The notes under the pieces: generated by a model | What the model was told of the DNA's origin: nothing | The model's input: only the letters and a program-made list of their open reading frames with translations | Database searches by the model: none | DNA from: Amycolatopsis methanolica 239 | GTDB lineage: Bacteria > Actinomycetota > Actinomycetes > Mycobacteriales > Pseudonocardiaceae | Reading direction: 5' to 3' | NCBI RefSeq assembly: GCF_000739085.1 | Contig: NZ_CP009110.1 | Location: forward strand, 4,216,001-4,280,000 | DNA: 64,000 bases | In this document: piece by piece, positions 1-64,000 of the stretch | Layout of the letters: each line of letters starts with the position of its first letter | Numbering within the stretch: the first letter of the stretch is position 1 | Position numbers and translations under genes: made by a program

Positions 1-193
1 AAGCGGTGCAGCAGCGGAGGAACACGTGCTGCCCGTTGTCGACGTGCAGGCCGTCGCGGGTGAACGAGTGCGTCAGGCCGCCCAGCAGGCCGCGGGACTC
101 CAGCAGTGTCACCTCGTGCCCGGCGTCGGCGCAGCGCAGGGCCGCGGTGATCCCGGCGAGACCGCCACCGACGACCGCGACCCGCTGCCTCAT
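1..193 (-). CDS. hpnE: HpnE, hydroxysqualene dehydroxylase (N-terminal part, runs off the left edge)
   Basis: Only the first ~64 residues are in the window. They begin [19 protein letters not shown], the glycine-rich FAD-binding motif of amine-oxidase or phytoene-desaturase type flavoproteins, with the ribose-binding LLES at the end of the second strand. The family member expected directly after hpnC and hpnD is HpnE, which reduces hydroxysqualene to squalene. Its ATG overlaps the hpnD stop (ATGA at 190-193), so the two are translationally coupled. The remainder lies to the left of position 1. A generic FAD-dependent desaturase cannot be excluded from the N-terminus alone, but the operon position makes HpnE the best reading. 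Confidence 0.85.
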
Positions 194-1050
194 GCCGCCC
201 GCCCGCCCAGCGCGCGGACCGCCACGCCCAGCTTTTCCCGCCCGGACAACGAAAGCCGCTTGTCGTACACCGCGGCGGGGTCGTCGGCGATCCGTTCCAG
301 CAGCTGCCGGTAGATGCCGGCCATCGCCAGGCAGCACGCGCCGCTGCGGCGGTCCAGCAGCGGGCCCAGCCGCATGCCGTCGGCGTACCACTCGCGGGCG
401 CGGGCCGCGCTGTGCCGGATGAGGTTCGCCAGGCCGCCGTCCGGGTCGGCCAGCGCGCCGTCGGTGATCCGCAGCTCGACGCCGAACGCGTCGAGGTCCT
501 CGGTCGGCAGGTAGATCCGGCCGTTCCGGAGGTCTTCGCGGATGTCGCGGAGGATGTTCGTCTGCTGCAGGGCGATCCCGAGCGCGTCGGCGTAGCGGGT
601 GGCCTGCGGGTGCGGTTTGTGCCCGAACACGCCCAGGCACAGCCGTCCGATCGACCCGGCAACGCACCGGCAGTACTCGGTCAGCTCGTCGAAGGTGCCG
701 TAGCGGCGGCCCTCGATGTCCATCCAGACGCCGTCGAGCAGTTCCTCGAACGCCTCCAGCGGCACCGGGTGGCGGTGGGCGGCGTCGGCGACCGCGACCA
801 TCACCGGGTCGGTGCTGCGGTCCAGCGCGGCCAGCTCCTTGCGCACGATCTCCAGCTGCGCGGCCTTCTCCTCGACCGGCAGGTCGCCGTCGCCGATGTC
901 GTCGACGCGCCGCGCCAGCGCGTACACCGCGCACAGCGCCGAGCGGCGCTGACGCGTGAGCAGCCGGATGCCCCAGTAGAAGTTGCGGGCCTCCGTCCTG
1001 GTGATGTCCTCGCAGGTGGCGTAGGCCTGTTGGAGCGTGGGTGTCGTCAT
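190..1050 (-). CDS. hpnD: HpnD, presqualene diphosphate synthase
   Basis: A 286-residue isoprenoid synthase of the squalene/phytoene synthase family. It joins two farnesyl diphosphates to presqualene diphosphate, the first step of the three-enzyme bacterial route to squalene for hopanoids. Both Mg-binding aspartate motifs are visible: DDIGD at about residues 50-54 and DIRED at 169-173, the latter within [16 protein letters not shown]. The reading frame stays open further upstream, but the ATG at 1050 ([10 protein letters not shown]) overlaps the hpnC stop as ATGA and matches the family N-terminus. The gene is flanked by hpnC and hpnE with overlaps on both sides, so the three are one operon. 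Confidence 0.93.
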
Positions 1051-1943
1051 GTGAGCCGACCACCTTCCCGGATCCGTCGGACATGGGCGGACGGGCGCAC
1101 CAGCAGGGCGATCAGGTGCGCCAGGACGCCGGTCTTGCGCGGGCGCGGGGTGCGGGCCAGGACGTCCCAGCGGGCGCGGCGCAGCGCGTCGAGGGTGGCC
1201 AGTCCCCCGGCGATGTAGCCGGCCACCGCGAGCCGCGCCCAGCCGTGCAGCCGGTCCAGCAGCGCCGCGCCCTCGGTGAGCAGGTCGAGCGCGCGGGCGG
1301 TCTGGGCGGCGACGGCCAGCCGCACCGGCCGGCTCGTCGTGGTGGCGTCCAGGTCGGCCTCGGTCGCACCGAACGCGGCCAGGCCGGCCTTCGGCAGGTA
1401 GACCCGCCCGTTGCGGCGGTCCTCGGCCACGTCCTGGCAGTGCTCGATCAGCTGCAGCGCGGTGCACACCCGGTCGGACAGGCGCTCGGCGACGGGGTCG
1501 CGCACGCCGAAGACGCGCAGCACGATCCGGCCCACCGGATCGGCGGAGAGCACGCAGTAGTCCTCCAGTTCGGCCCGCGTGGCGTAGGACGCGACCCGCT
1601 GGTCCTGGAGGTTCGCCCGCACCAGGCGATTGAACGGGTCGAGTTCCAGATCGCGCCGGTGAATCGCGGGAAGAAGATCACGCAATACCCGTTCGTGTGG
1701 TTGATCCCCCTGAAAGGCGCGTTCCAGATCGCGCTGGAATCGCAATAACCCCGGCGTGCGATCCTCGACTGCTGACTCGTCACCCAGATCGTCGATGACA
1801 CGCGCGACGTCGTACACCGCCACCAGATCCGCGCGCAGGTCACGGGGAAGTATCCGCAGTGCTACCGGAAAGTTCTCGGCCTGTTCCTTTTCACGCGGCA
1901 CACGGTCGCCGACCGTGCCGGGACCTGGGGGTGCGGGAGCCAT
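1047..1943 (-). CDS. hpnC: HpnC, hydroxysqualene synthase
   Basis: A 298-residue squalene/phytoene synthase family protein. HpnC converts the presqualene diphosphate made by HpnD to hydroxysqualene, which HpnE then reduces to squalene. Conserved features are DDLGD at about 51-55 and DVAED at 171-175 followed by RRNGRVYLP. The N-terminus ([17 protein letters not shown]) is typical of HpnC rather than HpnD. It is the first gene of the visible hpnCDE operon, and its stop overlaps the hpnD start. The start is divergent from the PucR-type regulator, leaving a short intergenic region that probably holds promoters for both. Confidence 0.92.
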
Positions 1944-2011
1944 CGCCTCATAATCACTCCGCGGCCGCGGTCAATTCTTCGCTCCGGAAACAAAAATGGA
2001 GAAGCCACGGT

Positions 2012-2026
2012 TGTCACGAGCTGACA
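2012..2026. promoter_or_regulatory. Small dyad upstream of the PucR-type gene (possible operator)
   Basis: TGTCA (2012-2016) and TGACA (2022-2026) form a perfect 5-bp inverted repeat with a 5-base spacer. It lies in an AT-richer stretch between hpnC and the preferred start of the PucR-type gene at 2080. The position suits an operator for either divergent gene, but there is no independent support. Confidence 0.3.
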
Positions 2027-2079
2027 GTATTGAACCGGACAATGGACGGCACGCGGGCAGGCCAGTGGGGGTCCACGAG

Positions 2080-3297
2080 ATGACGGGCAGACGCACGGAG
2101 ACCAGCGACGGCACGCTGGCGAATCTGGCGAAGGCGACCTCGGAACGGCTGCCGCGCATGCTGGACGACGTGGCGCGGCTGCTGAACGAGCACTGGCCGG
2201 ACTACGCCGAGTTCATCGTCACCGAACGGGACGAGGTCCTGGTCTCCGCCAACATGTTCCTGCAGCGGCTGTTGCGGATGGCCAAATGGGACATCGCGGA
2301 ACTGTCCGGCATCGCGGACCAGGGCGTGGATCGCTTCGGCGAGCAGCCGCTGTTCGAGGAGATCGGGCGGGCGCAGTGGCAGCAGGGCCGCGACCTGACG
2401 AGCCTGCTGTCGGCGTACCAGATCGGCGCGCGGGTGGCGTGGCACCACGTCGCCGAGGTCGCGCTCGAGGTCGGTGTCCCCTCCGACATGTTCGCCTCGC
2501 TGGCCGAGGCGGTGTTCATCTTCGTGGACCAGCTGTCCTCGGCGTCGGCGCGCGGTTACGTGCTGGAGCAGTCCGAATCCGCTGCGATGCGGGAGCGGTT
2601 GCGCGACGAGCTCGCGGACATGCTGCTGTCCGACCGGTCCGATTCCGCCGCGATCCGCGACGCCGCGGCCCGGGTGGACTGGCCGCTGCCGCGGCAGGCG
2701 GCGGTCGTCCTGGTGGAGCCGGACAACCCGGTCGGCAGCGCACTGCTGGGGCGGCTCGGGAACTCGTCGCTGCACGTCCGGCGGCAGCGGCTGGTCTGCG
2801 CCATCGTGCCCGATCCGGACGGACCACAGCGGCGGGAGCGGCTGGCGTCGGCGCTGCGGGGCGCGGGCGCGGTCGTCGGGCACGCGGTGCCGCTGGAACG
2901 CCTGCCCGCCAGCATGCACGTCGCCGAGCTGGCCGCGCAGCTGCGCCGCACGCACGTGCTGGAGGACGACCCGGTATTCGTGGACGAGCACCTGGACTCG
3001 ATCATCGTGCACCGCGACGCGAAGCTGTTCGACGCGATGCGGCACCAGTGCCTCGCCCCGCTGGCGCACCTCGGGCCGGTGACGCGCAAGCGGTTGTGCG
3101 AGACGCTCGCCTGCTGGCTGCGGCACCTCGGCGACCGCCGCGCGATGGCGGAGGAACTGCACATCCACCCGCAGACGGTGCGCTACCGGATGACCCAGCT
3201 GCGTGAGCTGTTCGGCGAGAGCCTGGACGATCCGGACAACCGCCGCCGCCTCACGCTCGCCCTCGCCTGGGGCACCTCGGACCCCGGCGACGTGTAG
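2080..3297 (+). CDS. PucR-family transcriptional regulator
   Basis: A 405-residue regulator. The C-terminal ~80 residues carry the PucR-type helix-turn-helix (RAMAEELHIHPQTVRYRMTQ, near the end), preceded by a GGDEF-like/CdaR-type middle domain and an N-terminal helical region (ERLPRMLDDVARLLNEHWPDY). The open frame begins at an ATG at 1996, but that start has no ribosome binding site. The ATG at 2080 is preceded by GGGGG about 10 bases upstream and starts MTGRRTETSD, so I prefer it. The gene ends one base before the stop of the convergent PAP2/acyltransferase gene. The ligand and targets are not evident; the divergent hpn operon is one possible target. Confidence 0.85.
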   Translation: MTGRRTETSDGTLANLAKATSERLPRMLDDVARLLNEHWPDYAEFIVTERDEVLVSANMFLQRLLRMAKWDIAELSGIADQGVDRFGEQPLFEEIGRAQWQQGRDLTSLLSAYQIGARVAWHHVAEVALEVGVPSDMFASLAEAVFIFVDQLSSASARGYVLEQSESAAMRERLRDELADMLLSDRSDSAAIRDAAARVDWPLPRQAAVVLVEPDNPVGSALLGRLGNSSLHVRRQRLVCAIVPDPDGPQRRERLASALRGAGAVVGHAVPLERLPASMHVAELAAQLRRTHVLEDDPVFVDEHLDSIIVHRDAKLFDAMRHQCLAPLAHLGPVTRKRLCETLACWLRHLGDRRAMAEELHIHPQTVRYRMTQLRELFGESLDDPDNRRRLTLALAWGTSDPGDV

Positions 3298-3298
3298 T

Positions 3299-5308
3299 TC
3301 AGTCCAGTTCCGCCAGCACCGCGCGGAATTCGGCGAGGAAGCCGTCCACACCGTCCACCAGGGTCGCGTCCACGGTGGCGCTCATCGAGAACGAGCCGTA
3401 CCACCCGAGCACGCCGATGGTGAACGGGGTGCCCGGCGCGAGCGGGATGATGGCGAACGCCGTGCGCAGCGGGAAGTCGCGGAAGTCCACCTGCCACGCG
3501 GCACCGGGCATGTTGGACACGGTGCCGTTGAAGAACCGTTCGTTGTAGACGGTCCGGGCGAACCAGCGGTGGAAGAACGCCGGCATCAGCCCGGCCAGCG
3601 TGTGCTGCACGAACCGGGACGCGACGACCCGTGTGCCGGTGCGCAACCGCTTGGTGGCCCTGGCGATCCGCTTCAGCCGCTCGGCTTCGGGCATGTCGCC
3701 CAGCGGGATGTCCACCATGACCGCGGCGGTGACGTTGCCCTCCGCGCCGGGCCGCGGCTCGGCGGCCATCAACGTGACCGAGGTCAGCATCGACTCCGGC
3801 AGCGGCGCCACCGCGACCCGCCGCAGCGCGCCGGCCACCCCGCCCAGCAGCAGGTCGGTGACCCGCACGCCGTGCTTGCGCGCCAGCTCGCGCACGTCGT
3901 CGAGCGGGATCTGCAGGGTGGCGTAGCGGCGGTCCGGCGGATCACCCGCGGGCAGCCGCGTCTTGGGCCGCCCGTCGGTGGCCAGCTGCGCCAGCCCGAC
4001 GGCGCCCGCGGCGGCCTTCTGCAGCGCGTTCGGCCGCCGGGTCTCGCTGAGGCCGTCGAGCAGGCTCCGCGAGTCGAACAGCTCCAGCATCAGGCTGATC
4101 GTGCCGATGCCGTCCGCGACGGCGTGGTGCACCAGCGAGATCACCGCGGCGGTGTTCTCCTCGACGCCGCGCACGACTGCGAACCGCCACAGCGGCCGGT
4201 CCCGCGGCAGCGGCTCGCTCTGGAACCGCGCGACGAGCTTGTGCAGCTCCCCCATGCCGCCGGGCGTGCCGTCCGGGCGGGTCAGGTCGAAGTCGGGGAC
4301 GTGCCAGTCCCAGTCGATGTCCGGGTGCGGCACCCAGTGCTGGCGGCGCCAGGGCGAGTAGTCCGACAGGCGCTGCGCGTAGCGGGGCATCTCGGGCAGC
4401 TTGTCGCGGATGGCCTGCTGCACCCACTCCCGGGTCGGCCCGGCGGGGTTGGCGGTCGTGTCGAGCATGATGAGCCCGCCGACGTGCTGCGGGTAGGCCG
4501 GGGTCTCGACGTGCAGGAAGAACGTGTCGGAGGCGGGCACCCGGTCGACCGGCCGGGCGACCTGCGCGATCCAGGTGGCCGCGGCGATGAACACCACGGC
4601 GGCGGCCGCGTCGATCCAGTAGTGGTTGCCGGTGGCGATGATGACCGCGAACGTGATGGCGACGTGCACCGCGCTGACGATCTGCACGGCCCAGCCGCCG
4701 CGGATGCGCGCGAGGACCACCGACACCCACAGCGCCCACCCGACGTGCAGGGACGGCATCGCGGCCAGCTGGTTGGCGCCCTGCAACGCCGGCGAGCCCC
4801 AGGACAGGAACGTGTGCCCGAGCCGCACGGTGTCGACGAACCCGGCGCCCTCGAGCATCCGCGGCGGCGCGACCGGGTAGAGCCAGAAACAGGCGAGCGC
4901 GAACAGGTTGAGCCAGACGAAGCTGTTGCGCACCGAGCGGTAGTGCACCGGGTGGCGGGCGTGCACCCAGATCAGCAGGATGATCGCGCTCGCGATGTAG
5001 GTGATCGCGTACTCGTAGTTGGCGAAGACGCGGATCCAGCCCTGCTCGGCGAGCCACAGGTTGACCGGCAGTTCGAAGTCCAGGTGCATCCACCGTTCGA
5101 ACGCCAGGAGCGCCTCGCCATTGGCGTGCGCCTGCGGTTCGCGGCCCGGCAGCGGGAACGCCTCGACCAGCAGGTAGATCCCGAACAGGCCGATCCCGAG
5201 CAGCAGTTCACCCCACCAGCCCGGACGCTGGACGGCCGCCGCGCGGGCGTCCAGGGCCACCGGGGACCGTGAGGTGGAACCGACGGTGAGCACACCGTCA
5301 TATACCAC
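3299..5308 (-). CDS. Fusion of a PAP2/inositol-phosphotransferase-like membrane domain and a WS/DGAT acyltransferase
   Basis: A 669-residue two-domain protein. The N-terminal ~250 residues are a multi-pass membrane domain with PAP2-superfamily signatures: AMPSLHVGWALW near 185 and GNHYWIDAAAA near 228. From about residue 260 onward it is a wax ester synthase/diacylglycerol acyltransferase: an FFLHVETP start, the catalytic HHAVADG near residue 395, and the C-terminal NGTVSNMPG block. WS/DGAT enzymes esterify diacylglycerol or fatty alcohol with acyl-CoA; PAP2 enzymes make diacylglycerol from phosphatidate. The fusion suggests the two last steps of storage lipid synthesis joined at the membrane, which is an inference. 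It is a single-gene unit facing the PucR-type gene. Confidence 0.88.
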   Translation of the reverse strand: MVYDGVLTVGSTSRSPVALDARAAAVQRPGWWGELLLGIGLFGIYLLVEAFPLPGREPQAHANGEALLAFERWMHLDFELPVNLWLAEQGWIRVFANYEYAITYIASAIILLIWVHARHPVHYRSVRNSFVWLNLFALACFWLYPVAPPRMLEGAGFVDTVRLGHTFLSWGSPALQGANQLAAMPSLHVGWALWVSVVLARIRGGWAVQIVSAVHVAITFAVIIATGNHYWIDAAAAVVFIAAATWIAQVARPVDRVPASDTFFLHVETPAYPQHVGGLIMLDTTANPAGPTREWVQQAIRDKLPEMPRYAQRLSDYSPWRRQHWVPHPDIDWDWHVPDFDLTRPDGTPGGMGELHKLVARFQSEPLPRDRPLWRFAVVRGVEENTAAVISLVHHAVADGIGTISLMLELFDSRSLLDGLSETRRPNALQKAAAGAVGLAQLATDGRPKTRLPAGDPPDRRYATLQIPLDDVRELARKHGVRVTDLLLGGVAGALRRVAVAPLPESMLTSVTLMAAEPRPGAEGNVTAAVMVDIPLGDMPEAERLKRIARATKRLRTGTRVVASRFVQHTLAGLMPAFFHRWFARTVYNERFFNGTVSNMPGAAWQVDFRDFPLRTAFAIIPLAPGTPFTIGVLGWYGSFSMSATVDATLVDGVDGFLAEFRAVLAELD

Positions 5309-5335
5309 GCTTCGTGGCCGCGGCGCTCGCGCGAA

Positions 5336-5929
5336 TCACCGCTCGACCGCGTAGTGCAGGTGCGTGACGCCCGGCGCCGGGACGGCCTCGACCAGGCGGA
5401 GCCGCACGTGCGCGGGCAGTTCGCCGAAGAACGGCCTGCCCGCGCCGAGCAGGACAGGGACCTGGTGGAGGACGATCTCGTCGACGAGGCCGGCGGCGAG
5501 CGCCGAGGTCACCACGCCGCCGCCCATGAGGCCGACGTCCCGGCCGCCTGCGGCGTCGCGGGCTCTGGCGATCGCGTCCTCGACGCCGGTGGTGACGAGG
5601 GTCTGCTGCGCGGTGATCTCCGGAGCCTCGCGGTGGGTGAGGACGACCAGCCGCGCTTTCGGGTGCGGGCTGCCGCCGCCGAAGCGGTCGGAGTCCTCGT
5701 AGGTGTTGCGCCCGGCGACGATCGCGCCCACCCGGCCGGCGAGGGCGTCGAACACCCGGGCGCTGGGCTCGCTCAGCCGGAAGCCGTCGAACACGCCGCT
5801 CGCGGTGCCGCCGTCGAAGTACCAGTCGAAAAGCATCCCGCCGTCGCCGAGGCCGTGCCCGGGGCGCGGGTCGCGGCCGGTGATGAAGCCGTCGACGGAG
5901 ACCGCGTGCGCGGCGATGACCTTGCTCAT
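5336..5929 (-). CDS. RibD_C/dihydrofolate reductase-family protein
   Basis: A 197-residue stand-alone reductase domain. It starts MSKVIAAHAVSVDGFI, the usual opening of RibD_C-type 'dihydrofolate reductase family' proteins, and contains the NADPH-site GLMGGGVVTSALAAGLVDEI and the closing VPVLLGAGRPFF. These proteins are NADPH-dependent reductases of uncertain substrate; the real riboflavin-pathway RibD also has a deaminase domain, absent here. It is divergent from the HxlR-type regulator, with two palindromic sites in the shared promoter region, so it is probably the target of that regulator. Confidence 0.85.
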   Translation of the reverse strand: MSKVIAAHAVSVDGFITGRDPRPGHGLGDGGMLFDWYFDGGTASGVFDGFRLSEPSARVFDALAGRVGAIVAGRNTYEDSDRFGGGSPHPKARLVVLTHREAPEITAQQTLVTTGVEDAIARARDAAGGRDVGLMGGGVVTSALAAGLVDEIVLHQVPVLLGAGRPFFGELPAHVRLRLVEAVPAPGVTHLHYAVER

Positions 5930-5945
5930 CTCGGTGTTCCTCTCA

Positions 5946-5996
5946 GAGTTCCTTCAAGAGACTCCGACGGTAGCAGTATGAGTTCCTTCAGGGAAC
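5946..5996. promoter_or_regulatory. Two tandem operator-like dyads between the reductase and HxlR genes
   Basis: Two copies of GAGTTCCTTCA begin at 5946 and 5980, 34 bases (about three helical turns) apart. Each sits in a dyad: 5946-5964 reads GAGT...ACTC with an inner CTT/AAG, and 5982-5996 reads GTTCC-5-GGAAC. They lie between divergent start codons at 5929 and 6019. HxlR proteins normally bind such palindromes next to their own gene, so this is probably the autoregulatory operator. Confidence 0.6.
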
Positions 5997-6018
5997 CCCG
6001 ATTGGTAGACTCGGGGCC

Positions 6019-6471
6019 GTGCAGCGGACGAACTTCGGCGGGATGGCGTGCTCGATCGCGCGCACGCTCGACGTCATCGGGGAACCGTGGTCACCGCTGG
6101 TGCTGCGGGACGTGTGGGCGGGGATGACCCGGTTCGACCAGATCCAGGCCGATCTGGGCATCTCGCGGAAGGTGCTGACCGAGCGGCTGAACCACCTGGT
6201 GGAGCGCGGTGTGCTGGGGCGACGGCCCTACGACCGGCGGCCGCGCTACGAGTACGTGCTGACGGAGCGGGGCGCGGAGCTCGTCGAGGTGCTGATGGCG
6301 ATGGCGCATTGGGGCGACCGGTGGCTGGCGGGTGAGGCCGGGCCGCCGGTGGTGTACCGGCACCGGGCGTGCGGCGAGGTCAGCGGCGCCGGACTGCGCT
6401 GCGACCACTGCGGCGAGGCGATGCACGCCGGGGATGTCGACCTCCTGCCCGGCCCGGGAGCCGCGGCCTGA
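6019..6471 (+). CDS. HxlR-family winged-helix transcriptional regulator
   Basis: A 150-residue regulator with a GTG start. It has the HxlR winged helix (CSIARTLDVIGEPWSPLVLRD, then FDQIQADLGISRKVLTERL and the wing RPRYEYVLTERG), with the conserved N-terminal cysteine at position 11 typical of redox- or electrophile-sensing members. The C-terminus adds a small ribbon with HRACG...LRCDHCGE, probably metal-binding. It is divergent from the RibD_C-type reductase, and the shared region carries two dyads. The effector is unknown. Confidence 0.9.
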   Translation: MQRTNFGGMACSIARTLDVIGEPWSPLVLRDVWAGMTRFDQIQADLGISRKVLTERLNHLVERGVLGRRPYDRRPRYEYVLTERGAELVEVLMAMAHWGDRWLAGEAGPPVVYRHRACGEVSGAGLRCDHCGEAMHAGDVDLLPGPGAAA

Positions 6472-6595
6472 CCGAGAGCCGCCGGGGACAGTGCCCGCAA
6501 CAGCGGCGGGAACGCGGACCTCGCGAGCGGGAGCGTGCGCTCGGCCGCAACGGCGTGGGGCCCCTCGTCCGGCGGCCTAGGGTCTGCGTGCGGCA

Positions 6596-6734
6596 GCGTG
6601 GAACTCACCCACCAGAGCGGGGGGACCTCACCCACCGGAGTGGGGGGTTCGCGACCGGAGTGTGCGGCTCTCGCGCAGGGGTGCCGCTCGTCCGCCGGGT
6701 GCGGCTCATCCGCCGAGCGTGGCTCGTCGGCGGA
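6596..6734. repeat. Degenerate ~18-23-bp tandem repeat array, seven units, at a convergent junction
   Basis: Seven units begin at 6596, 6617, 6640, 6660, 6681, 6699 and 6717. They share the pattern G(C/T)G-GG-CTC followed by a C-rich half ending CCGGA or similar. The first unit (GCGTGGAACTCACCCACCAG) closely matches the 21-base units at 31026 and 39624. The array fills most of the 279-base gap between the HxlR gene and the convergent membrane protein gene. No unique spacers lie between units, so it is not a CRISPR array. Confidence 0.75.
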
Positions 6735-6750
6735 GCGCGGGCAGGAGGGG

Positions 6751-7437
6751 TCAGGCGGCGGCTGGTGCGGGGCTGTGGCGGCCGGCCAGCCGGAGCGTCA
6801 CGCCGTCGCGGCGGAGCTTGCGCCATCCGTGGCCCACGCAGGCCGCGACGGTCAGCGCGGTGAGCAGCCCGCTGAGGATGCCGCGCGACATCAGGCCCGC
6901 CTCGACGCCCCAGTGCAGGAACCCGATGGTCATCGCGGCGTCGATCAGCCGCGAGCCGCCCCACAGCAGCGCCACCTCGACGAACACGCGGTTCACCGTG
7001 CGGTGCTTGAACAGCTCCGCGGGCAGCCGCACGAAATCCTTGGCCAGGCGCGCCGTGATGGGGCGCCCGATCATCGCACTGCCGACGAAGATCAGGAACA
7101 TCAGCACCGAGCCGACGGCCGGTTGCAGCACGTACACCACCGCACTGGACGTGACCAGCGCGAACGCCGCCCGTCCGACCAGCATCGCCGTGCAGAGCAG
7201 CAACGTGCGGGGCATGTCGCGCTTCATCAGCCGCCGCGCGCCGATCACGAACGCCGCCCAGCCGAGAACCGCGCACAACGCGGGAACCAGGCCGACGAAA
7301 TGCAACAACAACGCCAGCAGAACCGACGGGATGACGACCGTTTCCAGCAACAGAATCGCCGCATCCTTGATCGTTTTCCGCAGGTGCGGTATTTCGATCA
7401 CCAGATGGCGGTCACCGGACGACGCTCGGTGGTGCAC
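6751..7437 (-). CDS. Multi-pass membrane protein, VC0807-like
   Basis: A 228-residue integral membrane protein with about six hydrophobic helices: AAILLLETVVIPSVLLALLL, then segments around ALCAVLGWAAFVIGA, LLLCTAMLVGRAAFALV, VGSVLMFLIFVGSAMI, FVEVALLWGGSRLIDAAMTI and ILSGLLTALTVAACV. It resembles the VC0807 family of uncharacterised membrane proteins; no function is known. The frame opens at 7485, but the GTG at 7437 is preceded by a clean GGAGG nine bases upstream, so I use it. The C-terminal tail is Ala/Pro-rich. It is convergent with the HxlR gene. Confidence 0.7.
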   Translation of the reverse strand: MHHRASSGDRHLVIEIPHLRKTIKDAAILLLETVVIPSVLLALLLHFVGLVPALCAVLGWAAFVIGARRLMKRDMPRTLLLCTAMLVGRAAFALVTSSAVVYVLQPAVGSVLMFLIFVGSAMIGRPITARLAKDFVRLPAELFKHRTVNRVFVEVALLWGGSRLIDAAMTIGFLHWGVEAGLMSRGILSGLLTALTVAACVGHGWRKLRRDGVTLRLAGRHSPAPAAA

Positions 7438-7547
7438 GGGCTCCAGCCTCCAAGGGTCTGCCCTGGGTGCGCGGGGGCAGCGCACTCTCGACAGGCTCTG
7501 TAGGTTCCACCGCCCGCCGGTCCCGAAACCTACGCCGGCTACCTGAA

Positions 7548-8525
7548 TTAATCCTGAGCGAAGGAGTCCGAAGAACGGGACCGAGATGGAACGGTTCCCG
7601 AGAATTTACCACTTCCCGGATAAACCCCGTGTTGGGCCGACCGGGTCGTCTCCGCATGCACGGTCGGCGAGTGCGCGAGCCCGAACACACCGAGGATCAG
7701 CAGGAGGGCCGCGCCTGCGGTCGCCGCGAGCGGGCCCGGCGAGGTCATCAGCGTCGCGTTGAACGCCAGTAGCCCCAGGAAATAGCTGGCCGCGGGGTTC
7801 ACGATGGACATCACGGCGATGGCCGCGGACAGCGAACCCGACCCGTAAGCCTGCTGCCCGAGCAGCAGCCCGGAGAAGGTCGACAGCGCGAGCACGTACC
7901 CCGGCCAGGTGAGCGCCGTGTGAGCGACACCCTCGTTCAACAGCAGGTCGGTCGTCACCTTCATCATGGCCGCGCTGATCGCATAGCAGATGCCGGCCGC
8001 CGTGGCGATGAGCGCACTGTGCATCAGCGGGCCCCGCTTCTGGGCCACCTGCACGAGGGTGACGACGGTGGCCGCGGCGATCAGCACCGCGATCAGCAGG
8101 CGGCCCTGGTCCGGCGACCCACCCAGCGGCGCGGTGCCCTCGACCGCGAGGAACACCACCACGCCGCCGGTGATGGCGAGCCCGGCCAGCCAGTCCCGCA
8201 GCGGCGGCCAGCGGCGGATCGCGGCGGAGGCCATCGGGAGCGCGAAGAGCAGCTCGGTGACCAGCAGCGGCTGCACGAGCGCGATCGACCCGAAGTGCAG
8301 CGCGGCGGCTTGGCTGAAAAAGCCCAACAGGTTCGTGGCCCATCCCGCGAGCCACACCCTCTTGCGCAACAGCTTGCGAATCAGCCACAGTACGGGGACG
8401 CGATGCCGCGCGGCGCGCCCGTCGACGTCGCTGTCGGCAACCTCGATGACCGCGCGTCGCTGAAGCGCGGCTGACGCCGCGAACAGGAACGCCGCAGCGA
8501 ATCCGAGGAATACCGGGACTAACAC
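7548..8525 (-). CDS. DMT-superfamily (EamA/NIPA-like) transporter
   Basis: A 325-residue membrane protein with about nine or ten hydrophobic segments in two similar halves (FLGFAAAFLFAASAALQRR at the start; YVLALSTFSGLLLGQQAYG in the second half), the layout of drug/metabolite transporters. The substrate is unknown. The last ~35 residues (ETTRSAQHGVYPGSGKFSG onward) are hydrophilic and unlike the family; they are encoded by a stretch that looks like a dispersed short repeat. Its start lies 8 bases after the stop of the SDR gene, so the two are probably co-transcribed. Confidence 0.85.
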   Translation of the reverse strand: MLVPVFLGFAAAFLFAASAALQRRAVIEVADSDVDGRAARHRVPVLWLIRKLLRKRVWLAGWATNLLGFFSQAAALHFGSIALVQPLLVTELLFALPMASAAIRRWPPLRDWLAGLAITGGVVVFLAVEGTAPLGGSPDQGRLLIAVLIAAATVVTLVQVAQKRGPLMHSALIATAAGICYAISAAMMKVTTDLLLNEGVAHTALTWPGYVLALSTFSGLLLGQQAYGSGSLSAAIAVMSIVNPAASYFLGLLAFNATLMTSPGPLAATAGAALLLILGVFGLAHSPTVHAETTRSAQHGVYPGSGKFSGTVPSRSRSSDSFAQD

Positions 8526-8533
8526 GTCACTTG

Positions 8534-9328
8534 TCAGCGCTTCCAGTGGCGGAAAGATTCCGGGAACTCAGCCGAACCCCCGAACCGGGCAGATAGTGCA
8601 CGGTACACCGAGGGCACGGTCCCACGCACCGCAATTGGCAACCTCAGCCAGCGCGGCACGTACTGCTCGGCCCGTTCCGCCGTGATCGCTCCCAGCACCG
8701 CCGCGGCGACCTTGTCCGCGGGCACCGGTCTGGGGCTACGCCGCTGGTAGGGACGGCCGCGGCGGGCGAAGAACTCGGTGTCCACCACCCCGGGCACGAC
8801 CACCCCGACCCGCACCCCGGTACCGGCCAGTTCCAGCCGCAGGCTCTCGGCGAAAACGTCCACCCCCGCCTTGGTCGCCGAGTACACCGACTCCCCCGCG
8901 ACCCCGGCCCGGCCCGCGATGGACGTGACGAACACCACCACCGACCGGGGGCAGTCGAGGAGCGCGGGCAGCAGGGCGCGGGTCAGTTCGACCGGAGCGG
9001 CCAGGTTCACGGAGAGCAACCGCCGCACGTCGGCACCGGACATCCCGGACACCGGTCCGGCGTAGCCCATCCCGGCGTTGTTGACGAGCACGTCCACCCG
9101 GCCGGCCCGCGCCGCGATCTCCTCCGCCGCGGCTTCCACCGCGCCGGGCTCGGCGAAGTCGGCGCGGACGGCGACCCCGCCGGTGCGCTCCGCGAGCGCG
9201 TCCAGCCGGTCGCCGTCCCGGCCGTGCAGCACGAGGCGAGCACCGGCCTCGTGCAGCCGGAGCGCGGTGGCCGCCCCGATGCCCGACGAGGCACCGGTGA
9301 CCACCGCGACCGCTCCGCGGACGTCCAT
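8534..9328 (-). CDS. Short-chain dehydrogenase/reductase
   Basis: A 264-residue classical SDR. It has the NAD(P)-binding TGASSGIG at residues 11-18, NNAG at 83-86, and the catalytic Tyr149 and Lys153 within YSATK, with Ser136 in VTSIAGR as the third catalytic residue. HGRDGDR after the second strand suggests NADP preference. The substrate cannot be told from sequence. It leads a probable two-gene operon with the downstream DMT transporter. Confidence 0.88.
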   Translation of the reverse strand: MDVRGAVAVVTGASSGIGAATALRLHEAGARLVLHGRDGDRLDALAERTGGVAVRADFAEPGAVEAAAEEIAARAGRVDVLVNNAGMGYAGPVSGMSGADVRRLLSVNLAAPVELTRALLPALLDCPRSVVVFVTSIAGRAGVAGESVYSATKAGVDVFAESLRLELAGTGVRVGVVVPGVVDTEFFARRGRPYQRRSPRPVPADKVAAAVLGAITAERAEQYVPRWLRLPIAVRGTVPSVYRALSARFGGSAEFPESFRHWKR

Positions 9329-9633
9329 CCGTCAGACTCCGATCCGGCCGGCGCCCGCGCGCCGCCCACTCTTCAGCCGGGCACGCGGCCACCGCGCGGG
9401 GCGGGGCAAAGCCTGCCACCCGGCCCGGGGCCCGAAAGCGTGCCCGGCAGCCCGGCCATCACCCGGATCAGCCCGACTGCCGCAGGCAGAGCCCGAGGGT
9501 CACTCATCCGCCAGCGGACCCTGCCACCATCGCGGCGGCGGAACCCGCCCCACGACCGCCCACCGAGGCCCAGGGCCGCGAGGGACGAGCCCGGCTACCG
9601 CCGGTCCGGCTCCTCCGCGGCTGCCATCGAGCG
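9329..9633. other. 305-base non-coding gap upstream of the SDR gene
   Basis: No credible gene was found between the SDR start and the FKBP stop; the open frames crossing it are Pro/Arg/Gly-rich shadows. A loose inverted pair GGGCACGC/GCGTGCCC (near 9378 and 9437) spans over 50 bases and is not convincing as a terminator. The SDR promoter should be in this gap. Confidence 0.5.
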
Positions 9634-10221
9634 TCAGCCGGCGACCTGGACGGCGTCGACGACGAAGACGAGCGTCTCGTTCGGCTTGATCGGGCCGTTG
9701 CCGCGGGCGCCGTAGCCGAGGTCCGGCGGGATGACCAGCAGGCGGCGGCCGCCCTGCTTGATGCCCTCCAGGCCCTGGTCCCAGCCCGGGATCGCGGTGC
9801 CCTCGCCCAGCGCGAACGAGAACGGCGCCGAGCCGAACGAGTTCTGCTGGTCGACCTTGTCCGACCAGGTCACCAGGTCGTAGTCCATCTGCAGCGTGCT
9901 GCCGGCGTGGGCGGTGGCGCCGGTGCCCGGCTTCAGGTCCTTCGTCAGCAGCTTGGTCGGCGCGCTGCACGTGTCCGGGATCGTGATCGTCGGCTTGGCC
10001 CCGAAGTCACCGGTCACGGTGATGTCGTCCGCGGTGCACTCGTGCGCGGCGCTGCCCGTGTCGTGCCCCGCCGAGGCGCTCGCGGACGCCGCCGCCGGCT
10101 CGGGCGCCGGGTAGGTCGGGCCGCCACCGGGCGGGAAGGAAGACGGGTCCTGGTCGGGCGCGCAGGCCCCGAGAGCGAGGGCGGCTGCCGCCGCGAGCAC
10201 GATCTTGCCAGCGTTACGCAT
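9634..10221 (-). CDS. FKBP-type peptidyl-prolyl isomerase lipoprotein
   Basis: A 195-residue secreted lipoprotein. The signal peptide ends in the lipobox LGAC, with Cys20 as the lipidated residue, followed by a low-complexity Pro/Ala/Ser linker. The C-terminal ~110 residues are an FKBP domain: the KPGTGATAHAGSTLQMDYDLVTW opening region, FALGEGTAIPGWDQGLEGIK, RRLLVIPPDLGYG and the final LVFVVDAVQV. It probably helps fold exported proteins at the outer face of the membrane. It is 10 bases from the stop of the helD-type gene on the same strand. Confidence 0.93.
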   Translation of the reverse strand: MRNAGKIVLAAAAALALGACAPDQDPSSFPPGGGPTYPAPEPAAASASASAGHDTGSAAHECTADDITVTGDFGAKPTITIPDTCSAPTKLLTKDLKPGTGATAHAGSTLQMDYDLVTWSDKVDQQNSFGSAPFSFALGEGTAIPGWDQGLEGIKQGGRRLLVIPPDLGYGARGNGPIKPNETLVFVVDAVQVAG

Positions 10222-10230
10222 GGCGACACC

Positions 10231-12555
10231 TTAACCGGGCGTTGACGTCGGCCGTCCGGCGGAGTACAAGATGCCGAGCCGTTGCGTGGCACGGGTGTAG
10301 CCGACGTAGAGGTCGTTCCAGCCGCGCGGCGACTCCGCCACGATCTCCTCCGGCGCGAGCACCACGACGCCGTCGAACTCGAGCCCCTTGGCCTCGGCGA
10401 CGGTGAGCACCGACACCGCGTCGCCGTGACCGTCCAGTTCGGACCGGACCGAGCCAAGCCTGGCCGCCGGGACCAGGACCGCGACGGTGCCGCCGTCCGC
10501 GGCAGCCACCTCGTCGTCCACGATGGACGCCAGCGGGCGCTCGCCGAGCGGCGCGCGCCACGGCTCGACGCCGGTTTCCCGCACCGACGTCGGCACCCGC
10601 AGGTCCGGGTCCACCTCGCGCAGCGCCTCGGCGGCGCGGTTCATGATCTCCACCGGGGTCCGGTAGTTGACGGTCAGCTCACGCAGCCGCCAGCGGTCCC
10701 CGACGTAGTGGCCGAGCATGTCCCGCCACGACGACGCGCCGCCCGGCGCGCCGGTCTGGGCGACGTCGCCGACGACGGTCATCGACCGGCTCGGGCAGCG
10801 GCGCATCAGCAGCCGCCAGTCCATCGCGGACAGCTCCTGCGCCTCGTCGACGATGACGTGCCCGAACGTCCAGGTGCGGTCGCGGGCCGCGCGCTGGGCG
10901 GCGGTCAGGTGGCTGCTGCGTTCCTGCCGCTCGGCGAACAGCTCGGCGTCCAGGATGTCGGCGATGTTGATCTGGTCCTCGTCCAGGAGCTCCTCGTCCT
11001 GGTCCATGATGTCGAGCACACCTTCGGCGTAGGCGCGCTCCTCGCGCTCGCGCCGTTCGCGGGCGGCGCGCTCGGCCTCATCGTCCTCGCCGAGCAGCTC
11101 GGCCAGCTCGTCGAGCAGCGGCACGTCGCCCGGCGTCCAGGGCGAGCGGGCCGGGCGCTTCAGCGCCGCGCGGTCGTCGTCGGAGAGCAGCCCCTCGGAC
11201 GCGGACAGCAGCCGGTCCGGTTCGGCGAACAGGTCGCGCAGCAGCCGCTGCGGGGTGATCTTCGGCCACAGCTCGTCGATCGCCGCGGCGACGGTCTCGG
11301 ACTCGGCGAGTTCCTTGCGGATCTCGACCCGGTCCCCCGCGTCCAGCACGGGCGCGTCGGCGGTCTCGTCCTCGGCGAGCGGGATGTCGGGGACCCCCTC
11401 GAAGAGGTCGACCTCCATGCGCACCGCGGCCCGCTCGGTCAGCGCGTCCAGCATCGCGTCGACGAACACGCGCCGCGCCAGGTTGTGCGGGCGGCGGGTG
11501 CGCCGGGCCTTGTCGCGCGCCCGCTCGACGACGGCGCGGTCAAGCACCAGCACGTCGTCGTCGAAGGCGACCTCGAACCGCTCGTCCGGCACACGCTGGC
11601 GGTCGGCGACGGCCCTGGTGAGCACGTCGACCATGACCAGCCTGCCCTTGACCTCGGCGGCCGCGCGGCTGTCCGCGCCGCGCGCCCGGATACCGGGGAA
11701 CAGCTGCCCGATCGTGGACAGCAGCACCCCGGTCTCGCCCAGCGACGGCAGAACCTGGCCGATGTAGTGCAGGAACGTGCTGTTCGGCCCCACCACGAGC
11801 ACGCCGCGGGAGGCGAGCTGCTGGCGGTAGGTGTAGAGGAGGTAGGCGGCCCGGTGCAGGGCCACGGCGGTCTTGCCGGTGCCCGGCCCGCCCTGGACCA
11901 CGACGACGCCGCTGAGGTCGTCGCGGATGATGTCGTCCTGCTCGGCCTGGATGGTGGCGACGATGTCGCTCATCTCACCCGTGCGCTTGCGCTCCAGCGC
12001 GGCCAGCAGGGCGGCCTCGCCGGCCAGGCCCAGGTCCGCCTGCTGCCCGTCGACGGCGCGCAGGTCGAGGATCTCGTCGTCGAGGCCGACGACCTTGCGG
12101 CTCAGCGTGCGGATGTGCCTGCGGCGCCGCACGCCCTCAGGGGACGCGGCGGTGGCCAGGTAGAACGGCCGCGCGGCGGGCGCGCGCCAGTCCAGCAGCA
12201 GCGGCTCGTAGTCACCGTCCTCGTCGAACAGGCCGAGCCGTCCGATGTAGGCGGGCGCCTGCTCGCCGTGGAAATCGAGCCTGCCGAAGCACAGGCCCTG
12301 CTCGACGGAGCCGAGCTGCGCGAGCCGCTCGTGGTGGAGGCTGCTGGCGGCGTCCCGCTCGGCGCTCTCCTGCGGGGTCTCCCCGTGCGAGCGCAGCGCC
12401 CGCTCCAGGCGCCGTTCGGCGGTGGTGCGCTCGGCGTCGAGCCTGCGGTAGAGCATGGACACGTAGTCCTGCTCGTGCTGAAGGTCGGTCGTGTTCTCCG
12501 GTTCCCGGTCCTCAGCCACGGACAAGAGCAACCTGCTTTCGGCATCGGGTGACAA
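10231..12555 (-). CDS. HelD-type RNA polymerase-remodelling ATPase
   Basis: A 774-residue UvrD/Rep-like superfamily 1 ATPase. Walker A is GGPGTGKT at about 222-229, Walker B/motif II is HVIVDEAQELS near 565, and later motifs include VVGDVAQTG, VNYRTP and the C-terminal LYVGYTRATQRL. The N-terminal coiled coil (EQDYVSMLYRRLDAERTTAERRLERAL) matches HelD, which pries stalled RNA polymerase off DNA; related HelR proteins also displace rifamycins. I could not find the rifamycin-associated element palindrome upstream. The frame opens at a TTG; a GTG at 12516 is an alternative start. Confidence 0.88.
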   Translation of the reverse strand: MSPDAESRLLLSVAEDREPENTTDLQHEQDYVSMLYRRLDAERTTAERRLERALRSHGETPQESAERDAASSLHHERLAQLGSVEQGLCFGRLDFHGEQAPAYIGRLGLFDEDGDYEPLLLDWRAPAARPFYLATAASPEGVRRRRHIRTLSRKVVGLDDEILDLRAVDGQQADLGLAGEAALLAALERKRTGEMSDIVATIQAEQDDIIRDDLSGVVVVQGGPGTGKTAVALHRAAYLLYTYRQQLASRGVLVVGPNSTFLHYIGQVLPSLGETGVLLSTIGQLFPGIRARGADSRAAAEVKGRLVMVDVLTRAVADRQRVPDERFEVAFDDDVLVLDRAVVERARDKARRTRRPHNLARRVFVDAMLDALTERAAVRMEVDLFEGVPDIPLAEDETADAPVLDAGDRVEIRKELAESETVAAAIDELWPKITPQRLLRDLFAEPDRLLSASEGLLSDDDRAALKRPARSPWTPGDVPLLDELAELLGEDDEAERAARERREREERAYAEGVLDIMDQDEELLDEDQINIADILDAELFAERQERSSHLTAAQRAARDRTWTFGHVIVDEAQELSAMDWRLLMRRCPSRSMTVVGDVAQTGAPGGASSWRDMLGHYVGDRWRLRELTVNYRTPVEIMNRAAEALREVDPDLRVPTSVRETGVEPWRAPLGERPLASIVDDEVAAADGGTVAVLVPAARLGSVRSELDGHGDAVSVLTVAEAKGLEFDGVVVLAPEEIVAESPRGWNDLYVGYTRATQRLGILYSAGRPTSTPG

Positions 12556-12606
12556 GTCGGCCTGAAACCCAACGAAGGTGAGCGCCGGAAGATTCCCGGC
12601 CGAGCG

Positions 12607-13584
12607 TCAGAACGGCAGGCCGAGCGTGGGCAGACCGATCGCCGAGTCGACCGCGAGCGCGCAGAACAGGATCATCAGGTACGTGTTCGACCGGTGGAAC
12701 AGGGCCATCGGCTTGGTCTCCACGCCGCGCCGGACGCCCGAGTAGAGGCGGTGCGCGTAGAAGAGGAACCAGGACCCGGCCAGCACCGCGAAGCTCGCGT
12801 ACAGCCAGCTCGTCGCGGGCAGCAGGAGCAGCGTCCAGCCGACCATCACCCACGAGTAGATGAGGATCTGGCGGGCCACGTGCTCCGGCGTGGCGACCAC
12901 CGGCAGCATCGGCACGCCGGCGCGCTCGTAGTCGTCGCGGTACTTCATGGCCAGCGCCCAGGTGTGCGGCGGCGTCCAGAAGAAGATGACGGCGAACATC
13001 ACGAACGCGGGCCACTGCACCGTGCCGGTGACCGCGGCCCAGCCGATCACCACCGGCATGCAGCCCGCCGCGCCGCCCCACACCACGTTCTGCGCCGTGC
13101 GCCGCTTGAGCACCAGGGTGTACACGAAGATGTAGAACAGGATCGTCGCGATCGCCAGCACGGCGGCCAGCAGGTTCACCGTGAAGTACAGCATCGCGAA
13201 CGAGCCGGCGCCCAGCGCCAGCGCGAACACCAGCGCGTTGCGCCGCGGCACCGAGTCGCGGACCAGCGGGCGCCGCTTGGTCCGGTTCATCACCTTGTCG
13301 ATGTCGGCGTCGATGACGCAGTTCAGCGCGTTCGCACTGCCCGCGGCCATGGTGCCGCCGACCAGCGTCGCCAGGATCAGCCACGGCGACGGGATCGTGC
13401 GCGCGGCGAGGAACATCGCCGGGATGGTGGTGACCAGCAGCAGCTCGATGACCTGAGGCTTGGTCAGGGCGACGTAGGCGCCGACGATCCGGCTCACGCG
13501 CCGCAGACCACGCGGGCGCTCGCCTCCGGGGTCGACAGCGCTGGTGCTGTCACTGCGCCCGTGCGCAGCGTTCACCAACGACAA
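12607..13584 (-). CDS. ctaB: Protoheme IX farnesyltransferase (heme O synthase)
   Basis: A 325-residue polyprenyltransferase with about nine membrane helices. It attaches a farnesyl group to protoheme to make heme O for cytochrome oxidase. The first aspartate motif is N88-x3-D92-x3-D96 followed by [11 protein letters not shown], and the second loop has [16 protein letters not shown]. Divergent from tkt, the usual arrangement in Actinobacteria (ctaB next to the tkt-tal-zwf cluster). Confidence 0.96.
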
Positions 13585-13879
13585 TTCCGCTCCCTGAGTC
13601 AGATTCGGGTGGCACCGGGGCAGCCCGGCACCGCAACCGATCGTAATCGCCGGGTTCGCACCCCGCGCGCACCGGGGTGCACGAGCCGCGTGTGTCGGCC
13701 CCGGAGCCGCCGGGTACCCGACCTACTAGGCTGGCTCCGGGGTTTGCGCTTGTGGTCCTGCGCACGCCCGCTAGCAGAAATATCGTCTCTTCGGGATCGA
13801 TTGAGATGAGTGGAGCCTGCGCGCGCGAAGACCCCCACCACAGAAGTAGTCACCGAGAAGGACGGGGAGTTCGAGTTCA
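13585..13879. promoter_or_regulatory. Divergent ctaB/tkt promoter region
   Basis: A 295-base gap between two divergent conserved genes must contain both promoters. It becomes AT-richer near 13770-13815 (AGAAATATCGTCTC). I could not identify a clear pair of -35 and -10 hexamers. A GGGGAG ribosome site lies about 10 bases before the tkt GTG. Confidence 0.45.
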
Positions 13880-15985
13880 GTGTCCGATATCGCCTCCATC
13901 AGCGAGAACAACCCACTGCTGCGGCGGAACCTGCCCGCCGACTGGACCGACCTCGACACCCGCGCGGTCGACACCGTCCGGGTGCTGGCCGCCGACGCGG
14001 TCGAGAACTGCGGCAGCGGTCACCCCGGCACCGCGATGAGCCTGGCGCCGGTGGCGTACTCGCTCTTCCAGCGGATCATGCGCCACGACCCGAGCGACCC
14101 GGAGTGGCCGGCGCGTGACCGGTTCGTCCTGTCCGCCGGGCACTCCAGCCTGACGCTCTACATCCAGCTTTACCTCGCCGGCTACGGCCTCGAGCTGGAG
14201 GACCTCAAGCAGCTGCGCAAGTGGGGCTCGAAGACCCCGGGCCACCCGGAGTACCAGCACACCAAGGGCGTGGAGACCACCACCGGCCCGCTCGGCCAGG
14301 GCCTGGCCAACGCGGTCGGCATGGCGATGGCCGCCCGCCGCGAGCGCGGCCTGCTCGACCCGGACGCCGCGCCCGGCGAGAGCATCTTCGACCACCACAT
14401 CTTCGTGATCGCCTCCGACGGCGACATCGAGGAGGGTGTGACCTCCGAGGCCTCGTCCATCGCGGGCCGCCAGGAGCTGGGCAACCTGGTCGTCATCTAC
14501 GACGACAACAAGATCTCGATCGAGGACGACACCAACATCGCGCTGTCCGAGGACACCGCGAAGCGGTACGAGGCCTACGGCTGGCACGTCCAGGTCGTCG
14601 AGGGCGGCGAGGACGTCGTCGCGTTCGAGGAGGCCATCGCGGCCGCCAAGGCGGAGACCACCCGCCCGTCGTTCATCCTGCTGCGCACCGTGATCGGCTA
14701 CCCGGCGCCGAACAAGATGAACACCGGCAAGGCGCACGGCGCCGCGCTGGGCGCCGAGGAGGTCGCCGCGGTCAAGGAGATCCTCGGCTTCGACCCGGAG
14801 CGCAGCTTCCAGGTCGACGACGAGGTGATCGAGCACACGCGCAAGGCACTGGACCGCGGCAAGCAGGAGCGCGCCGCGTGGCAGGAGCGCTTCGACGCCT
14901 GGGCCGCCGCCAACCCGGAGCGCAAGAAGCTCGCCGACCGGCTGGCCACCCGCGACCTGCCCGAGGGCTGGGCCGAGAAGCTGCCGAGCTGGGAGCCCGA
15001 CGCCAAGGGCATCGCGACCCGCAAGGCCTCCGGCGAGGTCCTCAACGCGCTGGCCGACGTGCTGCCGGAGCTGTGGGGCGGTTCGGCCGACCTGGCCGAG
15101 AGCAACAACACCACCATGAAGGGCGCCGACTCGTTCGGCCCGGAGAAGGCCTCCACCGGCATGTGGCAGGCCAACCCCTACGGCCGCACGTTGCACTTCG
15201 GTGTCCGCGAGCACGCCATGGGCTCGATCCTCAACGGCATCGCGCTGCACGGCGGCACCCGGCCCTACGGCGCCACCTTCCTGGTGTTCAGCGACTACAT
15301 GCGCCCGCCGGTCCGGCTGGCCGCGCTGATGCACGCGCCGGTCATCTACGTGTGGACGCACGACTCGATCGGCCTCGGCGAGGACGGCCCGACGCACCAG
15401 CCGATCGAGCATCTGGCCTCACTGCGCGCCATCCCGGGCCTGAACGTGGTCCGGCCCGCCGACGCCAACGAGACCGCGGGCGCGTGGAAGGCCGCGCTGG
15501 AGGACAAGCGCCACCCGTCGGGCCTGGCGCTGACCCGCCAGAACGTCCCGGTGCTCGAGGGCACCGCGGCGGACAAGGTCGCCAAGGGCGCCTACGTGCT
15601 CGCCGAGGCCTCCTCCGGCACCCCGGAGGTCGTGCTGATGGCGACCGGTTCGGAGGTCCAGCTGGCCGTCGAGGCGCGCAAGACGCTCGAGGCCGACGGC
15701 GTGCCCACCCGGGTCGTGTCGGTGCCGTGCGTCGAGTGGTTCGAGGCGCAGGACGAGGCGTACCGCGAGTCGGTCCTGCCCAGCGGGGTGAAGGCCCGCG
15801 TGTCGGTCGAGGCCGGTATCGCGCAGCCGTGGTACCGCTGGGTCGGCGATGCCGGTGAGATCGTCTCGATCGAGCACTTCGGGGCCTCGGCCGACTACCA
15901 GACCCTGTTCCGCGAGTTCGGGTTCACCGCCGACGCCGTGGTCGACGCCGCGCGCCGCTCGCTCGCCAAGACCAAGAACTCCTGA
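13880..15985 (+). CDS. tkt: Transketolase
   Basis: A 701-residue thiamine-diphosphate enzyme of the non-oxidative pentose phosphate pathway, moving two-carbon units between sugar phosphates. Visible signatures are [10 protein letters not shown] near the N-terminus, the cofactor motif SDGDIEEG...[22 protein letters not shown], and in the pyrimidine domain [14 protein letters not shown] and [15 protein letters not shown]. The start is GTG with GGGGAG upstream. It is the first gene of a six-gene, same-strand operon ending at pgl; tal follows after 23 bases. Confidence 0.97.
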
Positions 15986-16008
15986 ATCACCGCAAAGGGG
16001 ATGAAGTC

Positions 16009-17118
16009 ATGAGCGACAACCTGGCTCAGCTGTCTCAGGCCGGCGTGTCCATCTGGCTCGACGACCTGTCGCGCGAACGGCTGAACTCCGGCAACCTGGC
16101 CGAGCTCATCCGCGACCGTCACGTGACCGGCGTGACCACCAACCCGACGATCTTCGCCAACGCGCTCGCCGACGGCGAGTCCTACGACGCCCAGGTCCGC
16201 GAGCTGGCCGCTCGCGGCGCGGACGTGCACGCCGCCGTCCGCGAGCTGACCACCACCGACGTGCGCAACGCCGCGGACCTGTTCCGCGACATCTACACCC
16301 GCACGAACGGGGTGGACGGCCGCGTGTCGATCGAGGTCGACCCGCGCCTGGCCCGCGACGCCGACAAGACGGCCGCCGAGGCGCAGGACCTGTGGAAGAC
16401 CGTCGACCGGCCGAACATCCTCGTCAAGATCCCGGCCACTGAGGAGGGCCTGCCCGCGATCACCAAGACCCTGGCCGAGGGCATCAGCGTCAACGTCACG
16501 CTGATCTTCTCGGTCGAGCGCTACCGCGCGGTGATCGAGGCCTACTTCGCCGGGCTGGAGCAGGCCAAGGCCAACGGCCACGACCTCGCCACGATCGAGT
16601 CGGTCGCCTCGTTCTTCGTGTCCCGTGTGGACAGTGAGATCGACAAGCGGCTGGACGCGATCGGCACCGACGAGGCCAAGGCGCTGCGCGGCGAGGCCGC
16701 GATCGCCAACGCCCGCCTGGCCTACGCCGCGTACGAGGAGCTGTTCGCCACCGACCGCTGGCAGGCGCTGGCCGCCGCGGGCGCGCGGCCGCAGCGCCCG
16801 CTGTGGGCCTCCACTGGCGTGAAGGACCCGTCCTATTCGGACACCCGCTACGTGGACCAGCTCGTAGTGGCGGGCACGGTCAACACCATGCCGGAGAAGA
16901 CGCTGCTGGCCGCCGCCGACCACGCCAAGGTCGAGGGCGACAAGGTCACCGGCACCGGCGCGCAGGCGCAGGAGGTGTTCGACAAGCTCGCCGCGGTGGG
17001 CATCGACATCCCGGACGTCTTCCGCACGCTGGAGGACGAGGGCGTGGAGAAGTTCGACAAGTCCTGGGCCGAGCTGCTGGAGACCGTCACCGGGCAGCTC
17101 GAGAAGGCGAAGGGCTGA
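16009..17118 (+). CDS. tal: Transaldolase
   Basis: A 369-residue class I aldolase-type enzyme moving a dihydroxyacetone unit between sugar phosphates. [13 protein letters not shown] lies near residue 41 and the Schiff-base lysine is Lys140 in NILVKIPAT. The long form with the C-terminal [21 protein letters not shown] is the one found in Actinobacteria. AAAGGGGA precedes the ATG. It sits between tkt and pgi. Confidence 0.97.
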
Positions 17119-17122
17119 CGCC

Positions 17123-18793
17123 GTGGTGGGGGAAGAGCTGACCGTCACGATCAGCGACGAGGAGCTGGCCGCGCAGGCGGCTCCGCTGGTCGACGAGCTC
17201 GTATCCGACCAGGTCGCGTCGAAGGTCGCGGCGCAGGACCCCACTCTGTGGGGCCCCGACGCCGAGTCCGAGGCTTCGATCCGGCTGTCCTGGACCACGC
17301 TGCACAAGTCGTCGCGCCCGCTGATCGGCGAGATCGAGGCGCTGCGTGAGGAGCTGCGCGGCGAGGGCGTCGACCGGATCGTCCTGGCTGGCATGGGCGG
17401 CTCGTCGCTCGCGCCGGAGGTCATCGCGGCGACCGAGAACGTCGCGCTGACCGTGCTGGACACCACCGACCCGGGCCAGGTCGCCGACGCGCTCGCCGGC
17501 GACCTCCAGCGCACGGTGCTGGTGGTGTCGTCGAAGTCCGGCGGCACGGTGGAGACCGACAGCCACCGCCGGATCTTCGCGAAGGCGTTCGCGGACAACG
17601 GGATCGACGCCGCGCGGCGGATCGTCGTGGTCACCGACCCCGGCTCGCCGCTGTCGGAGCTGGCCGAGAAGGAGGGGTACCGCAAGGTGTTCCTCGCCGA
17701 CCCGCACGTGGGCGGGCGCTACTCGGCGCTCACCGCGTTCGGGCTGGTGCCCGCCGGGCTGGCCGGGGCGGACATCGCCCGGCTGCTCGACCAGGCCGCG
17801 GCCGCCGCGCAGGTCCTCGGCAACGACAGCGCCGACAACCCGGCGGTCAAGCTGGCCGCCGCGTGGGCCGCCGCGCACAACGCGGGCGCGGAGAAGGTCG
17901 TGCTGGCCGACACCGGCTCCGGCATCACCGGCTTCGCCGACTGGGCGGAGCAGCTGATCGCCGAGTCCACCGGCAAGCTCGGCACCGGCCTGCTGCCGGT
18001 CGCCGTGGACGGCCCGGCCGCGCCCGGCTTCGCCGACGCGGGCGCCGACGCGACCCCGGTCGCGATCGGCCCGGTGACCGGCGCCGCCAAGGTGGCCACC
18101 ACCGGCTCGCTGGGCGCGCAGTTCCTGCTGTGGGAGTTCGCCACCGCGATCGCCGGGCGGCTGCTGAAGATCAACCCGTTCGACCAGCCGGACGTGGAGG
18201 CCGCGAAGAAGGCCGCCCGTTCGCTGCTGGACGACCCGTCGAAGCTGACCGGCGGCGAGACGCCGACCACGGTGGACGATGCGGTGGAGATCTTCGCCCC
18301 CCGGGAACTGGCAGCGGCGCGCAGCGCCACCGTTGAGGGTGGCGGTGGGCGACGGGAGGGCGTCTCGGGCGACGGCTCGCTGTCCGACGTGCTGCGGGAG
18401 TTCCTGGCGACCGCGCCGGAGGGCGGCTACCTCGCGGTGCAGGCCTATCTGGACCGCCTCGACGACGCCTCGGCGGCGCTGCTGCGTCCCGAGCTGGCGA
18501 AGCGGACCGGGCTGCAGACCACCTTCGGGTGGGGGCCGCGGTTCCTGCACTCGACCGGCCAGTACCACAAGGGCGGTCACCAGAACGGCATCTTCCTGCA
18601 GATCACCGGCGCGAACGAGGACGACCTCGACGTGCCGGACCGGCCCTACACCCTGGGCCAGCTGCAGCACGCGCAGGCGCTCGGCGACGGCCAGGTGCTG
18701 ACCGAGCGCGGCCGTCCGGTGCTGCGTCTGCACCTGACCGACCGGGCCGCGGGCCTGGCTGAGCTCATGCGCGCGGTACAGGAGGCCGAGTGA
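17123..18793 (+). CDS. pgi: Glucose-6-phosphate isomerase
   Basis: A 556-residue SIS-domain isomerase linking glycolysis and the pentose phosphate pathway. Sugar-phosphate binding motifs include LAGMGGSSLAPEV, VSSKSGGTVET and, near the C-terminus, GQYHKGGHQNG. It is the actinobacterial type that clusters with tal and zwf. An extra segment after AVEIFAP (about residues 392-418, Ala/Arg/Gly-rich) is encoded by a stretch with a hairpin at 18325-18344 and looks like an in-frame insertion in a loop. The start is GTG, four bases after the tal stop; its stop overlaps the zwf GTG. Confidence 0.94.
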   Translation: MVGEELTVTISDEELAAQAAPLVDELVSDQVASKVAAQDPTLWGPDAESEASIRLSWTTLHKSSRPLIGEIEALREELRGEGVDRIVLAGMGGSSLAPEVIAATENVALTVLDTTDPGQVADALAGDLQRTVLVVSSKSGGTVETDSHRRIFAKAFADNGIDAARRIVVVTDPGSPLSELAEKEGYRKVFLADPHVGGRYSALTAFGLVPAGLAGADIARLLDQAAAAAQVLGNDSADNPAVKLAAAWAAAHNAGAEKVVLADTGSGITGFADWAEQLIAESTGKLGTGLLPVAVDGPAAPGFADAGADATPVAIGPVTGAAKVATTGSLGAQFLLWEFATAIAGRLLKINPFDQPDVEAAKKAARSLLDDPSKLTGGETPTTVDDAVEIFAPRELAAARSATVEGGGGRREGVSGDGSLSDVLREFLATAPEGGYLAVQAYLDRLDDASAALLRPELAKRTGLQTTFGWGPRFLHSTGQYHKGGHQNGIFLQITGANEDDLDVPDRPYTLGQLQHAQALGDGQVLTERGRPVLRLHLTDRAAGLAELMRAVQEAE

Positions 18794-20322
18794 GCAATAA
18801 GGCGTGGAACAACCCACTCAGGGATCCTCGCGACAAGCGGCTGCCGAGGATCGCCGGGCCCTCCAGCCTGGTGATCTTCGGCGTCACCGGTGACCTCTCC
18901 CGCAAGAAGCTGATGCCGGCGATCTACGACCTGGCCAACCGCGGGCTGCTGCCCGCCGGGTTCTCGCTGGTCGGCTTCGCGCGGCGGGACTGGGAGAACG
19001 AGGACTTCGGGCAGCTCGTGCACGACGCGGTCGCCGAGCACGCCCGGACCCCGTTCCGCGAGTCGGTGTGGAACCGGCTCGCCGAGGGCATCCGGTTCGT
19101 GCAGGGCACGTTCGACGATGACGACGCGTTCGACCGGCTCGCGCAGACCGTGCGCGAGCTGGACGCCGAGCGCGGCACCGGTGGCAACACCGCGTTCTAC
19201 CTGTCGATCCCGCCCAGCGCGTTCCCGGTGGTGACCAAGCAGCTGGCCCGTTCGGGCCTGGCGCAGTCCGACGACGAGTCGTGGCGCCGCGTGGTGATCG
19301 AGAAGCCGTTCGGCCACGACCTGGCCAGCGCCAAGGAGCTCAACGCGATCGTCAACGACGTCTTCCCCGAGGAGTCGGTGTTCCGCATCGACCACTACCT
19401 CGGCAAGGAGACCGTCCAGAACATCCTCGCGCTGCGCTTCGCGAACCAGCTGTTCGAGCCGATCTGGAACGCCAACTACGTCGACCACGTGCAGATCACC
19501 ATGGCCGAGGACATCGGCCTCGGTGGTCGCGCCGGGTACTACGACGGCATCGGCGCGGCGCGGGACGTGATCCAGAACCACCTCCTCCAGCTGCTCGCGT
19601 TCACCGCGATGGAGGAGCCGCTGTCGTTCGAGCCGCGCGCGCTGCGGGCGGAGAAGATCAAGGTCCTGCGGGCCACCAAGCCGATGCAGCCGTTCGCCGA
19701 GACCACGGCGCGCGGCCAGTACACCGGCGGCTGGCAGGGCGGCAAGAAGGTGCCCGGCCTGCTGCAGGAGGCCGGGTTCGCGAAGGACTCGACCACCGAG
19801 ACCTATGCCGCGGTGTCGCTGGAGGTGCAGAACCGCCGCTGGGCGGGGGTGCCGTTCTACCTGCGCACCGGCAAGCGGCTGGGCCGCCGTGTCACCGAGA
19901 TCGCCGTCGTGTTCAAGCGGGCGCCGCACCTGCCGTTCGACTACACCTCGACCGAGGAGCTGGGGCAGAACGCCCTGGTGATCCGGGTGCAGCCGGACGA
20001 GGGCGTGACGCTGCGGTTCGGCTCGAAGGTGCCGGGCACCACGATGGAGGTCCGCGACGTCACGATGGACTTCGGCTACGGGCACGCGTTCACCGAGTCC
20101 TCGCCGGAGGCCTACGAGCGGCTGATCCTGGACGTGCTGCTCGGCGAGCCGTCGCTGTTCCCGGTCAACGAGGAGGTCGAGCTCTCCTGGGAGATCCTCG
20201 ACCCGATCCTGGAGTTCTGGGCGAAGAACGGCACGCCCGAGCCCTATCCCCCGGGCACCTGGGGTCCGCCGTCGGCGGACGAGGTCCTGGAGCGCAGTGG
20301 CCGGAACTGGAGGCGCCCGTGA
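18790..20322 (+). CDS. zwf: Glucose-6-phosphate dehydrogenase
   Basis: A 510-residue NADP-dependent enzyme starting the oxidative pentose phosphate pathway. The coenzyme site GVTGDLSRKK is at 31-40, the active-site DHYLGKE at 201-207, and EKPFGHDL at 171-178. Its GTG overlaps the pgi stop and its stop overlaps the opcA start, so translation of the trio is coupled. The downstream opcA product is the known assembly or activation factor for this enzyme in Actinobacteria and cyanobacteria. Confidence 0.97.
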   Translation: MSNKAWNNPLRDPRDKRLPRIAGPSSLVIFGVTGDLSRKKLMPAIYDLANRGLLPAGFSLVGFARRDWENEDFGQLVHDAVAEHARTPFRESVWNRLAEGIRFVQGTFDDDDAFDRLAQTVRELDAERGTGGNTAFYLSIPPSAFPVVTKQLARSGLAQSDDESWRRVVIEKPFGHDLASAKELNAIVNDVFPEESVFRIDHYLGKETVQNILALRFANQLFEPIWNANYVDHVQITMAEDIGLGGRAGYYDGIGAARDVIQNHLLQLLAFTAMEEPLSFEPRALRAEKIKVLRATKPMQPFAETTARGQYTGGWQGGKKVPGLLQEAGFAKDSTTETYAAVSLEVQNRRWAGVPFYLRTGKRLGRRVTEIAVVFKRAPHLPFDYTSTEELGQNALVIRVQPDEGVTLRFGSKVPGTTMEVRDVTMDFGYGHAFTESSPEAYERLILDVLLGEPSLFPVNEEVELSWEILDPILEFWAKNGTPEPYPPGTWGPPSADEVLERSGRNWRRP

Positions 20323-21305
20323 TCATCGACCTGCCTTCGACCACGACCTCGCAGGTCAACCGCAAGATGGTCGAGTTGCGCGAGCGCGGTGGCGCCGTCG
20401 CGCTGGGCCGGGTGCTGACGCTGGTGATCGTCGACGACGACGGCGAGCACCTGGAGGAACACATCGACGCGGCCAACGAGGCCAGCCGCGAGCACCCGTG
20501 CCGGGTGATCGTGCTGGCCCGCGGGTCGCGCACGGCCGCAGCCCGGATCGACGCGCAGATCCGAGTCGGCGGCGACGCCGGCGCGAGCGAGGTCATCATC
20601 CTGCGGCTGTACGGGCCGCTGGCGTCGCAGGGCCAGAGCGCGGTGATCCCGCTGCTGCTGCCCGACGCGCCGATCGTGGCGTGGTGGCCCAGCTCCGGCC
20701 CGAAGGTGCCGGCGCAGGACCCGATCGGGGAGCTGGCGCAGCGCCGGATCACCGACTCGGCGGCGGAGCGCAACCCGATAAGGGCTCTGGCGGCGCGCCG
20801 GAAGGCGTACGTGCCGGGCGACACGGACCTGGCGTGGACGCGGCTGACCAACTGGCGCGCCCAGCTGGTCGCGGCGCTGGACCTGCCGCCGTACGAGAAG
20901 GTCACCGGCGCCACGGTGACCGGTGAGGCCGACTCGCCGTCGACGGAGCTGCTCGCGGGCTGGCTCGCCGAGTACCTGAAGGTGCCGGTGCGCCGGGTCA
21001 AGACGACCACGGCGCAGGGCATCGTGTCGGTGGAGCTGGAGCGCCGCTCGGGCGCGATCGCGCTGCACCGGCCGGACGGCAAGGTCGGCACGCTCATGCA
21101 GCCGGGCCAGCCGACGCGGCGGATCGCGCTGCACCGGCGCAACACCAAGGACTGCCTGATCGAGGAGCTGCGGCGGCTCGACCCGGACGAGGTGTTCGAG
21201 GCGTCGCTGCAGGGCCTGGACAAGCTGGCCTCGGGTTCGGTGGGTGCGGCCAAGAAGAAGGCGCCCGCGAAGAAGCCGGCGAAGTCGGCGAAGGCGAGCG
21301 CGTGA
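20319..21305 (+). CDS. opcA: OpcA, glucose-6-phosphate dehydrogenase assembly protein
   Basis: A 328-residue protein starting VIIDLPSTTTSQVNRKM at a GTG that overlaps the zwf stop. The frame is also open upstream through zwf, so the start comes from the overlap and the family N-terminus. The block LLLPDAPIVAWWPSSGP and the C-terminal RRNTKDCLIEELRRLDPDE are typical. The tail is a Lys/Ala-rich stretch like those of DNA-binding tails (AAKKKAPAKKPAKSAKASA). It probably activates Zwf by promoting oligomer assembly. Confidence 0.94.
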   Translation: MIIDLPSTTTSQVNRKMVELRERGGAVALGRVLTLVIVDDDGEHLEEHIDAANEASREHPCRVIVLARGSRTAAARIDAQIRVGGDAGASEVIILRLYGPLASQGQSAVIPLLLPDAPIVAWWPSSGPKVPAQDPIGELAQRRITDSAAERNPIRALAARRKAYVPGDTDLAWTRLTNWRAQLVAALDLPPYEKVTGATVTGEADSPSTELLAGWLAEYLKVPVRRVKTTTAQGIVSVELERRSGAIALHRPDGKVGTLMQPGQPTRRIALHRRNTKDCLIEELRRLDPDEVFEASLQGLDKLASGSVGAAKKKAPAKKPAKSAKASA

Positions 21306-22084
21306 TGGCTTCTTCCGAAGTGGTGGTCTACGCCAACGGCGAGCTGCTGGCTGCTGCCGCGGCGGCCCGGCTGGTGACGCGGCTGGTGGACCTGCAGGCC
21401 GCGAAGGGTTCGGCGTCGCTCGTGCTGACCGGCGGCGGCACCGGGATCGCGGTGCTGGAGCAGCTGCGCCGCTCCCCCGCCCGGGACGCGGTGGACTGGT
21501 CACGGCTGGACCTCTACTGGGGCGACGAGCGGTTCGTGCCCGCGGACGACGACGAGCGCAACGAGAAGCAGGCCCGCGAGGCGCTGCTCGACCACGTGCC
21601 CGTCGACCCGAAGCGGGTGCACGCGATGGCGGCGTCGGACGGCGAGTTCGGCGACGACGTGGACGCGGCCGCGGCGGCGTACGCGCAGGTGCTGGCGGAC
21701 AACGCGCGGCCGGAGGACCACGGCGACGTGCCGCAGTTCGACATCTGCCTGCTGGGTCTCGGCGGCGAGGGCCACACCGCGTCGGTGTTCCCCGAGTCGC
21801 CGGCGGTGTACGAGACGGAGCGGTCGGTGGTGGCGGTGCGCAACTGCCCGAAGCCGCCGCCGACCCGGGTGTCGCTGACGCTGCCCGCGATCCGGCGTTC
21901 GCACGACGTCTGGCTGATGACGACGGGTGAGGCGAAGGCCGACGCCGTCGCGCTGGCCCTGTCCGGCGCGGGCGAGGTGCAGGTGCCCGTGGCGGGCGCC
22001 CGCGGCCAGCGGCGGACGCTGTGGCTGCTGGACCGCACGGCGGCGAGCAAGCTGTCGAACGTGTACCAGCCGCCCACGGCCTGA
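21302..22084 (+). CDS. pgl: 6-phosphogluconolactonase
   Basis: A ~260-residue NagB-like hydrolase that opens 6-phosphogluconolactone, the step after Zwf. It has LVLTGGGTGIAVLEQL, DLYWGDERFVPADDDERN and LLGLGGEGHTASVFP. The start is either the GTG at 21302 overlapping the opcA stop or the ATG at 21305. Last gene of the tkt operon; a strong terminator follows 60 bases later. Confidence 0.96.
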   Translation: MMASSEVVVYANGELLAAAAAARLVTRLVDLQAAKGSASLVLTGGGTGIAVLEQLRRSPARDAVDWSRLDLYWGDERFVPADDDERNEKQAREALLDHVPVDPKRVHAMAASDGEFGDDVDAAAAAYAQVLADNARPEDHGDVPQFDICLLGLGGEGHTASVFPESPAVYETERSVVAVRNCPKPPPTRVSLTLPAIRRSHDVWLMTTGEAKADAVALALSGAGEVQVPVAGARGQRRTLWLLDRTAASKLSNVYQPPTA

Positions 22085-22143
22085 GCCGGGTGGCAGGAAG
22101 GCCCCTCGCGCCCCTTGGGTTCCAGGAGTTGCCCGGCAGTGAC

Positions 22144-22179
22144 AAGGCGGCACCACCGTCAACTCGGTGGTGCCGCCTT
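22144..22179 (+). terminator. Rho-independent-type terminator of the tkt-pgl operon
   Basis: A perfect 14-bp stem, AAGGCGGCACCACC at 22144-22157 pairing with 22166-22179, closes an 8-base loop. It lies 59 bases after the pgl stop. The run of T is short, as is usual in high-GC Actinobacteria. Confidence 0.9.
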
Positions 22180-22439
22180 CCGCGTCTTCCCACCTGCTGG
22201 GCTGGCTGGTCCGCCTGGTCAGCGGCGGCACCGGGCGCGACACCTGGCACGACGGCTCGCTGCCCGGCACCTACACCCTGCTGGTGCGCAACTACCATGG
22301 GGCGAGCTGGGCAATGCTGTTCAACCAGCGGGACGACGCGTCGGGCCTGTCCTACAGCGACATCGACGCCACGCTGTGGACCGCCTACCGCGCTGTCAGC
22401 AGCTGGCGGTCGGGCGACCAGTTCCCGTCCTATTGCTGA
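22180..22439 (+). pseudogene. C-terminal remnant of a serine hydrolase (beta-lactamase family)
   Basis: About 85 residues read HLLGWLVRLVSGGTGRDTWH, then DGSLPGTYTLLVRNYHGASW and a C-terminal GDQFPSYC ending in a proper stop. W-HDGSLPGT and the following WA-LFN-R are the C-terminal blocks of class C beta-lactamase-like serine hydrolases. The SxxK and YxN catalytic parts are missing, and the only possible start (GTG at 22167) lies inside the terminator stem. I therefore read this as the tail of a deleted gene rather than a functional small protein. Confidence 0.65.
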
Positions 22440-22571
22440 GCGTCGGGCGGAAGAATCACAGCCACCTCACACGTCCCCGTTAGCATCCGCACATTGTTGC
22501 GCCCACTCGCGTCCCGATCGGGTGATCTCGGACTCTCATAGGCAGTCCACAAGACGAGTGAGGTCCAAACC

Positions 22572-23765
22572 ATGAGCACCGAGGGACTCTCCATCGGGAT
22601 TTCGGTCGGCGGCCCAGGCGCGGGGGCCGCCGACCGGGCGCACCGCGGCTCGCGCCGGGCGGGGCTGGCTCGCCGCGTGGTGTGGGCGCCGCTGGCGATC
22701 GACGCCACCGCGATCCTCATCGCCGTGCTCGACGTCTGGCTCGTCATCCCCGAGAAGGCGCCGCCGTACTCGATCTACCTGTCCGGGCTCGCCTGCCTGG
22801 CGCTGGCCGGGCGCCGCTGGATGCCGTTCGGCGTGGTGCTGCTGACCGTGCCCGGGTTCCTCACCGGGTGGTCGCAGCTGGCCGCGATGATCGCGCTGGG
22901 CATGCTCGCCACCCGCAAGCAGACCCACTGGCAGGTGTGGGTCGGCGCCGCGCTGGTGTGGATGTGCCGGTTCGTGCAGTGGCCGCTGAGCGACTTCGCG
23001 CAGCTGAGCTGGCGCGAGCACGTGCTCGACGGGATCTATGGCGTCCTGGTGGCCGGGATGCCGATCGCGATCGGGCTGCTGATCGGCGCCCGCGCGCAGC
23101 TGTCGCAGAAGCTGGGTGAGCTGGCCGTCAGCCGGGACCGGGAACGCAAGCTCACCGCGGACGCCGTGCGCGCGGAGGAACGGGCCCGGCTCGCGCGCGA
23201 GATGCACGACGTGGTCTCCCACGACATCACCCTGATCGCGATGCAGGCAGGGGTGCTCACCGCCCAGGAGTCGCCGTCGGCCCGGCAGACCGCCGAGGTG
23301 ATCCGGCAGTTGTCCACCCGCACGCTGGAGGAACTGCGGTCGCTGGTGGGGGTGCTCCGGTCCGGGCTGGTCGATGAAGGTCCGCAACCGGGCATCGCCG
23401 AGCTCGGGCGCCTGGTGCACAACAGCGCGGTCGCGGCGCGGCTGACCATGGACGAGGTGCCGGAGGAGGTGCCGCCGAAGGTGTCGGCCGCGGCGTACCG
23501 GACGGTCCAGGAGGCGCTGACCAACGTGCGCAAACACGCGCCTGGGGCCACCGCGACGGTCCTCGTGCGTGGCGAGGACGGGGCGTTGAGCGTGGAGGTG
23601 TGCAACGAGCGGCCGCCGCGTGAGGCTGTGGCCGAGCTGCCTTCTGGCGGGTACGGGTTGACTGGGCTGGCCGAGCGGGCCCGGTTGCTGGGCGGAAGTT
23701 TGGAGACCTGCTCCACCGAGGATGGGGGGTTTCGGGTTCGTGCTCGGTATCCCCTTGGGGTTTGA
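22572..23765 (+). CDS. NarL/DesK-type sensor histidine kinase, orphan
   Basis: A 397-residue membrane kinase. After a Gly/Ala-rich N-terminus come about four or five hydrophobic segments (residues ~37-175), then a coiled linker (LGELAVSRDRERKLTADAVR), the HisKA_3 phosphorylation helix with the histidine in AREMHDVVSHDITLI (about residue 218), and a HATPase domain with EALTNVRKHAPGA (N box) and GGYGLTGLAERA (G box). No response regulator gene is adjacent on either side, so its partner is elsewhere. The signal is unknown. Confidence 0.9.
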   Translation: MSTEGLSIGISVGGPGAGAADRAHRGSRRAGLARRVVWAPLAIDATAILIAVLDVWLVIPEKAPPYSIYLSGLACLALAGRRWMPFGVVLLTVPGFLTGWSQLAAMIALGMLATRKQTHWQVWVGAALVWMCRFVQWPLSDFAQLSWREHVLDGIYGVLVAGMPIAIGLLIGARAQLSQKLGELAVSRDRERKLTADAVRAEERARLAREMHDVVSHDITLIAMQAGVLTAQESPSARQTAEVIRQLSTRTLEELRSLVGVLRSGLVDEGPQPGIAELGRLVHNSAVAARLTMDEVPEEVPPKVSAAAYRTVQEALTNVRKHAPGATATVLVRGEDGALSVEVCNERPPREAVAELPSGGYGLTGLAERARLLGGSLETCSTEDGGFRVRARYPLGV

Positions 23766-23874
23766 GTTTCGCGACCGCCAAAGAAGGTTGGGGAGAGGGG
23801 TGGTTCGGGAGGGTTGACGGCTTTGGTGGCCGGCTGCCTGTTTGGCGCGACCTCCGCGGTGCTGAAACGCGAAC

Positions 23875-23915
23875 GGACCCTGCCCGCCGGGCTGGGCCGG
23901 CGAGAGGCAGGGTCC
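23875..23915. terminator. Bidirectional terminator between the histidine kinase and rbpA
   Basis: GGACCCTGCC (23875-23884) pairs with 23906-23915, and inside it CGCCGG (23885-23890) pairs with CCGGCG (23897-23902), with a 3-base bulge. The two genes converge here, so the hairpin can serve both strands. Confidence 0.85.
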
Positions 23916-23934
23916 GCCTGGAGAACAGCGCTCC

Positions 23935-24276
23935 TCAGATTTGACGGCGCTGACGCAGGCGCTCGAGCGCCTCGGCGAGGATGGCCTCACCGTCGGCGTC
24001 GCTGCGTCGCTCCTTCACGTACGCCAGGTGGGTCTTGTAGGGCTCGGTCCGCGGTGCGGCCGGCGGGTTCTTCTCGTCCTGGCCGGCGGGCAGCCCGCAA
24101 CGCGGGCAGTCCCACTCGTCCGGCACCTCCGCGTCCATGGCGAACGACGGCTTGGACTCGTGCCCGTTGGCACACCAGTACGACACCCGGCGGCGGGGAG
24201 CGGCCTCGCCGCGCTCCGACTCGCCGGACGGACCGGCACCGACCCTGGTGCCTCTGATTGCGTTACCGCCAACCAT
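23935..24276 (-). CDS. rbpA: RbpA, RNA polymerase-binding protein
   Basis: A 113-residue actinobacterial transcription factor that binds the group I sigma factor and RNA polymerase and stabilises the open complex. It starts MVGGNAIRGTRVGAGPSGE, has the core domain with YWCANGHESKPSFA and CPRCG (two pairs of metal-type cysteine/histidine residues), and ends in the sigma-interacting helix RRSDADGEAILAEALERLR. Length and blocks match the family fully. It follows secG on the same strand by 63 bases. Confidence 0.96.
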   Translation of the reverse strand: MVGGNAIRGTRVGAGPSGESERGEAAPRRRVSYWCANGHESKPSFAMDAEVPDEWDCPRCGLPAGQDEKNPPAAPRTEPYKTHLAYVKERRSDADGEAILAEALERLRQRRQI

Positions 24277-24339
24277 GAATCCTCACAGTGTGGATAGGCG
24301 GCGCACCCCCCATAGGCACGCCCGTGCGTTCAGTGTCCG

Positions 24340-24570
24340 TCACACCTTCAGCAGCAGGCCCAGGCCCACGATGCTGATCAGCCAGATGGCACCCAGCAGC
24401 AGGGTGATGCGGTCGAGGTTCTTCTCGGCCACACTCGACCCCGCGAGGCTCGACTGCATGCCACCCCCGAACAGCGAGGACAACCCGCCACCGCGCCCGC
24501 GGTGCAGCAGCACGGCGATCACGAGCAGCACGCTGGACGCGATCAGCAGGATTTGCAGGAACAGCTTCAT
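24340..24570 (-). CDS. secG: SecG, protein translocase subunit
   Basis: A 76-residue protein with two hydrophobic helices (FLQILLIASSVLLVIAVLLH and ITLLLGAIWLISIVGLGLLL) separated by the conserved Gly-rich turn RGRGGGLSSLFGGGMQSS. It is the small membrane subunit of SecYEG. Position after tpiA is the standard actinobacterial arrangement gap-pgk-tpiA-secG. Confidence 0.95.
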   Translation of the reverse strand: MKLFLQILLIASSVLLVIAVLLHRGRGGGLSSLFGGGMQSSLAGSSVAEKNLDRITLLLGAIWLISIVGLGLLLKV

Positions 24571-24645
24571 CTCATCCTCTGGTGTTCGGCAGTTGCCTGA
24601 TCGTGTGACGGTCTGAGGTTGCCAGACTACTCGCCGACCCCCTGG

Positions 24646-25431
24646 TTACGGCAGCGGCCCACCGGCAGCCAGCGCACAGAGCTTGGTGAACTCGTCGGCC
24701 TGCAGGCTCGCCCCGCCGACCAGCGCGCCGTCGATGTTGTCGCACGCGATCAGCTCGGCGATGTTGCCCGATTTGACCGACCCGCCGTACAGCACGCGGA
24801 CCTCGTCGGCCACCTCGGCGCCGTACTTGTCGGCCAGCGCGCCGCGCAGCGCCTGGCAGACCTCCTCGGCGTCGGTCGCCGTCGCGACCTTGCCGGTGCC
24901 GATGGCCCACACCGGCTCGTACGCCACCACGACGTCCTTGACCTGCTCCGCCTTGAGCCCCTTGAGCGCGGCGAGCAGCTGCTGGTGGCAGTGGTCGACG
25001 TGGCCGCCGGCCTCCCGCACCTCCAGCTTCTCCCCCACGCACAGGATCGGCTTGATGCCGTGCTTGAGCGCCGCCCGCACCTTCTTGCCGACCAGCTCGT
25101 CGTCCTCGTGGTGGTACTCGCGCCGCTCGGAGTGCCCGACCGTCACGTAGGAGCACCCGAGCTTGGCGAGCATGGGACCGGACACGTCACCGGTGTAGGC
25201 GCCGGAGTCGTGCGGCGAGAGGTCCTGCGCGCCGTAGGTCAGCAGCAGCTTGTCCCCGTCGACCAGGGTCTGGATGCTGCGGATGTCGGTGAACGGCGGG
25301 AGCACCGCGACGTCCACCTTCGCGTAGTACTTCTCCGGCAGCGAGAAGGCGATCTTCTGCACCAGCGCGATGGCCTCGAGGTGGTTGAGGTTCATCTTCC
25401 AGTTGCCGGCGATGAACGGCTTGCGCGCCAT
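24646..25431 (-). CDS. tpiA: Triosephosphate isomerase
   Basis: A 261-residue TIM barrel enzyme interconverting dihydroxyacetone phosphate and glyceraldehyde 3-phosphate. N-K at [11 protein letters not shown] (about 7-17), the catalytic histidine in VTVGHSERR, the catalytic glutamate in [14 protein letters not shown], and the phosphate loop [12 protein letters not shown] are all present. The ATG overlaps the last base of the pgk stop (TGATG). Confidence 0.97.
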
Positions 25432-26639
25432 CAGGCACCACCTTCCAGCACCGCGACGCCCGGCAGCTCCTTGCCCTCGAGGTACTCCAGGGAAGCGCCA
25501 CCACCGGTCGAGATGTGCGAGAACTTCTCCTCCGGCAGGCCCAGCACGCGCACCGCGGCCGCCGAGTCGCCGCCGCCGACCACGCTGAACGCGTCCGAGT
25601 CCGCGATCGCCTGCGCGACGCCCTTGGTGCCCGCCGCGAACGGGGCCATCTCGAACACGCCGGCCGGGCCGTTCCAGAACACCGTCTTCGCCGCCGCGAC
25701 CTCGGCCGCGAAGTGCTCGGTGGTCCGCGGGCCGATGTCCAGGCCCATCCAGCCGTCCGGGATCTTCTCCGCCGCGACGGTGTCGGTGGCCGCGTCGGCC
25801 GCGAACTTGTCCGCCACCACCACGTCGGAGGGCACGACGATCTTGTCGGCGTGCTCGGCCAGCAGCTTGCGCGCGGTCTCCACGTAGTCCTGCTCCAGCA
25901 GGGAGGAGCCGACGCTGTGGCCCTGGGCCGACAGGAACGTGAAGGCCATGCCGCCGCCGATGAGCAGCCGGTCGACCTTCGGCAGCAGCGCCTCGATCAC
26001 GGCGAGCTTGTCCGACACCTTCGACCCGCCGAGCACGACCACGTAGGGCCGCTGGGGGTCGCCGGTCAGCTTGCTCAGCACCTCCAGCTCGGCGAGCACC
26101 AGGCCGCCGGCGTAGGCGGGCAGCGCGCGGGCCACGTCGTAGACCGAGGCCTGCTTGCGGTGCACCACGCCGAAACCGTCGGAGACGAAGGCGCCGCCCT
26201 CAGCGGTCAGTGCCGCGAGGTCGCGGGCCAGCTCGGCCCGCTCGTCCTCCACCTTGCTGGTCTCGCGCGGGTCGAACCGCACGTTCTCCAGCAGGGCGAC
26301 GTCGCCGTCGGCCAGGCCGGCGACGACCGCGCGGGCCTGCTCGCCGACCACGTCACCAGCCAGGCGGACCTCCTTGCCGAGCAGTTCGCCGAGCCGGTCG
26401 GCGACCGGGCGCAGCGAGTACTTGGCCTCGGGGGTGCCCTTCGGGCGGCCGAGGTGGGCCGCCACGATCACCTTCGCGCCGGCCTCAGCCAGGCGCCGGA
26501 TCGTGGGCAGCGCGGCGCGGACCCGGCCGTCGTCGGTGATGACCGAGCCGTCGAGCGGCACGTTCAGGTCCGACCGGACCAGAACGCGCCGCCCGGAGAC
26601 ACCCTCGGACAGCAGGTCTTCGAGAGTCTTGACTGTCAT
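25431..26639 (-). CDS. pgk: Phosphoglycerate kinase
   Basis: A 402-residue glycolytic kinase making ATP from 1,3-bisphosphoglycerate. N-terminal [14 protein letters not shown], substrate loop [17 protein letters not shown], the hinge-region [12 protein letters not shown] and the C-terminal GGGDSAAAV with [13 protein letters not shown] are intact. It lies four bases after gap and overlaps tpiA. Confidence 0.97.
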
Positions 26640-26643
26640 GGCC

Positions 26644-27738
<1,095 letters not shown>

Positions 27739-27795
27739 CTACTCGCACACCCTAACGAGATGTGCACCACCGTGGGGAATCGATCAAGATGACGA

Positions 27796-28962
27796 TCAAG
27801 ATGACAGATCTCGCTCGACGGGAGTGCGGAATTTCGGTATGACGGCGATCCCGGCGAGACGGCCGTGCAACCGTTCGGCGGCGGCCTCCACGGCCGCCGT
27901 TCCGTCGGCCCCGATGTCCTCCAACAGACGGATCGCGATCTCCCCGTCCGGGCGCTGCCCCCACCCGCCGACGACCCGGCCCTCCCACCACACGGTCGGG
28001 CCGATGTTGCCGGTGCGGTCGAACAGCAGCGGCTGGTGCTCCCCCAGGAACCAGCCGCGCTCCTGCCAGCCCATCGGGGTCGGGTCCAGCGCGGGCAACA
28101 GCGCGGCGACCGGCTCCGGCTCCGGGACCGGCTCGTCGTCGCCGGGCAGCGCGATGCCGGGGCCGCCGTCGAGGTCCACCTCCGCCGGGCCGATCGCGGT
28201 GAGCGCCCTCTTCACCTGCCCCGCGGTCCAGCCGGTCCACCACTTCAGGTCGGCGACCGGGGCCGGGCCGAAGGCACGCAGCCAGCGGCGGGCGAGCTCG
28301 ACGCGGGCGGTGTCGGCGTCCACCGGTTCCAACCCGGGCAGCCAGGTCTCGGTGGTCGACCAGGCGTACTGGGTGGACAGCCAGGTGCCGCGGGGGCGGC
28401 CGCGGACGATCCGGCCGGACGCGGCGAGCAGGAACAGGACACGGTTGGTGATGTAGCCACGCGACTCGTACGGCTTGCCCGCGGCCACGACGATCTCGGT
28501 ACGCAGGCGCGGCTCGCCGTCGGCGATCTGCTGAGCGAAGGCGGGCTCGCGGGCCTTCAGCGCGGCGTGCGCGCCGTCCTCGACCTCGGCGAGCCACACG
28601 CTCAGGTCGCCGTCGAGCTCCGCGGTGGCCAGGTGCTGGAGGAGCAGCTTGCGCTGCTTGACGGCGATGTCGTCGGCGCAGGCGGCCTGGACGACCGGCA
28701 CAAGCGCGGCGGGCACGACGAACATCGTGCGGCGCATGCCGAGCATCCGAACCAGCGTGCGGTCGTCGTAGAGGGCGCGCTCGACGTCCTCCGTGCCCGC
28801 GCGTGACCGCGCCAGCACCGAGAGGTGGACGGTCGCCGGATCGGTCGCGTGCAGGGCGACCAGGCTCTCCGCGACCGCGACGGGATCGTCGGCGGGCGCG
28901 TGGAGGCGGTGCCGCGTCACCAGACGGGCGCGGCGCTGGTCGTTCCCCAGTTTCGTGCTCAC
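27796..28962 (-). CDS. Winged-helix DNA-binding protein, AlkZ/YcaQ-like
   Basis: A 388-residue HTH_42 family protein. Typical blocks are the N-terminal ALHATDPATVHLSVLARS, MRRTMFVVP, a middle WLPGLEPVDADTARVELARRWLRAFGPAPVADL region, and LLFDRTGNIGPTVWWEGRVVGGW near residue 320. Characterised relatives (AlkZ/YcaQ) are DNA glycosylases that unhook interstrand crosslinks or remove alkylated bases, often protecting antibiotic producers. The catalytic QxQ of AlkZ is not obvious, so glycosylase activity is uncertain. Single-gene unit at the left end of the accessory stretch. Confidence 0.8.
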   Translation of the reverse strand: MSTKLGNDQRRARLVTRHRLHAPADDPVAVAESLVALHATDPATVHLSVLARSRAGTEDVERALYDDRTLVRMLGMRRTMFVVPAALVPVVQAACADDIAVKQRKLLLQHLATAELDGDLSVWLAEVEDGAHAALKAREPAFAQQIADGEPRLRTEIVVAAGKPYESRGYITNRVLFLLAASGRIVRGRPRGTWLSTQYAWSTTETWLPGLEPVDADTARVELARRWLRAFGPAPVADLKWWTGWTAGQVKRALTAIGPAEVDLDGGPGIALPGDDEPVPEPEPVAALLPALDPTPMGWQERGWFLGEHQPLLFDRTGNIGPTVWWEGRVVGGWGQRPDGEIAIRLLEDIGADGTAAVEAAAERLHGRLAGIAVIPKFRTPVERDLSS

Positions 28963-28993
28963 CCGGCGGTTCTACCACCGGGCACCGACAGTT

Positions 28994-29497
28994 TCAGGAG
29001 TAGTAGTGCGGGCCCTGGTCCCACTTGAGGGTGGCCGTGGGGGCGTCACGCTCGCGACGACGGCGGCGGGCCGTGCCCGCCACGGTGCTCACCAGCAGCG
29101 CGATCACCGCGCCGATCGCGAGGTTGATCAGGGCGGTCGCGATCTTGGCGTCCACCTGCACGGCCAGCGTCAGCGGCAGCACGATCGCGATCGCGGTGAG
29201 CAGCACCATGATCCAGCCGAAGAACTGGCCAGGCGCCGAGGTGCCGAGGCTGAGCACATGCATCAGCCCGGTCGCGAGCAGCGCCGCGGCCGCCGCGCAC
29301 AGCGCGTAGGTGACGGTGTTGGCGTTGCCCCAGATGCCGTTGCCCTTCGGGGCCAGGACGGCGACGCCGAACAGGCCGCGGGCGATCAGCAGGCCGACGA
29401 CGGCCACCAGCGCGGCGACGACCGCGGTCGCCACCCCGCCGGCCCACAGCCGGCCGTAGTCGGGCTCGGTCGAGTCACTGGGCGGGTATCCGGTCAC
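28994..29497 (-). CDS. DUF6069-type four-helix membrane protein
   Basis: A 167-residue protein with four hydrophobic helices (VATAVVAALVAVVGLLIARG; YALCAAAAALLATGLMHVLS; FFGWIMVLLTAIAIVLPLTL; LINLAIGAVIALLVSTVAGT). The blocks VAVLAPKGNGIWGNANTVTY and AKIATALINLAIG are those of actinobacterial DUF6069 proteins, function unknown. The frame is open to 29800, but the GTG at 29497 gives the family N-terminus and avoids overlap with the divergent LysE gene. The tail is Arg-rich. Confidence 0.78.
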   Translation of the reverse strand: MTGYPPSDSTEPDYGRLWAGGVATAVVAALVAVVGLLIARGLFGVAVLAPKGNGIWGNANTVTYALCAAAAALLATGLMHVLSLGTSAPGQFFGWIMVLLTAIAIVLPLTLAVQVDAKIATALINLAIGAVIALLVSTVAGTARRRRRERDAPTATLKWDQGPHYYS

Positions 29498-29570
29498 CGT
29501 CCCGGGGTTGGCGGGCCGGCGGGCGGATAAACATTGGTCACCCGCGCGGCGGCGGCGATACCCTCGGCCG

Positions 29571-30215
29571 ATGGTCTCGCCCAGCCATTTCGCGGCGTTC
29601 GCCGCCCTGGTGTTCCTGATGGTCGTCGTGCCCGGACCGAGCGTGCTGTTCACCGTGAGCCGCGCGCTGACCGTGGGGCGGCGGGACGCGCTGATCACCG
29701 TGCTCGGCAACGCCGCCGGCGTGTACACGCAGGTGGTCGCGATCGCGTTCGGGCTGGGCGCGATCGTGCAGGCGTCGGCCACGGTGTTCACCGTCATCAA
29801 GCTGGCCGGGGCCGCATACCTGGTCTACCTGGGCGTACAGGCGGTGCGGCACCGCCGGAAGCTGTCCGAGGCACTGGCGAGCGCGGCGCCCGCCCCGCGT
29901 GGCCGCACCCTGGCCGTCCTGCGCGACGGGTTCGTCGTCGGGTTCGCCAACCCGAAGTCGATCGTGTTCCTGGCCGCCGTGCTGCCGCAGTTCGTCGACC
30001 ACGCCGCCGGGCGGGTGCCGCTGCAGATCATCGTCCTCGGCATCGCGCTGCCGGTGATCGCGGTCGTGTCGGACAGCGCGTGGGCCCTGGTCGCCGGCAC
30101 GGCCCGCGCGTGGTTCGCCCGTTCCCCGAAGCGGCTCGAACTGATCGGCGGCACCGGTGGGCTGGTGATGATCGGGCTGGGCGCGGGGCTCGCGCTCAAC
30201 GGTCGGAAGGACTAG
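29571..30215 (+). CDS. LysE/RhtB-family amino acid exporter
   Basis: A 214-residue exporter with five or six membrane helices. It begins SHFAAFAALVFLMVVVPGPSVLFTVSRAL and has the conserved LGNAAGVY and GFVVGFANPKSIVFLAAVLPQF. Substrates of this family are amino acids or their analogues; the specific one cannot be told. The ATG at 29571 is chosen because it starts at the family N-terminus. It converges with the ArsR gene, overlapping it by 20 bases. Confidence 0.92.
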   Translation: MVSPSHFAAFAALVFLMVVVPGPSVLFTVSRALTVGRRDALITVLGNAAGVYTQVVAIAFGLGAIVQASATVFTVIKLAGAAYLVYLGVQAVRHRRKLSEALASAAPAPRGRTLAVLRDGFVVGFANPKSIVFLAAVLPQFVDHAAGRVPLQIIVLGIALPVIAVVSDSAWALVAGTARAWFARSPKRLELIGGTGGLVMIGLGAGLALNGRKD

Positions 30216-30543
30216 ACAGCACCAGGTCGAGCAGGCCCGGGAACGCCTGGTCGAACTCGGGGCGGCGCAGGCGGTTGAGCCGTCGCGGGCCCTCGTCGCG
30301 TTGTTCGATCAGGCCGGCCGCGCGCAGCACGGCGAAGTGGTGGCTGCGGGTGGCCTTCGTGACCGGCAGATCGAACGTGCCGCACGCCTTGGTCCAGTCG
30401 GGCAGCTCCGCCAGCTCGCGCAGGATCGCGCGGCGCACCGGATCGGCGACGGCGGTCAGCGCGTCCTGCAGCGGCACGTCCTTCGGGTGGACGTGGATCA
30501 AGCTGCGCGCTCGCGCTGTGTTCGATGCTTGTCGTACACTCAT
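30196..30543 (-). CDS. ArsR-family winged-helix regulator
   Basis: A 115-residue regulator: LQDALTAVADPVRRAILREL, then TKATRSHHFAVLRAAGLIEQRDEG is the recognition helix and wing. No ArsR metal-site cysteine motif (CxCxxC) is seen, so a non-metal signal is likely. The frame is open much further upstream, but the ATG at 30543 is the last start before the helix-turn-helix that leaves room for the divergent SnoaL-like gene. A 10-bp inverted repeat straddles its start codon. Confidence 0.87.
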   Translation of the reverse strand: MSVRQASNTARARSLIHVHPKDVPLQDALTAVADPVRRAILRELAELPDWTKACGTFDLPVTKATRSHHFAVLRAAGLIEQRDEGPRRLNRLRRPEFDQAFPGLLDLVLSSPSDR

Positions 30544-30565
30544 GTGATCGACCTCCATCGAACAC
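30518..30565. promoter_or_regulatory. Inverted repeat straddling the ArsR start (operator candidate)
   Basis: GTGTTCGATG at 30518-30527 and CATCGAACAC at 30556-30565 are a perfect 10-bp inverted repeat, 28 bases apart, covering the 42-base gap between divergent ArsR and SnoaL-like genes. This placement fits autorepression plus control of the neighbour. Confidence 0.6.
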
Positions 30566-30585
30566 TCTAGACGCCAGGAGCGGAC

Positions 30586-30999
30586 ATGACGCGACGACTT
30601 CCGGCCACCTTCGGCCCGGACTCCCGCAACCGGCTGGAAGCGGCCACCACACCGGGAATCGAGGGCGCGCTCGCCGCGCTGGAAACGTTCTACTTCGCGT
30701 TCAACCAGCGGGACCCCGACGTCTTCGCCCGCGTCTGGACGCAGGAGGCGCTGGCCCAGCTGAACAACCCGCTCGGCGGCATCCTCCGCGGCGGCGAAGC
30801 CATCTCGGCGCTGCACGACAAGCTGTTCCACGGTCCGGCGCGCGTGACGGTCATCGTCGACGGCCGCGAGGTGCCGCTGCGGACCCGCACCAGCCGCTAC
30901 TTCCGCTACGGGACGGCCGCTGGGCGCAGTTCCACCACCACGGCAGCATCGACGACGCGGAGGAGCTGGCTGCTTACCAGGCGGCCAGCCGGGCTGACG
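30586..30999 (+). pseudogene. SnoaL/NTF2-like protein, frameshifted
   Basis: The first ~108 residues read as a SnoaL-like cone domain (ALAALETFYFAFNQRDPDVF, then LNNPLGGILRGGEAISALHDKLFHG and VTVIVDGREVPLRTRTSRYFRYG). The family ending DGRWAQFHHHGSIDDAEELA continues in another frame after the GGG at 30910-30912; adding one G restores it. In the first frame, translation instead runs into the 21-base repeats and yields seven-residue repeats (ERGTHAR, ERGAHPR, DRGTHAR). The corrected frame has no stop at the usual end either. It is divergent from the ArsR gene, so it was probably the regulator's target. Confidence 0.72.
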
Positions 31000-31025
31000 G
31001 ATCGCCAGGCGACGGCGCCCGCCGA

Positions 31026-31128
31026 GCGCGGAACTCACGCGCGAGAACGTGGGGCTCACCCACGAGACCGCGGAACTCACGCACGGGACGATGGGACTCA
31101 CGCGCGAGAGCGTGGGACTCGCGTCAGG
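31026..31128. repeat. Five-unit 21-bp tandem repeat at a convergent junction
   Basis: Units start at 31026, 31047, 31068, 31089 and 31110, the first four exactly 21 bases long. The shared core is GG(G/A)(A/G)CTCACGCGCGAGA with small changes. The last unit contains the stop codon of the SMC-like gene at 31124. The unit matches those at 6596 and 39624. Confidence 0.85.
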
Positions 31129-34100
31129 TGGGGGTCCGCTCCCCCGGCCTGGTGAACAGCCGCGTCGCGGAGATGCGTGCTGTGCCGTCCGGCTCGCCCA
31201 GGTCCTCGAGGTGGTTGCGGATCGTCGCGTCGACCGAGAGGTACTTGCGGCCCGCCCGGAGGTCCGCGTCGTTGCGCAGCCTGACGATCAGCGGGAACTC
31301 GGACAGCGCGCCGGCGTCGAACAGGCCCGTCGTGTAGATCAGCTGCACCCCGAGCGCCTCCGCGACGACCCGCTGCAGCTCCAGCAGGTACCCGGCGGAC
31401 GCGCGGCCGATCGGGTTGTCCAGGAACAGCACGCCGGAGTGCCGGTTGCGCACGAGCCCACGGTTGTTCGCCCGTAGCGCGGCCAGCGTGCAGTACAGGA
31501 TGATCGCCGCGGTGAGCTGCTGCCCGCCGGAGAACACGTCACGGATCTCGGACACCCGCTGGCGTTCCGTGCGCAGCACCGAGTCCGGCTTGAGGATGTC
31601 CACCCGGAACCCCTTCGGCACCGCGGCCCGCACGCCACGCAGCACCAGCGACATCCCGTCGCGCTTGACGTCCCGGCCGTCACTGGTCTTCCCGACCGCC
31701 GCCTCGTCGACGACCTGCCCGAGCGCCTCGGACAGCTGCGGCTCCTCCGGGTCGCCGAACCGGATGCGCAGGAACTCCTGCCCGGACCAGCCGCCGAGCC
31801 CCTCCGGCAGCCGCGACAGCCGTTGCGCCGACCGCAGCATCCGCAGCGCGCCCTCGACCATGCCCTGCAGCCGCGCGACGATCCCGGACCGGTGCCGGTC
31901 GATCTGCGCCAGGTCGTCGGTCAGGGTGCGCAGCCGCGGCTTCAACGCGGCCGACCACTCCCGCGCGTGCGCGGGCAGGCTGTCCCGGCGGACCGACACG
32001 ATCTGCTGCCGCACCGGGCTGGTCAGCTTCTCGAACCGCTTGTCGGTGGCGTACTGGGCGAGCGCGTCCGCAGCCGCCCGCACCCGCTTCTCCGCGGCGT
32101 CGACGGCCGCCTCGGCGTCGGTCAGCGTCGTGTTCAGCTTGCGGTAGCGGGCCTGCGCGGCTTCCACGTCGCCGTCGAACACGGTCTCCGGCTCGCCGTC
32201 GGGCGCGAGGTGCGCCATCGACTCGGCGAGCATCTTGAACCCGGCCGCCGACGCGGTGGCCGCCTCCAGGGTCCGCTCGGCTTCCGCGCGCCGCGCCTGC
32301 GCTTCCTCCAGCGCCCGGGCCGCGGCCGACGCCTCCTCGACGGCCTCGTCGATCAGCCCGCGGCCGTGCTCGACGTCGCGCGGCCGGGTCTCCAGCGACG
32401 CGTTCTGCTTCGGCAGCTGGTCCAGTTCGGCCTTGCAGGTCGCGACCAGGCCGATCGCCTCGCTGTGCTCGGCCTCCAGCGCGGACACCATGCGCCCGGC
32501 CCGCGCCAGGGCGGCCGCGCGGGTCGCGGCGTCCGAGCCGTCCGGGGTCTCCAGCAGGCGCGCCGCCTGCTCCCGCACCGCCGGGTCGAGCGCCTCCAGC
32601 GCCGCCCGCGCCGCGGACTCGGCGCCTTCCGCCTGGTCCAGCTCGGCCCGCAGGTCGCTGCCGACCTCGACGCGGGCGTAGGCGTCGCTGGCCGCGGCGA
32701 ACGCCCGGCGCAGCGCGTCGACGGGGTCGGCGGGCACCGGCTCGTCCTCGGACACCGATCCCCCGCCCGGCACCTCGGCGAGCTCGGCGCGGGCGTGGGT
32801 GACCGTGCGGCGGTGGCCGTCGGCGGTGCGCTGCTCTTCGGCGGCTTCCTCGCGCAACCGGGCCGCGCGCGACGCCGCCTGCTCCGCCTCGGCCTCGGCG
32901 CGCGTGACGACCTCCTGCGCGCGCTCCACCGTCTCAGTCCACTGTGGAATCAGCGCGACCCGCTCGGCCAGCTCGGCCAGCTTGCGGGCGCGTTCCTCGC
33001 TGCCGCGCGCCTCGGCACGCAGGGCCGGGATCGCCTCCCGCAGCCGGGTGCGGCGCGCGGCCAGATCGGCCAGGGCTCGCTCCTGGGCGACCACCGCGGC
33101 CTCGGCCTCGGTCTGCTCGGTGGCCGCGGCCTCGGCCTCCTCGGCGAGGGTGGCCAGCGCGCCGGGCGGGTAGTCCTCGCGCCACGTGGTGAGCTTCCAC
33201 TCCAGCGCGGCATCGTCGCCGATCGCTTCGGTGAGCGCTTCGAGCTGCTTCTGGCGGCGGGCGTGCCGGGCGGCGATGGCCTGGCGCTCGGTGTCGGCCG
33301 CCTCCTCGTCATACATCGCGGGGTTGGGCGGGACCAGGAAGTCCACGCCCGGCGCCGCGCCCTCGGCCCGCACCGCCTGCGTGGTGCCGACCGGCAGCAC
33401 CACGCTCGGCAGGAGCTTGGCGTCGGCGAGCACCTGCCGAGCGCGGTCCAGCTGCGCGGCGTCGTTGACGAGCACCCCGCCGAGCAGGTGCGGCAGGTCC
33501 CGCAGCACGCGCTCCCGGCCTGCGGCGTCCATCGTGGACAGATAACGCCAGCCCGACCACGCGGTGATCCCGGCCGCCTCCAGAACGTCCAACGCGGACT
33601 GGACCTCCGGTGGCGCGGGCAACAGCCCACCGGAGCCGAGCGCCGCCAGCGCCCGCTCGTCCACCGACTCCTCCATGCGCAGGGCGGTCTGCTCACGTTC
33701 CGCGGCGGCGCGCGCCTCACGCAGCCGGGTGAGCAGCGCGGGCGTGTCAGTCTCCAGCTGGACGTTGTCGCCGCCGAGCAGCTCCAGCAGCCGCGGGTGC
33801 GCGGCGAGGCGGTCCGAGCGCCGGTGCGCCTTCGCCAGTTCCTCGCCTGCGTGCGCGGCCCGGGACCGGGCAGTCGCGGCCCGTTGTTGCGCGGCGTGCA
33901 GGGCGGCCTGAGCCTGGGCGTGGTCCTCGGCGACCCCTTCGAGTTCACTCTCCCGCGCGGCCAGCTCGGTGGTCGCGTTCTCGCCGCGGGTGCGCGCCTC
34001 CTGCGCGGCGGCGGCGACCTGGGTGCCGTCGCTGAGCAGCCCGTCGCGGACGGCCTGCTGCACCCGCGCGCGCACCTCCTCGATGCGGCGGGTCAGCTGC

Positions 34101-35563
34101 CCCAGTTCGGCGCGGTGCCCGGCGGCGGTGGCGGTGGCCGCGTCCCGCTGGTCCTGCGCGGCCGCGGCGGCGGTGCGGGCGGCCTCCGCGCGGGCCTCGG
34201 CGGCCTGCGCCTGCTCCTCCGCCTCCCGCGCCAGCGCGAGCAGGCCGCGGGCGAGCGCGGTGGCGGCCGCGTTCTTGGCTTCCAGGGCCGGTTTCGCGCT
34301 CTGCTCGCGGTCGCCCACGAGTTTGCGGATGTCCGTCGCCTTCCGCGCGGCGTTCACGTGGGCGAGCACGGTGCCGGTCTCGCGCCACGCGGCCGCGGCC
34401 TCGCGGGCCTTCGCCAGCTCCTCGTCGATCCGCGCCTTCTCCGCGGTCGCGTCGGCCAGCCGCATCTCCCCGACCACGCGGCGCAGCTCGGTGACGACGG
34501 CGTTGCGGCGCCGGCAGTCGCCCTCGGCAAGTTTCTCCGCGTCCCGCGTCTCGTCCACAAAGGACTTCAGTCCGTCGAGGCGCTCGGCCTCCAGCTCGTG
34601 CCGCGCGATCACCGATCCGGCCAGCGCGCGGGCCTCCTCGCGCGCGACCGCGGCGAGCTTGCGGGACGCCGCGGCGAGCGACTCCTCCTCGGTGAGTGGC
34701 GTGAGCAGGTCCAGCGCCCCGGCCACAAAGTCGCGTTCGGACATCAGCTCGCCGCGCTGCCCGAGGTTGTGCGCGTAGGTCTGCACGACCCCGGCCAGGT
34801 CCTTCGGGTCGTCCTCGGGGATCACCGCGCGCAGCAGGAACTCGACTAACGCCTCGTCGGAGGTGAAGGCGAACGCGTCGGCCGCCTCGCCCTCGCCGGC
34901 GTTCATCGCACGCTGGTAGCGGAACAGCTCGGTGTCCAGGCCCAGGGTGTCCAGCCGCTCGGTCCACTCGTGGTGGCGGCGGGTGGTGAACAGCTCCAGC
35001 TCCGGCTCGGCCTTGTGCGCGCGCTCCAGCTGCTCGGCGAACCCGGACATGGTCAGCAGGCGGCCGTCCTCGGTGAACGGCAGCGACTCCAGGCCGAGCG
35101 CGGCCGTGGGCCGGAAGCAGTACCACGAGTCGACCAGGTTCGCCGGGTCGTTGGACACCACGTGCCCGCGCCACTCCGACACCTTGCCGGTGATGACCCG
35201 CTGCCCGGTCTCGGTGTGCTGCCACTCCAGCACGACGTGCGCGACGTCCTTGGCCATCACGAACTTCTCCAGCACACGCGTGCTGGTCGTGCCCACCACC
35301 TGGCGCCGCCCGGGCAGCATGACCGAGAAGATCAGCTTGATCAGCACCGACTTGCCGCCGCCGTTCTCCAGGAACAGCACGCTCGCCGGGGACGGCCGCC
35401 GCGGCAGGCTGCCGTCGGCGGAGTGGATGCCGGCGGTGAACAGCGCGTCCTGCGCCGGCGCCTTGACCAGCGGCCCGACGCCGCTGAAGTCCAGCAGCAC
35501 GTTCTGGTAGCGCGCGCCCGCCGGACCGACGGAGTGCAGGCGCACCCGCGAAAGCTCGTACAC
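31124..35563 (-). CDS. SMC-like ATPase (MukB/JetC-type) of a three-gene complex
   Basis: A 1479-residue protein with an N-terminal ATP site (FLENGGGKSVLIKLI, Walker A at about 66-72), about 560 residues of Ala/Glu/Arg-rich coiled coil, a globular hinge-like region (about 630-745, with ITAWSGWRYLS and LLGGVLVNDAAQLD), a second long coiled coil, and a C-terminal head with the ABC signature FSGGQQLTAA (1344 on) and Walker B GVLFLDNPIG. The residue after the Walker B aspartate (D1382) is asparagine, not the usual glutamate. Size and layout resemble MukB. AGGGGAG precedes the GTG start. It follows the MukE-like gene by 9 bases; together with the MukF-like gene this looks like a condensin-like or Wadjet-related complex acting on DNA topology. 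Confidence 0.85.
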   Translation of the reverse strand: MYELSRVRLHSVGPAGARYQNVLLDFSGVGPLVKAPAQDALFTAGIHSADGSLPRRPSPASVLFLENGGGKSVLIKLIFSVMLPGRRQVVGTTSTRVLEKFVMAKDVAHVVLEWQHTETGQRVITGKVSEWRGHVVSNDPANLVDSWYCFRPTAALGLESLPFTEDGRLLTMSGFAEQLERAHKAEPELELFTTRRHHEWTERLDTLGLDTELFRYQRAMNAGEGEAADAFAFTSDEALVEFLLRAVIPEDDPKDLAGVVQTYAHNLGQRGELMSERDFVAGALDLLTPLTEEESLAAASRKLAAVAREEARALAGSVIARHELEAERLDGLKSFVDETRDAEKLAEGDCRRRNAVVTELRRVVGEMRLADATAEKARIDEELAKAREAAAAWRETGTVLAHVNAARKATDIRKLVGDREQSAKPALEAKNAAATALARGLLALAREAEEQAQAAEARAEAARTAAAAAQDQRDAATATAAGHRAELGQLTRRIEEVRARVQQAVRDGLLSDGTQVAAAAQEARTRGENATTELAARESELEGVAEDHAQAQAALHAAQQRAATARSRAAHAGEELAKAHRRSDRLAAHPRLLELLGGDNVQLETDTPALLTRLREARAAAEREQTALRMEESVDERALAALGSGGLLPAPPEVQSALDVLEAAGITAWSGWRYLSTMDAAGRERVLRDLPHLLGGVLVNDAAQLDRARQVLADAKLLPSVVLPVGTTQAVRAEGAAPGVDFLVPPNPAMYDEEAADTERQAIAARHARRQKQLEALTEAIGDDAALEWKLTTWREDYPPGALATLAEEAEAAATEQTEAEAAVVAQERALADLAARRTRLREAIPALRAEARGSEERARKLAELAERVALIPQWTETVERAQEVVTRAEAEAEQAASRAARLREEAAEEQRTADGHRRTVTHARAELAEVPGGGSVSEDEPVPADPVDALRRAFAAASDAYARVEVGSDLRAELDQAEGAESAARAALEALDPAVREQAARLLETPDGSDAATRAAALARAGRMVSALEAEHSEAIGLVATCKAELDQLPKQNASLETRPRDVEHGRGLIDEAVEEASAAARALEEAQARRAEAERTLEAATASAAGFKMLAESMAHLAPDGEPETVFDGDVEAAQARYRKLNTTLTDAEAAVDAAEKRVRAAADALAQYATDKRFEKLTSPVRQQIVSVRRDSLPAHAREWSAALKPRLRTLTDDLAQIDRHRSGIVARLQGMVEGALRMLRSAQRLSRLPEGLGGWSGQEFLRIRFGDPEEPQLSEALGQVVDEAAVGKTSDGRDVKRDGMSLVLRGVRAAVPKGFRVDILKPDSVLRTERQRVSEIRDVFSGGQQLTAAIILYCTLAALRANNRGLVRNRHSGVLFLDNPIGRASAGYLLELQRVVAEALGVQLIYTTGLFDAGALSEFPLIVRLRNDADLRAGRKYLSVDATIRNHLEDLGEPDGTARISATRLFTRPGERTPT

Positions 35564-35572
35564 CGATCTCCC

Positions 35573-36373
35573 CTAAAGAGTGTCCGAAATAGACGGGCGC
35601 AGCGTGCCCTCGCCGTCGGAGACCGCGACCACGCCGAGGGCCAGCAACTCCTCGAACGCGCTGTCCGCGGCCAGTTCCCGCACCTGCACCTGGTAGCGCG
35701 GCGTGGTGCGGTAGGTGCCGCCCTGCTCGCCGCTGACCTGCACCAGGAACCCCTGGTCGGCCAGGAACCGCAGCGCGCGGGACACCATGCCGCGGGTGGT
35801 GTCCGAGGCCAGGCGGCCGTCCTTGGTCGCCGCCGCTTCGGGACGACGGGCGTAGGCGCGCCAGGCCTGTTCCAGCTCCGGCGAGTCAGACAACGGGTCG
35901 TTGTTGGCCTCGGCCTTCGCGGCCCGCTCGTCGAGGATCCGGCACGCTTCACGCACCACGCCGTCCACCTGGTCGACGCTGACGCGGCCGATGTAGGTGT
36001 CGTTGGCCAGGTCGTCCGGGCGCGGGTAGCCCAGCGCGGCGGTGGCGAGGTGCACGAGGCCGTGCAGCACCTTCTCGGTGTCGCGGCGCTCGCGGATCTT
36101 GCTCTGCCGCGCGTAGCTGTCCATCTTGACCTCGAACACCGACTCGTCGGTGGCGGCCAGCACCGCGCCCGCCTGGTGGCTCACGTCGAGCACCATCAGG
36201 CCCAGCCCCGCGGCGACCGAGTTGGTCAGCTGCTTGAACGCGCTGTCCTCGCTGTAGCGGCGCACGAGATCGGCGTAGACCACGTCGCGCGAGGGCAGGT
36301 GCTTGGGCCGCATGCCGAACGAGATCAGCCGTGCCGCGTTCTCGGCGTCGCCGGTCGTGACCGGACGCGTCAT
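35573..36373 (-). CDS. MukE/JetB-like (KITE-type) subunit
   Basis: A 266-residue, mostly helical protein without recognisable enzyme motifs. The C-terminal part has a winged-helix look (ASDTTRGMVSRALRFLADQG then FLVQVSGEQGGTYRTTPRYQ), the organisation of tandem winged-helix KITE subunits that bind the SMC-kleisin pair. The call rests mainly on its place: between the MukF-like gene and the large SMC-like gene, same strand, with tight spacing. Its ATG lies within ATGA and next to a 15-base repeat (36370-36384) that also occurs at the stop of the upstream gene. Confidence 0.62.
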   Translation of the reverse strand: MTRPVTTGDAENAARLISFGMRPKHLPSRDVVYADLVRRYSEDSAFKQLTNSVAAGLGLMVLDVSHQAGAVLAATDESVFEVKMDSYARQSKIRERRDTEKVLHGLVHLATAALGYPRPDDLANDTYIGRVSVDQVDGVVREACRILDERAAKAEANNDPLSDSPELEQAWRAYARRPEAAATKDGRLASDTTRGMVSRALRFLADQGFLVQVSGEQGGTYRTTPRYQVQVRELAADSAFEELLALGVVAVSDGEGTLRPSISDTL

Positions 36374-36470
36374 GCCGCCCCCTCAACGGACGCGGCAAGC
36401 CGAGGCAGTGCCTTGGCAGGCATGGCGCTGAATGATTCGGACCTGCAAGCAGTCCTCATGCCGCCCCCTC
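36370..36470. repeat. 15-bp direct repeats around a 71-base insert with a bridging mini-ORF
   Basis: TCATGCCGCCCCCTC occurs at 36370-36384 and again at 36456-36470; on the coding strand it is a ribosome site plus ATGA. Between them lies a hairpin around 36399-36417 (GCCGAGGCA pairing with TGCCTTGGC). An ORF of 29 codons (36370-36459, MRTACRSESFSAMPAKALPR and on) starts in the upstream ATGA and ends in the downstream ATGA. Either a small element inserted with target duplication, or a bridging peptide keeps the genes coupled. Confidence 0.6.
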
Positions 36471-37931
36471 TTCGTCTTCCTCGCGTTCGAGCCGCGCTGT
36501 GCTGAGCAGCAGGTCGGCTCCCCCGAACTCGGGGTCCTCCAGCAGCGTGCCGTCGTCGACGGCGAGCAGCGCCCGATCGTCCCCCTGCCGGACGGCGGCG
36601 CCCACCTCGGGACTGTAGGAGTGCAGCGCCCGCAGTGCCACCAGACGCGGCAGCTCCGGGTCGAGCTCGCGGGCCTCGGCCAGCACGCCGGACAGCCGCC
36701 GCGGCACCTCCGGCAGGTCCAGCAGCTCGTCGGCCCGCCGCCACTGCTCGTCACTGTAGTGGTCGAGGCTCTCCGGCGGGACGAGCTCCGGCTCCGGCAC
36801 CTCGCCGACCACCTTGTCCCGCTCGGGCGCGGGCCGCAGCAGCAGCGAGACCAGCGACGGCAGCGCGGGCACAGTCGGCACCACCAGGCCCGCCGAGGCG
36901 TGGAACCACGACTCCAGCGGCGCGACGGCGTCGGCGATGGGCAGCTCCAGCGCGGGCACCAGGATCTGGCCGAACAGGTCGACCGTGGCGCGCTGCGGCG
37001 GGCCGGAGAACTGCTGGCGGTCCTGCTCGGCGCGGAACACCGCGCCCGCGGCCTGCAGGCGGGCCTGCAGCTGGGTGTGGCGGCTGATGCAGTCGCTGAC
37101 GATGTCGACCAGCTCGGCGGCGCGGCGTTTGTGGTCGACGTCCTCGGCCTCGTCCCGGGCGGCGGTGATGTTGCGCAGGATCGCGTTCTCCGCGCGGAAG
37201 CGGGCCTCGATGTGTGTCAGCGCCGAGTCCAGCAGCTCGGGCATCTCGCGGTCCCAGTCCACCGCGCGCACGTCGCGGCGGGTGGCGTCCAGCTTGGCGC
37301 GCAGCGTCTCGCCGTATTGGACGGTGCGGTAGCGGGCCTGCTCGGCGGCGAGCTTGGCGTCGGCGAGGCGGCCGCGGCTGATCAGGTTCTCCAGCTTCAC
37401 CTCGGCCGCGATCTGCGCGGACTCGACGTCGGTGTCCAGCGCGCCGACCAGCACGTTGATCGCCTCGTCGCTGGCGCGCAGGTACACCTCGCCGTCGGGC
37501 GCGGCCAGCTCGACGAGCAGCTTGAAGTCGAACGCGCGGCGCCGGTAGGTGCCGTTCGCGTCGAGGCTGCCGTAGACACGGCGGAAACCGCGGTCGGTGG
37601 TGCCGACGTTGATCAGATTGTCCAGCACCCAGCGGGCGACGCGCAGGTGCTCCTCGGCCGGGCGGCGCGGGGCCTGTGCGGCGATGAACGGCTGCAGGCG
37701 CCGGACGACGTCGTCGTGGTTGGCACCGGTGTCGAAGTCCATCGCGATGGTGACCAGGTCGATCGTGTGCAGGGCGATCTCGGCCATCTGGTAGACAGTC
37801 GCGTCGGCCCAGTCGAGCTTGGACTTCCGCGCGTCCAGGTCGTGCAGGGGCGCGGTGCAGGCGAGCGCCTTGAGCCGCCGGGCCAGGCCCTCGTCCACCA
37901 GCCCCCCGCTGATCAGGTCCGAGTCACGCAC
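36456..37931 (-). CDS. MukF/JetA-like (kleisin-type) subunit
   Basis: A 491-residue soluble helical protein. The middle part (EAINVLVGALDTDVESAQIA, LENLISRGRLADAKLAAEQA, then YGETLRAKLDATRRDVRAVD) resembles the segments in MukF/MksF-type proteins where a strand-helix core is followed by a helical bundle. N-terminal 110 residues (EEHLRVARWVLDNLINVGTT) may form a winged helix. The acidic C-terminus (LEREEDEEGAA) is low in complexity. GTG start, only 11 bases after the MarR-type gene, so the regulator and complex are probably one transcript. I do not recognise a named family with certainty; the role is inferred from the triad. Confidence 0.62.
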   Translation of the reverse strand: MRDSDLISGGLVDEGLARRLKALACTAPLHDLDARKSKLDWADATVYQMAEIALHTIDLVTIAMDFDTGANHDDVVRRLQPFIAAQAPRRPAEEHLRVARWVLDNLINVGTTDRGFRRVYGSLDANGTYRRRAFDFKLLVELAAPDGEVYLRASDEAINVLVGALDTDVESAQIAAEVKLENLISRGRLADAKLAAEQARYRTVQYGETLRAKLDATRRDVRAVDWDREMPELLDSALTHIEARFRAENAILRNITAARDEAEDVDHKRRAAELVDIVSDCISRHTQLQARLQAAGAVFRAEQDRQQFSGPPQRATVDLFGQILVPALELPIADAVAPLESWFHASAGLVVPTVPALPSLVSLLLRPAPERDKVVGEVPEPELVPPESLDHYSDEQWRRADELLDLPEVPRRLSGVLAEARELDPELPRLVALRALHSYSPEVGAAVRQGDDRALLAVDDGTLLEDPEFGGADLLLSTARLEREEDEEGAA

Positions 37932-37942
37932 AGCGCGCCAGA

Positions 37943-38407
37943 CTACCTGGGTGTCCAGTCTCGCTCGACTTCACGCTCGTAGGTGCGCAGCGTGTCGATG
38001 ACCAGGCGCCGCTGCTCGGGGGTGAGCGGGTCCAGGGCGGTGCGCCAGGCGCGGGCGCCGGCGGCGAGCCAGCCCTCGACCTCGGCGCGGTAGGTACCGG
38101 CGATGCTGACGATCGTGCGGCGGCGGTCGCTCTCGTCCTCGGTTCGGTCGAGGATCCCGCGGCGGCTGAGGTCGCCGACCATCAGGCTGACGGTGGTGGG
38201 CGCGACCTCCAGCCGCGCGGCCAGCTCGTTGACCGTCATCGGCCCGTCGAACAGCAGGTAGGACAGCAGCGACAGGTGCCGCGGGGCGAGGTTGAAGTCG
38301 CGCAGCCGCTCCGGCACCGGCAGCTTCTTGGCGCGGCCGACCAGGCGCGGCACGAGCAGCAGCATGGTGCGGACGGCCTCGTCGGCGGTCGGTGCGTCGC
38401 TCGCCAT
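37943..38407 (-). CDS. MarR-family regulator, leading the SMC-like operon
   Basis: A 154-residue regulator with the MarR winged helix: LAPRHLSLLSYLLFDGPMTV, then NELAARLEVAPTTVSLMVGD and the wing DESDRRRTIVSIA. The ATG at 38407 is used because it precedes the family N-terminus and faces the divergent PPOX gene at 38441, with only 33 bases between. Its stop lies 11 bases before the MukF-like gene on the same strand. It may therefore control both the SMC-like complex and the flavin or F420-dependent enzyme opposite. Confidence 0.87.
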   Translation of the reverse strand: MASDAPTADEAVRTMLLLVPRLVGRAKKLPVPERLRDFNLAPRHLSLLSYLLFDGPMTVNELAARLEVAPTTVSLMVGDLSRRGILDRTEDESDRRRTIVSIAGTYRAEVEGWLAAGARAWRTALDPLTPEQRRLVIDTLRTYEREVERDWTPR

Positions 38408-38440
38408 GCCCTCATGATCCCACGTCGCTATGGTCGCCCC

Positions 38441-38878
38441 ATGCACGCACTGAGCAGGGACGAGTGGCTGGAGTTCGCTTCCGCGGGCACGCGCACCGGG
38501 AAGCTGGGCGTCACGCGCGCCGACGGCAGCCCGCACGTGACGCCCATCTGGTTCGTCGTCAACCCGGGCGACGCTGCCGACGAGCTGATCTTCAACACCG
38601 GCGCGGAGTCGGTGAAGGGGCGGGCGCTGCGGCGGGACCCGCGGTTGTCGCTGTGCGTGGACGACCAGGAGCCGCCGTTCGCGTTCGTCCAGTTCACCGC
38701 CGAGGCGACGCTGCACGAGGACCTGGACGTGATGCTGCTTTGGTCGACCCGCATCGGCGCGCGCTACATGGGCGAGGACCGGGCGGACGAGTTCGGCAAG
38801 CGCAACGCCGTGCCCGGCGAGCTGCTGGTCCGGGCGCGCATCACCAAGGTGATCGCGTACGGCGGTCTCGCCGACTGA
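38441..38878 (+). CDS. PPOX-class (pyridoxamine oxidase-fold) F420/FMN-dependent enzyme
   Basis: A 145-residue split-barrel protein: TRTGKLGVTRADGSPHVTPI followed by WFVV near residue 20, then KGRALRRDPRLSLCVDDQEP and PFAFVQFTAEATL. These proteins bind F420 or FMN and reduce or oxidise diverse substrates; Actinobacteria have many copies. The specific substrate cannot be told. Divergent from the MarR gene over a 33-base gap, which must hold both promoters. Confidence 0.85.
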   Translation: MHALSRDEWLEFASAGTRTGKLGVTRADGSPHVTPIWFVVNPGDAADELIFNTGAESVKGRALRRDPRLSLCVDDQEPPFAFVQFTAEATLHEDLDVMLLWSTRIGARYMGEDRADEFGKRNAVPGELLVRARITKVIAYGGLAD

Positions 38879-38921
38879 TTTCCGCCAGCCCACGGCGAGC
38901 CGGGCGCGCAGACTGGGCGGG

Positions 38922-39623
38922 GTGATCTCGGACGTCGCGGGCTTCGACTGGCCCGCTCTCACGGCAGAACTGAACGACACCGGCTGCGCCCTCACCCCGC
39001 CCATCTTCAGCGAGCGGGAGTGCCGGGAGCTGGCGGCGCTGTACGACGACGTGGGCCGCTTCCGGTCCACAATCGACATGGCGCGGTTCCGGTTCGGCTC
39101 CGGCCAGTACCGCTACTTCGCCTACCCACTGCCGGATCCGGTCGCCCGCCTGCGCGCGGCGTTCTACCCGCACCTGCTGCCGGTCGCGCGGGACTGGGCG
39201 GCGAAGCTGGGCTGGGACGCGCCGTGGCCGGACGACCTGGAGACCTGGCTGGACCGGTGTCACCGGGCGGGCCAGATCCGGCCGACGCCGATTCTGCTGC
39301 GCTACGGCGCCGGTGACTGGAACGCACTGCACCGCGACCTCTACGGCGAGCTGGTGTTCCCGCTGCAGGTGGTGATCGGGCTCGACGTGCCGGGCGCCGA
39401 CCACACCGGCGGCGAGTTCCTGCTGGTCGAGCAGCGGCCGCGCGCGCAGTCGCGCGGCACGGTGACCCAGCTGCCGCAGGGCCGCGGGCTGATCTTCACC
39501 ACGCGGGACCGGCCGGTGCGCTCCTCCCGCGGCTGGTCGGCGGCACCGGTGCGGCACGGCGTGAGCACCGTCCGCACCGGCATCCGCCACACCCTGGGCC
39601 TGGTCTTTCACGACGCCACCTGA
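38922..39623 (+). CDS. 2OG-Fe(II) oxygenase-like protein
   Basis: A 233-residue protein with a GTG start. The double-stranded beta-helix core has the iron ligands HxD in NALHRDLYGELVFPLQVVIG and a distal histidine with arginine in VRHGVSTVRTGIRHTLGLVF, the arrangement of prolyl hydroxylase-type 2-oxoglutarate dioxygenases. The substrate is unknown; a role in hydroxylating proteins or a DNA/RNA base is possible but not shown. It follows the PPOX gene on the same strand by 43 bases. Confidence 0.75.
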   Translation: MISDVAGFDWPALTAELNDTGCALTPPIFSERECRELAALYDDVGRFRSTIDMARFRFGSGQYRYFAYPLPDPVARLRAAFYPHLLPVARDWAAKLGWDAPWPDDLETWLDRCHRAGQIRPTPILLRYGAGDWNALHRDLYGELVFPLQVVIGLDVPGADHTGGEFLLVEQRPRAQSRGTVTQLPQGRGLIFTTRDRPVRSSRGWSAAPVRHGVSTVRTGIRHTLGLVFHDAT

Positions 39624-39678
39624 CCGCAGAACTCGCGAGCCTGAGCGTGGGACTCGCGAGCGCCGCGCGAGTCCCACG
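39624..39678. repeat. Two 21-bp-family repeat units plus an inverted copy (hairpin)
   Basis: Units start at 39624 and 39645 and share the GG(G)ACTCGCGAG core with the 31026 array. The second unit pairs with an inverted copy: CGTGGGACTCGCG at 39646-39658 with 39666-39678, a perfect 13-bp stem with a 7-base loop. It sits between the convergent 2OG oxygenase and gpgS genes and could act as a terminator for both. Confidence 0.82.
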
Positions 39679-39705
39679 TTCCCGGGCGCTAGTTCGGCGT
39701 TCGCG

Positions 39706-40734
39706 TCAGGCGATCTCCCGCAGTCCGGTGCCGTCCGCGGCGCGCAGCGTCGCCAGCGGCGGGCGCTGCTCGCACGCCAGGTCGGTGACCACCAGCTCGC
39801 GGTCCACACCATGCCCGGACTCGCCGCGGCGGAACTGGGCGAGCATCGTCGCGGGCGGTTCGGCCGACACCAGGCGACCGTAGCGCTCCAGGCGGTCGAA
39901 CACGGTCAGCATGATCTGGCCGGACATCCGGCCCAGCGCCTGCGTGTTCTGGTGCCGGTGGGTGCGTTTGCCGAGGTCGACCTGCGCGAGCGCGTCCAGC
40001 CCGTAGGACTCCAGGATGTCGATCAGGTGCCCGACCTCGACGCCGTAGTTCGCCACGAACGGCACCCGCTCCAGCACCTCGCGCCGCCCGGCGTACTCGC
40101 CGGCCAGCGGCTGCACGAACCCGGCCAGCTCGGGCCAGTAGAGGTTGAGCAGCGGGCGCGCCACCAGCTCGGTGACGCGGCCCCCGCCATCGGCGTCAGT
40201 GCTCACCGCGCCGACCAGCGGCCGGTGGTAGAAGCCCTTGACGTAGGCGATGGAGTCGTCGGTGAGCAGCGGGCCGAGCAGGCCGGTGACGTAGTCGCTG
40301 GTGAAGTCGTACAGATCGCCGTCGACGAACACGACGATGTCCCCGGTGGACGCCGCCAGCCCCTTCCACAGCGCCTCCCCCTTGCCCTGCAGCCCGGGCA
40401 GGGCGGACAGGACCGAGTCCTGCGCCACCACCGTCGCGCCCGCTTCCGCGGCCACCCGCGCGGTCGCGTCCTGCGAACGCGAGTCGACGACCATGACCTC
40501 GTCGACCAGCTGGTGGCGCTCGACGACGTCGCGGCGGATCGTGCGCACGATGTCGCCGACCGTCGCCTCCTCGTCCCTGGCCGGGATCACCACGCTGACC
40601 GTCGTGTCCCCCTTGGCGGCGACCAGATCCGCCACCGGCCAGTCGCCCGCCTGGCTGCTGCGCCGGGGCAGCCAGGAGCCGACGTCGGCGGACACCTGCG
40701 GCGCCGCCACCTTCCTCGCCCTGAAGCCTCGCAT
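39706..40734 (-). CDS. gpgS: Glucosyl-3-phosphoglycerate synthase
   Basis: A 342-residue GT-A glycosyltransferase that transfers glucose from a sugar nucleotide to 3-phosphoglycerate, the first step towards glucosylglycerate and, in mycobacteria, methylglucose lipopolysaccharides. Visible are VSVVIPARDEEATVGDIVRT, VDSRSQDATARVA, and the metal-binding VDGDLYDF, then the acceptor-site NYGVEVGHLIDI and RTHRHQNTQALGRMSGQI. Two ATGs lie at 40740 and 40734; GGGAAGGGG has proper spacing only to the second. Confidence 0.92.
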   Translation of the reverse strand: MRGFRARKVAAPQVSADVGSWLPRRSSQAGDWPVADLVAAKGDTTVSVVIPARDEEATVGDIVRTIRRDVVERHQLVDEVMVVDSRSQDATARVAAEAGATVVAQDSVLSALPGLQGKGEALWKGLAASTGDIVVFVDGDLYDFTSDYVTGLLGPLLTDDSIAYVKGFYHRPLVGAVSTDADGGGRVTELVARPLLNLYWPELAGFVQPLAGEYAGRREVLERVPFVANYGVEVGHLIDILESYGLDALAQVDLGKRTHRHQNTQALGRMSGQIMLTVFDRLERYGRLVSAEPPATMLAQFRRGESGHGVDRELVVTDLACEQRPPLATLRAADGTGLREIA

Positions 40735-40886
40735 GCGCATCCCCTTCCCCGAACCGGACATCGGCGTGATCGATGCTTCGGCAGACGGGTTTCGCCGACC
40801 GCTCCGGGATGAAACCGGCAGGTTACGAGTTCCTACCCGGCAACGGGCGGTCGTAACACACCTTGCACATCTGTCGCGTTTGAACT

Positions 40887-41419
40887 TCAGCGCAGCAGCG
40901 GGCAGGACCGGCCGTGTGCCGGGGTTGCCGCCTCGGGCCGTGTGGTGACGACGGGGTAGCCGTCGACCTGAGTGATGCCGGGCGTCCCGATCAGCCGCAC
41001 GAGCAGGTTGGCCGCCCGCGCGCCGGTCTGGGCGTGCACCGCGGTCACCGTGCACACGATCTGCTCCTTCGCCGGTTCGGGCAGGGTTTCCAGCGGCGCG
41101 GTGAGGTTCACCGTCACGACCCCCTGCTCCAGCGCCCCGACCGAGACGCCGAGTGCGCCGGTGGGGAGCATGGTCGCGTAGCCGGCGGCGGCCTCCTGCG
41201 TGTTCGGCCCGGCCAGGAGCAGGGTGACCGCGTCGGGCACCGTGCCGAGGTGACCGGTCTGCCGGACGACGGGCGCGAGCTTGCCCGCCTTGAGGAAGAA
41301 CAGGATCGGCCCGGGCGCGGCCCCGACCGGCGGGTCGCCCGCGGGCACCGGATCGGTCGGGCGCACCCGCAGCCGGCGAGCACCAGCACGAGTAGCAGCC
41401 AGGTCCAGCGCACGGTCAC
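40887..41419 (-). pseudogene. GerMN-type lipoprotein, frameshifted
   Basis: The start GTG overlaps the kinase stop. The signal peptide VTVRWTWLLLVLVLAGCG with the lipobox LAGC is in one frame; the rest (ILFFLKAGKLAPVVRQTGHL and GALEQGVVTVNLTAPLETLP) is in another. Restoring one G in the run at 41366-41368 joins them to a 177-residue lipoprotein with a GerMN-like domain. Third gene of the response regulator-kinase-lipoprotein operon, as seen in actinobacterial two-component loci that sense the envelope. Confidence 0.75.
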
Positions 41420-42755
41420 CACCGCCCCGGCAGCCGCAGCACGCACCGGGCGCCGCCGGCCGGGGTGTTGCCGGCCTCGATCGTGCCGCCGTGGAGCCCG
41501 GCGTTCTTCTCCGCGATGGACAAACCCGAGTCCACCCCCTCCGACCGCGATCGCGCGGTATCGGCCTTGTAGAACCGGGCGAACACGTGCGGGAGCACGT
41601 CGTCGGGCAGGCCCGGCCCGTGGTCGGTGGCCTCGGCGACGGCGTCCGCGCCCGACGCGGACAGCCGCACCCGCACCAGCGGCGCGCCGTGCCGCAGGGC
41701 ATTGCCGATCAGGTTCGCCACGATCACGTCGAAGCGCCGCGCGTCCACCGCGGCGATGATCCCGGGCGGCAGATCCGCCTCGACGCGCTCGGTCCACTGC
41801 CTGGTGCGCAGGGTCGCGGCGATCAGCTCGCCGAGGTCGGCCTCGCGCCGGTCCATGCGGGCGCGGCCGTTGTCGAAGCGGGAGATCTCGATGAGGTCGT
41901 CGACCAGCCGGGTCAGTTTGCGGGTTTCCTCGCTGACCAGCCGGGTGGCCGTGGCCGCGTCGCCCTGCAGCCGCGCCGCCTCCTCGTCGAGCACTTCGGT
42001 CACCGCGGTCATCGCGGCGAGCGGGGTGCGCAGCTCGTGCGACACACGTCGGCGACGAACCGGCGCGCGTCGGCCTCCATGCGGCGCAGCTCCCCCACCG
42101 ATTTCTCCAGGCTGGCGGCGGATTCGTTGAACGTGCGCGCCAGTTCGGCCAGTTCGTCCCCGCCGCGCTCGGGCAGGCGGGTGGACAGCCGGCCGTGGGC
42201 GAGCTGGCGGGCGCCGTCCCGCAGGCGCCGCACCGGTCGCAGGACCGCGCCCGCGGCCAGCCACGCCAGGACGACCGCCAGCGGCACCGCGACGGCCGCG
42301 GTGCGCCAGCCGTTGAGCGCGAACTCGCTGATCTGCTGCTTTTCGGCGGTCAGGACGGGCATGCCGACCACGAGGGCCGGGATGCCGGAGTAGTCGACCC
42401 GCTGGAACACCAGGCGTTGCTCGGCGCGGACCCGGTCCGCCAGCTCGGCCGGGACGTAGTCCGCGGGCCCGGCGCTCAACTTGCCGTACCGGGCGACCGC
42501 GACCCCCGGCAGCGACCGCGCGAGGTCGGTGAGGGTGTCCTGGTCCGGCGGCATGGTGATGGCAGGGGCGGCGGCGTCCACGGCGTCGCGTAGCCGGGTC
42601 ATCACCTGGTCCTGGGTCGCGGCGAGCACGGTGCGCCGCGCGGTGACGTAGTTGACGCCGGTCGCGCCGACGGTCGCCAGCACCGCGACGAGGCTGATGA
42701 TCAGCGCCAGCCGCGCCCGGATTCCTCGCAGCCGCGCCAGGATTCGTCTGATCAC
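41416..42755 (-). pseudogene. Membrane sensor histidine kinase, frameshifted in the H box
   Basis: The first half is a membrane sensor (LALIISLVAVLATVGATGVN helix, an extracytoplasmic domain, a second helix AAVAVPLAVVLAWLAAGAVL, then HAMP with RRLRDGARQLAHGRLSTRLP). The kinase core is in another frame: SHELRTPLAAMTAV with the phospho-His, the N box NLIGNALRHGAPLV and the C-terminal HGGTIEAGNTPAGG. The join is at 42042-42047, where two extra bases (GT) interrupt DVSHELRTP. Removing them gives 445 residues and keeps both GTGA overlaps. The G box reads GVDSGLSIA, which is unusual (normally GxGLGLxI). Confidence 0.78.
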
Positions 42756-43425
42756 AGTGGACCGAACCGGTAGCCGAAGCCGCGGACGGTGCGGACGTAC
42801 ACCGGCGCCGCGGGCTGGTCCTCCAGTTTCGCCCGCAACCGCTCCACACACGCGTCGACGAGCCGCGAGTCGCCGAGGTAGTCGTGTTCCCACACCAGTT
42901 CCAGCAGTTGCTGGCGGCTGAGAACGCGGCCGGGCACGCGGGACCGTTCGAGCAGCAGCCGCAGTTCGGTGGGGGTGAGGCGGACCGGTTCGCCGTTCTT
43001 GGTGACCTCGCAGGCGGCGCGGTCGATGGTGAGGGCGCCGTGTTGCTCGCGGGACTGACCTGCCGCGCCGCCGCGGCGGAGGACCGCTTTGATGCGGGCG
43101 TCGAGGACGCGGGGTTGCACGGGTTTGACCATGTAGTCGTCGGCGCCGGCTTCGAGCCCGCCGACCACGTCGATGTCGTCGCCGCGGGCGGTGAGCATGA
43201 TGATCGGGACCGGGCCGGTGGCGCGGATGCGGCGGCACACCTCGAACCCGTCGATGCCGGGCAGCATCAGGTCGAGCAGCACGAAGTCCGGGCGGCGGGC
43301 GTTGAGCAGCCGCAGGCCGGCTTCCCGTCGGCTGCCGGTTCGACGTCGTGGCCGTGCCGGCGCAGGCCCAGGCACAGTCCTTCCCGGACAGCCGGGTCGT
43401 CCTCGATCAACAGCAGAGTCGGCAC
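42752..43425 (-). pseudogene. OmpR-type response regulator, frameshifted
   Basis: Starting at the GTG at 43425 the frame reads VPTLLLIEDDPAVREGLCLG, the acidic pocket of a receiver; after the run at 43324-43326 the frame changes to EAGLRLLNARRPDFVLLDLM with the phosphoacceptor Asp, followed by the conserved Lys in ADDYMVKP and an OmpR/PhoB winged-helix DNA-binding domain (LTPTELRLLLERSRVPGRVL, VRTVRGFGYRFG). One G added restores 224 residues. Its stop overlaps the kinase start (GTGA). Divergent from the serine hydrolase gene. Confidence 0.78.
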
Positions 43426-43527
43426 CCGGCCGATTATGGCGGCGTTTCACCAACTCCCGCGACTCTATAGCAAAACCATGACACGACGACAACGGGACGG
43501 GGACATCCGCGGCCGAACCTGATCACC

Positions 43528-44319
43528 ATGTCCGTGCAGACCGGGCCACTCCGCCGTGGCCCGATCGTCGTCCTCGTCGTCGCCGTCGTCGTGATCGCGC
43601 TGGCCCTCGGCGCCGCGCTCGCCCTCCGCGGCGGCGCTTCCGAGCCGGTGCCGGCCGACTCCTCGGCGAGGAGCGTCCTCGTCTACGACCGCAAGCAGAA
43701 CCGCACCGTGCGCCAGGAGGGCGCCGAAACGCGGTACCGGTCGGCGTCGCTGGTGAAGCTGCTGATCGCCGTCGACCTGGTGCAGCGCGGGCACGTGACG
43801 CCCGACCGGCCGAGCCCTCGAGTGACGAGAATGCTGTCGTACAGCGACGATACGATCGCCAACCAGCTGTGGGAGTCCGGCGGCGGCCCCGACATCGTCC
43901 GCCGCACGGCGACCTCGCTCGGTCTGACGGCCACCGAGCCCCCCGCGGACCCGGGCCGCTGGGGCGACACACTCCTGTCGGCCGAAGACGTGGTCAAGAT
44001 CTACCGGGCGGTGCTGGCGATGCCGTCCCGCGAGCGGCAACTGATACTCGACCCACTGCGGAACGCGCACCAGGTGGCAGCCGACGGCGTCGACCAGTAC
44101 TTCGGCATCCCGGACGCGCTACCGGGCAGGCCGTGGGCGATCAAACAGGGGTGGGCAGCAGGCCGCGGCGGGGTGGACGCGCACACCAGCGGAGTGGTCG
44201 GAACTGAGGACCGATACGTCGTGGTCGTGCTGAGCCACCGGCCGGGCGGAACAGCACTGGAGACCGCAATGCGAGAGGTCACCGAAACAACAACGACAAT
44301 CGAAGACCTGTTGAGGTGA
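43528..44319 (+). CDS. Membrane-anchored serine hydrolase of the penicillin-binding/class A type
   Basis: A 263-residue protein with one N-terminal membrane anchor (about residues 13-34) and an extracytoplasmic penicillin-recognising fold. SxxK is S74-L-V-K77 in RSASLVKLLIAVDLV, the SxN-like motif is SDD (106-108) in LSYSDDTIAN, and the KTG-type motif is K206-Q-G. The general-base Glu166 of true class A beta-lactamases is not evident, so a D-alanine carboxypeptidase or a non-hydrolysing relative is as likely. It is divergent from the two-component operon, whose regulator could control it. Confidence 0.8.
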   Translation: MSVQTGPLRRGPIVVLVVAVVVIALALGAALALRGGASEPVPADSSARSVLVYDRKQNRTVRQEGAETRYRSASLVKLLIAVDLVQRGHVTPDRPSPRVTRMLSYSDDTIANQLWESGGGPDIVRRTATSLGLTATEPPADPGRWGDTLLSAEDVVKIYRAVLAMPSRERQLILDPLRNAHQVAADGVDQYFGIPDALPGRPWAIKQGWAAGRGGVDAHTSGVVGTEDRYVVVVLSHRPGGTALETAMREVTETTTTIEDLLR

Positions 44320-44393
44320 CCGCAAGCCGGCAACGACACAGAACCGACTACCCCAACCAGACCTCCCCCGCCCCCGATCCACAGCCGATCTTT

Positions 44394-44453
44394 AGTCGCC
44401 AACCAGGCGTGTCAAGGCACGCATTCCCGCCTTGACAAGCCTGGTCGGCGACT
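44394..44453. repeat. Long inverted repeat, 25-bp arms
   Basis: The left arm 44394-44418 (starting AGTCGCC) pairs with 44429-44453 (ending GGCGACT) at 23 of 25 positions, closing a 10-base loop. Flanking TTT/GAA adds up to three further pairs. This could be a bidirectional terminator, or the tip of a small repetitive element. Confidence 0.85.
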
Positions 44454-44503
44454 GAAACACAATCAGGCATCGGGGGTGGGGGTGGTCGAAAGGTGACCGT
44501 TCG

Positions 44504-44539
44504 AGCGCCGTGAGGCGCTGTTTCCGCGCGAAGGCGCGG
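44504..44539. terminator. Two adjacent small hairpins, terminator-like
   Basis: AGCGCC-GTGA-GGCGCT at 44504-44519 and CCGCGC-GAAG-GCGCGG at 44524-44539, both perfect, the second followed by CTTTAAA. They probably stop transcription from either side. Confidence 0.65.
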
Positions 44540-44623
44540 CTTTAAAGATCAAAAGAGTCCTCGCCGGACGGGCAGGCTCCGGGATGACCTAGAGGTGCCT
44601 CGGCTCGCCTTGGCGAGGTGGTC

Positions 44624-44774
44624 GCTGGGTGGTCATCCCGTCGCCTTCCGGTTTGTGCATATCACCTTGAGCCAGGGCCGCGAGGTTGGCATGTCCGGCC
44701 GCCGGAAAGAGCCTGGGTTGCGGCCCTGGCTCAAGGTGATCGTCCAGTGTCACGCGACGGGATGACCACCCAGC
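44624..44774. mobile_element. Nested palindromic element, possible MITE or structured RNA
   Basis: The outer arms 44624-44644 and 44754-44774 (GCTGGGTGGTCATCCC...) pair perfectly over 21 bp. Inside, 44661-44681 and 44720-44740 (ATCACCTTGAGCCAGGG...) pair perfectly over another 21 bp. The 38-base tip has a further TCCGGC/GCCGGA hairpin. No ORF is inside. Arms this exact suggest either recent mobility or selection on RNA or DNA structure. There is no clear target duplication. Confidence 0.6.
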
Positions 44775-44813
44775 TACCTTGGGGTTGGGTCAAAGCGTGG
44801 CGCTGGTGCGCCG

Positions 44814-45803
44814 TTAAACGCTTTCCTCTTCGAGCATCTCCGGGGTTACTGCGCTTTCGGTGTCGGGGATGTTCAGTTCCTTCGCCCGCTTGTCGGCCAT
44901 CGCGAGCAGGCGCCTGATCCGGCCGGCCACCGCGTCCTTCGTCATCGGGGGGTCGGCCAGCTGGCCCAGCTCCTCCAGCGACGCCTGCCGGTTGTCCAGC
45001 CTCAACCGTCCGGCGGCGAGCAGGTGTTCGGGTGCGCTGTCGGCCAGGATGTCCAGCGCTCGCTCCACCCGGGCGGCCGCCGCGACGGCTGCTCGCGCGC
45101 TGCGGCGCAGGTTCGCGTCGTCGAAGTTGGCCAGGCGGTTGGCCGTCGCCCGGACCTCGCGGCGCATCCGGCGCTCTTCCCACTGCAGAACGCTCGCGTG
45201 GGCGCCCAGCCTGGTCAGCAGGGCGCCGATCGCGTCGCCGTCGCGGACCACCACCCGGTCGGCTCCCCGCACCTCCCTCGACTTGGCCTGGATGCCCATC
45301 CGCCGGGCGGCCCCCACCAACGCCAGCGCCGCCTCCGGGCCGGGGCAGGTGACCTCCAGCGAAGACGACCGGCCGGGCTCGGTCAGCGAACCGTGCGCCA
45401 GGAACGCGCCTCGCCACGCGGCCTCGGCGTCGGCGATCCCGCCGGACACCACCGCGGCGGGCAGGCCCCGCACCGGGCGGCCCCGCTGGTCGATCAGGCC
45501 CGTCTGCCGCGCCAGGCTCTCCCCGTCCTGAACCACCCGGACGATGTACCTCGTCGTCTTCCGCAGCCCGCCCGCGGACAGCACGTGCACGTCCGAATGG
45601 TGGCCGTACAGCTCGTGGATCTCCTTGCGCAGGCGCCGAGCGACCGAACCCGTGTCGAGCTCGGCCTCCACCACCACCCGTCCCCCCACGATGTGCAAGC
45701 CACCAGCGAAGCGCAGCATCGACGCGACTTCGGACCGGCGCGGCCCGATCTTCGTGATCTGCAGCCTGCTGAGCTCGTCCTTCACGGCGGCGGTCATCGC
45801 CAT
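44814..45803 (-). CDS. whiA: WhiA, sporulation/cell-division transcription factor
   Basis: A 329-residue protein with a LAGLIDADG-type N-terminal domain ([20 protein letters not shown]) and a C-terminal helix-turn-helix ([20 protein letters not shown] then [20 protein letters not shown]). In Actinobacteria WhiA works with WhiB to switch on division genes; other Gram-positives keep it too. It follows yvcK by 9 bases in the conserved rapZ-yvcK-whiA operon. Confidence 0.97.
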
Positions 45804-45812
45804 GGCCCCTCC

Positions 45813-46790
45813 CTACCCTTTCCGGCCCTCGGTCTCGCTGAGACCGAGAGCTTCCCGCACACAGCTCGCCAGCGCATCCGGATCGTGCACACCCTCGCGA
45901 CCAGGGTCCGCCACGTCCGCCAGAAGCGCCTTGGCCCCCAGTCCCGCCGCCGCGTCCCGCAGGCGGGCCGGTGACGGCACCGAATCCCGGTCGGCGATCA
46001 CCGCGTCCACCCGCAGCCCGGGCGCGTGCTGGAAGAGTACGTCCAAGTGCCGTTCGGGTGAGAACCCCGCCGTCTCACCCGGCTGAGGGACGAGGTTCAG
46101 GACCACGATCTTCGTCGCCTCGGTGCGCAGCAGCGCGTCGTGCAACCCGGGCACCATCAGGTGCGGGATGACGCTCGAAAACCACGACCCCGGCCCCAGG
46201 AACACCGCCTCGGCGTCCAGGACGGCCTGCACCGCCTCGTCGCACGCGGCGGGCACCCCGCCCGGCCGCCGCGGCGTGCGCAGCGTGATCCGCTCCACCC
46301 GGCCCGGCGTGCTCGCCACCGCGACCTGGCCGCGGATCCGGCGCAGCGTCCCGTCGTCGTCGAGGCCGGACACCTCCGCCTCGATCTCCAGCGGCTCCGG
46401 CGACATCGGCAGCACCCGCCCGGACACCCCCAGCAGCCGCCGCGCCTCGTCCAGTGCGGCCACCGGATCGCCCAGCACCTCGAACAACCCGGCCAGCACC
46501 AGGTTACCGACCGCGTGCCCGGTGAGGGCGCCGCTGCCGCCGAAGCGGTGCTGGAACACCTCCGCCCACAGCGACTCGCCCTTCTCGGCGACCGCCAGCG
46601 CGGCCAGCGCCTGCCGCAGGTCCCCCGGCGGCAACAGACCCAGCTCACGCCGCAACCTGCCCGACGAACCACCGTCGTCGGCGACCGTGACCACCGCGGT
46701 CACGTCCGGGGTCAGCCGCCGCAACGCGGTCAGCGTCGCGTGCAGCCCGTGTCCACCACCCAGCGCGACGGCGCGCAACGTCGGAGTCAC
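45813..46790 (-). CDS. yvcK: YvcK/CofD-like UDP-GlcNAc-binding protein
   Basis: A 325-residue CofD-fold protein starting LRAVALGGGHGLHATLTALR, with AVVTVADDGGSSGRLRREL, HAVGNLVLAGLFEV and FLGPGSWFSSVIPHL. Known relatives bind UDP-N-acetylglucosamine and coordinate carbon flow with peptidoglycan synthesis. Its GTG overlaps the rapZ stop. Confidence 0.95.
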   Translation of the reverse strand: MTPTLRAVALGGGHGLHATLTALRRLTPDVTAVVTVADDGGSSGRLRRELGLLPPGDLRQALAALAVAEKGESLWAEVFQHRFGGSGALTGHAVGNLVLAGLFEVLGDPVAALDEARRLLGVSGRVLPMSPEPLEIEAEVSGLDDDGTLRRIRGQVAVASTPGRVERITLRTPRRPGGVPAACDEAVQAVLDAEAVFLGPGSWFSSVIPHLMVPGLHDALLRTEATKIVVLNLVPQPGETAGFSPERHLDVLFQHAPGLRVDAVIADRDSVPSPARLRDAAAGLGAKALLADVADPGREGVHDPDALASCVREALGLSETEGRKG

Positions 46791-47668
46791 TCGCGTCCCA
46801 GGTCCCGGTGGATGACCTTCACCGCCATACCGTCCTCATTGGACAGCAGCCGGGACAGCTCCTCGGAGATCGCGACACTCCGGTGCTTCCCGCCGGTACA
46901 GCCCACGGCCAGCGTCAGGTACCGCTTGCCCTCCCGCCGGTAGCCGGCGCCGATCAGGCGCAGCAGCTGGTGGTAGCGGTCGAGGAACTCCTCCGCGCCC
47001 TCCTGCGAAAGCACGTAGTTGCGCACCTCCGCGTCCAGCCCGGTGTGGTCGCGCAGCTCCGGGATCCAGAACGGGTTCGGCAGGAACCGCACGTCCATCA
47101 CCAGGTCGGCGTCCATCGGCAGGCCGTACTTGTAGCCGAAGGACAGCACAGTGACCCGCGTCTGCGTCGCCGACTCGGTGCCGAACGCGTCCTCGATCTT
47201 CGCGCGCAGGTCGTGCACCGACAGCGCGGAGGTCTCCAGCACCAGGTCGGCCTCCTCGCGCAGCGGCGCGAGCATCTGCCGTTCGGCGGTGATGCCGTCG
47301 ATCAGACGGCCGTCGCCCTGCAGCGGGTGGCCGCGGCGCACCTGCTCGAACCGGCGCACCAGCACCGCGTCGGTGGCCTCCAGGAACAGCACCCGCGGCT
47401 TGTAGCCACGCGCGTCGAGGTCCTTGATGATCGAGGACAGGTCGTCGGTGAACGCGCGCGAGCGCACGTCCATCACGACGGCCACCTTCGTGATCGCGCC
47501 ACGGGCCTGCGCCCCCAGCTCGACCATGGTCGCGATCAGCTCGGGTGGCAGGTTGTCCACCACGAACCAGCCCAGATCCTCCAGGCACTTCGCGGCCGTG
47601 CTGCGGCCGGCGCCGGACAGGCCGGTCACCACCGCGACCTCCATGCCGGTGCCCCGGTCCTCGGCCAT
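46787..47668 (-). CDS. rapZ: RapZ-family nucleotide-binding protein
   Basis: A 293-residue P-loop protein: AVVTGLSGAGRSTAAKCLED (Walker A around 16-24, with Arg in place of the usual Lys, as in this family), GWFVVDNLPPELI, and a C-terminal domain with GCTGGKHRSVAISEELSR. In enterobacteria RapZ guides decay of the GlmZ RNA; in Actinobacteria it is linked to yvcK and whiA with an unclear role. The frame is open upstream, but the ATG at 47668 has GGGAGAG in front and gives the family N-terminus. Confidence 0.95.
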   Translation of the reverse strand: MAEDRGTGMEVAVVTGLSGAGRSTAAKCLEDLGWFVVDNLPPELIATMVELGAQARGAITKVAVVMDVRSRAFTDDLSSIIKDLDARGYKPRVLFLEATDAVLVRRFEQVRRGHPLQGDGRLIDGITAERQMLAPLREEADLVLETSALSVHDLRAKIEDAFGTESATQTRVTVLSFGYKYGLPMDADLVMDVRFLPNPFWIPELRDHTGLDAEVRNYVLSQEGAEEFLDRYHQLLRLIGAGYRREGKRYLTLAVGCTGGKHRSVAISEELSRLLSNEDGMAVKVIHRDLGRE

Positions 47669-47679
47669 CGTCTCTCCCG

Positions 47680-49623
47680 TCACTTCTTCTCCGACTCCCC
47701 AAGTGAGGCCAACGCGGCGAAGATCGCCTCGGCCGTGCGCTTCCCCACGCCAGGCACCTGCGCGATCTCGTCCACCCCTGCTTCCTTCAGCCGCTTCACC
47801 GAGCCGAAGTGCTTGATCAGCGCCGCCCGCCGTGCCTGCCCCAGCCCCGGCACACCGTCCAAAGCGGACACCTGAACGTGCTTGGCGCGCTTCTGCCGGT
47901 GGTAGGTGATGGCGAACCGGTGCGCCTCGTCCCGCACCCGCTGCAGCAGGTACAGGGCCTCGGAGGTGCGCGGCAGGATCACCGGGTCCGGGTCGCCGGG
48001 CAGCCACACCTCCTCCAGCCGCTTCGCCAGGCCGACCACGGCGATGTCGGTGATGCCCATCTCCGCCAGCACGTCCGCCGCCGCCGTCGCCTGCGGGCCC
48101 GCGCCGTCGACCACGAGCAGGTTCGGCGGGTAGGCGAACTTGCGCGGACGCCCGGTCTCCGGGTCGATGCCCGGCTTCTCGCCCGCCAGGCCTTCCTGGG
48201 TTTCGGTCTGGTATCGAGCGAACCGCCGCCGCACCACCTCGGCGATGGCGGCGACATCCCCCTCGGTGGCGGCCTCCCGCAGCGCGAACCGGCGGTACTC
48301 CGACTTGCGCGCCACGCCGTCCTCGAACACCACCAGCGAGGCCACCACGTCGGTGCCCTGCGTGTGGCTGATGTCGACGCACTCGATGCGCAGCGGCGCG
48401 CTGTCCAGGCCCAGGTGCTCCTGCAGCTCGGCCAGCGCGGCCGACCGCGCGGTCAGGTCGCCCGCGCGGCGCAGCTTGTGCTGCTGGAACGCCTCCTGCG
48501 CGTTGCGCTCCACCGTCTCGGCGAGCGCGCGCTTGTCGCCGCGCTGCGGCACCCGCAGCTGCACCCGGGAGCCGCGCAGCCCGGACAGCCACTCCGTCAT
48601 CGCCTCGGCGTCCTCGGGCAGCTCCGGCACCAGCACCTCGCGCGGCACCGGCGTGCCGAGGTCGGTGCCCTGCTCGGCCAGCTCGACCTGCTCGCCGTAG
48701 AACTGGGTGAGGAACTGCTCGACCAGCTCGGGCACGCCCATCTCGTCGGCCTTGTCGATCACCCAGCCGCGCTGGCCGCGCACCCGGCCGCCACGCACGT
48801 GGAAGACCTGGACGGCGGCCTCCAGCTCGTCGTGGGCGAAGGCGACCAGGTCGGCGTCCGTGCCGTCGCCGAGCACCACGGCCTGCTTCTCCATCGCCCG
48901 CCGCAGCGCGCCGATGTCGTCGCGCAGGCGGGCGGCCTTCTCGAACTCCAGGTTCTCGGCCGCCTCAGCCATGTCCCGCTCCAGCTTGCGCACCATCGCG
49001 TCGGTACGCCCGGAGAGGAAGTCGCAGAAGTCATCAACAATGCCGCGATGCGTCTCCTGGGTGACGCGGCCGACGCACGGGGCGGAGCACTTGTCGATGT
49101 AGCCGAGCAGGCACGGGCGGCCGATCTGGCCGTGACGGCGGAACACGCCGTTGGAGCAGGTGCGCGCCGGGAACACGCGCAGCAGCAGGTCGAGCGTCTC
49201 GCGGATCGCCCACGCGTGCGCGTACGGGCCGAAGTACCGCACGCCCTTCTTGCGCGGGCCGCGGTAGACGTGCAGCCGCGGGAACTCCTCGTGCAGGGTC
49301 ACCGCCAGCACCGGGTACGACTTGTCGTCGCGGTAGCGGACGTTGAACCGTGGGTCGAACTCCTTGATCCAGTTGTACTCGAGCTGGAGGGCCTCGACCT
49401 CGGTGGAGACCACGGTCCACTCCACGCTGGCCGCGGTGGTCACCATCTGCCGGGTGCGCGGGTGCAGCCCGGACAGGTCGGCGAAGTAGGAGTTCAGCCT
49501 GCTGCGCAGGCTCTTGGCCTTGCCGACGTAGATGACCCGCTTGGTCGCGTCGCGGAACTTGTAGACGCCGGGCTCTTCCGGGATGCTCCCCGGCGAGGGA
49601 CGGTAGGTGGACGGGTCAGCCAC
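47680..49623 (-). CDS. uvrC: UvrC, excinuclease ABC subunit C
   Basis: A 647-residue nucleotide excision repair nuclease making both incisions around a lesion. It has an N-terminal GIY-YIG domain ([20 protein letters not shown]), a cysteine cluster ([20 protein letters not shown]), the UVR motif [20 protein letters not shown], the RNase H-type DISHTQG and [10 protein letters not shown], and two C-terminal helix-hairpin-helix motifs ([32 protein letters not shown]). The GTG at 49623 gives [12 protein letters not shown], the family start. Confidence 0.97.
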
Positions 49624-49713
49624 GCCCTCCAGCCTATGGCTCGGGTGTGACAGTCCGACGCACCCCTCCCGCCGCGTGCGCCGGGGCCGGGCGGGTATGC
49701 GATTCTCGGGATC

Positions 49714-50490
49714 ATGCGCATCGCCACCTGGAACGTCAACTCCGTCACCGCGCGGCTGCCGAAGCTGCTGTCCTGGCTCGAGATCACACAGCCGGACGTG
49801 GTGTGCCTGCAGGAGCTGAAGTGCACCACGGAGGCGTTCCCCGCCGAGGTGGCCGAGGCGGGCTACGAGGTCGCGGCGTACGGCACCGGCCGGTGGAACG
49901 GCGTGGCGATCCTGTCCCGGGTGGGGCTGGCGGACGTGCGGCGCGGCCTGGACGGCGAGCCGACGTTCGACGACGTCTCCGAGCCGCGCGCGATCGGCGC
50001 GACGTGCGGCGGGGTGCGGGTGTGGTCGGTGTACGTGCCCAACGGGCGGGAGGTGGCGCACCCGCACTACGCGTACAAGCTGCGGTGGCTTTCGGCGCTG
50101 CGTTCGACGGTGGCGGCCGAGGCTGGGGACGACCGGCCGTTCGCCGTGCTGGGCGACTTCAACATCGCGCCGACCGACGCCGACGTCTGGGACATCACGC
50201 TGTTCGACGGCATGACGCACGTGACCGAGGCCGAGCGGGCGGCGCTGGCGGCCCTGCGCGAGGCAGGCCTGGAGGAGGTCCTGCCGCGCGCCCTGAAGTA
50301 CGACACGCCCTACACGTACTGGGACTACCGGCAGCTGGCGTTCCCGAAGAACAACGGGATGCGGATCGACCTGGTCTTCGGATCGGCGAAGTTCACCGGC
50401 GCGGTGAGCGACGCGTACGTGGACCGGGAGGCGCGCAAGGGCAAGGGCACCTCGGACCACGCCCCGGTGGTGGTCGACCTGACGGTCTGA
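49714..50490 (+). CDS. xthA: Exodeoxyribonuclease III
   Basis: A 258-residue EEP-fold AP endonuclease/3'-exonuclease of base excision repair. Metal and catalytic residues are in [44 protein letters not shown], and the last [10 protein letters not shown]. Divergent from uvrC, pairing two DNA repair genes. Confidence 0.95.
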
Positions 50491-50538
50491 CCCGCCGCGC
50501 GGGGCGCACAGTCTCGGCGATGTGCGCCCTGCCGGCGG

Positions 50539-51599
<1,061 letters not shown>

Positions 51600-51606
51600 T
51601 CATCGC

Positions 51607-52917
51607 TCATTGCCCAGCACCGTTCCCGTTCCGTGCCTCCAGGTCGGCGCCGACCTGGTCGAACTCCTCCAGGTTGGACAGGTCGTGGCCCATCCGGTCC
51701 CGCTTCGTGCGCAGGTAACGCAGGTTCTCCGGGTTCGGCGAGATCGGCAGCGGCACCCGGCCGGTGACCTTCAGGCCGTAGCCCTCCAGGCCGATCCGCT
51801 TCGCCGGGTTGTTCGTCAGCAGCCGCATCGACCGCACACCCAGGTCGCACAGGATCTGCGCGCCCGTGCCGTAGTCGCGGGCGTCCGCGGGCACCCCGAG
51901 CGCCAGGTTCGCGTCCACCGTGTCCGCGCCCAGGTCCTGCAGCTGATAGGCCTGCAGCTTGTGCAGCAGGCCGATGCCACGGCCCTCGTGGCCGCGGATG
52001 TAAAGCACGACACCCCGGCCCTCGTCGGCGACGATCCGCAGCGCCGTGTCCAGCTGCGGGCCGCAGTCGCAGCGCAGCGAGCCGAACACGTCGCCGGTGA
52101 GGCACTCCGAGTGCACCCGCACCAGGATGTCCTCGCCGTCGCCGACCTCGCCGTACACGAACGCGACGTGCTCGATGCCGTCCAGCAGGCTGTCGTAGCC
52201 GACCGCGCGGAACACGCCGGCCTCGAGCGGGATGCGCGCCTCGGCGACCCGCTCGACCTGCTTCTCGTGGCGGCGCCGGTAGGCGATCAGGTCGGCGATC
52301 GTGATGATCTGCAGGTCGTGGTCGGAGGCGAACACCTCCAGCTCGTCCCGGCGCGCCATGTCCCCCTCGTCCTTCTGGGAGACGATCTCGCACAGCACGC
52401 CCGACGGGTGCAGCCCGGCCATGCGGGCCAGGTCGACCGAGGCCTCGGTGTGCCCGGGGCGGCGCAGCACGCCGCCCTCCTTGGCGCGCAGCGGGACCAC
52501 GTGCCCCGGCCGCCGGAAGTCGCCGGCCTGCGACTTCGGGTCGGCGAGCAGCCGGATCGTGTGTGCCCGGTCGGAGGCGGAGATGCCGGTGGTGATGCCC
52601 TCGGCCGCGTCCACCGTGACCGTGTACGCGGTGCCGCGCTGGTCCTGGTTCGTGTGGTACATCGGCGGGAGGTCCAGCCGGTTGCAGTCCTCCTCGGTGA
52701 GCGCCACGCAGACGTACCCCGAGGTGTAGCGCACCATGAAGGCGAGCAGCTCCGGCGTCGCCTTCTCGGCGGCGAAGATGAGGTCGCCCTCGTTCTCGCG
52801 GTCCTCGTCGTCGACGACGACCACCGGCCGCCCGGCGGCGATGTCCGCGATCGCCTTCTCGATGCCGGCGACGTCGACCGGCACCCCCGTCCCGCACGGT
52901 GTTGCTGCGCTGCTCAC
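51607..52917 (-). CDS. ribBA: Bifunctional DHBP synthase/GTP cyclohydrolase II
   Basis: A 436-residue fusion. The N-terminal half is 3,4-dihydroxy-2-butanone 4-phosphate synthase ([37 protein letters not shown]), the C-terminal half GTP cyclohydrolase II with the zinc site [17 protein letters not shown] and [17 protein letters not shown]. It provides both precursors of riboflavin. Its start overlaps the ribE stop (GTGA). Confidence 0.97.
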
Positions 52918-53549
52918 GCGTCCTCCTTCGGGCCTGCCCCGGCTCCAGTGTGCTCCGTGCGGCCGGGCAGATGGGGCGTCGCGAGCTTCTCCACGTACTT
53001 GGCGAGCACGTCGACCTCGAGGTTCACCGGATCACCCGGCTCGGCACGGCCGAGGGTGGTCAGTTCCAGTGTCGTCGGAATCAGCGCCACGGAGAACTCG
53101 TCGTTCGTCACACTCGCCACGGTGAGCGAGATGCCGTCGACCGCGATCGAGCCCTTCTCCACCACGTAACGGGACAGCCCCGCCGGCAGCGCGAACCGGG
53201 TCAGCCCGTCCGGATCGCGGGACAGGAACACCCCGGTGCCGTCGACGTGGCCCTGCATGATGTGCCCGCCGAGCCGGTCCCCGACCGCGGTCGCGCGCTC
53301 CAGGTTCACCCGGTCACCGACGGCGATCCGGGCCAGCCGGGAGCGCTGCAACGTTTCGTGCACCACGTCGACGGTGAACTCGGCGCCGAACACGTCCACG
53401 ACGGTCAGGCACACCCCGCTGACGGCGATCGAGTCGCCGTGCTTGGCGTCGGAGGTCACCACCGGCCCGCGCACGGTGAGCCGCGCGGCGTTGGGAACCT
53501 GCTCGACTGCCGTGATCTCGCCCAGCTCCTCGACGATCCCGGTGAACAC
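52914..53549 (-). CDS. ribE: Riboflavin synthase, alpha chain
   Basis: A 211-residue enzyme made of two similar lumazine-binding repeats: [25 protein letters not shown] and VNLERA in the first; [24 protein letters not shown] and [15 protein letters not shown] in the second. It dismutates two lumazines to riboflavin. The frame is open upstream, but the GTG at 53549 gives the exact family N-terminus. No FMN riboswitch is seen in the 23 bases before it. Confidence 0.95.
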
Positions 53550-53572
53550 TGGCGCGCCCCTCCTTGTCGGTG

Positions 53573-54262
53573 TCAGTGTGCCGCGCCGGCGCGGGCGGCA
53601 CGTTCGCGCAGGGCCGCGACGGCCTTGCCGGGGTCTTCCGCGCCGTAGACGGCGGAGCCGGCGACGAAGCAGTCCACGCCGGCCTCGGCGGCCTGCTCGA
53701 TCGTGTCGGCGTTGATGCCGCCGTCGATCTCCACGACCAGCTTGAGGTGGCCGGTGTCGACGAGGCGGCGCGCGGTGCGGACCTTCTCCAGCACGTCCGG
53801 GATGAACGACTGGCCGCCGAAGCCCGGCTCGACCGACATCACCAGCAGCGTGTCGTAGTGCTTGAGGGTCTCGACGTGGTCCTCGAGCGGCGTGCCCGGC
53901 TTGATGGACAGCCCGGCCTTGGCGCCCGCGGCGCGCAGGTTCTTCGCCAGCATCACCGGGTCCGCGGCGGCCTCCACGTGCACGGTGACGTTGTAGGCGC
54001 CGGCCTCGGCGTAGCCGATGGCCCAGCGATCCGGGTCCTCGATCATCAGGTGGCAGTCCAGCGGGATGTCCGTGGACTTCAGCAGCGACTGCACGACCGG
54101 CAGGCCCAGCGTCAGGTTGGGCACGAAGTGGTTGTCCATGACGTCCACGTGGACCCAGTCGGCCCGGGTGTCGCCGGCACCGGCGACGGCGTGGATCTCC
54201 TCGCCCAGACGGGCGAAGTCGGCGGACAGGATGCTGGGCGCGATGAGAGGTCGGTGGGCCAC
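53573..54262 (-). CDS. rpe: Ribulose-phosphate 3-epimerase
   Basis: A 229-residue TIM barrel interconverting ribulose and xylulose 5-phosphates, tying the pentose phosphate pathway to the tkt operon. It contains [62 protein letters not shown] and the last VEIDGGI. The GTG at 54262 begins [12 protein letters not shown]; an ATG at 54310 would add 16 residues that do not match the family. TACACT lies 12 bases before the GTG and could be a -10 of a nearly leaderless transcript. Confidence 0.93.
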
Positions 54263-54306
54263 GGTTACGGAGTGTAGATCGTGCGTCCGCGCGCCCGTGG
54301 CCCCAC

Positions 54307-54816
54307 TCATCCTGTGGACGCCGGCAGCAGGTCCAGGATCTCCGACCAGGGCTTGCCGTACTCCAGCCGCCGCACCCGCACGCCGGCCTCGGCGAGGGTG
54401 TCCAGGTGCCGCCGCCAGGCCGGGTGCCGGAACCGGGCGTCCTGCACCTGGTAGCCGACGATGATCGTGACGGACGGGTCGCCGAGCACGTCACCCAGGA
54501 CGGTGAGGGCCTGGTTGTCGGCGATGCCCAGCGCGAGCTTGGCGACCGAGTTGGCCGACGCCGGCGCGAACAGGAACACCGGCGGGTCCGGGTGCGGGCG
54601 CGGTTCGCCGGGCAGCCGTGAGGTGGCGCGGACCGGCAGGTCGGTCAGGGCGGCCAGCGGGTCGAGTTCTCCGGCCGCCTCCAGCCAGCGGTGCGCGGTC
54701 GGCGTGAGCGTGATCGCGAGCCGGTGGCCGCGGGCGGCGGCAGGCGCGGCCAGCTCGGCGCGGAACCGGGTGTCCAGTCCCCCGCACGAGCTGCCGATCA
54801 GGCCGAGGACGGTCAC
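54307..54816 (-). CDS. Flavoprotein of the HFCD (Dfp-like) family
   Basis: A 169-residue flavoprotein related to the CoaC half of CoaBC: the start [15 protein letters not shown], then [20 protein letters not shown], whose ASANS-A block is the FMN-binding motif. The substrate is unknown; decarboxylation of a peptidyl cysteine is typical of the family. It lies between rsmB (GTGA overlap) and rpe, in the rib cluster. Confidence 0.8.
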
Positions 54817-56228
54817 GGCTTGCGCAGCACGGCGCAGAACATCGCGTCCGTGCCGTGCCGGTGCGGCCACAGCTGCACGTACGGCCCGTCGCCGAGCTGG
54901 GGCACGCCGGGGAAGAACTCGCGCGCGTCCAGCACCTCGGCCTTGCTGCGGCGGGCGATCTCGCCGACGACGCCCTCGGTCTCGGCCAAGTGCGGCGAGC
55001 AGACGACGTAGGCCACCACACCGCCGGACCGGGCGAGGTCCAGCGCCGAGGTGAGCAGCTCGCCCTGCAGCCTGGTCAGGTCCGGCACGTCGGAGGGCTT
55101 GCGCCGCCAGCGCGCCTCGGGGCGGCGGCGCAGGGCGCCCAGGCCGCTGCACGGCGCGTCGACCAGGACGCGGTCGAAGCCGGGTTCGAGGCCGGGGTCG
55201 CGGCCGTCGGCGACGTGCACGGTGACCGGCAGGCCCTCGGTCGCCTGCTCGACGAGCTTCGCGCGGTGCGGGGCCTGCTCGACGGCGTCCACGTGCGCGC
55301 CCTGGGTCGCGGCGAGCGCGCCGAGCATCCCGGCCTTGCCGCCGGGGCCCGCGCACAGGTCGAGCCAGCGCTCGTCGGTGCCCTCCAGCGGCACCCGGGT
55401 GAGCGCGACCGCGCACAACTGGCTGCCTTCGTCCTGCACCACCGCGAGGCGCTCCCGGATCGGCTCCGAATCGCCCGGGTCGCCCGCGCCCGCCGGCAGG
55501 TGCACGCCGTAGGGCGAGTACGGGGCGACGTCGCCGCCGGTGATGGCGGCCAGCTCGTCGGCGCTGATCTCACCGGGCCGGGCGGCCAGGTGCACAGCGG
55601 GACGGGCGTCGTCGGCCTCCAGCGCCGCCTGCAGGTCGTCGCCCTTGTCGCCGAGCGCCTCGGCGAACGCGCGCGCCACCCACCGCGGGTGGGCGGTGCG
55701 CATCGCGAGGTGCCCGATCGGGTCCTTGTCGCGGTCCGGGGTCAGCTCCGCCATCCACGCGGCCTCGTCCTTCTCCGAGACGCTGCGCAGGACGGCGTTG
55801 ACGAACCCGGCGACGTGCGAGCCGGCGTCGGCGCGGGCCAGGTCGACGGTCGAGGTGACCGCGGCGTGTTCCGGGATGCGGGTGCGCAGCAGCTGGTAGG
55901 CGCCGAGGCGGAGGCAGTCCAGGACCGGGCCGTCGACCTTGTCGAGCGGGCGGTCCAGGCACGCGGCGAGGATCGCGTCGAGCATGCCCTGGGCGCGGGA
56001 AGCGCCGTACGCGAGCTCGGTGGCCAGCGCGGCGTCCCGGCCGGACAGGCGGTTGCGGCGCAGCATGTCGGGCAGCACGAGGTTGGCGTAGGCGTCGCGC
56101 TGGCGGACGGCGCGCAGCACGTCCAGCGCGACGCGGCGCGCCGGGTCCTCGGCAGGCGGGCGGCGGGGGCCCTGTTTGCGGGGCGCCGGTCGGCCGCGCT
56201 GGGGCCGGGCTGGCCTGCGCTCGTTCAT
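54813..56228 (-). CDS. rsmB: RsmB/Fmu, 16S rRNA m5C967 methyltransferase
   Basis: A 471-residue enzyme with a basic N-terminus, a NusB-like RNA-binding domain ([20 protein letters not shown]) and a SAM methyltransferase domain ([35 protein letters not shown] with one catalytic Cys, [15 protein letters not shown] with the second). It overlaps fmt at its start and the flavoprotein gene at its stop. Confidence 0.94.
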
Positions 56229-57151
56229 GACAGCCGTTCTCCTTGCTCGATGCGGGTGCCGCGGGCCCAGTCAGTGGCCGCCATGCGTTTCTTGCCCTGC
56301 GCCTGGACCTCGCCCAGCCGCACCGGTTTCGTCGCCGTGCCCGCCAGGACGCGCTTGCGCTCGACGCGCAGCTCGCCCGGCGCCAGCGGGGGCTCGTCGA
56401 CGATCGTCACCGGGCCGAGCTTGAAGCGTTCGCCGCGGAACTCGGTCCACGCGCCCGGATCCGGGGTGACCGAGCGGATGTGGCGGTCGACGGCGGCAGC
56501 CGGGTCGGTGAACGTGACGCGCGCGTCCTCGACGGTGACCTTCGGGGCGTAGGTCACGCCGTCGGCGGGCTGGGGCACCGCTTGGACCTCGCCGTCCTCG
56601 ATGCCGTCCAATGTGGACGCCAGGAGGCGGGCGCCGGAGACCGAAAGGCGGTCCAGGAGCGCGCCGGCGGTGTCGTCGTCGGCGATCTTCTCGGTGACCA
56701 CACCGAAGACCGGGCCCGCGTCGAGTTCCTTGACGATGCGGAAGGTGGACGCGCCGGTGATCTCGTCGCCGGCGCGGATGGCGGCCTGCACCGGCGCCGC
56801 GCCGCGCCACGCGGGCAGCAGCGAGAAATGCAGGTTGATCCAGCCGTGCCGCGGGATGTCCAGCGCGCGCTGCGGCAGGAGCGCCCCGTAGGCGACGACC
56901 GGGCAGGCGTCGGGGGCGAGTTCGGTGAGGCGCTGCAGGAAGTCCGGGTCGCCGGCCTTGGGCGGGGTGAGGACCTCGATGCCGTGTTCGTCGGCGAGCG
57001 CGCCGACGGGTGAGCGCAGCAGCTTGCGGCCCCGGCCGGCGGGCGCGTCGGGCCGCGTGACGACGGCGACGACCTCGTGCCGCGGCGAGTCGAGGAGCGC
57101 GCGCAGCGACGGCACGGCGGGTTCGGGGGTACCGGCGAAGACGAGGCGCAT
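56225..57151 (-). CDS. fmt: Methionyl-tRNA formyltransferase
   Basis: A 308-residue enzyme formylating initiator Met-tRNA. It starts [16 protein letters not shown], contains the formyl-donor site [20 protein letters not shown], and a C-terminal OB-like domain ([20 protein letters not shown]). A TTG at 57154 precedes the ATG; the ATG is preferred. Its stop overlaps the rsmB start. Confidence 0.95.
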
Positions 57152-57260
57152 CAACGCACCTCGGCGACGGGTGTGGAGTGGGTGGGCATCGGGCCCAGTC
57201 TAGTGACCGGCCCCGGCACCCCGCCCGGCCGGACCAGGGCGCCCGGCCGGGCGGGGCGCG

Positions 57261-57423
57261 CCGGTTCAGGGCGCGGGGTGCCCAAGTTGCGCGGGTGCAA
57301 CCGCACCGCCGTGTAGAGCACCACCCGCACCAGTGCGGCGGGGGCCGGTTCAGGGCACCGGGCACATCACCCGCACCGGCGCAGCCACACGCCGGTTCAA
57401 GGCACCGGGTGCACCACCTGCGC
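57261..57423. repeat. Three degenerate copies of a ~32-bp sequence including the ggt 3' end
   Basis: CCGGTTCA(A/G)GGC(A/G)C begins at 57261, 57345 and 57392, each followed by GGG and a C-rich CACC stretch. The 57392 copy overlaps the last codons and stop of the broken ggt gene. It fills most of the 245-base gap before fmt. Confidence 0.6.
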
Positions 57424-59024
57424 GGCTCCCCCGCCGCGGCGCACCGGCTCGGCGGCGGCGAGCCACCGGCCGTCCGGGAGGCGCTCCACGCCCGTCGCGG
57501 CGCCGATCTCGGCCGGGCTGGACGAGAAGAGCTGGCCCCGCGACCGCAGGTCGGACGCCTCCGGCAGCGCGAGGAACGCCGGGTCGACCTGGGCGGGCCC
57601 GGAGTTGCGCTGCGAGCCCGCGGCGCGGCGATCGCCTCCTCCAGCGTCAGCCCGCGGTCCAGCCGCCCGAGCAGCACCTGCAGCACCTGCAGCACCGTGG
57701 TGATGATCGACGCGCCACCCGGCGAACCAGTGGCGAGCAGCGGCCTGCCGTGCTCCAGGATGATCGTCGGCGCCATCGACGACCGCGGGCGCTTGCCGGG
57801 GCCGGGCAGGTTCGGGTCGGGCACGCCCGGCGTCACGGGGGTGAATGAGAAGTCGGTCAGCTCGTTGTTGAGCAGGAAACCGCGGCCGGGCACCCTCGTA
57901 CGGGGTCGGCGCCGCGGTCCCGGCGGCACACGGCCGCAGGTGGCGCGGGTCGCCTGCGGCAACGGTGCCCACAGCCGCGCGGGACGGGTCGATCAGGCAC
58001 GCCCTGCTGTCCGCGAACCGCCGGCTGAGCAGCTCCCGCGCGGGCACGTCCACGAACGCCGGGTCGCCGATCCACCGGTTGCGGTCGGCGAACGCGAGAC
58101 GGCTCGCCTCCGGGAAGTGGTGCAGGTAGTCGGCCTCGCCGAACCGGGCGACGTCGAAGTTCTCCAGGATGTTGAGCGCCTCGCCCACGGTCAGCCCGCC
58201 GGAGGAGGACGGCGCGGGCATGCCGTAGACGTCGAGGCCGCGGTAGCGCGTGCGGGTGGGTTCGCGCTCGACCGTGCGGTAGGCGGCGATGTCGTCGGTG
58301 ATCAGCTTCCCCGGCCGGACGTTGAGCCCGGCCGGATCGACCGGCGGCTGCTGCACGGTGGCGGCGATCTCCTCGGCGATCGGGCCGCGGTAGAGCGCGC
58401 GGGCGCCCTGGCGGGCCAGCGTTTCGTAGGTGGTGGCCAGGTCCGGGTTGGTGAACGTGGTGCCGACGACGGGTGGCGCGCCACCGGGCAGGTACAGCTC
58501 GCGGGTGCTCGGGAACGCCGAGAACGGTTGCGCGTTGTTGGCGATCTGCGTGTGGAACGTCTGGTCCACGGTGAAGCCGTCGCGGGGCAGGCGGGCAGCG
58601 GGGTGCAACACCTGGTTCAGCGACCGGGGCCCCGCTTGCGCAGCGCGTCCTGCCACGTGGCCGGCGTGCCCGGCACGCCGGCGGACATGCCGCTGGTGAC
58701 CGCCTCGGCGAACGGGATCGGCTGCCCGTTCTCGACGGAGAGGTTCTCGTCGGCGGAGGGGGGCGCGGTCTCCCGGCCATCGAGGGTGTGGACCTGGCGG
58801 GTGCGGGCGTCGTAGTAGACGAAGAACCCGCCGCCGCCGATGCCCGCGGAGAACGGATCGGTGACGCCGAGGGCCGCGGCGGTGGCGTCGGCGTCGATGC
58901 TGGCGACGGCGCCGCCGAACCCGATGGCGACCGGCTGTTTCGGTGGAGCCTCTTCGGCGTACGCGACGCCGGGGGCGAGCAGGACCGCACTGAGGAGAAC
59001 CGCGAAAGCACGCAGAGTCCGCAT
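57397..59024 (-). pseudogene. ggt: Gamma-glutamyltransferase, with two frameshifts and loss of the catalytic threonine
   Basis: The N-terminal part has a signal peptide (MRTLRAFAVLLSAVLLAPGV) and GIGGGGFFVYYDARTRQVHT with LDGRETAP. At about 58628 the frame changes in a C/G run, then VLHPAARLPRDGFTVD and SSSGGLTVGEALNILENF follow. At about 57893 the protein jumps from AAPTPYEG to VPGRGFLLNNELTDF with a frame change, omitting about 30 residues that include the nucleophilic Thr of the TTH motif and the autocleavage site. A further frame change lies near 57618 before RNSGPAQVDPAFLALP. Gamma-glutamyl transfer activity must be lost, since the Thr is required for processing and catalysis. Confidence 0.85.
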
Positions 59025-59084
59025 TTCCCGCGGTCTGCCCGGTTCCGCGCCCACGCTCAACCGGGGCGGGGCAGGATGATCATC

Positions 59085-59612
59085 ATGACCAGGATCAGCG
59101 CCGGCGAAGCGATCGGCTCCCTCATCGCGATCGTGTTCGGCCTCGTGTTCGTGCTCGTCAACAGCGGCGGGCTCACCGCGCCGTGGCCGCTGGTGCTCCG
59201 GATCGCCGCCGCGGTGGTGGCGGTGGCGCTGTTCGTGGTGCTGGCGCGGCGCGGGAAGCCGGAGGGCGGCGCGGGCACGGCGTTCTTCGACCGGCACCGG
59301 TTCCAGCTGATCGTCGCGGCCGAGGTGGTGGCGCTGTTCGCCGGGTTGTTCGTGATCAACGGCGTGCTCGGGCACGGCGAAGTGGGTGTCGCGTGGATCG
59401 CCGTGGTGGTCGGGGTGCACTTCGTCGCGATGGGGATGGCGTTCCGGCTCGCCCGGTTCGTGACGCTCGGCGTGGCCATGACCGTGCTCGGGGTGGCCGG
59501 GTTCGTGCTCGCCGCCGTGGGCGCGAGCGCAGAGGTGATCGGGCTGGTGTCGGGTGTGCTGTCCGGCTTCGCGTTGTTCGCCGCGGCCGGTCACGCGCTC
59601 GCGCCTAGATGA
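59085..59612 (+). CDS. Integral membrane protein, unknown function
   Basis: A 175-residue protein with about six hydrophobic helices (IGSLIAIVFGLVFVLVNSGG; LVLRIAAAVVAVALFVVLAR; LIVAAEVVALFAGLFVING; VAWIAVVVGVHFVAMGMAF; LGVAMTVLGVAGFVLAAVGA; VSGVLSGFALFAAAGHALAP). No family is recognised. Two ATGs are in frame at 59076 and 59085; AGG spacing favours the second. It converges with priA and overlaps its end by 8 bases. Divergent from the broken ggt. Confidence 0.8.
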   Translation: MTRISAGEAIGSLIAIVFGLVFVLVNSGGLTAPWPLVLRIAAAVVAVALFVVLARRGKPEGGAGTAFFDRHRFQLIVAAEVVALFAGLFVINGVLGHGEVGVAWIAVVVGVHFVAMGMAFRLARFVTLGVAMTVLGVAGFVLAAVGASAEVIGLVSGVLSGFALFAAAGHALAPR

Positions 59613-61671
59613 GGGCCAGCGGGTCCAGCTGGATCCGCACCGCCGCGGTTTCCTTGCGGGCGGCCCGCGCCGCCTGCGCCGCGGCCAGGCAGGACGCCAG
59701 CGCCCGCCCGTCCCCGCGGGGGACGCGGATCAGCGCCCGCTCCCGCTCGGAGCGGCCCTCCTCGTCCGGCTCGGTCAGCGGCACCGGCCCCAGGACCTCC
59801 GCGGACGGCGGCAGCTCGGTCTCGGCCAGCAGCGCGGCCACCGCCTCCGGCGTGCCCTCCGCGCTCGCCATCCGCACCGCGGGCGGGAAGCCCAGTTCGC
59901 GGCGTTCGGCCAGTTCCCGCTCGGCGTGCCAGGCCGGGTCCCAGCGGACCAGTGCCTGCACCGGCGCGAGCGGGGCCTCCGCGCCGACGACGACCCGGCC
60001 GCCCGCCGACGAGGGCCGCACCAGCGCCGCCGCCGCCATCCACCGCCGCAGCGTCTCCTCCGCCGCGCGCAGGTCCTGCCGTCCCAGCAGCGCCCAGCCG
60101 TCCAGCAGCAGCGCCGCGCCGTAGCCGCCCTCGGCCACCGGCTCGGCCCCGGGCGTGGACACCACCAGCGCCGGCCGCCCGGGCACGGAAGCCAGCACTT
60201 CCCGCGCGCCCGACGTGCGCACCGGCACGCCGGGGAAGGCCCGGCCCAGCTCCTCCGCGGTGCGCTTCGCGCCGACCACCACTGCCCGCAGCCGCGCCGA
60301 GCCGCAGGCCGGGCACCGGAAGTGCGCCTCGGGCGTGCCGCACCACCGGCAGCTCGGCGGGTGCGCCACGTCGGCCCCGGCCCCGCCCGGCAACCCGAGC
60401 GGGCCGGCGCAGCGGCGGCAGTGCGCGGGCGTCCGGCACTGCCCGCACGCCAGCGCGGGCACGTAGCCGCGCCGGGGCACCTGCACCAGCACGGGCGCGC
60501 CGGCCGACAACGACTGCCGCGCCGCCTCGAACGCCACCGAGGGCAGCCGGGCCACCCGCGCCGCCTCGTCGCGCGCCACGTCGAAGTCCTCGCCGACCGG
60601 CGTCACGCGCGGCGCGGCTTTCCGCAGCTCCTCGCGCGAGCCGATCACCGGGTGCGCCCACCGTGTCTCGACCAGCAGCTGGGCTTCCGCGGTCCGGGCG
60701 AACCCGCCCGCGACGAACGACGCGCCCTGCGCGTGCGCCCGCAGCGCGAGCACGTCCCGCACCTGCGGATACGGCATGTGCGGGTCGACGTGCAGGTCGT
60801 CGCCGTCGTCCCACACCACGAACAGCCCGGGGTCGGCGACCGGCGCGAACATCGCCGCGCGGGTCCCGACCACGATCGGCACCGACCCGCGCGACACGGC
60901 GAGCCACCGCCGGTACCGCTCGGCCGGCCCGGTGTCCGCCGACAACGCGACCACCGCGTCTTCACCGGCGATCCGCACGCACGCCTCGTGCACGCGCGTC
61001 AGGTCACGGTGGTCCGGCACGACCAGCAGCGCGCCCCGCCCGCTCGCGGCGGCGAGGGCCGCGAGTTCGGCCAGCCGCGCGGGCCAGTCCTCCCCCGGCA
61101 GCGCCTGCCACACGGCGTGCGCCTGGCGGGCGGCGCGCAGCGCGTCGGTGAACGACCCGCCGAACTGGTACCGCTGCCACGCCTGCGCCGAGGGCGCCTC
61201 GGTCACCTCGGCGCGCTCACGGGCGGGTTCGGACTCGGCCTTGGCGTGGCGGGGCGGGATGGCCAGCCGGAGGACGTCCATGAGCGTGCCGCCGTAGTGG
61301 TCGGCGACGCGGCGGGCCAACCCGTAGAGGGTCGGCGACAGCACCGGCTCAGGCGAGGTGACCCGCTCCAGGAACGCCAGCCGCCCCTTGTGCTCGGTGG
61401 TGGACGCGCGCTCGACGAGGAACCCGTCGACCAGCTGCCCGGCGAAGCGCACCCGCACGCGGCAGCCGGGCACCGCGTCGGCGTCGAGCTTGTCCGGCAC
61501 CTGATAGTCGAAGGTGCGGTCCAGGTGCGCGAGCGGCACGTCGACCACGATGCGCGCGACGGGATCCTTCTCCGCCGGCTTCTGCTGCCCCTTCCGGGAC
61601 GCGGGACGCTTCGCCGCCGCCCGCTTGGGCGCGGCGGCGGGGAGGTCCCAGAGCGCGTCGGAAGAGGTCAC
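59605..61671 (-). CDS. priA: PriA-like primosomal protein without ATPase motifs
   Basis: A 688-residue actinobacterial PriA. The N-terminal DNA-binding domain (ARIVVDVPLAHLDRTFDYQV, VRVRFAGQLVDGFL), the zinc-cluster region (CGQCRTPAHCRRC, CRWCGTPEAHFRCPACG) and C-terminal domain are present. Where helicase PriA has Walker A (GVTGSGKT) there is LPGEDWPARLAELAALAAAS, and the DEEH box is replaced by VVWDDGDDLHVD. It therefore should not hydrolyse ATP, a known feature of this lineage. It follows metK in the conserved order. Confidence 0.9.
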   Translation of the reverse strand: MTSSDALWDLPAAAPKRAAAKRPASRKGQQKPAEKDPVARIVVDVPLAHLDRTFDYQVPDKLDADAVPGCRVRVRFAGQLVDGFLVERASTTEHKGRLAFLERVTSPEPVLSPTLYGLARRVADHYGGTLMDVLRLAIPPRHAKAESEPARERAEVTEAPSAQAWQRYQFGGSFTDALRAARQAHAVWQALPGEDWPARLAELAALAAASGRGALLVVPDHRDLTRVHEACVRIAGEDAVVALSADTGPAERYRRWLAVSRGSVPIVVGTRAAMFAPVADPGLFVVWDDGDDLHVDPHMPYPQVRDVLALRAHAQGASFVAGGFARTAEAQLLVETRWAHPVIGSREELRKAAPRVTPVGEDFDVARDEAARVARLPSVAFEAARQSLSAGAPVLVQVPRRGYVPALACGQCRTPAHCRRCAGPLGLPGGAGADVAHPPSCRWCGTPEAHFRCPACGSARLRAVVVGAKRTAEELGRAFPGVPVRTSGAREVLASVPGRPALVVSTPGAEPVAEGGYGAALLLDGWALLGRQDLRAAEETLRRWMAAAALVRPSSAGGRVVVGAEAPLAPVQALVRWDPAWHAERELAERRELGFPPAVRMASAEGTPEAVAALLAETELPPSAEVLGPVPLTEPDEEGRSERERALIRVPRGDGRALASCLAAAQAARAARKETAAVRIQLDPLALI

Positions 61672-61701
61672 GCTTGTTCTCTACCAGACACGCCCAGGAG
61701 C

Positions 61702-62913
61702 TCAGGCCCCGGCGAGGGAGCGGAGCGCGTCGGCGCGGTCGGCGTTCTCCCAGGGCAGCTTGACGTCGGTGCGGCCGAAGTGGCCGTACGCGGCGGTGGC
61801 GGCGTAGATGGGGTGCAGCAGGTCCAGGTCGCGGATGATCGCCGCCGGGCGCAGGTCGAACACCTCGGTGATCGCGGCCTGAATCTTGGCCGGGTCGACC
61901 GTCTCGGTGCCGAAGGTCTCCACGAACAGGCCGACCGGCGAGGCCTTGCCGATCGCGTAGGCGACCTGCACCTCGACCCGCCCGGCGAGGCCGGCGGACA
62001 CGACGTTCTTGGCGACCCAGCGCATCGCGTAGGCCGCGGAGCGGTCCACCTTCGACGGGTCCTTGCCGGAGAACGCGCCGCCGCCGTGGCGGGCCATGCC
62101 GCCGTAGGTGTCGACGATGATCTTGCGGCCGGTCAGCCCGGCGTCGCCCATCGGGCCGCCGATGACGAACCGGCCGGTGGGGTTGACCAGCAGCTTCACG
62201 TCGCTGTGGTCGAGCTCGATCTCGTTCAGCTCGGGCATCACGACCTGCTCGCGCACGTCGACGCCGAGCATGGTGTCCAGGTCGATCCCGTCGGCGTGCT
62301 GGGTGGACACCACGACGGTGTCCAGCCGCACCGGCTGGTCGCCCGCGTACTCGATGGTGACCTGGGTCTTGCCGTCCGGGCGCAGGTAGGGCAGCACGCC
62401 GTCCTTGCGCACCCGGGCCAGGCGGCGGGACAGCCGGTGGGCCAGCGCGATGGGCAGCGGCATCAGCTCGGGCGTATCGGAGCACGCGTAGCCGAACATC
62501 AGGCCCTGGTCGCCCGCGCCCTGCCGGTCGATCTCGTCGATAGCGTTCTCGACGCGCGACTCGTAGGCGGTGTCCACGCCCTGCGCGATGTCCGGGGACT
62601 GCGCGCCGATGGCCACGTTCACGCCGCACGAGTTGCCGTCGAAGCCCTTGGCCGAGGAGTCGTAGCCGATGTCGAGGATGCGCTCGCGCACGATGGTCGG
62701 GATGTCGGCGTAGGCCTCGGTGGTCACCTCGCCCGCGACGTGCACCTGGCCGGTGGTGATCAGCGTCTCGACGGCGACGCGGGAGCGCGGGTCCTTGGCC
62801 AGGAGGGCGTCCAGGATCGAGTCGCTGATGGCGTCACAGATCTTGTCCGGGTGCCCCTCGGTCACCGACTCCGAAGTGAACAACCTGCGGTTAGACGCGG
62901 TCACCACGCTCAC
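61702..62913 (-). CDS. metK: S-adenosylmethionine synthase
   Basis: A 403-residue enzyme. Visible are [52 protein letters not shown] and the phosphate-loop-like [19 protein letters not shown]. It makes the methyl donor used by RsmB and others. GTG start. No SAM riboswitch is evident in the 48 bases before it. Confidence 0.97.
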
Positions 62914-62961
62914 ATCCCATCAACTCTTCTGTCCCTCCGGCGTCCAGACTAGGCGCGCCGG

Positions 62962-64000
62962 TCAGTGCCTGATGAATTCCCCGACGGCGTCCCACACTGC
63001 GGCAGCCAGTTGCGCTTTGGAGCCCAGCGGGATTGGCCGCTCGGTGCCGTCGGCAGCCAGCAGCCAGCCCGCGTTCTCCTCGACCTCGAACGCCCTGCCA
63101 TCCCCGACAGCGTTCAGAACCAGCAGGTCACAGCCCTTGCGTCGCAGCTTGGCACGGCCGTGGTCGAGTACGCTACCGCGCTCGTCGCCCGTTTCCGCGG
63201 CGAAACCGACAATGACCTGTCCCGGCAATCGATTCGTTACCAGTTCCGCGAGAATGTCCGGATTGCGGGAAAGCGTGATGACCGGATCCGGCTGGTCGTC
63301 CGTTTTCTTGATTTTGTGGCCGGATAAGTTCGCGGGACGAAAATCAGCGACGGCGGCGGCCATCACGACGACGTCCGCCTCCTTGGCCGCCTCGTGCACG
63401 ACCTCGCGCATCTGCTCGGCCGTCGACACGCGCCGCAGCACGGCGCCCGCCGGCTCGGGCAGCTCGACGGTGTGGCCCGCCACCAGCGTCACCTCGGCGC
63501 CCCGCTGCGCGGCGACGCGGGCCAGCGCGTAGCCCTGCTTACCCGACGAGCGGTTGCCCAGGTAGCGGACCGGGTCCAGCGGCTCGCGGGTGCCGCCCGC
63601 GGAAACGACGACGCGCAGGCCCTCCAGGTCGCGCGGCAGCGCCGAGGGCTGGGCCAGCAGCAGCCGGGCCAGGTCGACGATCTCGGCCGGGTCGGCCAGC
63701 CGCCCCTTGCCGGTGTCGGCGCCGGTGAGGCGTCCCGCGGCGGGTTCGGTCACCACGGCGCCCCGGGACCGCAGCAGCGCCACGTTGTCCCGGGTGGCCG
63801 GGTGCTCCCACATCTCGGTGTGCATCGCCGGGAAGAAGGCGACCGGGCAGCGCGCGGTGAGCAGCGTGCCGGTGAGCAGGTCGTCGGCGCGGCCGTGGGC
63901 CGCCCTGGCCATCAGGTCCGCGGTCGCCGGGACGACCAGCACCAGGTCCGCTTCCTTGCCGATGCGGACGTGCTGCACCTGGTCCACCTCGGTGAACACG
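62962..64000 (-). CDS. coaBC: CoaBC, phosphopantothenoylcysteine decarboxylase/synthetase (runs off the right edge)
   Basis: The C-terminal ~345 residues of the bifunctional coenzyme A enzyme. The end of the CoaC half has VVPATADLMARAAHGRADDL, PVAFFPAMHTEMWEHPATRD; the CoaB half has VVSAGGTREPLDPVRYLGNR, AAAVADFRPAN and the NxxK-type KIKKTDD. The stop is at 62962; the start lies beyond position 64000. Directly upstream of metK, as in M. tuberculosis Rv1391-Rv1392. Confidence 0.95.
   Translation of the reverse strand, partial: VFTEVDQVQHVRIGKEADLVLVVPATADLMARAAHGRADDLLTGTLLTARCPVAFFPAMHTEMWEHPATRDNVALLRSRGAVVTEPAAGRLTGADTGKGRLADPAEIVDLARLLLAQPSALPRDLEGLRVVVSAGGTREPLDPVRYLGNRSSGKQGYALARVAAQRGAEVTLVAGHTVELPEPAGAVLRRVSTAEQMREVVHEAAKEADVVVMAAAVADFRPANLSGHKIKKTDDQPDPVITLSRNPDILAELVTNRLPGQVIVGFAAETGDERGSVLDHGRAKLRRKGCDLLVLNAVGDGRAFEVEENAGWLLAADGTERPIPLGSKAQLAAAVWDAVGEFIRH

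Follow-up and report, generated by a model that had tools for sequence, protein, structure and literature searches.

A type III Wadjet JetABC operon without its nuclease, located between whiA and gap in Amycolatopsis, as a candidate second chromosome-acting SMC complex

The chromosome of Amycolatopsis methanolica 239 carries an operon that appears to be a type III Wadjet JetABC minus its nuclease, and on balance we favor the view that it has become fixed there and, like MukBEF, acts on the chromosome as a second complex next to Smc, a function that we infer from gene content, conservation and location. We consider it an even chance that type III Wadjets lost their nuclease and became fixed chromosome-acting SMC complexes on two or more occasions, in the Amycolatopsis/Prauserella lineage and in Streptomyces, with JetD as a swappable warhead and A. 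rifamycinica as the owner of a re-armed motor. If such repeated disarming is true, many antibiotic-producing actinomycetes carry an unrecognised second condensin beside Smc.

The jetABC operon of A. methanolica 239 and its neighbours

The window, i.e. the whole stretch of 64,000 nucleotides that was analysed, contains on its minus strand the genes jetA3 (36456..37931, a kleisin of 491 aa with a GTG start), jetB3 (35573..36373, a KITE, i.e. winged-helix, protein of 266 aa) and jetC3 (31124..35563, an SMC ATPase of 1479 aa). The three open reading frames reported in the first-pass annotation are thus present, and together they form a jetABC unit (31124-37931, minus strand, gene order A-B-C) that PADLOC models identify as the core of a type III Wadjet. 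JetC, an SMC ATPase of the DUF3584 type, matches the JetC3 profile (PDLC00588) with 1944 bits over residues 1-1475 and JetA the JetA3 profile (PDLC00567) with 694 bits, both far above chance. By sequence, JetB gives a weak PADLOC match (13.4 bits, E 0.0072) and its assignment to JetB3 is made via position and predicted fold. In Foldseek searches, the predicted fold of JetB shows likeness to MukE and JetB, with MukE-containing entries top-ranked, and the model of JetA points to a MukF-like kleisin, with MukF-containing entries top-ranked at a low TM-score; the kleisin and KITE partners claimed at first pass are both predicted in this way. Sequence and profile searches of the PDB returned no match to MukB, MukE or MukF, and the likeness to these proteins lies at the fold level only. 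A Rad50/SbcC-type identity of JetC was considered and rejected on profile scores (10.1 bits with the NCBIfam Rad50 model, the cut-off of which is 1087, vs 1944 bits with JetC3), and the ATPase does not group with Rad50, in line with its earlier description.

The SMC ATPase features Walker A, signature and Walker B are all present in JetC and vary little or not at all across an alignment of 35 JetC sequences. They comprise ENGGGKS (35348..35368, minus strand), which we take to be the Walker A-like motif and in which N67, G68, G70 and K71 are invariant in sequences with and without JetD alike, SGGQ (31520..31531, minus strand), presumably the ABC signature-like motif, with S1345, G1346 and G1347 invariant and Q1348 nearly so, and LFLDNP (31412..31429, minus strand), in our assignment the Walker B-like motif, with L1379, L1381, D1382, N1383 and P1384 invariant. 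The residue following the Walker B aspartate is asparagine in all 35 aligned type III JetC proteins, whether accompanied by JetD or not. The operon is located at 4.25 Mb of the 7.24-Mb one-contig genome, in which dnaA is found at base 34. A canonical Smc is encoded in the same genome (983.6 bits at genome positions 1615521-1619081); a replacement of Smc, as is typical of MukBEF, has therefore not taken place.

A MarR-family regulator of 154 aa (37943..38407, minus strand; Pfam MarR_2, 43.7 bits) precedes jetA. The MarR domain makes up the C-terminal part of a longer open reading frame, and with the ATG at 38407 chosen as start the gap between the end of marR at 37943 and the GTG of jetA at 37931 amounts to 11 bases, reproducing the spacing noted at first pass. 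The regulator is a lineage-specific neighbour, present in 5/80 related loci plus four further fetched relatives (L116, L152-L154). The description of the operon as MarR-led finds no support as a defining trait, and MarR is incidental to the operon. A gene for a PNPOx-type oxidoreductase (PPOX; 38441..38878, plus strand; Pfam PNPOx_N, 56.9 bits), transcribed divergently from marR, is a frequent neighbour with a match in 53 of the 64 sequences searched, window included. Between jetC and gap resides a gene for an AlkZ-like DNA glycosylase (27796-28962, minus strand; Pfam, 236.9 bits), a DNA-repair neighbour of jetABC that was matched in 48/64 sequences searched.

Distribution of JetD, the whiA-gap site and selection

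While JetA3, JetB3 and JetC3 are all present, the fourth member of a type III Wadjet, the JetD TOPRIM nuclease, is missing from the operon. tblastn with two JetD proteins yielded nothing above background in the window, and the 7.24-Mb genome matched neither PF09983 at E<=10 nor, at E<=0.01, a type III JetD profile built from eight members. The latter profile recovers JetD in 44 of the family's 297 genomes, mostly in the position right after a JetC and in five cases only with E above 1e-5, indicating that the search method works. The earlier statement that JetD is lacking thus stands. Nor is JetD constantly linked in homologous loci, given that it lies behind jetC in 8/76 judged related loci, adjoins the core JetC in 1/99 Amycolatopsis-group genomes and is present in 11/150 Streptomyces genomes. 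From the high-scoring loci of the family a selection was fetched; four of the 80 related loci (L036, L066, L075 and L080), in which the contig ends in or before jetC, were dropped from the JetD count. Of the eight loci with JetD behind jetC, six (L061-L064, L070 and L071) lie outside the Amycolatopsis-type clade; the other two are L069 of Tamaricihabitans and L047 of A. rifamycinica.

In the genus of the window strain, a high-scoring JetC is encoded in 19/19 genomes and JetD adjoins that copy in 0/19; JetD occurs in 4/19, each time beside a second, divergent JetC. The second Amycolatopsis genus-level group (g16) has JetC in 80/80 genomes, in one piece in 77/80 and in two pieces in G337, G340 and, at contig ends, G314. 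JetD is found in 18 of these 80 genomes, namely beside the core JetC in one (G327, which corresponds by its coordinates to A. rifamycinica L047) and beside a second JetC in 15; for the remaining two (G316, G333) no JetC is listed in the vicinity. For both groups pooled, this amounts to a core JetC in 99/99 genomes with JetD adjoining it in 1/99, and to JetD beside a second JetC in 19/99, the second copies being patchy. In 77/99 genomes the core JetC is present and no JetD is detectable with the type III profile. An internal stop was flagged for 12 of the 99 core JetC entries; in the three that were checked it coincides with the normal C-terminal end, and nine were left unchecked.

The operon is located between uvrC-yvcK-whiA and gap-pgk-tpi. 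Pfam domains and synteny identify the two borders of this conserved site, whiA (44814..45803, minus strand; WhiA_N, LAGLIDADG_WhiA, HTH_WhiA) and the GAPDH gene gap (26644..27699, minus strand; Gp_dh_N, Gp_dh_C). In the clade defined by 62 fetched loci (L001-L060, L065, L067), on which the site counts rest, whiA and/or gap were present in the fetched flank of 60, both in 36 and neither in L015 and L036; the figure of 99/99 refers to the presence of JetC in genomes. Both genes also flank the JetD-containing operon of Tamaricihabitans. Among 197 JetC-less relatives, 20 were listed and 19 of these examined, leaving out G011 (74% complete). In 18 of the 19, whiA and gap lie 114 bp to 8.5 kb apart without JetABC, and G006 could not be judged. 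In the relative G024 (locus L141; WhiA 90%), whiA and gap enclose the PPOX gene and no JetABC, perhaps as a consequence of secondary loss. In two Haloechinothrix loci, the spacers between jetABC and its borders measure about 135-165 bp on the whiA side and 209 bp on the gap side, which leaves no room for a hidden partner gene. The first-pass annotation had placed the operon in a variable stretch between conserved blocks, and by synteny the stretch is indeed variable, but the operon is itself its constant part. Far from being a rare insert, it occupies a fixed chromosomal locus in the clade.

JetD-less operons are not confined to this site. Neither whiA nor gap was present in the fetched stretches of L068, L093-L095, L110 and L111 (outside the clade) or of L099 and L106 (genus g40), L099 being placed inside the clade by trees; loss of JetD is thus not restricted to the fixed position. 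In Cellulomonas timonensis (L068:16903-18192), jetC is followed not by jetD but by a gene for an AAA_14/DUF4143 protein matching the PADLOC candidate PDC-S01. Likewise, whiA and gap are absent from the fetched 9-21 kb of all 16 distinct JetD-containing operons other than L047 and L069.

Nei-Gojobori dN/dS values for JetA, JetB and JetC (ten pairs, three subunits) are 0.00-0.21, showing that JetABC is under purifying selection. Controls gave 0.03-0.08 for WhiA and 0.08-0.11 for Gap. In the pair of the window and L003, the values for JetA/B/C are 0.19/0.16/0.18 vs 0.08 each for WhiA and Gap, about twice those of the housekeeping flanks. Three armed Pseudonocardiaceae pairs yielded 0.08-0.30 for JetABC and 0.36-0.52 for JetD; a fourth pair, L095-L091, has one JetD-less member, lies outside this armed range with up to 0.31 and comes from loci with uncertain JetB starts. 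Columns invariant in operons with JetD and mostly changed in those without it number 2, 2 and 16 for JetA, JetB and JetC, providing no clear evidence for erosion of JetD contacts.

Armed relatives, A. rifamycinica and Streptomyces

The JetA proteins of the JetD-containing operons L061-L064, L070, L071 and L083 share 61-69% identity with that of the window (best tblastn segment). In a Pseudonocardiaceae metagenome-assembled genome (L061:12283-17769, the same system as L085), JetC and JetD make up a single open reading frame of 1828 aa, possibly a natural fusion.

A. rifamycinica L047 makes up a special case. Its sequence follows that of 11 close relatives to within about 60 bp of the stop codon of jetC, and the match resumes immediately after jetD; the intervening piece, the jetD frame, is present in 0/11 of them. 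A further stretch of 0.6-1.2 kb missing from relatives is found 0.9 kb downstream of jetD (L047:18644-19825). The GC3 of jetD is 0.795 vs 0.93-0.96 for jetA, jetB and jetC, with 0.966 for the next gene; in the 16 other JetD-containing operons measured, jetD GC3 is at most 0.07 below that of jetA. The sister locus L041 encodes a JetA that is 99% identical and no JetD. These sequence features argue that jetD was probably gained recently in A. rifamycinica and put back behind jetC. Alternatively, an old jetD may have survived there, as the tree groups the JetD proteins of L047, L069, L081 and L118 together on long branches.

Outside the fixed site, the JetD-containing operon of G110 (L081:12089-13784) adjoins que-like genes, which we take to be queC/queE/queD-like, and possibly belongs to a 7-deazaguanine DNA modification island. 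Genome G112 harbors an orphan JetD (L118:7995-13280) that is 79% identical to the JetD of L081, with a CBASS-type cyclase and TRIP13 encoded nearby and no match to JetA, JetB or JetC in that stretch. The neighbourhoods of L081 and L118 indicate that this type of JetD also travels in defence regions.

Streptomyces provides a second case, located with the aid of a class survey (61/394 genomes with JetC at E<=1e-100) that served this purpose only. In the genus group taken as Streptomyces, JetC is encoded in 147/150 genomes at E<=1e-50 and JetD in 11/150. Eight of the 11 JetD adjoin a listed second JetC, while those of G763, G797 and G831 lie far from the core JetC with no adjoining JetC among the matches listed. 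No JetD was found at the JetABC loci L072-L074 and L076-L079. dN/dS for Streptomyces JetABC is 0.03-0.15. The Streptomyces operons resemble that of the window in being JetD-less and near-universal in the genus; they differ in forming a separate clade, in having other neighbours and in a JetC of 1530-1601 aa (L072, L074, L077), i.e. about 50-120 aa longer. In the JetA+B+C tree the two JetD-less groups stand apart, with JetD-containing lineages closer to Amycolatopsis. Union of the two groups is rejected by the AU test for JetA+B+C (LG+G4, p 9.8e-5) and not for JetA alone (p 0.11). Two independent fixations, in Amycolatopsis and in Streptomyces, are the better reading, albeit not a certain one.

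Proposed function and relation to known systems

By analogy with MukBEF and JetABC, JetC would form dimers, with the JetA kleisin as their bridge and JetB as a bound partner, and these would use ATP to load on and extrude DNA. Without JetD, completed extrusion of a circle would have no cutting outcome. The selected activity might then concern the cell's own long DNA, i.e. its folding, segregation or repair, by a second SMC complex parallel to MksBEF and MukBEF. Absence of JetD, universal presence, a fixed site and purifying selection together point at a motor used on the cell's own DNA, suggestive of a former weapon turned chromosome organiser. Our confidence in this is lowered slightly by a constraint below that on the housekeeping flanks and by the occurrence of JetD-less operons off the site. 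The explanation is further weakened by the JetD-containing loci L069, L047 and L081 (G110), which lie inside or beside the clade and leave the number of losses and gains unsettled. The lack of clear erosion of JetD contacts in JetA/B/C and the JetABC-less site of G024 also count against it. The orphan condensin-like complex of the first-pass annotation survives as such with regard to predicted folds, JetD linkage and Rad50 similarity; its MarR regulator turned out not to be defining and the operon to be fixed rather than rare.

The conservation of JetABC would also fit defence without a nuclease or with a nuclease acting in trans. Smc5/6 silences viral DNA, and JetABC could similarly compact small circular DNA and thereby silence or mis-segregate plasmids or phages. 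A section of PMC10586767 assigns shape and size sensing in Wadjet to JetABC, and JetD stands beside a second JetC in 19/99 genomes, such that a non-cutting role of the core copy need not be redundant. We regard such immunity as unlikely, yet as a serious contender, for the locus is fixed and universally present, unlike the patchy second copies, and a PADLOC scan of three neighbours detected no defence family. Plasmid killing through a nuclease encoded elsewhere, be it a different TOPRIM enzyme or a JetD supplied by a second Wadjet, seems more doubtful still. JetD does appear exchangeable, as judged from the foreign-looking jetD directly behind jetC in A. rifamycinica and from the orphan JetD beside CBASS-type genes in G112, but no nuclease is conspicuous among the conserved neighbours and most genomes of the two Amycolatopsis groups lack JetD by the type III profile, which is blind to non-homologous nucleases.

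Two further explanations carry very little weight. A decaying Wadjet remnant that drifts after loss of its effector would account for the absence of JetD and for the JetC in two pieces in G337, G340 and G314; it is largely refuted by one-piece JetC in 77/80 and 19/19 genomes, by the low dN/dS values and by the normal ends of the three checked among the stop-flagged entries. Just as improbable is a ligand-induced stress SMC complex with MarR as the key to its function: the close spacing of marR and jetA in the window speaks for it, the rarity of MarR at related loci against it, and no strong palindrome was seen in the marR-PPOX intergenic gap. We retain a chromosome-acting complex as the preferred reading. 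Should this activity on chromosomes be real, a second condensin would exist in two major genera of antibiotic producers. Armed (Tamaricihabitans), disarmed (61/62 clade loci, one of which is truncated by a contig end) and apparently re-armed (A. rifamycinica) states occur at a single locus in closely similar sequences, which renders the change testable by a jetD swap.

Loss of JetD as such has been published before, and so has the existence of a class of Wadjet relatives that lack it. In passages of PMC10586767, JetABC is presented as sensor and motor and JetD as effector of Wadjet, and MksBEF is proposed to derive from JetABCD via loss of JetD. Part of PMC7617805 lists several other members of the Wadjet group without MksG/JetD, calling for caution with the first-pass view of a JetD-less complex as unusual, even though such a complex is what we find. 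A portion of PMC10482375, the main text of which contains neither 'JetD' nor 'JetABC', describes an enrichment of Wadjet in Actinobacteria and, within Streptomyces, toward the ends of the chromosome. The accessible sections of two papers on Streptomyces chromosomes (PMC8410768, PMC13121528) name Smc as condensin and mention no such complex. We found no published account of a type III JetABC that is fixed throughout Amycolatopsis and Streptomyces, of the constant whiA-gap site or of armed and re-armed states there.

Compared with type III Wadjet (JetABCD), the window operon encodes homologous JetA, JetB and JetC in the same A-B-C order but differs in the lack of JetD from operon and genome and in its fixation at the whiA-gap site. 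With MukBEF of E. coli it has in common a kleisin-KITE-SMC trio, encoded in one operon without a nuclease; the differences are that the JetC profile finds no MukB sequence match in the PDB and that the canonical Smc is retained. With MksBEF of P. aeruginosa and the actinobacterial MksBEFG it shares the status of a second SMC complex beside Smc. The MksBEFG of C. glutamicum is described together with its nuclease in an excerpt of PMC10123090, and the systems of C. glutamicum and P. aeruginosa PA14 are assigned to type I in part of PMC10586767, whereas that of the window matches type III models. The window system derives from type III Wadjet but, lacking JetD, is no longer a Wadjet itself, nor is it recognisable as MukBEF by sequence; it probably works like MukBEF and MksBEF.
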